A DNA stretch of 36,441 nucleotides from Candidatus Equadaptatus faecalis (lineage in GTDB: Bacteria > Synergistota > Synergistia > Synergistales > Synergistaceae): positions 1 through 36,441 of the forward strand of contig JAGHTZ010000001.1 of the NCBI GenBank assembly GCA_018065065.1. Direction: 5' to 3'. Below the pieces are notes generated by a model. That model had not been told where the DNA came from, searched no databases, and saw only the letters and a list, made by a program, of their open reading frames with translations. Below, one piece after another: positions 1-36,441 of this stretch (the first letter of the stretch is position 1; every line of letters begins with the position of its first letter). The position numbers and the translations under genes are program-made.

Positions 1-71
1 ACACTAAACAATGCAAAAGTCAATAGGCAAAATGCGGAAAAGCAATAAAAATATGATAATATGTTACGCGT

Positions 72-108
72 CAATAAAATAAGCGGCAGAGTGTTTGCTC
101 CGCCGCTT
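72..108 (-). terminator. Rho-independent terminator downstream of the decayed permease fragment
   Basis: An 11-bp stem with one mismatch (arms 81-91 and 98-108, loop TGTTTG) is followed, on the minus strand, by the T-rich run ATTTTATTGA. It sits 22 bases beyond the stop codon of the permease fragment at 131-202, so it looks like the original terminator of a lost second permease gene. Confidence 0.7.
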
Positions 109-130
109 TGATATATTATGATTTTAGAAA

Positions 131-202
131 TTATTTTGCTATGCCGCGTTCTTTGTCCGTTCCCGGAATAAGATTATCGCAGAATGCGGCGCAGAGACCG
201 GC
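131..202 (-). pseudogene. 3' remnant of a second NCS2/NAT permease gene
   Basis: This stretch repeats the last 24 codons, stop included, of the intact permease gene next to it (262-333), with 67 of 72 bases identical. Read on the minus strand it ends GTDKERGIAK and stop, exactly like the intact protein. Of the five differences four are silent and one changes Ile to Leu. That pattern suggests the fragment diverged while part of a working paralogue and lost its 5' part later. It lies between two separate terminators, one for each copy. There is no start codon and no further homology upstream, where the terminator of the intact gene begins. It could instead be a short segmental duplication, but the silent-site bias argues mildly against that. 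Confidence 0.75.
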
Positions 203-243
203 TTAAAGATAAAACAACGGCGGAAAAACCCCGCCGTTGTTTT
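203..243 (-). terminator. Strong terminator of the nucleobase permease gene
   Basis: A perfect 13-bp inverted repeat (211-223 and 231-243, 7-base loop) starts 18 bases after the permease stop codon. On the minus strand it continues into TTTTATCTTT. Confidence 0.9.
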
Positions 244-261
244 GTGTTGTCGCCTGAATAA

Positions 262-1635
262 TTACTTTGCTATGCCGCGTTCTTTGTCCGTTCCAGGGAT
301 AAGATTATCGCAGAATGCGGCGCAGATACCTGCGACTGCCATCGGTGTTTTGAGCACTGCCCAAATCATTCCGCCGAGCATCTGTCCGAAGAAGCCTGTG
401 AAGAGTGTCTGCTGCGTTTCAACCCAGCCTGGGACGCCGAGGCACATGAGGAATGAGAAACCGACTATGAGAACGTTCCTCTGACTGCCCATGTCCGCGC
501 GCATCAGGTTCTGAATTCCGAGTGCGCCTATTGTTCCGAAAAGCGTTATGTAAGCGCCGCCGATAATCGGTGAAGGCATGGTTGCTATAAGTGCGCCGAG
601 CTTTGCAAAGAGTGACAGCAGAATAAGAATTACCGCGCCTATTCTGATTACGTAACGGCTTGCGACGCCCGTGAGCGCCATGAGTCCGATGTTTTCCGTA
701 TAAGAGGTTGTCCCGACGCTTCCGAGTATGCCTGAAATCGCGCAGCTGAAGCCTTCTGCGCCGAGTCCCTTGTTTATCTGTTCTCGTGTCGGGTCATTGA
801 CGCCTGCCGCGTACGTGCAGTTGTGATAATCGCCTATTGATTCAATCATGCAGCAGAAGAAGCCCGCGAAGATTGCGCCGATTGCGAGACCTGAGAATTT
901 CGGCACGCCCCACGGCATAAAGAGGTTGTAGCGGAACCACGGCGCGTCTGCAACGCTTTGGAGATTGATGTAGGCGGCATGTCCCGGCGCAAAAATTCCT
1001 GCAAGCGAAAGGGCAAGGCAGAGCAGATAGGCTATAACTATCGCTCCGAGTACCGCGAATATATTGAGGAATTTGTTTTTGCTTACGAGGCTGAACAAAA
1101 AGACGAGCAGAACGACGAGAAGCGCCACAGGCCAGTAGTTTGCGGCGTTGAACTGTACGGCCGTCGGGGCAAGGGTGAAGCCGATAGCCATAATTGTAGG
1201 GCCGATGACAACCGGCGTTATGAATTTGCGTACGCGTCCGATTATTCTGGTGTAGCCCAAAAGTCCGAGCGTTATACCGCCGGCGATAAGCGCGCCTCCG
1301 ACGTACTGCATTACAACGTCCGCGCCCATTGCTTTGTAGGCGCCGACTATGGTGAGTATCGGAGGTATGAAACTGAAGCTTGAACCCTGCACTATTGGCA
1401 GTCCGCTTCCGAGTTTCGGGTGTGTCTGAATGAGTGTCGCAATTCCCATCGCGAAATAGACGCAGCCGATGAAGGCGCCTATCTGAGCCGTTGTCATTCC
1501 CATTGCCGGCCCGCAGATGAGAGGCACAAGCGTCGTCGCCCCGAAGAGCGTCAGAACGTGCTGTGCTCCCGCGAGAATTGCTATTCCCAACGGCGGACGG
1601 TCTTCAATGCCGTAGACTATGTTTTTGTTTGCCAT
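262..1635 (-). CDS. NCS2/NAT family nucleobase permease (uracil/xanthine type)
   Basis: This is a 457-residue integral membrane protein of the nucleobase-ascorbate transporter family, which imports uracil, xanthine or related bases with H+ or Na+. Family marks are the N-terminal segment AQHVLTLFGATTLVPL (residues 24-39), ESIGDY (265-270) in the transmembrane segment that carries a substrate-binding Glu, and the NAT signature ENIGLMALTG (314-323). Glu at the first signature position is typical of uracil-type carriers, while xanthine carriers usually have Gln. ESIGDY is also found in ascorbate/purine-type members, so the substrate is not settled. Length is normal for about 14 transmembrane segments. 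The ATG is preceded by the ribosome site AAGGGGGA. The gene has its own strong terminator, and a remnant of a paralogue lies just beyond it. Confidence 0.9.
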   Translation of the reverse strand: MANKNIVYGIEDRPPLGIAILAGAQHVLTLFGATTLVPLICGPAMGMTTAQIGAFIGCVYFAMGIATLIQTHPKLGSGLPIVQGSSFSFIPPILTIVGAYKAMGADVVMQYVGGALIAGGITLGLLGYTRIIGRVRKFITPVVIGPTIMAIGFTLAPTAVQFNAANYWPVALLVVLLVFLFSLVSKNKFLNIFAVLGAIVIAYLLCLALSLAGIFAPGHAAYINLQSVADAPWFRYNLFMPWGVPKFSGLAIGAIFAGFFCCMIESIGDYHNCTYAAGVNDPTREQINKGLGAEGFSCAISGILGSVGTTSYTENIGLMALTGVASRYVIRIGAVILILLSLFAKLGALIATMPSPIIGGAYITLFGTIGALGIQNLMRADMGSQRNVLIVGFSFLMCLGVPGWVETQQTLFTGFFGQMLGGMIWAVLKTPMAVAGICAAFCDNLIPGTDKERGIAK

Positions 1636-1694
1636 GTCTGTTCCCCCTTAAGTTTTGCTGCAATTTACATCTCGAAAATAATAATGCACGGCGC

Positions 1695-1732
1695 AAAAAA
1701 AATCCAGCGGAAATTTTAAAAATTCCGCCGGG
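1695..1732 (-). terminator. Terminator of gpmA
   Basis: On the minus strand a 9-bp stem with one G-T wobble (arms 1704-1712 and 1723-1731, AT-rich loop) is followed by eight T residues. It sits 15 bases beyond the gpmA stop. Confidence 0.8.
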
Positions 1733-1746
1733 TTAAAGATTGTAAA

Positions 1747-2493
1747 TTATTTTGCCTTTCCCTGTGCTATAACCGCTGCCTGCGCTTTCGCTATTTCTTC
1801 GGGGTCGCCTACGTAATAGCTGCGCAGCGGGTTCATGTCTTCGTCAAATTCATAAACGAGGGGTACTGCGTTTGGGATATTGACGCCGACAATTTTGTCG
1901 TCGGGAACGTTGTCTATGATTTTCACGAGTGCGCGTATTGAGTTGCCGTGTGCGGAGATGACAATTCTTTTGCCGCTTTTCATTTCAGGGACAATTTGTT
2001 CCTGCCAGAACGGCTGTACGCGCTCTACCGTCATTTTCAGACTTTCTCCCTGCGGAAGGTCTGTGCCCTGAATTCCTGCGTTGTTGGGACTGTTTTTGGG
2101 GTGGCGCGGGTCAGTTTCGTCAAGCATGGGGGGCTCGACGTCATAGCTTCTGCGCCATTTCAAAACCGCTTCTTCACCGTATTTTGCGGCTGTTTCGGAT
2201 TTGTTGAGTCCCTGCAGCGCACCGTAATGCTTTTCGTTCAGATGCCAGTTTTTTTCGGTCGGAACCCAAAGCTGATCCATTTCGTTCAGCATATAGAAAA
2301 GAGTCTGAATTGCGCGGCTGAGGTTTGAGGTGTAAGCTTTGTCGAAAACGTAGCCCTCTTTTTTCAGCAGTTTTCCTGCGTTTCTTGCTTCCTCTATGCC
2401 CTGCTCCGTGAGGGCGATATCAGTCCAGCCTGTGAAACGGTTTTCTTTGTTCCATTCGCTTTGCCCGTGTCGTACGAGTACGAGTTTGTACAT
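1747..2493 (-). CDS. gpmA: 2,3-bisphosphoglycerate-dependent phosphoglycerate mutase
   Basis: Cytoplasmic glycolytic enzyme that interconverts 3- and 2-phosphoglycerate through a phosphohistidine intermediate. The 248-residue chain matches the usual dPGM length. It has the RHG motif in [10 protein letters not shown] (catalytic His9), the [10 protein letters not shown] segment that follows it in this family, [11 protein letters not shown], and the second active-site His182 in [10 protein letters not shown]. The ATG is preceded by GGAAGGAGC. A promoter is readable upstream and a terminator downstream, so it is probably transcribed alone, divergently from transketolase. Confidence 0.97.
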
Positions 2494-2535
2494 CTGTTAA
2501 TCAGCTCCTTCCGCGTTGTATGACCTTCTGCAGGT

Positions 2536-2564
2536 ATTTTAGTACAAAAGCGGGAATAATACAA
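2536..2564 (-). promoter_or_regulatory. Sigma-70-type promoter for gpmA
   Basis: On the minus strand a -35 of TTGTAT (2559-2564) and a -10 of TAAAAT (2536-2541) are separated by 17 bases. The -10 is 43 bases before the start codon. Confidence 0.6.
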
Positions 2565-2590
2565 TTACATACTGACATTGTTTTTTTTAA

Positions 2591-2667
2591 GTCAGGGTAA
2601 TTTTTTGTGCCGAAAACGGTCTGTTTGGGAGTACAATAAACAGCGGTATATGTAATTTTTACCTGAC
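2591..2667 (+). promoter_or_regulatory. Transketolase leader region with inverted repeat and -10-like box
   Basis: GTCAGGGTAATT at 2591 is mirrored by AATTTTTACCTGAC ending at 2667, so the ends can pair (GTCAGG with CCTGAC, plus TAA with TTA around one bulge). A TACAAT box lies between them at 2632-2637 without a convincing -35. The repeat could be a regulator site or an RNA hairpin if transcription starts further upstream. Neither is proven. Confidence 0.3.
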
Positions 2668-2689
2668 GTTTGACATGGAGGGATTGCTG

Positions 2690-4624
2690 ATGAAAGTCGC
2701 CGACGAAATTCGCGGATTTAAAGCAAAGGAGATAAGTGAAGAAGGGCTCGCAGAGCTGCAGGAAGCGGCAAGGAGAGGAAGAATATCTTCCGTTCTCGCC
2801 ACCTCTGTTGCAAATAGCGGTCACCCCGGCGGGGCACTTTCTTCAATGGATATATACACGCTGCTGCTTGCAGTTGCCAACGTTTCGCCCAAAACAGCAG
2901 ACGACGTTGAGAGAGACAGAATAGTTGTCAGCCACGGGCATACGTCTGCGGGCTTCTATTCGGCGCTTGCTGAATACGGTTTCTTTAAAGCGGAAGACAT
3001 GATTGCAAATTTCAGACGCACAGGCAGCGCATTTCAGGGGCACGTAGAACGCTGTGTCTCCGGAGTTGACTGGGGCACGGGCAACCTCGGACAGGGGCTG
3101 TCGGCAGGCGTTGGTTTCGCGCTTGCGGCGCGTGCGAGAAACTCGCAGGCACGCACCTGGGTCGTCATGGGCGACGGCGAACAGGTCAAGGGACAGGTCG
3201 CGGAAGCGCGCCGCATTGCGGTCAAGGAAAAACTTGCAAATCTTACGGCGATAGTTGACTGGAACAATATACAGATAGGCGGAAATCTTGAAGACGTTAT
3301 GCCTTCAAATATTAAAGAACTTTGGGAGGCGGACGGCTGGAGGGTATTTACCTGCGACGGTCATTCCTTCAAACAGATGTATGCAGCCCTGCGCGACGCC
3401 GCAAACTGCGACGGGTGCGCAGTAGTGCTTTGCAGGACGGTTATGGGCAAGGGCGTTTCATTTATGCAGAACGTTGCGACATATCACGGCAAAACAGTCT
3501 CAGGCGAACAGCTTGAACAGGCATTGTCAGAGCTTGGCGGCGATGTAAAGCAGTATGAGGCGGCAGCTGCAAAACGCAAAGAGGCACTTGTTCTCGGACG
3601 CGAAGACAAGGCTGAAGCCGCCGTGCTTGACCTTGGTACGCCGAAAACCTACACGGCGGAAGACAAAAAGGATAACCGCGGCGCATTCGGAACAGCGCTG
3701 GCAGAGGTTGGAGCGCTTAACTACAAAAAGGAAGGCAGAACGCCGCTGCTCGTGTTTGACTGCGACCTCGCCGGCTCCGTTATGGTAAAGGATTTCGGCA
3801 AAGCCTGCCCTGACAATTTTGTAGAGGCAGGTATTCAGGAGCACTGCGTGGCGACGACGGCGGGTTCTGCCTCAACGGCGGGCGTTGTTACTCTTTGGGC
3901 TGATTTCGGAGCTTTCGGAAGCGATGAAGTGTACAACCAGCAGCGCCTTAACGACATAAACTGCGCAAACACCAAGACGGTGCTCACACATTCGGGACTT
4001 GACGTAGGCGAAGACGGAATGACGCACCAGTGTGTTGATTACGTTGGACTTTTCCGCAATACCTACGGCTGGAAAGTCGTTGTTCCCGCAGATCCCAACC
4101 AGACGGACAGAGCTACCCGCTGGATGCTTACGGAACCGGGCTGCGTCTGCGAGGCAATGGGCAGAAGCAAATGCCCTGTCGTTCTCAAAGAAAACGGAGA
4201 GCCGTTCTTCGGCGGGGATTACAAATTTGAATACGGCAAAATCGACGTTGTACGCGAAGGCAAAGACGCGGTTATTCTTGCCATGGGACATTTTGTGAAC
4301 CGCGCGCTTGCCGCGAGAGACATTCTGAAAGCCAAAGGCATTGACGCGTCAGTTCTTCACTGCGCCTCGCCGCTTGCGATAAATACTGACGAACTGCTTG
4401 CGCTTCTCAAAGACAAACCGCTTGTTACCTGCGAAGACCACAACGTAAATTCAGGTATGGGTTCAATTGTTGCAATGCAGCTTGCACGCGCCGGAAAAGC
4501 CGTTAAACTCAAAAACATGGGCGCGGCGCACTACGGTATGTCGGGCAAGAGCGACGAGGTTATGGCTGAAATGAAGCTTGCGCCGGAAGACATTGCGGCT
4601 GAGGTTGAGGCGCTTCTCAAATAA
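2690..4624 (+). CDS. tkt: Transketolase (single-chain)
   Basis: Thiamine-diphosphate enzyme of the non-oxidative pentose phosphate pathway that moves two-carbon ketol units between sugar phosphates. The chain has 644 residues, the usual length for a one-piece transketolase. Visible marks are SGHPGG (43-48), GTGNLGQGLSAGVG (129-142), the cofactor motif GDGE (161-164) with the paired Asn at 192-193, and EAGIQEH in the pyrimidine domain, which carries the conserved Glu. The ATG at 2690 was chosen over one at 2675 because GGAGG at 2677-2681 overlaps the earlier ATG and is well spaced for the later one. The stop overlaps the start of the methyltransferase gene (TAATG), so the two are translationally coupled. 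The N-terminal half is not the E. coli type (no HPE..G segment), so substrate preference is not certain. Confidence 0.9.
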   Translation: MKVADEIRGFKAKEISEEGLAELQEAARRGRISSVLATSVANSGHPGGALSSMDIYTLLLAVANVSPKTADDVERDRIVVSHGHTSAGFYSALAEYGFFKAEDMIANFRRTGSAFQGHVERCVSGVDWGTGNLGQGLSAGVGFALAARARNSQARTWVVMGDGEQVKGQVAEARRIAVKEKLANLTAIVDWNNIQIGGNLEDVMPSNIKELWEADGWRVFTCDGHSFKQMYAALRDAANCDGCAVVLCRTVMGKGVSFMQNVATYHGKTVSGEQLEQALSELGGDVKQYEAAAAKRKEALVLGREDKAEAAVLDLGTPKTYTAEDKKDNRGAFGTALAEVGALNYKKEGRTPLLVFDCDLAGSVMVKDFGKACPDNFVEAGIQEHCVATTAGSASTAGVVTLWADFGAFGSDEVYNQQRLNDINCANTKTVLTHSGLDVGEDGMTHQCVDYVGLFRNTYGWKVVVPADPNQTDRATRWMLTEPGCVCEAMGRSKCPVVLKENGEPFFGGDYKFEYGKIDVVREGKDAVILAMGHFVNRALAARDILKAKGIDASVLHCASPLAINTDELLALLKDKPLVTCEDHNVNSGMGSIVAMQLARAGKAVKLKNMGAAHYGMSGKSDEVMAEMKLAPEDIAAEVEALLK

Positions 4625-5451
4625 TGATTGAATACGGAGACCTCGTTTATATCTGGAACCCCAAAAAGGGCGACAGTTACATGGTAAAGGTTACGCAGGG
4701 CGCGTCTCTCGGCACGCATTTTGCGCAGATTTACCATGACGAGCTCGTCAAGCATGATTTCGGAGAAGGCGTATGGACTGAAAAGGGAGATCTTTACTAT
4801 CTGCTTCACCCGTCGCTCGGCGACTATACGCGCCACATACGCAGGCAGACGCAGATAATCTTTCCGAAAGACGCCGGCTATATTATTCAGCACCTTAATC
4901 TTTTCCCCGGCTGTACCTACGTGGAATGCGGCACAGGTTCGGGAAGTCTCTGCTGCACCGTGGCGCACTTTGTCGGAGAAAACGGAAAAGTCTGCACGTA
5001 TGACAGACGCCCTGAATTTTCAGAGCTTGCAAGAAAAAATGCCGAGCGCTGGGGTGTTGCGGACAGGATAGAATTCAACGTTCGCGAGCTGTCGGAAGGC
5101 TTTAAGGAACGCGATGCAGACGCCGTCTACATTGATATTCCGAAGCCGTGGGAGCATATAGACAAGGCTTACGAAGCGCTGAAAGCAGGCTGCCACCTCG
5201 GAGTGCTTGTTCCTACGGTGAACCAGATTACGCTGACGCTCGAAGCGCTTGAAGAATTTAATTTTGTTGACGTCCGCGTCTGCGAAATTATGCTCCGCGA
5301 CTACAAAACAGACCCGCGCCGCATACGTCCGCAGGACACAATGATAGGACACACGGGCTATCTCATATTTGCCGTTAAAACGCTTCCTTTGCCGAAGCGC
5401 CCTGCGGGAAGCGGAAACGACACGGAAACGGAACAGCCCGAAGAAGAATAA
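4624..5451 (+). CDS. trmI: tRNA (adenine-N1)-methyltransferase, TrmI/Gcd14 family
   Basis: SAM-dependent enzyme expected to methylate N1 of adenine 58 in the T loop of tRNA. The 275-residue chain has the small N-terminal beta domain of this family (GDLVYIWNPKKGD, residues 5-17) and then a Rossmann methyltransferase domain. The SAM motif ECGTGSGS is at 101-108, and the catalytic-region motif DIPKPW (171-176) corresponds to the family's D-[IL]-P-x-P-W. It starts at an ATG sharing one base with the transketolase stop and ends with a one-base overlap onto queH. This pairs two tRNA-modifying enzymes with central carbon metabolism in one transcript. The last ~20 residues are acidic and variable. 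Confidence 0.9.
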   Translation: MIEYGDLVYIWNPKKGDSYMVKVTQGASLGTHFAQIYHDELVKHDFGEGVWTEKGDLYYLLHPSLGDYTRHIRRQTQIIFPKDAGYIIQHLNLFPGCTYVECGTGSGSLCCTVAHFVGENGKVCTYDRRPEFSELARKNAERWGVADRIEFNVRELSEGFKERDADAVYIDIPKPWEHIDKAYEALKAGCHLGVLVPTVNQITLTLEALEEFNFVDVRVCEIMLRDYKTDPRRIRPQDTMIGHTGYLIFAVKTLPLPKRPAGSGNDTETEQPEEE

Positions 5452-6005
5452 TGGCGAAAAAACTTCTGCTCCATATCTGCTGCGCTCCGGACGCGACAAT
5501 TCCGTGGCCGGAATACATAGCGGAAGGTTTTGAGACAACCGGATATTTTTATGGCAGCAATATTCACCCGGAAGAAGAATACGAAAAAAGACTGGAAGCT
5601 CTGAAAACGCTCAAAGCGTCTGTAGGGGCTTCTGTTGTTTTGCCCGAATACACGCCGTCTGCGTGGTTCTCTCGCGCAGAGACATTTGCCGCTGAGCCCG
5701 AGGGCGGCAAACGCTGCGAAGTATGTTTCCGCGCACAGCTTGAGGCAGCCGCCGAATATGCGGCAAAAAACGGCTATGACGCAGTTTCAACGACGCTGAC
5801 TATAAGCCCTCACAAAAACGTCACGCTGATTAACAAAATCGGTGCCGAAACGGCTGAAAAGTACGGTGTAGAATGGATAGAAAGGGTATGGCGGAAAAAC
5901 AACGGCTTCAAACGCTCTGTTGGCGAAAGCAGACGGCTGGGGCTGTACAGACAGAATTACTGCGGATGTGTGTATTCGCTTCGCAGCGGAGGAGAAACGG
6001 AATGA
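5451..6005 (+). CDS. queH: Epoxyqueuosine reductase QueH
   Basis: This is the QueH family (formerly DUF208), which carries out the last step of queuosine synthesis in tRNA, reducing epoxyqueuosine to queuosine. It replaces the unrelated cobalamin-dependent QueG. All six conserved cysteines are visible: Cys10-Cys11 in HICCAPD, Cys89 and Cys92 in RCEVCF, and Cys171 and Cys173 in YCGCVYS. They supply ligands for an iron-sulfur cluster and a nearby metal. SNIHPEEEY (36-44) is also typical. The 184-residue length is normal. It overlaps trmI by one base and shares an ATGA junction with the peptidase gene. Confidence 0.93.
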   Translation: MAKKLLLHICCAPDATIPWPEYIAEGFETTGYFYGSNIHPEEEYEKRLEALKTLKASVGASVVLPEYTPSAWFSRAETFAAEPEGGKRCEVCFRAQLEAAAEYAAKNGYDAVSTTLTISPHKNVTLINKIGAETAEKYGVEWIERVWRKNNGFKRSVGESRRLGLYRQNYCGCVYSLRSGGETE

Positions 6006-7084
6006 AAAACGTATTGAAACGCATTGAAAAACTTCGTGAATATCTGAGCCTGACAAACTGCGGCGCTTTTGTCGTTATGAACGATGAAGACTCAAACTGG
6101 GAGAGCCTTTATTATTTGAGCGGTTTTCGCGGCACCTGCGGGGCATTGGTCGTTTATCCTGACGATGAGGAGCTTATCCTTGACGGCCGCTATTTCGAGC
6201 AGGGCTCTGCGCAGTCGCCGCTGAAAACGGTGCAGATGAACACGAGTGTCGCGCAGGACGTGCGCGAGAGCCTGAAAAAGCACGGAACAAAAAGCGTACT
6301 CTGCGAAGCGGAACATACAAGCTATTCGCTGTGGAAAGCGGCAATGCCTGAAAACACGATCTGGACTGCGGCGGACGATTTTATAATGAGCCTGCGCCGT
6401 ACAAAAGACGAGGAAGAGATACTGTGCATTAAAAAAGCGGCTGAAATCGGAGCAAAAGCTTTTTTGAATACTCTTGACAATGTCAGGGACGGTATGAAGG
6501 AAAAGGAATTTGAGGCTCTTCTCAATTACAACATTAGCATGCTCGGCGGCGAAACAGGTTTTGATATGATAGTCGCTTCCGGAGTGCGCAGCTCAATGCC
6601 GCACGGCAGGGCGACAGACAAAGAAATAAAGCGCGGGGAAATAGTAACGGTTGATTACGGAGCAAGAGTCAGCGGCTATTTCTGCGACATAACGAGAAAT
6701 TTTACAATAGGCTCTGCTGGTGAAAGAGTAAAAGAATTGCATGCAATTTTATCTGAAGCGCACAACGGCTGCGCGGCTGCGCTCAAATCGGGAATACCAG
6801 GCTGGGAAGTGCATGAGCTTGCGGTAAAGATGCTCGGAGTTCACGAACTGGACAAATATTTTACGCACGGGCTCGGTCACGGCTTCGGTCTTTCAATCCA
6901 CGAATACGGACTGCTCTCCAAAAAACAGAAATTTATGCTGCAGGCGGGGGACACGCTTACGGTTGAGCCTGGCGTATATATTGAGGGCTGGGGCGGTCTG
7001 AGGCTTGAAGACGACTACCTTGTAACCGAAAACGGCGCCGAACGGCTTACAACGGGCATAGAACAGAAACTGTTTGAAGCGTAA
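6002..7084 (+). CDS. M24 family metallopeptidase (Xaa-Pro aminopeptidase type)
   Basis: Cytoplasmic dinuclear metal peptidase that removes an N-terminal residue preceding proline, probably in peptide turnover. The 360-residue chain has a creatinase-like N-terminal domain (about 1-130) and a pita-bread catalytic domain. The catalytic and metal-binding residues are all present: His201, Asp218 in VDYGA, Asp229 in FCDITRNF, His293 in GLGHGFG, Glu322 in VEPG and Glu336 in RLEDD. A longer reading frame starts at 5873, but ATG 6002 overlaps the queH stop as ATGA and is preceded by GGAGGAG, so it is the start. The family also contains proline dipeptidases and these are hard to tell apart from sequence alone. 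Confidence 0.9.
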   Translation: MKNVLKRIEKLREYLSLTNCGAFVVMNDEDSNWESLYYLSGFRGTCGALVVYPDDEELILDGRYFEQGSAQSPLKTVQMNTSVAQDVRESLKKHGTKSVLCEAEHTSYSLWKAAMPENTIWTAADDFIMSLRRTKDEEEILCIKKAAEIGAKAFLNTLDNVRDGMKEKEFEALLNYNISMLGGETGFDMIVASGVRSSMPHGRATDKEIKRGEIVTVDYGARVSGYFCDITRNFTIGSAGERVKELHAILSEAHNGCAAALKSGIPGWEVHELAVKMLGVHELDKYFTHGLGHGFGLSIHEYGLLSKKQKFMLQAGDTLTVEPGVYIEGWGGLRLEDDYLVTENGAERLTTGIEQKLFEA

Positions 7085-7101
7085 AGCTTTTGCGGTATAA
7101 T
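7074..7101 (+). promoter_or_regulatory. Promoter for rubredoxin
   Basis: TTGAAG (7074-7079) and a perfect TATAAT (7096-7101) are separated by 16 bases. The -35 lies inside the last codons of the peptidase gene, giving rubredoxin a start of its own about 45 bases before its ATG. Confidence 0.65.
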
Positions 7102-7145
7102 TCTGGACAGATAATCGGTTGAATACCGGGGGGGGAGTGAAAGAT

Positions 7146-7307
7146 ATGAAGAAATACGTCTGCACGGTCTGCGGTTACATATACGATCCCGAAAAGGGAG
7201 ACCCCGACGGCGGTATTGCGCCCGGGACGCCTTTTGAAGAAATTCCTGACGACTGGTCATGCCCCGTATGCGGAGTCGCCAAAGATTTGTTTGAGGTTTG
7301 CGATTAA
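7146..7307 (+). CDS. Rubredoxin
   Basis: Small iron electron carrier of 53 residues. It has the two Cys-x2-Cys knuckles that bind one Fe: CTVCGYIYD near residue 6 and CPVCG near residue 39. The linker [19 protein letters not shown] is the standard rubredoxin core. In anaerobes rubredoxin usually feeds superoxide reductase, rubrerythrin or other oxygen-defence enzymes, but no partner gene is adjacent here. The ATG at 7146 was chosen because GGAG at 7134-7137 gives an 8-base spacer; the open frame starts earlier at 7119. Confidence 0.97.
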
Positions 7308-7330
7308 GACCGCATTGCGCGGTTTAACAA

Positions 7331-7513
7331 AGATTTTCCTGCCGGGCGCGTGGAATACGGTTCGTGTTTTGAACCTACAATTATAAAAATTCGCGCGGAG
7401 CTGATACCGTCTGACAGTGACGTACTTAACTGAACGACCGAGAGCGGGCGGCAATGCTCAATCCTTTTACGGAGCGGATCAAAACCTTCCCGTACACGCC
7501 CCGGCGGGTGCTT
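7331..7513 (+). ncRNA. ssrS: Structured RNA, probable 6S RNA
   Basis: The 238-base gap between rubredoxin and rarA holds a long closing stem. CCTGCCGGG (7338-7346) pairs with CCCGGCGGG (7500-7508), GCGTG with CACGC, and ACGG with CCGT, giving about 18 pairs with small bulges. The outer AAG/CTT ends can also pair. The stem encloses about 130 bases with a less paired centre and an apical hairpin region, which is the overall shape of 6S RNA, the RNA polymerase-binding regulator. The tract GTGTTTTGAACC in the 5' arm resembles 6S sequences I know from Gram-positive bacteria, and in several of those 6S lies close to rarA. The small AAAAGT/ACTTTT stem plus T-run at 7518-7535 could end it. The class is inferred from shape and position; a covariance-model search would settle it. 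Confidence 0.6.
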
Positions 7514-7545
7514 AAAATTAAAAGTTCACTTTTTTGGAGCGGTAA

Positions 7546-8844
7546 ATGTCTGAATCGGAAAACAGTATTTTCAGCGAAGAAAACAGCAGACTTCTGTTTG
7601 AGACGCCTCTTGCGGAACGCATGCGTCCGCGTACGCTTGACGAGTACGCGGGGCAGTTCGGCGTAATCGGCGAAGGAAAGCCGCTTCGCGTAATGCTTGA
7701 AGGCGGAAAAGTCCCCAGCTGTGTTTTGTACGGGCCTCCGGGCGTCGGCAAAACTACGCTTGTCCGTCTTATGGCAAAGGTCACGGGCAGGGAACTGCTT
7801 GAGATAAACGCGGTCGCCGCCAAGGTTGAAACGCTGCGCGAGCTTGTTGAAAAGGCGAAAGGAATAAAAAGGCTGACGGGACGTTCCGCAATAGCCTTTG
7901 TTGACGAACTTTATCATTTCAATTCAAAACAGCAGAACATACTGCTCCCGTCCGTTGAAGTCGGCGACATAATTCTTGTCGGTACCACAACGGAAAATCC
8001 GTGGTTTGAAATAAACAAGACACTGCTTTCACGCATGGTCGTCTATACGCTGGAACCGCTTGACGAAGCCGAAACCGTAAAGCTTCTGAAACGCGCACTG
8101 ACAGACGAAGAACGCGGACTGGGAAGGCTCGGCTGTACGGTGGAAGATTCCGTGCTTGAAAAAATAGCCGCTCTGGCAGGCGGCGATGCGCGGCAGGCTT
8201 TAACGCGCCTTGAAGCGGCTGTTTCCTCGTGCGCAATGGCAGGCGGGAAAGAAATTACCGAACAAACTGTAACGGAAAGCGGCGGCGGCGCGGCACAGCG
8301 CTATGACAGAGCGTCAAACGACCACTACCACGTGATTTCCGCGCTTATAAAATCAATCAGAGGGTCAGACCCTGACGCAGCCGTCTATTGGCTTGCGAGA
8401 ATGTTAAGCGCCGGCGACGACATACGCTTTATATGCAGACGGCTCTGCATATCGGCTGCCGAAGACATAGGCCTCGCAGATCCGTTTGCGCTTGTAATGG
8501 CGCAGAACGCGGCATCTGCCGTTGACCGAGTCGGGCTTCCCGAGGCGCGGATAATAATGAGCGAATGTGTTATATATCTTGCCTGTGCCCCAAAAAGCAA
8601 CAGCGCCTATCTTGCGGTCGGCAAAGCGCTGAAAGCTATATCCGATGGTGACCTTATGGAAGTGCCGTACCACCTGCGCAACGACGGGGAAGGCTATGTC
8701 TACCCGCACGATTTTCCGGGACACTGGACCGCGCAGCAGCATCTTCCCGAAACGCGCCGTTTCTACATACCTGGGCAGCTTGGCACGGAAATAAGAATAC
8801 TTGAACGTCTGAAAAAACTCTGGAAACGCTTCAGCGAAGATTAA
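7546..8844 (+). CDS. rarA: Replication-associated recombination protein RarA (MgsA-type AAA+ ATPase)
   Basis: AAA+ ATPase related to clamp-loader subunits and RuvB that acts at stalled replication forks. The 432-residue chain starts with LAERMRPRTLDEYAGQ. It has Walker A GPPGVGKTTL (63-72), Walker B AIAFVDE (115-121), the sensor GTTTENPWFEIN, an SRM arginine-finger segment, and the C-terminal tetramerisation region with the family's YVYPHDFPGHW-type motif. The usual EIHRFNK after Walker B is ELYHFNS here, a modest variation. GGAG at 7536-7539 sets the ATG at 7546. It sits directly downstream of the putative 6S RNA and ends convergent with a tRNA gene. Confidence 0.94.
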   Translation: MSESENSIFSEENSRLLFETPLAERMRPRTLDEYAGQFGVIGEGKPLRVMLEGGKVPSCVLYGPPGVGKTTLVRLMAKVTGRELLEINAVAAKVETLRELVEKAKGIKRLTGRSAIAFVDELYHFNSKQQNILLPSVEVGDIILVGTTTENPWFEINKTLLSRMVVYTLEPLDEAETVKLLKRALTDEERGLGRLGCTVEDSVLEKIAALAGGDARQALTRLEAAVSSCAMAGGKEITEQTVTESGGGAAQRYDRASNDHYHVISALIKSIRGSDPDAAVYWLARMLSAGDDIRFICRRLCISAAEDIGLADPFALVMAQNAASAVDRVGLPEARIIMSECVIYLACAPKSNSAYLAVGKALKAISDGDLMEVPYHLRNDGEGYVYPHDFPGHWTAQQHLPETRRFYIPGQLGTEIRILERLKKLWKRFSED

Positions 8845-8970
8845 CTGCAGCGTTAAGCCTTAAGCAAGAAGTTTTAAGTAAGAGCATTAAGGTGATGAGT
8901 AACGGCTAAAAGCTGACATCTTTAGCGTATAATGTCCAGCGTATAACATATATCGTATCAAAAAATAAGA

Positions 8971-9005
8971 CGCCTCACGATACCATTCGTGAGGCGATTT
9001 TTGTA
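8971..9005. terminator. Two-way terminator between rarA and tRNA-Leu
   Basis: A perfect 10-bp inverted repeat (8971-8980 and 8987-8996, loop TACCAT) has ATTTTTGT on its right and AAAAAATAAG on its left. It can therefore stop rarA transcripts going right and tRNA transcripts going left. The 126 bases between rarA and this hairpin hold an isolated TATAAT (8928-8933), a 9-base direct repeat AGCGTATAA and a weak GCTAAA/TTTAGC hairpin, but no gene I can support. Confidence 0.85.
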
Positions 9006-9032
9006 TGTTGGTTGGTGTTGCAGACAAAAAAC

Positions 9033-9118
9033 TGGTGCCGGGAGGGGGGATCGAACCCCCACGGGGTTGCCCCCGGTGGATTTTGAGTCCACTGCGTCTG
9101 CCGTTCCGCCACCCCGGC
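9033..9118 (-). tRNA. tRNA-Leu, anticodon CAA
   Basis: An 86-base class II tRNA on the minus strand. It has the acceptor stem GCCGGGG/TCCCGGC (one G-T pair), the A-box TGGCGGAACGGCAGACGC, anticodon stem TGGA/TCCA with loop CTCAAAA (anticodon CAA, reading UUG), a long variable arm GGGGGCAACCCC and the T arm GGGGGTTCGATCCCCC. The 3' CCA is encoded. A near-consensus promoter lies just upstream. Confidence 0.97.
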
Positions 9119-9130
9119 GATTACCGGTAG

Positions 9131-9159
9131 ATTATAGCGTTAAAAAAGTTTATATGCAA
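9131..9159 (-). promoter_or_regulatory. Promoter for tRNA-Leu
   Basis: On the minus strand TTGCAT (9154-9159), a 17-base spacer and a perfect TATAAT (9131-9136) lie 13 bases before the first base of the tRNA. Confidence 0.85.
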
Positions 9160-9177
9160 GATTTTTCCGTTTTCTGA

Positions 9178-9186
9178 TGCTATAAT
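9178..9186 (+). promoter_or_regulatory. Extended -10 promoter for the Cys-tailed protein gene
   Basis: TGCTATAAT at 9178-9186 is a perfect extended -10 box, 38 bases before the GTG start. No good -35 is visible, as is common for extended -10 promoters. It lies back to back with the tRNA-Leu promoter. Confidence 0.55.
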
Positions 9187-9223
9187 CTGTGCGGAAGAGA
9201 AACTGGACAAAGGAGTGTGCGGC

Positions 9224-9664
9224 GTGAAAGAGATAACTGTCAGCTGCTATGCGCTTAAAAATTGCAACGAAAAACAGAGCGAGACGCTTGTTGAAAGACT
9301 GAAAGCCTTCTGCGCGAGAATGAACCCGCGGCTTGAAAAAATGGAAACGAAACTCAGACTGCGCGAAATTGTTTTTGACGAAATCAACGAGGACGCGCTC
9401 ATGTCTGCCGGAATGATAACTTTCAAAACCGAAAACGGGCAGGAAACGCCTGCCGAACAGCTGCTTGATATGGAACTGGATTTTGAGCTTGCGGAAGGAC
9501 AGGAATTTCCGTCCAGAATTTACCGCGGCAAAAACGGGGAAAAATATTCCGAAATTAACGACAGCCTTCTGACAGCCGCGCTGCTTCGCACCGCGTTCGG
9601 ACTTTCCGGCGCCGGGGCATGTGAGGGGGACTGCGAACATTGTAGCGCGGAATGCGGACTGTAA
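9224..9664 (+). CDS. Conserved hypothetical protein with C-terminal cysteine cluster
   Basis: I do not recognise this 146-residue protein with confidence. The GTG at 9224 was chosen over the GTG at 9215 because AGGAG at 9211-9215 is placed 8 bases before it. The chain is soluble with an alpha/beta pattern and no membrane segment. It has an N-terminal VSCYALKNC region (Cys8, Cys14), a charged helix, and a tail with Cys133, Cys137, Cys140 and Cys144 (C-x3-C-x2-C-x3-C), which could bind iron-sulfur or zinc. The general plan is faintly like DUF2703 proteins, but I see no clear signature, so that is only a suggestion. It is transcribed alone, with a promoter before and a strong terminator after. 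Confidence 0.75.
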   Translation: MKEITVSCYALKNCNEKQSETLVERLKAFCARMNPRLEKMETKLRLREIVFDEINEDALMSAGMITFKTENGQETPAEQLLDMELDFELAEGQEFPSRIYRGKNGEKYSEINDSLLTAALLRTAFGLSGAGACEGDCEHCSAECGL

Positions 9665-9681
9665 ATACTGTACAATAAATG

Positions 9682-9714
9682 AAAATCTCCGCCGTCAGGC
9701 GGAGATTTTATTTG
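9682..9714. terminator. Strong terminator after the Cys-tailed protein gene
   Basis: A perfect 12-bp inverted repeat (9682-9693 and 9698-9709, loop GTCA) is followed by ATTTG. It is 17 bases past the stop codon. Confidence 0.85.
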
Positions 9715-9736
9715 CAAAATATCTGAAGTTGGTATG

Positions 9737-9781
9737 TTGCATTATTTGAAAAGTGGACTATAATATCCACTATAAAGTGGA
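9737..9781. promoter_or_regulatory. Promoter and triple half-site operator of the Rrf2 regulator
   Basis: TTGCAT (9737-9742) and TATAAT (9759-9764) with a 16-base spacer form the promoter. Over it lie three regularly placed half-sites: AGTGGA (9752-9757), TCCACT (9766-9771) and AGTGGA (9776-9781). The first two form an inverted repeat spaced by 8 bases around the -10 box. The second and third form another, spaced by 4, over the expected transcription start. This is the position expected of an autorepressor site, and the adjacent gene encodes an Rrf2-type repressor. Binding is inferred. Confidence 0.7.
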
Positions 9782-9823
9782 ATTGTGCGTCCAGTATTAT
9801 TCTGTTTGAGAGGGGGCAGAGAA

Positions 9824-10270
9824 ATGAACCCTGTTGTTGGGCTTCCCGAACCGCTTTTGCTTGGCTTGCACGCCTTGGGAGAGCTTGGCGCGGAGCCTGA
9901 AAAATGTCTTACGACAAGCGAGATAGCGGCTAAGATAGGCACGACGGAGCCGCATCTTTCAAAGGTTTTGCAGAGGCTTAACAAGAACGGCTTTATAAAG
10001 TCAATAAGGGGACCAGGCGGCGGTTACGTTTTAAACTGCAATCCCGAGGAAACAGAGCTTGCGCCGATTTTTGAGCTTTTGGGCGGTTCTTTCAGTCCGA
10101 GCGGCTGCGTGATAGGCTGCAGCAAGAAAGTGTGTTTTATCAGCTCAATGCTGAACGAGCTTTCGCGCGAAATGAACAAATATCTCTGCTCACGCACGCT
10201 GAAGGAATTTATTTATTATTATCAGAATTCGGGTCAGGTAAGCATAGACATTACCGTGACTCCGAAATAA
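9824..10270 (+). CDS. Rrf2 family transcriptional regulator (IscR/NsrR-like)
   Basis: DNA-binding regulator of 148 residues with the Rrf2 winged helix: a recognition region at about 29-56 (TTSEIAAKIGTTEPHLSKVLQRL) and the wing KSIRGPGGGYVL (59-70), which is the family hallmark. Cys95, Cys99 and Cys104 lie where IscR and NsrR carry their iron-sulfur ligands, but the spacing here is C-x3-C-x4-C instead of the usual C-x5-C-x5-C type. A cluster is therefore likely but not certain. No isc, suf or nitric-oxide gene is adjacent, so the signal is unknown. The next gene, 50 bases on with no terminator between, encodes an outer-membrane protein. ATG 9824 follows GAGGGGG. Confidence 0.88.
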   Translation: MNPVVGLPEPLLLGLHALGELGAEPEKCLTTSEIAAKIGTTEPHLSKVLQRLNKNGFIKSIRGPGGGYVLNCNPEETELAPIFELLGGSFSPSGCVIGCSKKVCFISSMLNELSREMNKYLCSRTLKEFIYYYQNSGQVSIDITVTPK

Positions 10271-10281
10271 AAGAAAACAAA

Positions 10282-10306
10282 TTGCATGCCATGCAATAAA
10301 TTTATT
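10282..10306. promoter_or_regulatory. Palindromes between the Rrf2 gene and the porin gene
   Basis: TTGCATG-C-CATGCAA (10282-10296) is a perfect 15-base palindrome. It overlaps AATAAATTTATT (10295-10306), a perfect 12-base palindrome. They sit just upstream of the porin ribosome site and could be an operator. They do not match the AGTGGA half-sites upstream of the regulator gene. Confidence 0.4.
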
Positions 10307-10320
10307 GAGGGGGCTTCTTT

Positions 10321-11634
10321 ATGAAGAAAATTTTGGCAGTAGTTTTGCTTGTGTCGCTTCTCGTTCCGGCAGCGGCATTTGCGGAGGGTTTCGGCGTCTA
10401 TGAGTGGAGCGCGACGGGAACGGCAATGGGCGACAACTTTATGTTTGACGAAGAAGACGCGGCGGTTCTCGCTTACAACCCTGCGGGCATTACGCATCTC
10501 AAGGGAAAACATCTCAGCTTCGGCGCAACGTGGTTTAATCCTGCAATCAAATGCCATTTCCAGAATACCCCAAGTGTTCCTGCTTATAATTGGAAGTCAT
10601 GGAATGAAGCAAAGGGATATAAAGGCACAACACATAAAAATAACAGCTATGACCCCGTATGGGCAGGCTCAATTTTCTACACGCACCAGCTGAACGATAA
10701 GCACTGGCTCGGTCTCGGTGTTTTCCCGCGCTTCGGCAACGGAATTAACTTTGATTCAACATGGGAAGGCCGCTATGATACGGTCAGCGGTAAAATTACC
10801 GGTATAACAATTCAGCCTACTTGGGCGTTTAAGCCTTCCGAAAAATGGTCAATCGCGCTTGGACTTGACGTGAACTATATGAACCTTTCGTTGTCAAAGC
10901 AAATACCAATACATGACGGTGCAAAGCCACTACCAAATCTGTACGGAGATGCGTTGCTCGATCTTGATGGCAAATGCACAAATCTCGGCTGGTTTGTTTC
11001 AGCAATGTATGACTTTGACAAGAAAAATTCCGCAGCAATTACCTATCGCTCAAGTATTAAACATACAATGGATGCTGATACAGAAGTCATTTCTGATTTG
11101 GGCAATCAGTATGCAAATGCGCACGGCAGCGTTACTGTACCTGACTCACTTTCATTTGGGTTCGGTCATAAATTCAGCGACAGAACAAGAATTGAATTTG
11201 ACGCGACATGGACAAACTGGTCAACCTATGATGTGCTTGATATGTCATTTACACCTGCAATTCAAACGCCAACAGGACCTATGGATAACTATATCGGCGT
11301 TAAAGACTGGAAAGCTGCGTGGCGTTTCGGTGTAGGCTTTCAGCACAGAATGAACAGCAAATGGACGTTCCTTTGCGGCTATAACTTTGACGGAAGCCCT
11401 GTGCCTGACGAAACCTTTGACTTTACAGTCCCGACGGGAGACAGACACCGCGGCAGCGTGGGCTTTAAGTACAATATCAGCAGGGATGCGGCGATTACGT
11501 TTGCTTATACCGCAATTTGGGCAGCCTCCAGAGACGTTGAATCCAAGGTTGGCGGAGCAGATTTTACCTCCGCGCGTATCAACGACTGCCTGACGCAGAT
11601 TCTTTCGCTCGGCTTCAGCATGAAACTTAAATAG
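10321..11634 (+). CDS. FadL/OmpP1/TodX family outer-membrane protein
   Basis: Predicted 437-residue outer-membrane beta-barrel for uptake of hydrophobic compounds. A Sec signal peptide (1-21) has a positively charged start, a Leu/Val-rich core and AFA-EG as the likely cleavage site. The mature N-terminus GFGVYEWSATGTAMGDN followed by AVLAYNPAGITHLKG is the FadL-family plug signature. The rest alternates short amphipathic strands with Asp/Asn-rich turns and ends SLGFSMKLK, a barrel-type last strand, though Lys replaces the usual aromatic end residue. Its presence points to a diderm cell. It follows the Rrf2 gene and is possibly co-transcribed with it. The ligand is unknown. GAGGGGG precedes the ATG. 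Confidence 0.88.
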   Translation: MKKILAVVLLVSLLVPAAAFAEGFGVYEWSATGTAMGDNFMFDEEDAAVLAYNPAGITHLKGKHLSFGATWFNPAIKCHFQNTPSVPAYNWKSWNEAKGYKGTTHKNNSYDPVWAGSIFYTHQLNDKHWLGLGVFPRFGNGINFDSTWEGRYDTVSGKITGITIQPTWAFKPSEKWSIALGLDVNYMNLSLSKQIPIHDGAKPLPNLYGDALLDLDGKCTNLGWFVSAMYDFDKKNSAAITYRSSIKHTMDADTEVISDLGNQYANAHGSVTVPDSLSFGFGHKFSDRTRIEFDATWTNWSTYDVLDMSFTPAIQTPTGPMDNYIGVKDWKAAWRFGVGFQHRMNSKWTFLCGYNFDGSPVPDETFDFTVPTGDRHRGSVGFKYNISRDAAITFAYTAIWAASRDVESKVGGADFTSARINDCLTQILSLGFSMKLK

Positions 11635-11663
11635 CTGAATTGAAGAAGATTACCAAATAAACT

Positions 11664-11691
11664 AAAGCGTCCGGTTTCGGATGCTTTTTTG
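11664..11691 (+). terminator. Terminator of the porin gene
   Basis: The stem AAGCGTCCG/CGGATGCTT (one wobble pair, 4-base loop) is followed by a T-run, 30 bases beyond the stop. Confidence 0.85.
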
Positions 11692-11712
11692 TTTCCAAAA
11701 TTTAAATTTTTG

Positions 11713-11740
11713 TTGCGGATAACAGTATTTGAGTTATAAT
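11713..11740 (+). promoter_or_regulatory. Promoter of the PEP carboxykinase gene
   Basis: TTGCGG (11713-11718), a 16-base spacer and a perfect TATAAT (11735-11740). The predicted transcript starts near 11747, which rules out the open-frame start at 11729 and supports ATG 11780. Confidence 0.7.
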
Positions 11741-11779
11741 GCTCCTGTCAGAGATTATTACAGAAACGGGTGTGATTTT

Positions 11780-13444
11780 ATGTCAACAATAGGGTATTTT
11801 GACAATCTTGAGGAATTTAAGAAACTTCATGCGCTTCCGGTGAGAACGACTATTGAGTCAGCTTTCTACGGAAACAACGTTGTGCGCGTTAATGACGTCG
11901 CCGAAGCTTACGAGCTTGCGAAGAAAAGCGCCGGCACAGTTGAGCTTACGGGGCTTCCTGTCTGCCACAATGCGGAACTCGGACTGCCGGAAGGCGCAAA
12001 CGTTCTTTTGTTCAACGACGGCGCGGTTTTCGGCCGCACGGCGGCAGCTAGAAGAATAGTCGGCTGGCCGGAGGTTGACGTTAAAAAAATATGCACTATT
12101 CTGCGCGAAGCAATACACAACGCGCGCGAAAGAAAATTCTACACCGCTGACGCTATTATCGGGCTTGACGAAGATTTTATGACGCGTGCCCATATTATGC
12201 TTCCTGAAGGACACGAAAACAATCTTTACAACTGGCTGCTCAATTTCCAGTATGCAAACGAAGAATACGAAAAACGCTACGCAAATTCCCGTCCGCTTCC
12301 GAATGACGGAGACATTTTCGTCTACGGCGACCCGTACTGGTCACACCCCGATTTCCCGCTCGGTCTTGCGTTCTTCTCACCTGAGCAGAACTGCGCGGCA
12401 ATTCTCGGCATGCGCTATTTCGGCGAATTCAAAAAAGGCACGCTCACGCTTGCCTGGGGCATCGGCGCGAGAAACGGATACGTTGCGTGCCACGGCGGAC
12501 TGAAACGCTATCAGCTTAAGGACGGAAGCGGCAAAAAATACGTGCTTGCGGCGTTCGGACTTTCAGGCTCAGGCAAATCCACAATCACGCACGCAAAGCA
12601 CGGCGGCAAATATGACGTTACGGTACTTCACGACGACGCCGTTGTTATAAACGTCAAGGAAAAATACGCGATAGCCCTTGAGCCTGCCTATTTTGACAAA
12701 ATGGCAGACTATCCGATAGGCTGTCCGGACAACAAATATCTGCTTTCACTGCAAAATCTCGGCGTAACGAAAACGAAGGACGGAAAGCTTATAGCTGTCA
12801 GCGAAGACATACGCAACGGAAACGGCAGAGCAATCAAATCGCGCTACTGGTCGCCGAACAGAATAGACAGAATTGACGAACCGATTAACGCCGTTTGCTG
12901 GCTTATGAAAGATTCATCGCTGCCCCCTGTTGTCAAACTCACCGGAGCGTCCCTCGCCTCGGTAATGGGCGCGACCCTTGCCACAATCCGCACCTCTGCG
13001 GAGCATCTTGCCCCCGGCGTTGACCCGAACGCTCTTGTAATAGAGTGCTACGCAAACCCGTTCAGAACTTATCCGCTTTCAATGGACTACGAGCGTTTCC
13101 GCCAGCTTTTTGAAGACGGCGTAGAGTGCTACATTCTTAACACGGGCTCGTTCCTTGACAAAAAAGTTCCGAAAGAGATGACGCTGGAAATTCTTGAAAA
13201 GATTGTTGAAGGCAAGGCCAATTTCGTTCCGTTCGGCAGTCTCCCCGGAATTGAATTGCTTGAGATAGAAGGCTTTGTCCCTGATTTGTCAGATGCGGCA
13301 TACAAGGAACTGTTCATCAAACGCATGGAAGACCGCGTCAAATTCGTGAACTCGCGCGAAACCGAAAAGGGCGGCGTTGACGCTCTTCCGGCAGACGCCA
13401 AGGAAGCGCTTGCAAAGGTTATGGAAGCCGCGCGCAAAGCGTAG
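11780..13444 (+). CDS. pckA: Phosphoenolpyruvate carboxykinase, ATP type (divergent)
   Basis: Enzyme interconverting oxaloacetate + ATP with phosphoenolpyruvate + CO2 + ADP. In a fermentative anaerobe it may run in either direction. The 554-residue chain keeps the kinase-like core: P-loop GLSGSGKST (about 260-268) and a metal-binding HDD (284-286) where the family has a DDEH-like motif. YFGEFKKG matches the family YAGEMKKG segment, and a His in YVACHGG matches the conserved metal-ligand His. The flanking sequence departs a good deal from the E. coli enzyme, and the P-loop Thr is replaced (SGSGKST for SGTGKTT). I infer PEPCK from the order of these motifs. A related ATP-dependent carboxykinase-like kinase is the alternative. 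The start is 11780, because the promoter lies downstream of the longer open frame's start. Confidence 0.75.
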   Translation: MSTIGYFDNLEEFKKLHALPVRTTIESAFYGNNVVRVNDVAEAYELAKKSAGTVELTGLPVCHNAELGLPEGANVLLFNDGAVFGRTAAARRIVGWPEVDVKKICTILREAIHNARERKFYTADAIIGLDEDFMTRAHIMLPEGHENNLYNWLLNFQYANEEYEKRYANSRPLPNDGDIFVYGDPYWSHPDFPLGLAFFSPEQNCAAILGMRYFGEFKKGTLTLAWGIGARNGYVACHGGLKRYQLKDGSGKKYVLAAFGLSGSGKSTITHAKHGGKYDVTVLHDDAVVINVKEKYAIALEPAYFDKMADYPIGCPDNKYLLSLQNLGVTKTKDGKLIAVSEDIRNGNGRAIKSRYWSPNRIDRIDEPINAVCWLMKDSSLPPVVKLTGASLASVMGATLATIRTSAEHLAPGVDPNALVIECYANPFRTYPLSMDYERFRQLFEDGVECYILNTGSFLDKKVPKEMTLEILEKIVEGKANFVPFGSLPGIELLEIEGFVPDLSDAAYKELFIKRMEDRVKFVNSRETEKGGVDALPADAKEALAKVMEAARKA

Positions 13445-13460
13445 GAACAAAAATATTCTG

Positions 13461-13493
13461 AGCGGAGTCCGCTGCGGGCTCCGCCTTTCGTTT
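13461..13493 (+). terminator. Terminator of pckA
   Basis: The 9-bp stem GCGGAGTCC/GGGCTCCGC (13462-13470 and 13476-13484, one wobble) is followed by CTTTCGTTT. The ribosome site of the next gene begins right after it. Confidence 0.7.
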
Positions 13494-13507
13494 AGTAAGG
13501 AGCAAAA

Positions 13508-14269
13508 ATGACAGAACGCGATTTTGAATTTTCACTGGGCGCTATTGACCCGTGCGGAAGAGTCAAGCACAGATATCTGCTTGAAATTTTTCAGGAAATG
13601 GCAGAAATTGACGCCGCTAAATACAATTTTGCGGTATTTCAGGTTTTGGAACGCGGAATGACGTGGGTGCTGCGCAGTTACCGCATAGATTTTGAGAGCT
13701 ATCCCTGCAGGGAAGACAGAATACTCAAAATTGAAACCTACGCCGAAATATACCGCAATCTGTTTTCGCTTCGCACGTTTGAAATCAGAAACGCCGAAGG
13801 AAAACTGCTCGGTACAGCCAAAACCTGGTGGGTGTTGATAGACCTTGAAAGAAAACGTCCGCTGAGGCTTGACAAGGTTGAGGGCATGGACAAATTTCTT
13901 GCGCAGGCTTCCGAAAATTACCCGCCTGAGGTAAAAATACCGGAAGCCGCAAATGCGCAGCTCAGTTTCCCGTGGCAGGTCAGATGGCAGGACCTTGACG
14001 TGAACGACCATACGAACCACACGATATATTTCGGGTGGGCGCTTGAAAGCGTTCCGTTTGAAATCGCGGAAACGCACGCGCCTGTTTTTGCTGAAGCGCA
14101 GTATTTCAAGCCTGTTCCGCGCATGAAAATTGAGTGCCGCACGGAAGAAATTCCGTATGAAGGGCAGCTCCGCTTTGTTCACTCGCTCAAGGATGCGGAG
14201 GGTACTGAATACGCGCGGCTTTTGAGCGGCTGGAAAAAGGACGAACGCCCAAAAATTGAGATGTTTTAA
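13508..14269 (+). CDS. Acyl-ACP thioesterase (FatA/FatB-like)
   Basis: Double hot-dog hydrolase that frees fatty acids from acyl carrier protein. The 253-residue length is typical of bacterial members. The N-terminal hot-dog has GRVKHRYLLEIFQEMAEI (18-35) and a TWVLRSYRIDFESYP strand (52-66). The second has the active-site segment DLDVNDHTNHTIYFGW (162-177), matching the family D-x-D-x-N-x-H-x-N-N pattern, with Asn166 and His168 in the catalytic positions. In anaerobes these proteins supply fatty acids or set chain length. TAAGGAG precedes the ATG. It follows the pckA terminator and has no obvious promoter, so partial read-through is likely. Confidence 0.9.
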   Translation: MTERDFEFSLGAIDPCGRVKHRYLLEIFQEMAEIDAAKYNFAVFQVLERGMTWVLRSYRIDFESYPCREDRILKIETYAEIYRNLFSLRTFEIRNAEGKLLGTAKTWWVLIDLERKRPLRLDKVEGMDKFLAQASENYPPEVKIPEAANAQLSFPWQVRWQDLDVNDHTNHTIYFGWALESVPFEIAETHAPVFAEAQYFKPVPRMKIECRTEEIPYEGQLRFVHSLKDAEGTEYARLLSGWKKDERPKIEMF

Positions 14270-14283
14270 ATATTTCCGTTATA

Positions 14284-14312
14284 TAGACAAAAACAGAAAT
14301 AAATGGTATTCT
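14284..14312 (+). promoter_or_regulatory. Promoter of the alanine symporter gene
   Basis: TAGACA (14284-14289) and TATTCT (14307-14312) with a 17-base spacer, 43 bases before the start codon. Confidence 0.5.
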
Positions 14313-14355
14313 TTGCTTTCATTTAGGTACTAGTCCAACGGGGGTGTGTACTGCT

Positions 14356-15732
14356 ATGGAATATATCTGGCAGCTTAATGGCAAAATCAACGCTATTGTG
14401 TGGGGGCCGTGGATGCTTGCGCTTTTGGTCGGAACCGGAGTATGGTTCACGTTTATCCTCGGTTTTCCGCAGATTAAGTATTTTTCAGCAACATTCAGGG
14501 AAGTATTCGGCAAAATTCTGCATAAAAGCGAACAGGAAGGAATGATATCTTCCTTCGCGGCAATGTCCACCGCTTTGGCGGCGACAGTCGGCACCGGAAA
14601 CATAGCGGGAGTTGCGACTGCCCTTCATATCGGCGGCCCCGGCGCTCTTGTGTGGATGCTTATTTCAGCTTTCTTCGGCATGACGACAAAATTCTGCGAA
14701 GTTTCCCTGGCAGTGCGTTACCGCGAGAAAAACGAAAAGGGCGAAATACGCGGCGGCACAATGTACATACTTGAAAAAGCTCTCGGTATGCGCTGGCTTG
14801 CGTTGCTCTTCGCATGGTTCGCGCTCATTGCCTCGTTCGGCATAGGTGATATGGTGCAGGCAAACTCAACTGCGGAAGGTTTTTACATGGCATTTCACGT
14901 GCCGCACGTGTACACCGCGGCAATTTTGGCGTTTCTGACGGGACTGGTAATTTGCGGCGGCTTAACAAGAATCGCTGCGGTTGCCACCTACCTTGTTCCG
15001 TTTATGTCAATTTTCTATATAGTTTGCGCGAGTGCCGTTGTTCTTAATAATGTACAGAATATTCCCTATGCAGTATCAACAGCCCTGCAGGGTGCTTTCG
15101 GCAATCCGATGGCAATCCCTGGCGCTCTCGGCGGCTGGGCGGTAAAAGCCGCAATTACAAAAGGAATATCGCGCGGCGTTTTCTCCAACGAAGCAGGTCT
15201 TGGTTCCGCGCCTATGGTGCACTGCACGGCTATGGTGGATCACCCTTGCAGACAGGGGCTTTACGGAATTTTTGAAGTGTTTGCCGATACGATAGTTATC
15301 TGCTCGCTCACAGTGCTTACGATACTTACCAGCGGCGTTCTTACATCGCAGCCTGAGCTTACCGGTGCGCAGCTGACGCTTTCAGCTTTCAGCGAAACTC
15401 TCGGAAACACCGGCACGCTAATTTTGTCGCTCGGGCTTGCACTTTTTGCGCTGTCAACCATCCTCGGCTGGTACTGGTACGGCGAAACAGCCCTGACATA
15501 CATTTTTGGTCATAAAGGTACCGGCATTTACAAAGCGGCATTCCTTATTCTGCTCTTTGTCGGCGGCTGGGGCGGAGCCGAAATACTGGCAAATATTTGG
15601 GACTTGTCCGATACAATGAACGGGCTTATGGCAATTCCCAACCTTATAGGTCTGCTGCTTCTTTCAAAAGAACTCCGCAGACTGACAAAAGATTTTGACA
15701 GCAAACGCAAAAGCGGTGAACTGAAACTGTAG
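14356..15732 (+). CDS. Sodium:alanine symporter family protein (AGCS)
   Basis: Inner-membrane Na+-coupled carrier for alanine or glycine, 458 residues with about 11 membrane segments. Family marks are the N-terminal LNGKINAIVWGPWML, FAAMSTALAATVGTGNIAG with its helix-breaking Gly cluster, GGPGALVWMLISAFFGM, the loop GGTMYILEKALG, and the AGCS-type block SRGVFSNEAGLGSAP. It suits an amino-acid fermenter, but the exact substrate cannot be read from sequence. ATG 14356 was chosen over the in-frame GTG 14344, because GGGGGTG at 14340-14346 serves as its ribosome site. Confidence 0.93.
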   Translation: MEYIWQLNGKINAIVWGPWMLALLVGTGVWFTFILGFPQIKYFSATFREVFGKILHKSEQEGMISSFAAMSTALAATVGTGNIAGVATALHIGGPGALVWMLISAFFGMTTKFCEVSLAVRYREKNEKGEIRGGTMYILEKALGMRWLALLFAWFALIASFGIGDMVQANSTAEGFYMAFHVPHVYTAAILAFLTGLVICGGLTRIAAVATYLVPFMSIFYIVCASAVVLNNVQNIPYAVSTALQGAFGNPMAIPGALGGWAVKAAITKGISRGVFSNEAGLGSAPMVHCTAMVDHPCRQGLYGIFEVFADTIVICSLTVLTILTSGVLTSQPELTGAQLTLSAFSETLGNTGTLILSLGLALFALSTILGWYWYGETALTYIFGHKGTGIYKAAFLILLFVGGWGGAEILANIWDLSDTMNGLMAIPNLIGLLLLSKELRRLTKDFDSKRKSGELKL

Positions 15733-15760
15733 ACAGCGGTACGGAAATAATTGAAACAGC

Positions 15761-15801
15761 AACGCTTCGAAGAATTTACTTCGGGGCGTTTTGTTTTTTT
15801 G
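15761..15801 (+). terminator. Terminator of the alanine symporter gene, inside the 3' end of the MATE gene
   Basis: A 12-bp stem with two wobble pairs (15761-15772 and 15779-15790, 6-base loop) is followed by TTGTTTTTTTG. Its right half and T-run also encode the last residues (KKQNAPK) and stop of the convergent MATE gene. Confidence 0.85.
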
Positions 15802-17122
15802 TGAAACGGAGATAGCAGACGGAGAAAAGCAAAAGCTGGACAACTGTTGAGGAAGGCGTGGCAAGAGCTATTTTGAAAAGCGATACCGGTTCAGAGAGGC
15901 TCATAAACCATGAAACGGGTATTCGTACGCAGAAAGCGCCTATTATGCCCTGCCACATTACAAACCGCGTCTTCCCGTAGCCTGAAAAATAGCCTTCAAA
16001 ACAGAACATGAATGATACGAACAGGCAGTCTATCGCGTAAGCTTTAAGGTAATCCGCGGCAGAATAGATTACGTCCGGCTTGCCTTTTGCAAACAGAGCG
16101 GCAAGCATATCACCGTGAAAAAATGACAGCCAGGCAAAAAATATTCCGGTGCCGAGCGAAACTGATATCCCGTAGGCAAGGGCGCGCTTCGCGCGTTCGT
16201 GTTCTCCCGCGCCGGCGTTCTGAGCTGTGAAGCTTGCCACCGTCTGGGCAAAGGTAATCGGAACAAGCATAATTATTCCGCATATCCGTTCAGTGACCCC
16301 AGCCGCCGCTGAGAAGGTTACCCCGAGTCTGTTCACAAACGCGGTTACACAGAGGAAAGAGAGTGTTACAAGAAAATCCTGCAAGGCTATGGGTATTCCT
16401 ATGCGGAGCATTGTTTTGACAGCGTTTGAGCTGTATTTTAGAGCGCTTTTTGCGTATTCAAACGGTTTTTCCCTTTTCAAAACCGCGAAAAGCGTAAGCA
16501 GAACGCTGACTGCCTGCGCAAAAACCGTTGCAAACGCAGTTCCGAAAACTGGCATTTTAAAGTAGCCCGCAAGCAGAAGATCTCCGGCAATGTTTGTAAA
16601 GGTTGCGATTGAAATTGTCAGAAGCGGTGTTCTTGAATCACCGAGCCCTCTGAATATTGCGCCGAGTACGCAGAAAGAAGCGGTGAATACAAGTCCTGCG
16701 GAGCATATTCTGGTGTAGAGCAGCGCTCCTGCGTATGCTTCCGGCGGGGTCTGCATGAGTTTTACCGCCGGTTCCGCAAGCAGCTCCATAAGCAGCGTTA
16801 CGGCGATTGAAAAGTAAAGGAAAAATCGGGCGGAGGAAAAAATCGTGCAGGCTGCAGAATTGTAATTTTTTTCTCCTATTCTCTGTCCGACAACGGTTGT
16901 TATGCCCGAGGCGATACCCATTGTCAGGGACATAACAGTCCAGATTATCCATGCGCCGGTAGAGACGGACGAAACGTCTGCTTTGCTGCCGAAATGACCG
17001 ACTATGAGCATATCAACTACGCCGTAGAGGTTCATTAACAGCATGGAAAAAAATACCGGAATTGCAAATCCGGTCATCTTTTTAAATACTGAGCCTTTAG
17101 TGAAATCGTTTTGTTCGTTCAT
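15776..17122 (-). CDS. MATE family efflux transporter
   Basis: Inner-membrane drug/metabolite exporter of the MATE superfamily driven by Na+ or H+. It has 448 residues and 12 predicted membrane segments in two six-helix halves. The opening FTKGSVFKKMTGFAIPVFFSMLL and the NLYGVVDMLIVGHFGS segment are classic, as is the Gly-rich MGIASGITTVVGQRIGEKN. The loop NRLGVTFSAAAGVTERI is its second-half counterpart. The ATG has no Shine-Dalgarno sequence and lies 9 bases after the hom terminator T-run, so translation may depend on read-through from hom or on a non-canonical start. ATG at codon 16 is the alternative but would cut the conserved first segment. Confidence 0.93.
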   Translation of the reverse strand: MNEQNDFTKGSVFKKMTGFAIPVFFSMLLMNLYGVVDMLIVGHFGSKADVSSVSTGAWIIWTVMSLTMGIASGITTVVGQRIGEKNYNSAACTIFSSARFFLYFSIAVTLLMELLAEPAVKLMQTPPEAYAGALLYTRICSAGLVFTASFCVLGAIFRGLGDSRTPLLTISIATFTNIAGDLLLAGYFKMPVFGTAFATVFAQAVSVLLTLFAVLKREKPFEYAKSALKYSSNAVKTMLRIGIPIALQDFLVTLSFLCVTAFVNRLGVTFSAAAGVTERICGIIMLVPITFAQTVASFTAQNAGAGEHERAKRALAYGISVSLGTGIFFAWLSFFHGDMLAALFAKGKPDVIYSAADYLKAYAIDCLFVSFMFCFEGYFSGYGKTRFVMWQGIIGAFCVRIPVSWFMSLSEPVSLFKIALATPSSTVVQLLLFSVCYLRFTKKQNAPK

Positions 17123-17125
17123 TTA

Positions 17126-17153
17126 CATAAAAAAGCCGGAAAACTCCGGCTTT
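17126..17153 (-). terminator. Terminator of hom
   Basis: The 9-bp perfect stem AAAGCCGGA/TCCGGCTTT (17132-17140 and 17145-17153, loop AAAC) is followed on the minus strand by TTTTTTAT. It begins 3 bases after the hom stop. Confidence 0.9.
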
Positions 17154-17156
17154 GAA

Positions 17157-18182
17157 TTATCTTTTGCCTGCCATTGTGAGCAGGTCAAGCAGCATTGCCT
17201 GTCCTGTTGCTCTGCGTCCGGCGCCCGGACCTATAATGGTCGTTGTCCCGAGGTTGTCTGTATAGACGGTTGCCGCGTTTATTGCCCCGTTTATTGAAGC
17301 GAGAGGGTGAGTCATCGGTATTTTTTTAGGAGCAACGTAGGCTTTTATATCACCGTGGTTATTTTCAATTCCCGCAATCAGCTTTATCGTGCAGCCGTCT
17401 TCTTTTGCGCGCTCCATGTCTTCAAACGTAACGTTTGCTATGCCTGTGCGGTCAACGTCACTGACGGAAATTTGTTTGCCGTAAAGCATTTTTGTCAGAA
17501 TTACGACCTTGACAGCCGGATCCCACGCGTCTATGTCTCCTGAAGGGTCTGTTTCCGTGTAGCCGAGCTCTTTTGCCGTGTTAAAGGCCTCCTCGTAGCT
17601 TGCACCGCTGTACATTTTACTCAGAATAAAGTTCGTCGTTCCGTTGATTATTCCTTCGATTTTCAGAATTCTGCAGCCTGCGAGCCCGTGATTAAGCATC
17701 GTTATAAACGGTGTCCCGCTCATGACTACGCCTTCAAACTGAAGCTGCGCCCCATTCTGTTTCGCCAAAGCGGCCAGTTCGTCATAAGCGAGAGACAGGG
17801 GACCCTTGACGGTGGTTGAAACGTTAATGCCTTTTGAAAGCGCGGTTTTAATGTGAGAGAGCGCCGGTTCGCCCGTTTCCACGTTGGTCGGAGTGGCTTC
17901 GCACAGCATAGTAATCTCTGCTGAGTCAAGCAGTTCGCCAAATTCTCCCTGAACGTCTTTGTTGAGCCCTGCGAGGGAATTGGTTGTGTGCAATGAGTTT
18001 ATTGCGGTATTTAGGTCAAGGCCGTTTTTATCGGCAACAGTACCTTTGAAAAGGTCGCAAAGAAGCGTAACTTCAAATTCAAACCCGTATTTTTCCTTAA
18101 GCTCCGCACGTTTTTCGCAGAGCAGTTCCAGCAGGGCAGTACCTACGTTTCCGCAGCCTGAGACAGCTATTTTGTGAAGCAA
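17157..18182 (-). CDS. hom: Homoserine dehydrogenase
   Basis: NAD(P)-dependent enzyme making homoserine from aspartate semialdehyde, on the way to threonine, methionine and isoleucine. The 341-residue chain has the nucleotide-binding SGCGNVG (8-14), the active-site region EGIINGTTNFILSKM, and ELGYTETDPSGDIDAWDPAVK with the catalytic Lys/Asp residues. It lacks the C-terminal ACT domain of longer forms, so threonine feedback through ACT is not expected. The start is TTG at 18180-18182, supported by AAAGGAGTG upstream. No in-frame ATG is well placed. Two -10-like boxes, AGTATA (18232-18237) and ATTATA (18251-18256) as written on the plus strand, lie upstream without clear -35 partners. Confidence 0.93.
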   Translation of the reverse strand: MLHKIAVSGCGNVGTALLELLCEKRAELKEKYGFEFEVTLLCDLFKGTVADKNGLDLNTAINSLHTTNSLAGLNKDVQGEFGELLDSAEITMLCEATPTNVETGEPALSHIKTALSKGINVSTTVKGPLSLAYDELAALAKQNGAQLQFEGVVMSGTPFITMLNHGLAGCRILKIEGIINGTTNFILSKMYSGASYEEAFNTAKELGYTETDPSGDIDAWDPAVKVVILTKMLYGKQISVSDVDRTGIANVTFEDMERAKEDGCTIKLIAGIENNHGDIKAYVAPKKIPMTHPLASINGAINAATVYTDNLGTTTIIGPGAGRRATGQAMLLDLLTMAGKR

Positions 18183-18256
18183 TCGGAAACACTCCTTTCA
18201 GTCGTTAGTTATCAGTCGCCGGTTGTCTTACAGTATATACGTTCAGCGACATTATA

Positions 18257-20077
18257 CTATATTTCTCTGCGTTTTCGTCCTTTGTCTCTGCGATGTTCGC
18301 GAAGCTCACGTTTTGCGCGGTCAAATTTATTTTCGCTGTTTCTTGAAAAATAGCGTTTTCTCTCGCCCTGAGCAGCGTCTCTGTGTGGTCTTGATCCGCT
18401 TTCGCCTGAATTTTTTATGGGAGTAATCTTTTCGGCGTGAAGTCCTTCCTTTTCAAGTCTGCCGCTTCTTGCGTCAAAGAGCCTGCCCGCGTTTGCGGAA
18501 AGTTCAACCGTTATTCCGTCGTCGCGCAGTTTTATGTTGCCTACGTCTTCGCGCCCTATGCCTATGGCGCGGCAGAGAAGCCCAAGCAGTGGACCGACCT
18601 GCCAGCCGTCTTTTCGCCCTTCCCTGAAACGTACGCGTATTCCGCCCGACATTTCCGAACTTTTGAATTTGTCCTTTGAGTTGTCCCTCTCGCGGTCTCT
18701 TTTTTCCGCGGCAGCGCGCCCGCGTTCTTTTTCCCAGTCCATTTCGCGCTGTATGTCTTCGCGGATTGAGTAACCGCCCGGTCTGCTGCCGTAAGCTTTT
18801 GCAAGAAGTCCCGATACAAGCGTTTCAGCCTCGTCGCGTTCAAGCAGTTCGTGTGCCCACTGAACGTAGTCCTCTGATTCAAATGCGCTGTCAAGAACTT
18901 CCTGCTCGAAACGCAGTCTTGACTGCTGGTCTATTTCCGCAGCATCGGGTGCCGGCATCCACTGCATTTTGAGATTTGATTTCGCCATGCGGAGCATAAA
19001 TTTAAACTGTTTTGTTTCTCGGGCTGTAAGAAGGATAAGGTTGCTGCCTTCCTGCCCTGCTCTTCCCGTGCGTCCGCTCCTGTGTACAAAGGCTTCGAGG
19101 TTCTGCGGAAGTCCGTACTGTATTACGTGGCTTACGCCTTCAATGTCAAGGCCGCGGGCGGCAACGTCCGTAGCGACGAGTATCTGAACGCGTCCGCCGC
19201 GGAGAGCTCCGAGAGCCGTGTTTCTTTCGCGCTGGCTCATGTCGCCGTGTATTGCGGTTGCGCGGAAGCCTCCGTCGCAGAGCCTGTCTGCAATTTCCTG
19301 AGTTTCAGCCCTTGTGCCGCAGAAAAGCAGGGCGCGTGCGGGATTTTCCCAGACGAGCACGTTCGTGAGCCCTTCAAAACGTCTGCGCGACGGGATTATG
19401 CATGCGCGCTGTGTAATGTCTTCGTGCGTGGTTACGTCGGAAACAAGCGAAATGCGCCGCGGGGCGTCCAGATAGCGTTTTGCGAGCGCAAGAATTTCAG
19501 GCGGCATGGTTGCCGAGAAAAGCCAGGTGCGCTCCGTATGGGGCATTGTGTCAAGAATTCCTTCCAGTTCCTCGCGGAAGCCCATGTCAAGCATGTCATC
19601 GCCTTCGTCAAGCACGACGCTGCGTATCGTTTCGCCTTTGAACGTTCCCCTGCGTATATGGTCAAGAATACGCCCCGGAGTGCCTACGATAACGTTTGCG
19701 CCGTCCCTTAGAGCCCTTATCTGGCGTTCCATATCCATTCCGCCGACAAGCGAGGCAACCTTTACGCGGCAATAAGCGCCCGCCCAGCTGAATTCGCGTG
19801 CAGTCTGCAGCGCGAGTTCGCGCGTAGGCGAAAGCACGAGAATCTGCGGGACGCTCATTTCGCTTTCGTCAAGAATGTTCAGAAGCGGAAGAGCGAAGGC
19901 AAGCGTCTTGCCCGAGCCTGTTTTTGCCTGAACTATGAGGTCGCCGTCAAGAAAGGTCTCGTCTTCAAGAATGCTTACCTGAACGGGCATAGGGGACTCA
20001 AAGCCTTTTTTGTCGAGAGCCATAACAAGCTCTTTTCGCAGATTGAAATCTGCGAATCTGATATTTGTTTCTGCCAT
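18257..20077 (-). CDS. DEAD-box ATP-dependent RNA helicase with DbpA-type RNA-binding domain
   Basis: Cytoplasmic helicase of 606 residues that remodels RNA, typically in ribosome assembly, mRNA decay or cold adaptation. Motifs in order are the Q motif (FADF...PVQ, 8-33), AKTGSGKT (51-58), PTRELALQ (84-91), TPGR (133-136), motif II (157-160), SAT (189-191), ATDVAARGLDI and HRSGRTGR. Motif II reads DEGD, with Gly for the Ala of DEAD. A charged linker leads to a DbpA/CsdA-type domain, RVRFREGRKDGW...EDVGNIKLRDDGITVEL, and then a basic tail rich in Arg/Lys that probably binds RNA. The start is ATG 20077, preceded by GGGAGG. A longer frame reaching 20296 covers only leader RNA. The transcript leader is about 130 bases. 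Confidence 0.93.
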   Translation of the reverse strand: MAETNIRFADFNLRKELVMALDKKGFESPMPVQVSILEDETFLDGDLIVQAKTGSGKTLAFALPLLNILDESEMSVPQILVLSPTRELALQTAREFSWAGAYCRVKVASLVGGMDMERQIRALRDGANVIVGTPGRILDHIRRGTFKGETIRSVVLDEGDDMLDMGFREELEGILDTMPHTERTWLFSATMPPEILALAKRYLDAPRRISLVSDVTTHEDITQRACIIPSRRRFEGLTNVLVWENPARALLFCGTRAETQEIADRLCDGGFRATAIHGDMSQRERNTALGALRGGRVQILVATDVAARGLDIEGVSHVIQYGLPQNLEAFVHRSGRTGRAGQEGSNLILLTARETKQFKFMLRMAKSNLKMQWMPAPDAAEIDQQSRLRFEQEVLDSAFESEDYVQWAHELLERDEAETLVSGLLAKAYGSRPGGYSIREDIQREMDWEKERGRAAAEKRDRERDNSKDKFKSSEMSGGIRVRFREGRKDGWQVGPLLGLLCRAIGIGREDVGNIKLRDDGITVELSANAGRLFDARSGRLEKEGLHAEKITPIKNSGESGSRPHRDAAQGERKRYFSRNSENKFDRAKRELREHRRDKGRKRREI

Positions 20078-20120
20078 TTTGAAAATCCTCCCAATTTGTG
20101 CTGAAGCAGCAAAACAAATC

Positions 20121-20210
20121 AGGCAAAAAGAACAGGTGAAAATCCCGAAGCGGCTGAACCGCTGACTGAAAAGTTTCGTGCTGCAGCTTGCAGATGGCTG
20201 TACGCCACGG
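20121..20210 (+). promoter_or_regulatory. Partial cobalamin-riboswitch-like core upstream of the ABC importer
   Basis: On the plus strand AGGCAAAAAGAACA leads into GGTGAAAATCC (20135-20145), an exact match to the most conserved run of the cobalamin riboswitch. Then come GCGG...CCGC (20150-20162) and ACTG (20165-20168), in the order of the family's GCGG-CCCGC-ACTG core, and a GCCAC at 20204-20208 that recalls its GCCACTG element. Against it, the flanking GGGAA and GGGAAGG boxes and the 3' B12 box are not found, the stem around GGTGAAAATCC is only 2 bp, and the same DNA encodes the helicase leader on the other strand. It may be a degenerate or variant element, or chance. Confidence 0.3.
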
Positions 20211-20216
20211 GGCATA

Positions 20217-20244
20217 ATTATCGCTGTTTTGGCAGATTTGTCAA
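20217..20244 (-). promoter_or_regulatory. Promoter of the DEAD-box helicase gene
   Basis: On the minus strand a perfect TTGACA (20239-20244), a 16-base spacer and GATAAT (20217-20222). It gives the helicase mRNA a 5' leader of about 130 bases, which contains an AGCGG/CCGCT hairpin. Confidence 0.75.
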
Positions 20245-20307
20245 GGCTGACCGCCGAACAGCCGTTTTGGGCTGCTTTGATCGGGCGCTTTTTCAAGCTT
20301 TTTGTAG

Positions 20308-20313
20308 TATAAT
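20308..20313 (+). promoter_or_regulatory. -10 box immediately before the substrate-binding protein gene
   Basis: A perfect TATAAT ends 9 bases before the ATG at 20323 and there is no Shine-Dalgarno sequence between. If used, the mRNA would be almost leaderless. No convincing -35 is seen. Confidence 0.4.
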
Positions 20314-20322
20314 AACGTTGTC

Positions 20323-22023
20323 ATGAAGAAAATTTTACGCCTCTGCACGATATTTGACGGATTCAGCCGGCGCGTTGTCGCGGCGGTCTGTTTTTCTGCC
20401 GTTATGCTTTCAGTCTGCGTTTTCTGTACATCTGCCTGTGCTTCGCAGCAGTTTGACCCGCAGAAAGTACGGGGACCGAAACTGGAAAAACTCTGTATGG
20501 TTATCGTGAACAATACGGACGCGCAGATTCTTGCCGCAGAGAACGGAGACCTTGACGTCGTAAGCGACATCGTACGTCCTTCGGATATTCAGATAATAAG
20601 CCGCAACAAAAATTTTGACACTTCCATGGCGCGTGCCTTTCACGCTTTTTTCATGCTTATGAATACCACAGACGGTATTTGGAAAGACAAATATGTCAGA
20701 CAGGCAGCGGCACAGTCCATAGACAGAAACAATATAGTCAGGACGATTTTTTCAGGCTATTGCGAGCCTATCAACAGCTGGCTGCCGCCTGTTTCTCCCT
20801 GGGCGCTGCAGGGAAGAAGCGCAAACCTTTTCAACCGCGCCGCCGCGCGCGCCAAACTGAAAAAACGGGGTTACAGCTGGGGAATTAACGGAATGCTGAT
20901 TGCGCCTGACGGTAAGCCGGTAAAGAAAATGAAGCTTTTAACGCCGCTTGCCAAGGTCGCGCCGACCACCGCCGAACTTGCGGAGCAGGTTGCCGATTCG
21001 CTTCGTGCGGCGGGATTCCCCGTTGAGGCCGAGCCTATGGATTTTTCCGCAATGATTTCAAAAATTGACAGGAAAGAATATTCGCTTGCGGTTATGGCGT
21101 GGTCAATGGGCAGAAATCCCGATTCGCTTCACGGATTTTATCACAGCTCGCAGAATATTCCGGGCGGCTACAATATGACGGGAATAGCGGACAAAAATCT
21201 TGACAAAGCGCTTGACGGCATTGTTTCGGCAAGAAACAAAGAGGAAGCGAGAAAAGCTTCTGACAAAGCCCAGCAGCTGCTTGAAGACCTCGTGCCCTCC
21301 GTTCCGATATACAGCAGGTTATCCGTTGCCGCGGTTTCAAATTCCTGGAAAAATATCATAACGACGGAACGGATGACTGCCGACAATATGTGGACGATTA
21401 TGCTCGCCGAACCGAAGAACGGGAAAAAACGCCCCATGCGTATGCTTCTTGCAGAGGAGCCGAGAAATCTTAATCCTTTCACGGCGAGCAGCGCCTATTC
21501 GTGGCAGGTGCTTGGTATGATGTACGAGGGACTGCTTGAAACCAATCCTTTTACGCTTGAAGATATGCCGGGACTTGCCGCAAAATGGTCGGTCAGGGCG
21601 GAGAAAAACAAAACGGTAATCAGTTTCAGGCTGAAGCCCGGACTTGTGTGGAGCGACGGAAGCAAAATCACGTCACATGACTTCGCCGAAACAATACATT
21701 TTATACAATCTAATAAAATTCCACGCTTCCTTGACGCGGTTAAGAACGTGAAATCTGTCGCGTGTCCGACCGATTTGGATATTGTTGTTACCCTGTCGGG
21801 TGAGAGCTACTGGTATCTGGACAAAATAGGCGGTATGCTTTGTATGCCGGCTAAAACGCTTAAAGCGGTGAAAGATTGGCAGAACTGGAACCCGCTTGAT
21901 AAATCGCAGAAATTCGGGCCGTACGGCTTTGTATGCACGGGACCTTTTATATTTGAAAGCTACAGGCCGGGGGAATATGTTATGTTCCGGCGCAACGAAA
22001 ATTACAGGAGGCTGAAACAGTGA
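20323..22023 (+). CDS. Family-5 (peptide/nickel) ABC substrate-binding protein, circularly permuted order
   Basis: Secreted binding protein of 566 residues with a signal peptide (about 1-40, likely cut after SACA). The segments of the SBP_bac_5 fold are present but swapped. Residues 50-360 match the usual C-terminal part: GPKLEKLCMVIVNNTDAQ, FHAFFMLMNTTDG, QAAAQSIDRNNIV, the GYCEPINSWLPP segment, PTTAELAEQVADSLRAAGF, and VPIYSRLSVAAVSN. Residues 369-566 match the usual N-terminal part: LAEEPRNLNPFT, VLGMMYEGLLETNP, PGLAAKW, ISFRLKPGLVWSDG, ITSHDFAETIHFI and GPFIFESYRPGEYVMFRRNENY. In normal members the last of these is followed directly by the GPKLEKL-type strand, so the cut lies exactly at a natural join. 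One full domain's worth of sequence is present, so it should fold. No Shine-Dalgarno sequence precedes the ATG. It overlaps the next gene as GTGA. The ligand is unknown. Confidence 0.88.
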   Translation: MKKILRLCTIFDGFSRRVVAAVCFSAVMLSVCVFCTSACASQQFDPQKVRGPKLEKLCMVIVNNTDAQILAAENGDLDVVSDIVRPSDIQIISRNKNFDTSMARAFHAFFMLMNTTDGIWKDKYVRQAAAQSIDRNNIVRTIFSGYCEPINSWLPPVSPWALQGRSANLFNRAAARAKLKKRGYSWGINGMLIAPDGKPVKKMKLLTPLAKVAPTTAELAEQVADSLRAAGFPVEAEPMDFSAMISKIDRKEYSLAVMAWSMGRNPDSLHGFYHSSQNIPGGYNMTGIADKNLDKALDGIVSARNKEEARKASDKAQQLLEDLVPSVPIYSRLSVAAVSNSWKNIITTERMTADNMWTIMLAEPKNGKKRPMRMLLAEEPRNLNPFTASSAYSWQVLGMMYEGLLETNPFTLEDMPGLAAKWSVRAEKNKTVISFRLKPGLVWSDGSKITSHDFAETIHFIQSNKIPRFLDAVKNVKSVACPTDLDIVVTLSGESYWYLDKIGGMLCMPAKTLKAVKDWQNWNPLDKSQKFGPYGFVCTGPFIFESYRPGEYVMFRRNENYRRLKQ

Positions 22024-22994
22024 GAAGGGGATGGCTCAGCAGAAGGGCAGCTGCGTCTCTGCTCGTGCTTTTCGTTGTTCTCGTTTTGAACTTTATTCTG
22101 TTCAGAATTATGCCCGGTGACGCTGTCAGCACAATTATTGACCCTAATTTCTCGCCGGAGGCAAAGGCAAGGCTTCGCGAGCTTTACGGGTTAGACAAGC
22201 CGATTTTGCAGCAGTTCTTTATATATCTCAGACAGATGCTTACCTTCCGTTTCGGGCTTTCTTTCCTCAGCCAGCGTCCGGTATGGGAGGAGCTTGTTTC
22301 GAGGCTTCCTCTTACTCTTGTTCTTATGGGCTGTTCAATGCTTCTGTCAGCCGTAATCGGTATATGGCTCGGCATTAAAGCCGCTCTTAACAGAAACAAA
22401 TTCGCGGAAAAGTTTGTACTGCGGGCAGGGGCGGTTACCGCTTCTTTCCCCGGATTTTTCGTACAGCTTGTGCTGCTTATGCTTTTTGCCAGAACGTTCC
22501 GCGTATTTCCGCTCCGCGGCAGTCTTTCGGTGCCGCCTCCAACCGGAACGTGGGCTCTGTTCTGCGATTACGCTCACCATCTCGCCCTGCCTGTTATATC
22601 GCTGACGATTATGGGTTTCGGCGGCTGGGCGTTGTACGTGCGCAATTTAATGGTGCGCGTCTTAAATGAAGATTACATTGTAATGGCTGAAGCCAGAGGA
22701 CTTTCAAAGAAGCGCGTAATATACGGGCACGCGTTCAGAAGTATTCTTCCACCGATATTTACAATTCTGCTTATGTCTCTGCCCGGACTTGTTTCCGGAG
22801 CGGTTATTACAGAGTCTGTCTTTTCGCTGCACGGGGTAGGCACCTTCCTTGTGGAGGCTGTTTCCGGCAATGACTATCCGGCGGCGGGGGCGGCTTTTTA
22901 TCTGCTCGCGCTTATAACCGTCATCTGCAATCTGCTTGCCGACGTTATGTACGGCATCGTTGACCCGCGCGTGCGGCTTGAGGAAAAAAACTGA
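22020..22994 (+). CDS. Peptide/nickel-class ABC transporter permease (DppB type)
   Basis: Inner-membrane permease of 324 residues with about six membrane segments. The N-terminal segment ending in FILFRIMPGDAVSTII and the following YGLDKPILQQFFIYL are typical of the DppB/NikB/OppB branch. The cytoplasmic coupling loop EARGLSKKRVIYGHAFRSILPP (EAA motif) contacts the ATPase. The C-terminus DVMYGIVDPRVRL is also standard. The GTG start overlaps the binding-protein stop (GTGA) and is preceded by GGAGG. It should pair with the next permease to form the channel. Confidence 0.93.
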   Translation: MRRGWLSRRAAASLLVLFVVLVLNFILFRIMPGDAVSTIIDPNFSPEAKARLRELYGLDKPILQQFFIYLRQMLTFRFGLSFLSQRPVWEELVSRLPLTLVLMGCSMLLSAVIGIWLGIKAALNRNKFAEKFVLRAGAVTASFPGFFVQLVLLMLFARTFRVFPLRGSLSVPPPTGTWALFCDYAHHLALPVISLTIMGFGGWALYVRNLMVRVLNEDYIVMAEARGLSKKRVIYGHAFRSILPPIFTILLMSLPGLVSGAVITESVFSLHGVGTFLVEAVSGNDYPAAGAAFYLLALITVICNLLADVMYGIVDPRVRLEEKN

Positions 22995-24178
22995 TGAAGG
23001 CGCCGGCGGGACTTTTGAAACGCAGAAGCGTGATTGCTTTCATAATAATCTGCCTTGCAGGGCTTTTTGCCCCGTTGCTTGCAGGCGGTTATCCGTCAGA
23101 CGCGGTCGGCGCGCCTTTTGCAAGACCGGTGTGGTGGAACAGGGCGCTTTCTTCAACGCGCGAATTTACGGTTGATACAAACGGGGTCAGCTTTGACTGG
23201 GACAAACTGCCGCCTGCGCTGTTCAAGCTGAACGGCACGGTTGAAGGCGAAGACGTGAGAATAATTTTTGTATCGCCTGAAAAGGAATTTGAAATAGCGA
23301 GACTTGACGGAAAACAGAAACAGCTTCTGAATATCGACGCGCGCGACATGATTTTCAAACAGCAGCTCGGTCTGCCGCTTGTCGGAAACGCAACGGAACA
23401 GCTTTTCCCCTGCAAAGGTAAATATTCGCTCAAAATAGAAGGAGCGTCAAGGGCAGACCTATTGTTTTCGCTTCCGGGGGCAAGACAGGGACTGCTCGGC
23501 ACAGACCAGCGCGGAAGGGACGTTTTTGCGCTCTTCCTTTATGGAATACGCACGTCGCTGCTTATAGGAATTATAGCCACTTTGGTTGCCTCCGTTCTCG
23601 GACTCGGCTTCGGCCTTGCCGCAGGCTATGCCGGAGGCTGGACGGACGCGGTCATTATGCGGACGGTTGACATTCTCCTTTCAATACCTACAATGCCGAT
23701 TTTAATGATTCTTGCAGGTGTGTGGGGCAAAGGACTGTGGCAGATAGTTGTTACTCTTTCACTCTTTTCATGGATGGGAACCGCGCGTTCCGTCCGTTCG
23801 CTCGTCCTTTCCGTCCGCGAAAGCCAGTGGATAGAGGGGCTCAAAGCGCTCGGCGCAAAACGCTCCTACATTCTTGTGCGCCATCTCATTCCGGAAACGG
23901 CGCCGATAATGCTTGCCAACCTTGCGCTCGGTGTTCCGGGAGCCATTTTGTCCGAGGCGGCGCTCGCGTTCTTCGGACTTTCGGATCCGAGACTGATTTC
24001 ATGGGGCAGAATGCTGCACGAAGCACATTCTTTCGGTGCCTTTACTGAGGGCGCATGGTGGCTTCTGCTTCCTCCCGGACTTGGAATTGTCGCTGTCTGC
24101 CTGATTTTTATGGATATTGGCAGATATCTTGAAGAACAAATAGACCCGCGCCTTTCGGGAGAGAAGAAAAATGCTTAA
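22994..24178 (+). CDS. Peptide/nickel-class ABC permease (DppC type) with large periplasmic insertion
   Basis: Second channel subunit, 394 residues, about 100 longer than common DppC proteins. After the first membrane segment (about 12-30), residues 32-163 form an extra periplasmic domain rich in beta-type sequence (FKLNGTVEGEDVRIIFVSP, CKGKYSLKIEG). The standard body then begins at GLLGTDQRGRDVF (166-178). The coupling loop EGLKALGAKRSYILVRHLIPE and the ending EEQIDPRL are normal. Such an insertion could dock the unusual binding protein, but that is inference. The start shares a base with the dppB-type stop (TGATG). The end overlaps the ATPase gene by 8 bases. Confidence 0.9.
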   Translation: MKAPAGLLKRRSVIAFIIICLAGLFAPLLAGGYPSDAVGAPFARPVWWNRALSSTREFTVDTNGVSFDWDKLPPALFKLNGTVEGEDVRIIFVSPEKEFEIARLDGKQKQLLNIDARDMIFKQQLGLPLVGNATEQLFPCKGKYSLKIEGASRADLLFSLPGARQGLLGTDQRGRDVFALFLYGIRTSLLIGIIATLVASVLGLGFGLAAGYAGGWTDAVIMRTVDILLSIPTMPILMILAGVWGKGLWQIVVTLSLFSWMGTARSVRSLVLSVRESQWIEGLKALGAKRSYILVRHLIPETAPIMLANLALGVPGAILSEAALAFFGLSDPRLISWGRMLHEAHSFGAFTEGAWWLLLPPGLGIVAVCLIFMDIGRYLEEQIDPRLSGEKKNA

Positions 24179-25742
24179 CGTACGCGGACTTACCGTAAAA
24201 TATTCCGGCTCGGACACACCTGCGGTCTGCACTGCGGATATCGTGCTCGAAAAAGGCAGCATTACAAGCCTTGTAGGGGAGTCAGGGAGCGGAAAAAGCA
24301 CTGTTATCAACGCCATTCTCGGACTTTTGCCGAAGAGCGCCGAAAAATGCGGCGAAATCTGCTTTGGCGGCAGAAACCTGCTGACGTGCAGCGAAGACGA
24401 ATTCATGAAAATACGCTGGGAAGGCATTGCGCTTGTTTCTCAGGGCGCCATGAATTCTTTTACGCCCGTACTTTCGGTCGGGCGCCAGATTAAAGAAGTG
24501 CTTGCAGCGCATCTTAACGTTACGGGAAATGCCGCAGAGCAGCGGACTGCCGAGCTGCTTGAGGCAGTAGGGCTTGACGCTTCAATTTCCAAACGCTATC
24601 CGCATGAGCTTTCGGGCGGACAAAAGCAGCGTGCTGCTATCGCCTGCGCTCTTGCCTGTTCTCCGCAGCTTCTGCTTGCGGACGAGCCGACCACCGCCCT
24701 CGACGTAATTACCCAGGCAGGCATACTTAAACTGCTTGAAAAACTGAGAAAAGAAACAGGAATAACGATACTGCTTGTAACCCACGACCTGCCAATGGCC
24801 GCCTCCGTATCAGACAATCTGCTCGTGATGAAGGACGGAGTGATTGTAGAACGAGGAAGTTCACGGGAGCTTACCGCAGCGCCGCGGACAGATTACGCCA
24901 AAAAACTGCTTGCGGCGATAGAGCTTCCTGCCAAGCAACCGAGAGAAACGCTTTCTGACAGGCTTGCGGTAAACGCTGAAGAAATAACGGTGCGCTTTGA
25001 ATCCAAAAACGGAAGTTCTCACACCGCTGTTGACGGAATTTCACTGAATCTGCGCAAAGGCGAGACGCTTGCGATAGTCGGTGAATCGGGCAGCGGCAAA
25101 ACAACGCTTCTGCGCACGCTGATGGGTTTGCAGAAGGCGTCTTTAGGCTCTGTTCAGTTGTTCGGAAAAAGAGCGGAAATTCTTTCTGAAAAAGAACGTT
25201 CGGAGCTGTTCAGACTGTGCGGCTACGTGCCTCAGGACCCGTACGGCGCGCTGCCTCCGGGATTGACAGCGCTTGAGGCGGTTATGGAGCCGTTTGTTAT
25301 TTCCGGCAGTCTGCTTAATAAGACTGAACAGCGCGAAGCGGCGGAAAAACTGCTTGCCGACGTAGGTCTGCGCGGCGAAAGAATACTGAATTCACGTGCC
25401 GTTGCGCTTTCCGGCGGGCAGAGGCAGAGAGTAGAGCTTGCACGCGCTCTTGCCCTTTCCCCGAAGCTTCTGCTTTGCGACGAACCGACATCAATGCAGG
25501 ACGTTTCCACAAGAACTGATATAATAGAACTGCTTGAAAGCAGAGTGGAGCAGGGAACGTCACTGGTATTTGTGACGCACGACCTTATGCTTGCCGCTTC
25601 GGCGGCTGAAAAAATTATGGTTATGAAGGACGGCAGGCTTTGCGAATACGGAAATTCCTGCAAAGTTCTGTGCAGTCCGAAGCACCCTTATACAAGGGCA
25701 CTGCTTGAATCAGTGCCGAAAAATTCGGCAGCACGGTTTTAA
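24171..25742 (+). CDS. Fused double ATP-binding subunit of the ABC importer (DppD-DppF type)
   Basis: One 523-residue chain carrying both nucleotide-binding domains that normally are separate DppD and DppF subunits. Domain 1 (about 1-250) has GESGSGKST, ELSGGQKQRAAIA and LLLADEPTTALD. Domain 2 (about 262-523) has GESGSGKTT, ALSGGQRQRVELA, LLLCDEPTSMQD and FVTHDL. The D-loop of domain 2 reads SMQD instead of SALD, a change at a residue pair that normally couples the two ATP sites. The ending HPYTRALLESVP is the oligopeptide-ATPase C-terminal signature. The start overlaps the permease stop, so the four-gene set forms one transcript. Confidence 0.93.
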   Translation: MLNVRGLTVKYSGSDTPAVCTADIVLEKGSITSLVGESGSGKSTVINAILGLLPKSAEKCGEICFGGRNLLTCSEDEFMKIRWEGIALVSQGAMNSFTPVLSVGRQIKEVLAAHLNVTGNAAEQRTAELLEAVGLDASISKRYPHELSGGQKQRAAIACALACSPQLLLADEPTTALDVITQAGILKLLEKLRKETGITILLVTHDLPMAASVSDNLLVMKDGVIVERGSSRELTAAPRTDYAKKLLAAIELPAKQPRETLSDRLAVNAEEITVRFESKNGSSHTAVDGISLNLRKGETLAIVGESGSGKTTLLRTLMGLQKASLGSVQLFGKRAEILSEKERSELFRLCGYVPQDPYGALPPGLTALEAVMEPFVISGSLLNKTEQREAAEKLLADVGLRGERILNSRAVALSGGQRQRVELARALALSPKLLLCDEPTSMQDVSTRTDIIELLESRVEQGTSLVFVTHDLMLAASAAEKIMVMKDGRLCEYGNSCKVLCSPKHPYTRALLESVPKNSAARF

Positions 25743-25768
25743 CACACTATAAAACGGAGGGGTACTGA

Positions 25769-26209
25769 ATGAAACAATTTTTTAAGGATTTCAAGGAATT
25801 TGCATTGCAGGGCAACGTGCTTAATTTGGCAATAGGCGTCGTTATAGGCGGAGCGTTCGGCAAGATTGTCAGTTCGTTCGTCAACGATATTATTACGCCG
25901 CTGCTCGGTCTTGTAACCGGCGGAGTCAATTTCTCCAGCCTGTTCTACAATCTTTCCTCAACGCCTGTCGAGAGCCTTGCAAAAGCGCAGGAAGCAGGAG
26001 TACCGGTGCTTGCGTACGGCATGTTCATTCAGAACGTGATTGATTTCTTAATATCAGCCTTTGCGATTTTTATTGTACTGCGCGCGATGATGCGTTTCAA
26101 AAAGAAAGAGGAAGAAGCGCCTGCAAAACCTGCACGCCTCTGCCCGTACTGCAAATCCGAAATCGCGGACGACGCAACGCGCTGCCCGCACTGTACGTCA
26201 GAACTTTAG
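25769..26209 (+). CDS. mscL: Large-conductance mechanosensitive channel MscL with C-terminal zinc ribbon
   Basis: Inner-membrane tension-gated channel that releases solutes on osmotic down-shock. Residues 1-110 are a standard MscL subunit: amphipathic FFKDFKEFALQGNVLNLAIGVVIGGAFGKIV with the gate in the first membrane helix, a periplasmic loop, and a second helix ending FIVLRAMMRFKKK. In place of the usual short helical bundle the tail ends in a zinc ribbon with Cys125, Cys128, Cys139 and Cys142 (C-x2-C-x10-C-x2-C). I recall similar tails in MscL of several anaerobes. Their role is not known to me. It lies 26 bases after the ABC ATPase with a strong GGAGGGG site, and may be co-transcribed. 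Confidence 0.93.
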   Translation: MKQFFKDFKEFALQGNVLNLAIGVVIGGAFGKIVSSFVNDIITPLLGLVTGGVNFSSLFYNLSSTPVESLAKAQEAGVPVLAYGMFIQNVIDFLISAFAIFIVLRAMMRFKKKEEEAPAKPARLCPYCKSEIADDATRCPHCTSEL

Positions 26210-26232
26210 ACTTAAAATTTGCTTGAAAGAAT

Positions 26233-26269
26233 AAAAACAGCGCCGAAATATCTTCCGGCGCTGTTTTTT
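26233..26269. terminator. Two-way terminator between mscL and the V-ATPase operon
   Basis: A 13-bp perfect stem (AAAAACAGCGCCG at 26233-26245, CGGCGCTGTTTTT at 26256-26268) with T-runs on both sides serves both converging transcripts. Confidence 0.93.
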
Positions 26270-26284
26270 ATTGCTGTGAGTAAT

Positions 26285-27655
26285 TTATTCTCCGATATGT
26301 TCCTTAATTTCTTCGGACGAAACGCGGGTAAGCTCTGTTTTTGGCAATGTTTTGAGTATTTCCCACGCAATGTCGAGAGAATCTTCCAATTTGCGCATTT
26401 CCTGCTTTCCCTGCTTAAGAAATCTGTTTTCAAACAGCTCTCCGAACTTAAGAAGGGTTCTGTCATCCGCGGAGAGTTCGTCTTCGCCGACTACCTCTGC
26501 AAGGGAACGTATTTCCTGCGCCCTGCTGTAAGAAGCGAACAACTGGCTTGAAACTGACGGATGGTCTTTCCTCGTGTAGCCTTCGCCTATACTGTCTTTC
26601 ATAAGCCTTGAAAGGCTTGTAAGCACTCCTATCGGAGGATACACGTTTTTTGAATCAAGCTCGCGCGACAGAGTTATCTGCCCCTCTGTTATGTAGCCTG
26701 TCAGGTCAGGTATCGGATGCGTTATGTCATCGTTCGGCATAGAAAGAATCGGCAGCTGGGTTATGCTTCCGGCAGAGCCTCTGACGATGCCTGCACGCTC
26801 ATAAAGCGACGCAAGGTCGGAATAGAGATACGCCGGATAGCCTTTTCTGCTCGGCACCTCTCCGGCGGCAATCCCAAGCTCGCGCAGCGCTTCGCAGTAG
26901 TTTGTTATATCCGTCATTATAACGAGAACGTGCATCCCGAGTTCGTATGCGAGGTATTCGGCAGTCGTCAAAGCCATTCTCGGGGTTGCTATGCGCTCAA
27001 TTACGGGTTCGTCCGCCAGGTTCAGGAAGGTTACTATATTGCTGCTGTCTCCCTTTACAGCGAGTTCGCGCATAAAAAATGCCGCGTCGTCGTGTTTTAT
27101 GCCTATTCCGGCAAAAACAACGGCAAACTGTTCGTCCCCGCTTATTTCAGACTGCGTGGCTATCTGTACCGCGAGCTGATTGTGCGGAAGTCCGTTGCCT
27201 GAAAAAATCGGAAGCTTCTGACCGCGGATAAGCGTTGTAAGAGTATCTATGGCGGAAATGCCGGTGTGTATGCAGTTTTTGGGGTACTGACGCGCTGTGG
27301 GATTGAGCGGCAGTCCGTTTATGTCAGCTTTTTTGCCGCCGTATATTGTCCCGAGTCCGTCGCGGGGCTCTCCGAGTCCGTTAAACGTCCGTCCGAGCAT
27401 ATTTTCTGAAAGAGTAACTTCCAGCGGTCTGCCGAGGAAACGCACCGCCGTCGTTTCAGGGACAAGCCTGCCTGTTCCGCTGAAAACCTGTACGAGAACG
27501 GCTGTTTTACCGACAGATTTAACCTGTCCGTGTCTGAGTTTTCCGTCCGAATCAATGATTTCCACAAGCTCGCCGCAGCCTGCTCCGGATACGTTTTCCA
27601 CCAGAACGAACGGACCGTCGATATTCTTTACGCCTACGTATTCAGTTTTAAGCAT
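26285..27655 (-). CDS. atpB: V/A-type ATPase subunit B
   Basis: Non-catalytic nucleotide-site subunit of the V1/A1 head, 456 residues, alternating with subunit A in the A3B3 ring. It has the beta-barrel start [17 protein letters not shown], the collar motif LNPTARQYP, the [10 protein letters not shown] segment and [14 protein letters not shown]. That last segment stands where A has its P-loop, but lacks the GxxxxGKT pattern, as expected for B. The ATG overlaps the atpA stop by 8 bases and is preceded by GGAGG. It is the last gene of the operon, ending at a strong terminator. Confidence 0.97.
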
Positions 27656-29444
27656 CCAAATCAGCCTCCGTTTCTTTTAAACATTCGGCTTCGACGCGGC
27701 GGAAATGTTCCGCTATCCGTACTTTCAGTTCGCCGCAGGCAGAAGCATCTTCGGCTGAAAGTTCGCGAAGTCTGACTATTGCGGATACGGATTCGTCGTT
27801 TTTTATGATTGAAATCGGAACTCCCTTTTTGATGAGTTTTACGGCTCCGTTGTAGAAATACAGTATCGTATCCAGAATCCGGAAAGTCTTTTCCGGCGGA
27901 CAGCATGAATCGCTGCTGAAAGAGTTCTGCTGAAGGAAGCCGTTTTTAATCAGGTACGCGGCAAATGACGTAAGCCTCTGATCGTCAGGAAGAACGTCTT
28001 CTCCCACGAGATTTATAATCTGCTGTATTTTGATGTCGGCTGCGAGAATTGCCCTTGCCTGTGTTCTGTTCTCCGTCCAGTGCGGGTCGATATGCCCGCA
28101 GAACCAATCAGAAAGCTCGTCAGCGTATTCGCTGTACGAATCGGTCCATGAAATGGCAGGGTAGTGGCGTGCGTTGGCGAGATTTCTGTCAAGCTCCCAG
28201 AAACAGCGTATAAAGCGTTTTGTGTGGCGGGTGACAGGCTCGGTGAAGTCGCCTCCCGGAGGGGAAACGGCGCCTATAACGGTTATTGAGCCTGTGCTGC
28301 CGTTAAGCGTTAAAACTCTGCCTGCGCGCTCGTAAAATTCTGCCAGACGGCTCGGAAGATAGGCAGGGAAACCTTCTTCGGCAGGGATTTCTTCAAGGCG
28401 TCCCGAAAGCTCGCGCAAAGCTTCCGCCCAGCGCGAGGTCGAATCAGCCATTATCGCGACGTCGTAGCCCATGTCGCGGAAATATTCTCCGAGTGTTATT
28501 CCCGTGTAAATTGACGCCTCGCGCGCCGCGACAGGCATGTTTGATGTGTTTGCGATAAGAATCGTGCGTTCCATAAGCGGGTGCCCCGAACGAGGGTCTT
28601 CAAGAACGGGGAACTGCTCCAGAACGTCAGTCATTTCGTTGCCGCGTTCTCCGCAGCCTATGTATATTACAACCTGGGCGTCGCCCCACTTTGCAAGCTG
28701 GTGCTGCGTAACGGTTTTTCCTGTTCCGAAACCGCCGGGAATACAGGCTGTGCCGCCTTTTGCCATCGGGAAGAGTCCGTCTATGACGCGCTGTCCCGTT
28801 ATGAAAGGCTTGTCAGGCAGAAGGCGTTCCGCATACGGACGCGGTGTCCTGACCGGCCAGCGCTGAATCATCGGTATTTCAACTTCTTTGCCTGCGGTGT
28901 TTATGTAACGCGCTATTGTTTCTTTGCCTGCATATTTTCCTGCCGGAACAACCCATGTGAGTCTGCCTTCTGCGTCCGGCGGTGCCATGATTTTGTGCAG
29001 AAGAAGCGGTGTTTCCTGCACCGTTGCAAGCACGGAGCCGCCTGAAATCGTGTCGCCTTCTTTCGCGGCGGGCGTAATGTCCCAGAGCTTCTCCTTGTCA
29101 AGCATTGAAACCGAAGCTCCAGACATAATGTATTTGCCGTGAAGCTGAAGCAGTTTGTCAAGAGGTCTGCCTATGCCGTCGAAAAAGCTTCCGAGAAGCC
29201 CCGGGCCGACTTCTACAGATACTGATTCGCCGCTGCCTGTGACCTGCTCTCCGGTCGTCAGTCCAGACGAATCTTCATAAATCTGTATCGTCGCTTCGCC
29301 GTTTTCTATATTGATAATTTCACCGGTAAGTTTCCGTCTGCCGACGTAAACTACCTCGCGCACCGCGAAGCCGCCCATGTTTTCGGCTTTTACGACAGGT
29401 CCGTTCACGTAGGAAACTATGCCGGTTCTGTTCTTTGCATCCAT
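27648..29444 (-). CDS. atpA: V/A-type ATPase catalytic subunit A
   Basis: Catalytic subunit, 598 residues, normal length. It has the beta-barrel start [14 protein letters not shown], the A-specific non-homologous region (about 120-210) with [11 protein letters not shown] and [12 protein letters not shown], the Walker A GGFGTGKT (237-244), the GERGNEM segment with the catalytic Glu, and [13 protein letters not shown]. Whether the enzyme runs as a pump or a synthase cannot be told from this chain. AGGAG precedes the ATG. Confidence 0.98.
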
Positions 29445-29458
29445 AACGGTTTCTCCTC

Positions 29459-30076
29459 TTATGACTGAATGTCCGGAAGCAGACGCTGAGCAAGCGTATC
29501 GGTCATGCTTTCAGCCGCGTTTTTCCAGTCAAAACAGATTCTGCGTTTCCCGTCCTCTGAAAGCAGCGTAATGCCGCCTTTTGGGGCATTATTCGCGTAT
29601 GTAACGCTGAAAACGGTATCCGTCCCTGTTTTTTTCAAAAGGGCGGCAAGTTCGTCCGCAAGCTTTGCGTCATCCTTTGAGAGCACGACGGAAAACTTAT
29701 TTTCGTTCATCTGTTCTGCCGCTTCGAGCGCCATTCCGCACAGAATACGGACGTAATCGCTTCGCTGTCTGAGACTGCGGAATTTGCTCTCAAGTCTGCC
29801 AAGCGCCTCGTCCATCAGTTTGTTCTGCAGTTTCAGCATTTCACGGCTCTCAGTCAGTTTTGCGGTACGCAGACGCAGGCTTCGTTCCTCGTCCGCCTGT
29901 TTTTCAGCCTGTTTTACAATTAAATCAAGCTCGGCATCAAGCTTTGAGGTCTCCTCTTTCAGCCATTCGCCCGCCTTTGCCGAGGCATTGTCAAGCTGCG
30001 CCTGTTTCTGTAAAGAGGCGTTCTCAAGTATTTTTCTTTTCTGTTCGTCCAGTCTGCTTACAGAAGCTTCTTTCAC
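29459..30076 (-). CDS. atpE: V/A-type ATPase subunit E (peripheral stalk)
   Basis: Peripheral-stalk subunit of 205 residues. The first ~110 residues are an almost unbroken Ala/Glu/Lys-rich helix (DEQKRKILENASLQKQAQLDN onward) that forms a coiled coil with the G/H subunit. The rest is a globular domain that caps the A3B3 head (VVLSKDDAKLADELAALL, GGITLLSEDGKRRICFDW). The start is GTG, overlapping the atpF stop as GTGA, with GGGGTG upstream. Confidence 0.93.
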   Translation of the reverse strand: MKEASVSRLDEQKRKILENASLQKQAQLDNASAKAGEWLKEETSKLDAELDLIVKQAEKQADEERSLRLRTAKLTESREMLKLQNKLMDEALGRLESKFRSLRQRSDYVRILCGMALEAAEQMNENKFSVVLSKDDAKLADELAALLKKTGTDTVFSVTYANNAPKGGITLLSEDGKRRICFDWKNAAESMTDTLAQRLLPDIQS

Positions 30077-30384
30077 CGCATCTTCACCCCTATTGCTTCC
30101 TGTACCCTGTCTGCGAGATAATTTTCACCGTGTATGCTGCCGAATCTGTCAGGTATTTCCACAACGACAGGAAGTCCGTTCCGTTCCCTGAGACTCTGCA
30201 CCGTTTCAGGCGCAAGTTCCGCAGCCCTTTCCGTAACGGCGAGAATTGCCAGTTCCTTCATTGAACAGGCGCGGCGGAAAGCTTCGTCCGCTTCCTCCCG
30301 CGTACGGACAAGACTGCCGCGTATGCCCGCAAAACGCATACCGGCAAGAGTATCCCTGTCGCTGCTGATCAGATATGCTTTCAT
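30073..30384 (-). CDS. atpF: V/A-type ATPase subunit F
   Basis: Small central-rotor subunit of 103 residues with a CheY-like fold. It has the family opening YLISSDRDTLAGMRFAGIRG, the LAILAVTERAA strand and PVVVEIPDRFG. It is normally fitted to subunit D at the top of the rotor. It overlaps the next gene by 4 bases. Confidence 0.93.
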   Translation of the reverse strand: MKAYLISSDRDTLAGMRFAGIRGSLVRTREEADEAFRRACSMKELAILAVTERAAELAPETVQSLRERNGLPVVVEIPDRFGSIHGENYLADRVQEAIGVKMR

Positions 30385-30395
30385 TCAGTACGAAA

Positions 30396-30818
30396 TCAGA
30401 ATTTTTGCAGAATCAGCATTGATACGATAAGACCGTAAATTGCGATACCTTCGGAAAGTCCGAGATAGATAAGAGTTGCGCCGAGCATTTCAGGCTTTTC
30501 GGCGATAAGACCGATAGCCGATGAACCGACGTTTGCAACGGTGTAAGCTGCCGCCAGGCAGGAAATAGCCGTTACCAAAGCCGCCGCCAGAAAACCGAGA
30601 CCTTCGCCGATGCCGTAGCCTGCCGCCTGTGACGGCGCTTCGGCTGCCTGTGCCGAAGGCGCGAACGACATTATTACGCCGCCTAAAACGAGCAGGCAGG
30701 AAATGCAGAGAATTGCTGCGTAAAGAGCCGTGCTGCCCTTTGTATTCCTCTTCTGCATTACGTAACCGCTGCATACGAGAGCCAAAACTGTTGCTGCCGA
30801 GATGAATAAACCTGTCAT
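30396..30818 (-). CDS. atpK: V/A-type ATPase proteolipid subunit K (c ring)
   Basis: Membrane rotor-ring subunit of 140 residues. It has four hydrophobic stretches: about 3-20, 31-52, 72-98 and 112-138. The last two form the working hairpin, with the polar loop IAEKPEM (105-111) and the ion-binding Glu123 in LGLSEGIAIYG. The N-terminal pair has no equivalent acidic residue, so each chain offers one ion site. The Gln that marks Na+ binding in some V-type rings is not apparent in the third segment, but ion choice cannot be decided by eye. Confidence 0.93.
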   Translation of the reverse strand: MTGLFISAATVLALVCSGYVMQKRNTKGSTALYAAILCISCLLVLGGVIMSFAPSAQAAEAPSQAAGYGIGEGLGFLAAALVTAISCLAAAYTVANVGSSAIGLIAEKPEMLGATLIYLGLSEGIAIYGLIVSMLILQKF

Positions 30819-30878
30819 TTCTTATACCCCCTGATTTTTTATGCCGAGTAAACAAAATTCTGCCGAAAATTTTGTCTT

Positions 30879-32645
30879 TTAATTTTTCCACTGCACAGGG
30901 CTGAAAGCCTTGCCCCCGCCCTTGTAGAATTTGCCGAAGAATTCGTAATATTCAAGCCTGAGCGTCTGTATGAAAACAATCAGACCTTCAAGTGCAACAA
31001 CCAGAACGTTTCCCGCCGTGAGCAGCAGAAATTTCATAAACATACCGCCAGGCAGATTGCGCACCATTTCGGAAAGCATTATGACCGCCATTGAAAGGCA
31101 TACGTGATTGAGTGCAAAAGCCGCAAGCCTTACGAAAGAAACTGTGTTTGAAAGCATTGAAAGCACGACCTCTATAATTCCGAAAACGTCCGCAGCCGTT
31201 GAAGACTTCGGCTTTTCCTTAAACAGAAGGCGTGCGAACGTGCTTTTGAAAGCGATAAGCAGGACGGAAAGCACTGCCGTGAGTTTGAGAGCAAAAAGAA
31301 GCGTATCCGACCCCGTATCCGTTATGCGTGCAAGAGCAAACGCCGCAACTGGCCAGTAGAGCGCCAGTCCGGCGATTCCCTGACCGTCAAAAAGCATACT
31401 GCCGAAATTTCTGTCCCTGAACTGCCGCGCGATATTAAGCAGAATACCTGCCGAAATAATTGCGAAACCGACGGTTATCGAAGCCGCTATCAGACTTCCT
31501 GTGTCTTTTATCGGAGAGAGCCAAAGCGCGGGAATAATGTCCTCCTGTCCGAAAATGCTGCCGTACAAAACACCGAAAAACATTGAGCTTGCCGCGGCGC
31601 ATTTCATGATAAACGCGGCTGAGCGGGGTGCAAATCCTTTTTTCTGCGCCCATACCGCCGCAAAGTAAATCAGAAGTCCGTGACCGACGTCGCCGAACAT
31701 AAAGCCGAAGAAAAGCGCGAAAGTCAGCGCGACAAAAGCCGACGGGTCAAACTCGTCGTACGACGGAAGGCTGTACAGAGCGACGATATCCTGAAAAGCG
31801 CGGAAAATCCTTTTGTTTTTCAGCAGAACCGGCGCAGAGATGTTCAGTTCCTTCGTGTCGTCCAAAAGAATTGAGGTTGATGGTGCGCCTCGTTCGATCT
31901 CTGCTTTGATTTCGTCAACCGAATCGGACGGAAGCCAGCCGCTGATGAAAAACAGGCCGCTTACCTCGCCGCGTCCCCTGCATACGTCATAGACGCGCTG
32001 CATGGCGTAAAGCCGGAGATAAAGCTGTTCGAGCTGTTCCCTGCTGCCGTCCAGCAGTTTGTCTGCTTCCTCGGTAAACGTCTCAAGCTGCCTGCAGTTT
32101 TCCTCTTTCTGCCTTGCGATTTCCGCTGCCATCTCTGCGGTATAATCGCTGCCCGCAGTCTGCAGGCGTTCGTAATTTTCAGGTTTCAGCAGTTCGAAAC
32201 GTGCGCAGATAAACTCGTTGCCAATCAATTCCGAAACGCTGAAATCGGTTCCCTGCACTGCGGAAAGAATTTTCTCCGCAGCTTCGAGCTCCGCTTTTTC
32301 GTTTGTCAGGGCAAGTTTCTGTGTCTGCAGCTGATTGAACTTTGCAACAGCCTTATCGACGCTGTATCTTGCGGAAGTGAGCGTAAAATTTTTGTCCGGA
32401 GGAACGCTGACCGGCTGCGGAAGAGGTCTTCCCGAAGCTTCCCAGACGGAAGAAATCTTTGCAAGCAGTTCGTCATACGGGTTGACCGTTTCGGTCGTCA
32501 CCTTTGAGCGGAGGTTCATGTCATTTACAAGCGCGTCAAGAGACAGCGGCTGAAAGTTGCCGGCGAGCGCCAAAAGCTGTGCGCTGCTTTCAATTTCGCC
32601 GCGCGGCCCGACCAGCGTCAAAGCTGTCATTTTTATCACTGCCAT
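30879..32645 (-). CDS. atpI: V/A-type ATPase subunit I (a subunit)
   Basis: Stator subunit carrying the ion half-channels, 588 residues. The N-terminal ~295 residues are soluble with long coiled coils (about 95-130 and 170-215) that bind the peripheral stalks. The C-terminal half has about seven membrane segments starting at AFVALTFALFFGFMFGDVGHG (303-323), a family hallmark. The conserved channel Arg lies in SFVRLAAFALNH. An excellent GGAGGTGAT site precedes the ATG, which overlaps the atpC stop by 10 bases. Confidence 0.95.
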   Translation of the reverse strand: MAVIKMTALTLVGPRGEIESSAQLLALAGNFQPLSLDALVNDMNLRSKVTTETVNPYDELLAKISSVWEASGRPLPQPVSVPPDKNFTLTSARYSVDKAVAKFNQLQTQKLALTNEKAELEAAEKILSAVQGTDFSVSELIGNEFICARFELLKPENYERLQTAGSDYTAEMAAEIARQKEENCRQLETFTEEADKLLDGSREQLEQLYLRLYAMQRVYDVCRGRGEVSGLFFISGWLPSDSVDEIKAEIERGAPSTSILLDDTKELNISAPVLLKNKRIFRAFQDIVALYSLPSYDEFDPSAFVALTFALFFGFMFGDVGHGLLIYFAAVWAQKKGFAPRSAAFIMKCAAASSMFFGVLYGSIFGQEDIIPALWLSPIKDTGSLIAASITVGFAIISAGILLNIARQFRDRNFGSMLFDGQGIAGLALYWPVAAFALARITDTGSDTLLFALKLTAVLSVLLIAFKSTFARLLFKEKPKSSTAADVFGIIEVVLSMLSNTVSFVRLAAFALNHVCLSMAVIMLSEMVRNLPGGMFMKFLLLTAGNVLVVALEGLIVFIQTLRLEYYEFFGKFYKGGGKAFSPVQWKN

Positions 32646-33730
32646 ACAAAATCACCTCCGTCCGCAACAGGTTTTATAAGATGTTCCGCCGCAAGCCGCG
32701 GGCTCAGACCGGAATCAACGCTCTCCGTTATCCGTATCAGGTCTTCTATTTCGTGCAGCTTCAGCGTAAAGTAACATACCGTAGTGTGAAAACCGGGAAC
32801 GCCTTTTCTGAAAATCTTTTCTGCGCTTGCGTTGTTGAAACGCCGTATTCTCATTTCAAGCCGCAGCTCTCTTTCGGACTGCTCCCTCGTCTCGGCGAAA
32901 ACAGCGCTGTAATACGGAAAACGCTCGCTGAGATACTTTCTGTAGGTCTCGGGCGGTGAAGACGCCATAAAGCTCAAATCCGCCGGTGTAACCTTGTAAT
33001 GCGCCGGAATAAGCGCTGCCTGAATTTCGTCCGGCGGTAAATCGTAATAGAGCAGACATCTGTGCAGAATATAAAGATTAAGCAGATCAATGCGCGAGCC
33101 GAACAGAGGTGTCAGATATTTGCTCTCCGTCTTGTCCAGTGTACTCAAATCGTTAAAAACCGACACTTCCGTAAAATGATCCAGCGCTGTCTCAAGCTCA
33201 AGAACAGAATCTGTCTCACCTGCTTCCAGCCTTTGCAGAGGCTGCCGGACCGCATCGGCGTATCTGGATTTTTCAAGCGCGGCAAGTAGCTCTGAATAGC
33301 TTCTGCAGCCTGCCAGCGCGTCGTAATCAAGCTCGGAGCAGGGCAGCGGCGTAAGCTTGTAGCGGAGCGTCTGCTCGTCAATATGCCGCGAACGGACAAA
33401 ACGGAAAATCCTTTTCAGCTGCTCCGTCTCAAACCAGCCGAGCCAGTCTGCGAAAAATTTCCTGCGCGCCCCCTCAAGCCCCGAAACAAAAAACTCCGCT
33501 TCCTTAAGCAGCGACGAACGAAGCTGCTTTTCAAGATTGCCGCGGTGCGCCGTTGAAGAATCAAGGAACTGCAGCGGGACGGCATACGCTTCCGTTCCCT
33601 TAAGAAACTCCGTTATCTCGGCAGACGATTTGCAGTGCAGCAGAGTCCACAACTCATCTGCGGCAAGCAGCCTGCCGTGGCGGACGTGTGCCCGTATCGC
33701 GGTTGACGAAACGGCGGTGTGAAGCGTCAC
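32636..33730 (-). CDS. atpC: V/A-type ATPase subunit C (d subunit, AC39 family)
   Basis: Funnel-shaped subunit of 364 residues that links the central rotor D/F to the membrane ring. It shows the AC39 repeat pattern: repeated short helical hairpins, with segments such as SRIDLLNLYILHRCLLYYDL (the 'E.D..N' type helix) and FHTTVCYFTLKLHEIEDLIRI near the end, where family members carry R.KE.E..NI. The start is GTG, overlapping the preceding stop as GTGA, with GAGG upstream. Confidence 0.9.
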   Translation of the reverse strand: MTLHTAVSSTAIRAHVRHGRLLAADELWTLLHCKSSAEITEFLKGTEAYAVPLQFLDSSTAHRGNLEKQLRSSLLKEAEFFVSGLEGARRKFFADWLGWFETEQLKRIFRFVRSRHIDEQTLRYKLTPLPCSELDYDALAGCRSYSELLAALEKSRYADAVRQPLQRLEAGETDSVLELETALDHFTEVSVFNDLSTLDKTESKYLTPLFGSRIDLLNLYILHRCLLYYDLPPDEIQAALIPAHYKVTPADLSFMASSPPETYRKYLSERFPYYSAVFAETREQSERELRLEMRIRRFNNASAEKIFRKGVPGFHTTVCYFTLKLHEIEDLIRITESVDSGLSPRLAAEHLIKPVADGGDFVWQ

Positions 33731-34068
33731 TCAGCCGACCTCTTTACGTACTCCGACGCAAAATTTTCAGTCAGTGAATCAAGCAGAGGCTCAAGCTCCT
33801 TCTCAAAACGCGCGGTGTACTCCCTGCGTTTCTCTGCGCAAAGCTCTGCATAACGCCCTGCTTCTTCGGAAGCGGACGCCTGCGCGGTGCGGACAATTTC
33901 CTCTGCCCTGTGCTTCGCCTGTTCCGTGCGCTCTGCGCGAAGCAGCTCAAAATTTTTCTTAACCTCAAGCAGCCGGTACTCTGCCTCGGCCGCAGAGCTT
34001 CTGACAATATTCTCTGCCTCCGCCTCAGTTTCCAGAAGTGCGGCAAGCGTTTTTTCAAGACTGCTCAT
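33727..34068 (-). CDS. V/A-type ATPase subunit G/H (peripheral stalk)
   Basis: A 113-residue, very Glu/Ala/Arg-rich, wholly helical protein with heptad repeats and no hydrophobic core. It matches the AhaH/AtpG peripheral-stalk partner of subunit E in size, composition and operon position. These proteins are poorly conserved, so the call rests mostly on coiled-coil character and context. GGAGG is 11 bases before the ATG. Confidence 0.8.
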   Translation of the reverse strand: MSSLEKTLAALLETEAEAENIVRSSAAEAEYRLLEVKKNFELLRAERTEQAKHRAEEIVRTAQASASEEAGRYAELCAEKRREYTARFEKELEPLLDSLTENFASEYVKRSAE

Positions 34069-34090
34069 AGGTCGGCATTCCTCCTGAATT

Positions 34091-34723
34091 TTACTGCTGT
34101 TTTCTTTGAACCGACAGCTTTTGTGCGCTCTTCATGCGCGTGAAATCCTCCCGTTCGCTCTCCTCAAGCGCGTCGGAAATAAATTTCAGCTGATTCAGTT
34201 CTGAAGGTATTACTATCTTGTCAAGCGAATTTATGCGGCGGTGGGTCTTCTTCATCTGAGCCGCAAGACGGCAGATGCCGGCTTCCGTCTCGGCAAGCTT
34301 CGCAAGCAGGGCGGAAACCCTGCGGAACTTTGCGTATGCTTCGTCAGCCGCTCCGGAAGAACCGAGAAAAGAGCAGCACGGCTTTGCAGGGAGCTCTGCC
34401 GGCGGCTCGATTTCCGGAACTTCAACACCCATTACGGAATGAAAACGCACTGTCAAATCCTGAATTTCAGGGACGGACTGCACGATATCCTCAACAACCT
34501 CAATCCCGAGGGATATTGTTGCTCTCTGAAGAGCGTCGTATGCTTCGCGGAAAACCTCTGCCGCCTCAGCCTGAATTTTCTTTGCCGCATCGGTGCGGGA
34601 GGCAAGCTCAAACATCAAGACCTGCCGCTTCTGGTCAAGCAGATCGCGGCCGGACTGTGCTGCCGATATAGAGTTTTTCAGTTTCACAAAATCTCCCCGC
34701 GTGGGGGCAAATTTTACAGGCAT
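34091..34723 (-). CDS. atpD: V/A-type ATPase subunit D
   Basis: Central rotor shaft, 210 residues, antiparallel coiled coil. The N-terminal PTRGDFVKLKNSISAAQSGRDLLDQKRQVLMFEL is the strongest family signature. The C-terminal helix RRINSLDKIVIPSELNQLKFISDALEESERE is equally typical. The ATG at 34721-34723 has GGGAGGG upstream. A TTG codon just before it is not needed. Here D is the first gene of the operon, whereas in well-known V/A-ATPase operons it follows B. The 119 bases to cobT are AT-rich and must hold both divergent promoters, but I could not assign boxes firmly. Confidence 0.95.
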   Translation of the reverse strand: MPVKFAPTRGDFVKLKNSISAAQSGRDLLDQKRQVLMFELASRTDAAKKIQAEAAEVFREAYDALQRATISLGIEVVEDIVQSVPEIQDLTVRFHSVMGVEVPEIEPPAELPAKPCCSFLGSSGAADEAYAKFRRVSALLAKLAETEAGICRLAAQMKKTHRRINSLDKIVIPSELNQLKFISDALEESEREDFTRMKSAQKLSVQRKQQ

Positions 34724-34842
34724 CAAAAACCCTCCCGGTCAAAGATAAACTGCTCTGCAATAACATTCTACACGCATTTACTTTACCATATTTATGATAA
34801 AATATAAACAGAAAATTGAAAAAAACAAAGGATGAATGAGAC

Positions 34843-35853
34843 GTGTTCACAGTCTTTATCGGAGAGACAGAGCTTGCAAAAATACCCGGGCTTTCGGCTG
34901 CCGGTGCCGACGTCAACGCGCTGCGCTACACAGCACCGTCGGACGCCGACGTGCTTCACTTCGGAAAACCGCGCTGCGTCAGCACAATACCCGTAGATCC
35001 GCAGGGGCACCCGTCGCCGACAATAATAACGAAAGCGGCAATTGACGAAGCAAAACTGCCGTATCTCGTCGTCTGCGCGGGAAACTCCGTGAACCCCGCC
35101 TGTCCGTTTGAAACGGTCGCGTCGAAACCCGGAAAAGACCCGCGCTTCAGAAAAGCCCTGGAAAACGCGGAAGAAATAATAAAACGCTCGGAAGCTCTGG
35201 CAAAAAAACTCGCGCCGCAGCTCAAAAGAATTGTCATAGGAGAATCGGTTCCAGGGGGAACAACGACGGCGCTGCTTCTGCTTCGCGCGCTCGGCTATGA
35301 CCATACAGTATCTTCCGCCGGTCCCGTCAATCCCCTGCAGCTCAAAGAAGAGATTTGGCAGGCTGTCAGCAAAAGACTGAACATAACAATCGGAGGGCTC
35401 AAAGGCAAAGGTTATAAAGCCGCCGAAGAAGTCGGAGACCCTATGCAGATTGCGGTATCCGCATTTGTCCGCGCATTGCCGGAAAGAATTGACGTGACTC
35501 TGGCGGGAGGCACGCAAATGCTTGCGGTTGCCGCCCTTTTGAGAGACTTGGGCGAAACGCGTCCTCTGCTCGTCGCGACGACAAAATACGTCTACAAAGA
35601 CCCGACGAGCTGCATGGAAGAATACGCAAAAGAAATAGGCTGCGGGCTCTGGTGGGCACCGCTTGACTTCAGCAAATCGCCGCGCAGAGGCTTTGCCGAA
35701 TACGAGCTCGGCTACATAAAAGAAGGGGTCGGAATGGGCGGCGCAGTCATGTACGCAATGCAGCAGGGCGTTCCGATAGAACGCATACAGCAGAAAGCCG
35801 AAGAACTGTACGACACGCTCACGGAAAACATGGAAGCGAATTTCAAAAAATAA
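34843..35853 (+). CDS. cobT: Archaeal-type CobT, nicotinate-nucleotide phosphoribosyltransferase family
   Basis: Member of the archaeal/cyanobacterial CobT branch (UPF0284/TIGR00303), thought to activate the lower base of cobalamin by making alpha-ribazole phosphate from nicotinate mononucleotide. The 336 residues include VVCAGNSVNPACPF, the phosphate-binding IGESVPGGTTTALLLLRALG, VGDPMQIAVSAF and LAGGTQMLAVAALL, which are its conserved blocks. It is unlike the enterobacterial enzyme in its first third. The start is GTG 34843, preceded by AAAGGATGA. ATGs just upstream are out of frame. No other cobalamin gene is in the window. The terminator is 63 bases after the stop. Confidence 0.88.
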   Translation: MFTVFIGETELAKIPGLSAAGADVNALRYTAPSDADVLHFGKPRCVSTIPVDPQGHPSPTIITKAAIDEAKLPYLVVCAGNSVNPACPFETVASKPGKDPRFRKALENAEEIIKRSEALAKKLAPQLKRIVIGESVPGGTTTALLLLRALGYDHTVSSAGPVNPLQLKEEIWQAVSKRLNITIGGLKGKGYKAAEEVGDPMQIAVSAFVRALPERIDVTLAGGTQMLAVAALLRDLGETRPLLVATTKYVYKDPTSCMEEYAKEIGCGLWWAPLDFSKSPRRGFAEYELGYIKEGVGMGGAVMYAMQQGVPIERIQQKAEELYDTLTENMEANFKK

Positions 35854-35915
35854 AGGCGCAATTACAAAGAAAACCAATTACCGTGAGAAACGATTACGAT
35901 ATAACCTGTATGCGC

Positions 35916-35952
35916 AACGGGCTGAATGATAAGTTCAGCCCGTTTTTTTTTT
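35916..35952 (+). terminator. Strong terminator downstream of cobT
   Basis: A perfect 11-bp stem (35916-35926 and 35934-35944, loop TGATAAG) is followed by a run of T to 35952. Confidence 0.93.
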
Positions 35953-35982
35953 GAATACTTTTGCTTACAGCCGCCCAAAGAC

Positions 35983-36050
35983 AGCCGACAGCAGAATTTT
36001 GGTACAATAAACATAGCCCTTTCGGGCACTGATAGCCGACAGCTGACAGC
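35983..36050. repeat. Short direct repeats AGCCGACAGC
   Basis: AGCCGACAGC occurs at 35983-35992 and 36034-36043, and a one-base variant, AGCTGACAGC, directly overlaps the end of the second copy (36041-36050). The repeats flank a TGGTACAAT extended -10-like box (36000-36008) and the first hairpin of the non-coding region. Confidence 0.6.
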
Positions 36051-36395
36051 GGCGCTTTCGCGCCACTCCGGATTACTTCTTACTGGGAGCACCGTTCATT
36101 TTCCTCCGAAGCCGCAGGGCTCTTGCTTTCCCTGCCCACACCTTGGTCACAGAGGCCTCGCGTATAAGAGCTTAAGCCCGAACTCCGCCGGAGAACGTTA
36201 CCGAAGTGCTTAAACCCTGCAGCCGTAAAGGCAGCGGGCTTACCACCGAAGGTGCGCGCATCACGTAATGCGTAAAAGTGGCAGAACCCGGAAGCTTTAG
36301 CAGGAAACGAAAGGAATTGCAGGCTCTGCTAAGCCGTCCCAACGTTTCAAAACCACCGAGCCGGAACAGGATTAAAAACAACAATTCTGTTCCCC
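36013..36395 (+). ncRNA. Candidate structured non-coding RNA or repeat element, class unknown
   Basis: The last ~490 bases have no credible protein gene. They are dense in hairpins: GCCC-TTTC-GGGC (36016-36027), GGCGC-TTTC-GCGCC (36051-36064), GCAGGG/CCCTGC (36114-36135), CCTGCAGCC/GGCAGCGGG (36216-36238), CACC-GAA-GGTG (36244-36254), CGCAT/ATGCG (36257-36272), GCTTTAGCAG/CTGCTAAGC with one bulge (36294-36334) and an 11-bp GGAACAGGATT/AATTCTGTTCC (36363-36393). An extended -10 box ends at 36008. I compared it by eye with tmRNA, RNase P RNA, SRP RNA, 6S, T-box and cobalamin elements and found no match. Strand is set from the promoter-like box only. Confidence 0.35.
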
Positions 36396-36441
36396 GTCAC
36401 TCTCTGCACTGTAATGTTCACAGAATAAGAAATTTGTAACA

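What the first reader, a model, noticed from the sequence alone, without database searches (positions are those of the whole stretch)
35953..36441. Unexplained hairpin-rich non-coding region after cobT
About 490 bases follow a strong terminator and contain at least eight good hairpins, two with the same TTTC loop. They also contain an extended -10 box and direct repeats, but no plausible protein. The small open frames on both strands have no ribosome site and unnatural composition. It may be a large structured RNA or a dispersed repeat element, and it continues to the end of the window.
Basis: partly seen in the sequence, partly recalled or inferred. Interest (0 to 1): 0.6.

Follow-up and report, generated by a model that had tools for sequence, protein, structure and literature searches.

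The report
Dispersed pseudoknotted RNA with protein partner

Summary
In detail: 35953-36441 is non-coding, hairpin-rich and belongs to a dispersed repeat. It stops at 36441 only because the contig ends there; this repeat breaks the assembly at many contig ends.

Its core (36065-36363) is a structured RNA encoded on the MINUS strand. In 31 copies, 92.7% of cells in a 43-pair model with an H-type pseudoknot pair correctly (34-50% when slid), 185 cells show double changes, and wobbles are G-U on the minus strand (104) rather than on the plus strand (12).

The genome has at least about 25 copies; its one sequenced congener has 7-8. None was found in 38 other relatives searched sensitively, 181 other genomes of the order (lighter search), Rfam, phages or plasmids.

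At all five loci where a ~124-147 aa basic protein of no known family has its upstream DNA assembled, this RNA lies directly upstream on the same strand. Two divergent relatives have their own sigma-70-like promoter.

Best reading: a new, genus-restricted small-RNA gene family with a cognate small, probably RNA-binding protein, amplified as solo copies. The layout resembles a type III toxin-antitoxin locus, but without tandem repeats or toxin homology. Transcription and function are untested.

The parts
34843..35853 (+). cobT-type gene (nicotinate mononucleotide-dependent phosphoribosyltransferase), neighbour that is convergent with the RNA
   Evidence: NCBIfam TIGR00303 250.1 bits, cut-off 240
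35916..35952 (+). intrinsic terminator of cobT; a terminator sits at this place in most copies and is often bidirectional (not clearly so in this copy)
   Evidence: sequence; comparison of copies
35953..36015 (.). conserved left module of the repeat (GAATACTTTTGC...TTTTGGTACAATAAACATAGC)
   Evidence: 83-90% matches at C33, C38, C32, C55, C81 and in the congener
36016..36064 (.). variable spacer (two TTTC hairpins and degenerate GACAGC repeats here; TAAGC or AACGCAG repeats in other copies)
36065..36363 (-). structured RNA core
   Evidence: profile and covariance-model matches; R2 197.9 bits, E 1.6e-61 on the minus strand
36066..36111 (-). helix P1 (36066-36072 with 36105-36111)
   Evidence: 136 Watson-Crick, 20 G-U on minus, 2 A-C, 3 other cells in 23 copies
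36114..36135 (-). hairpin P3 GCAGGG..CCCTGC
   Evidence: 133 Watson-Crick, 1 G-U, 2 other cells
36171..36217 (-). helix P4 enclosing hairpin P5 (approximate limits)
   Evidence: 8 of 11 pairs have changes on both sides
36257..36272 (-). most conserved hairpin P8, CGCAUUACGUGAUGCG on the RNA
   Evidence: 100% paired in 31 sequences, U-A to U-G change in 8
36297..36348 (-). H-type pseudoknot: S1 (36297-36304 with 36325-36332) crossing S2 (about 36304-36309 with 36343-36348)
   Evidence: S1 99.4% and S2 92.7% paired, compensatory changes in both
36363..36393 (-). hairpin near the 5' end of the RNA
   Evidence: inverted repeat I5; replaced by GACGAUUUUUCGUC in another subtype
36404..36441 (-). repeat module upstream of the RNA with a promoter-like -10 (TACAGT here; TATAGT in most copies of this module); one of about five alternative modules
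   Evidence: comparison of copies; contig end at 36441

Best explanation
Window 36065-36363 (minus strand) is one gene of a multi-copy family of about 300-nt structured non-coding RNAs. Shown by sequence: the strand, a conserved architecture (outer helix, H-type pseudoknot, P8, P4/P5, P1-P3), at least about 25 dispersed intergenic copies, restriction to one Synergistaceae genus among the genomes searched, and, in 5 of 5 testable cases, the gene of a small basic protein directly 3' of an RNA of this family. Inferred: each RNA is transcribed from its own promoter, the protein binds the RNA (a two-part RNA-protein system), and solo copies such as this one supply more RNA in trans. Solo copies were probably spread and reshuffled by recombination between repeats, because copies at the same locus in the two species can be less alike than copies at different loci.
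For: 47 DNA matches in the genome; 30 covariance-model matches there and 7 in the congener. Structure counted on the RNA strand: 43 pairs, 92.7% of cells paired against 34-50% when slid and 78.0% shuffled; 24 pairs and 185 cells changed on both sides; score 0.322 against 0.135. Wobbles in those helices: 104 G-U on minus against 12 on plus, and in P1/P2 26 against 2. The minus-strand model R2 scores a distant member higher (27.8 bits) than the plus-strand model R1 (19.4). Protein partner: C27, C28, C58, C47 and G001:C153 all have the RNA directly upstream on the same strand; in G001:C19 the contig starts just before a terminator that also ends the divergent RNA at C51. Protein and RNA have the same 2-genome distribution. 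Divergent members have TTGACT-16-TATAAT and TTGACA-16-TAAAAT upstream; G001:C153 keeps the pseudoknot arms with different letters (S2 10/10, S1 5/5, outer helix 8/9, P4 6/6; C51: S2 7/7, S1 5/5). Copies at one shared locus 74% identical (C61/C28) against 94-97% between different loci of the two species.
Against: No transcript data. In the common subtype the -35 region is not convincing and this copy's 3' terminator lacks a clear U-run on the minus strand. The protein has no recognised domain, only a low-confidence model (pLDDT 63) and no fold match, so RNA binding is inferred only from its basic N-terminus and the linkage. Both genomes are fragmented assemblies, so some copies may be chimeric. 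Copies are related by descent, so counts of changed cells are not counts of events.
Confidence: 0.6

Rival explanations
1. A selfish, SINE- or MITE-like repeat: the RNA fold serves only its own spread (or once did), and most copies, this one included, are inert.
For: Many copies, modular boundaries, different upstream cassettes with inverted repeats, degenerate short repeats beside the core, an ISL3 transposase next to one copy; the core is missing at one orthologous site (L072 against L065).
Against: The structure is kept by compensatory changes in solo copies as well; a protein is linked in 5 of 5 cases; four loci carry a copy in both species and two more are consistent with it; no target-site duplication was seen and TnpB is absent.
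Confidence: 0.25
2. A type III toxin-antitoxin-like or abortive-infection module (a special case of the best explanation): the small protein is a toxin, the RNA its antitoxin, and solo copies are spare antitoxins.
For: RNA, terminator, ORF on one strand, with an own promoter, the layout described for type III systems (PMC5086642); pseudoknotted RNA; the AbiF-linked RNA acts in cis and in trans (PMC12373285).
Against: No tandem repeats in the RNA; no match of the protein to Pfam, NCBIfam, PHROGs or PADLOC; RNA copies far outnumber protein genes.
Confidence: 0.2
3. A cis-acting 5' leader or riboswitch on the + strand regulating the next gene.
For: The + direction agrees with the gene next to the core's right side in 21 of 23 cases (binomial p 6.6e-5).
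Against: Wobble asymmetry and fold energies put the RNA on the other strand; those genes share no function (lepA, pheS, feoAB, eutA, adhesin, MscS, transposase). The bias rather means that the RNA and that neighbour are divergently transcribed.
Confidence: 0.04
4. A chance hairpin cluster or an assembly artefact.
For: The repeat sits at many contig ends.
Against: At least 12 copies lie uninterrupted inside contigs, copies occur in two separate assemblies, and there is covariation.
Confidence: 0.01

Closest known systems
Type III toxin-antitoxin loci (ToxIN, CptIN, TenpIN) and AbiF with its ncRNA
   Same: Pseudoknotted RNA encoded upstream of a small protein gene on the same strand, a terminator in between, own promoter.
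   Different: One non-repetitive RNA of about 300 nt instead of tandem repeats of some 34-36 nt; protein unrelated to known toxins in the searched libraries; dozens of solo RNA copies; toxicity untested.
Intergenic repeats of the Bacillus cereus group (bcr1-bcr18)
   Same: Lineage-restricted, dispersed, intergenic; some bcr families have conserved RNA structure and about half of the copies are transcribed (PMC3446304).
   Different: Unrelated sequence; here a small protein is linked to some copies.
Rfam families
   Same: Structured bacterial RNA of riboswitch- or ribozyme-like complexity.
   Different: No family matched the window copy or eight other loci at gathering threshold, nor the divergent members at E up to 1 apart from a nearby tRNA and chance hits.
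Transposon-encoded guide RNAs (omega RNAs of TnpB and IscB)
   Same: Multi-copy pseudoknotted RNA in a repeat.
   Different: No TnpB in the genome; flanking sequences fall into a few shared modules, not unique guides.

Membership tests
Type III toxin-antitoxin | RNA gene upstream of the protein gene on the same strand | tested here: met
   5 of 5 protein genes with assembled upstream DNA
Type III toxin-antitoxin | Rho-independent terminator between RNA and protein gene | tested here: inconclusive
   Clear at G001:C153 and G001:C19; not shown for C27, C28, C58, C47
Type III toxin-antitoxin | Antitoxin made of short tandem repeats | tested here: not met
   Single non-repetitive core in all copies
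Type III toxin-antitoxin | Toxin of the ToxN, CptN, TenpN or Abi_2 families | tested here: not met
   No Pfam, NCBIfam, PHROGs or PADLOC match reaching a cut-off
Type III toxin-antitoxin | Protein toxic alone, neutralised by the RNA | not testable with these tools
   needs expression experiments
Dispersed intergenic repeat (bcr-like) | Many intergenic copies limited to one lineage | tested here: met
Dispersed intergenic repeat (bcr-like) | Signs of transposition (target duplications, filled and empty sites) | tested here: inconclusive
   One site with and without the core, no target duplication seen
Any Rfam family | Score above the family's gathering threshold | tested here: not met
TnpB or IscB omega RNA | Encoded in a genome with TnpB or IscB | tested here: inconclusive
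   PF07282 absent from the genome, 6 of 14 control genomes positive; IscB not searched

The most novel reading that the evidence does not exclude
A new two-part RNA-protein system confined to one Synergistaceae genus, in which a handful of small basic proteins serve dozens of dispersed, pseudoknotted RNA genes; RNA and protein have diverged together into at least three subtypes.
Probability: 0.4. Interest if true: 0.8.

Novelty: new variant of a known kind. Interest (0 to 1): 0.62.

Why it matters
A riboswitch- or ribozyme-sized RNA with strong covariation, absent from Rfam, in at least about 25 copies in a 1.6 Mb genome and linked to an unknown protein family is a concrete, testable new RNA-protein pair. 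It also explains why these assemblies break where they do, and shows how wobble asymmetry can correct the strand of an RNA guessed from raw sequence.

Tried and rejected
Plus-strand RNA: fold z 0.03 and imperfect cells mostly A-C; the one helix favouring plus, a CGUU/ARCG pairing, was dropped. Protein-coding reading of the minus strand (an open frame of about 80 codons in this copy): indels between copies are not in threes and the frames vary. Cis-regulation of the next gene: no common function. TnpB guide RNA: no TnpB. Hits in Clostridia (L138) and Cedecea (L142) from the whole-collection pattern scan: about one chance hit was expected by my own estimate; L138 lies in a coding frame and L142 matches only a 16-base core. 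Phages, plasmids and viral contigs: nothing for the RNA or the protein. PDB profile hits to pentatricopeptide repeat proteins cover 15 residues and are taken as chance. Fold search with a low-confidence model: nothing. A candidate hairpin P7 was not conserved.

Full report
What is there. Window 35953-36441 follows the cobT-type gene (34843-35853, TIGR00303) and its terminator. It has no plausible protein and no Rfam match. A search of the window's own genome (1.6 Mb, 100 contigs) gave 47 matches, so it is a dispersed repeat. The window is contig C1 itself and ends inside the repeat. Its last 101 bases equal the ends of C17 and C87, as expected where an assembler stops at a repeat; by synteny with the congener (C87 pairs with C2) the window probably continues into C17.

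Extent of the family. Iterative profile searches of the fetched loci gave 39 distinct pieces of the core in the two genomes. In the window's genome about 12 copies are not cut by a contig end, 13 more are cut after one half and about 11 show only the other half, so at least about 25 copies exist. The covariance model R2 finds 30 matches in the window's genome and 7 in the only other genome of the genus, a Synergistaceae metagenome assembly; two of the weakest listed matches are the divergent members described below. None was found in 38 other relatives searched sensitively or in the other 181 genomes of the order with stricter filters. Phages, plasmids and viral contigs were negative.

Strand and structure. 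The copies differ enough to test pairing. A first count on the plus strand already showed many compensatory changes, but the imperfect cells were mostly A-C, which is G-U on the minus strand: 105 against 24. Counted on the minus strand, a 43-pair model (outer helix, S2 and S1 forming an H-type pseudoknot, P8, P6, P4, P5) pairs in 92.7% of cells, against 34-50% for slid versions and 78.0% for shuffles, with 185 cells changed on both sides. G-U outnumbers A-C 104 to 12 (counted with a candidate hairpin P7), and P1-P3 agree. The single-sequence fold also favours minus (z -2.30, against 0.03). The RNA therefore runs from about 36400 down to 36065, towards cobT.

Context. In 21 of 23 cases the gene next to the RNA's 5' side is transcribed divergently from the RNA (two-sided p 6.6e-5). 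These genes have nothing in common (lepA, pheS, feoAB, eutA, MscS, adhesins), which argues against regulation of one pathway. Upstream of the core are about five alternative modules with a promoter-like -10; downstream are a variable spacer of degenerate short repeats, a conserved left module and a terminator.

Protein partner. Four loci of the window's genome (C27, C28, C58, C47) and one of the congener (C153) carry, directly 3' of the RNA and on its strand, a gene for a basic protein of about 124-147 residues. At the remaining protein genes the contig ends before the RNA would be reached; at G001:C19 it ends just before a terminator that also follows the divergent RNA at C51. The protein has no convincing match in Pfam, PHROGs, NCBIfam or PADLOC and occurs in the same two genomes only, out of 188 in the phylum. 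Its predicted structure is of low confidence and matches nothing.

Divergent members. The RNA next to the C153 protein and two RNAs at C51 and C3 score only 25-28 bits but keep the architecture with different letters: in C153, S2 10/10, S1 5/5, outer helix 8/9, P4 6/6; in C51, S2 7/7 and S1 5/5, with a weaker outer helix. C153 and C51 have strong sigma-70-like promoters on the RNA strand, and C153 folds far better than chance (z -4.77). The RNAs seem to have diverged together with their proteins.

How it spread. Four loci have a copy in both species (feoAB C119/C18, C61/C28, C96/C2-C87, C107/C20) and two more (lepA, C149/C54) are consistent with it; one has lost or gained the core. Copies at one orthologous pair are 74% identical, while copies at different loci of the two species are 94-97% identical, as high as or higher than orthologous genes (86-96%). 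Recombination between copies is the simplest explanation; misassembly inside repeats cannot be excluded for single cases.

Conclusion. The sequence evidence for a structured minus-strand RNA family is strong. The RNA-protein pairing is well supported by linkage and shared distribution. Transcription, binding and function are inferred. The layout is like a type III toxin-antitoxin locus, but the defining tandem repeats and toxin homology are absent, so it is not filed there.

Noticed in passing
L202:2176-2558 (G000:C51) and L203:1-240 (G000:C3): A divergent RNA of the same family in two near-identical copies, with promoter TTGACA-16-TAAAAT at C51, unknown to Rfam; both lie at contig ends.
   Followed up: partly
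L050:8785-10173, L168:160-960, L163:4400-4800, L164:4300-4520: An ISL3 transposase beside one copy, and inverted-repeat (MITE-like) cassettes whose ends form the RNA's upstream module; they could act as bidirectional promoters for the RNA and its divergent neighbour.
   Followed up: partly
window 36016-36064 and the same place in other copies: Degenerate short repeats (GACAGC, TAAGC, AACGCAG, AATTACGATAAG) fill the spacers and other intergenic regions of this genome.
   Followed up: no
L051:150-300, L068:7990-8160, L185:60-240, L053 near 5890: The module TGTTCACTGAATAAGAAATTTGTAACA recurs as direct repeats about 120 bp apart, and inverted at L053, like an operator or a transposon end.
   Followed up: no
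window 9036-9118: A tRNA gene on the minus strand, the only gathering-level Rfam match in the window.
   Followed up: no
L115:939-1106: A lysine riboswitch in the congener, on the same contig as a copy of the repeat.
   Followed up: no
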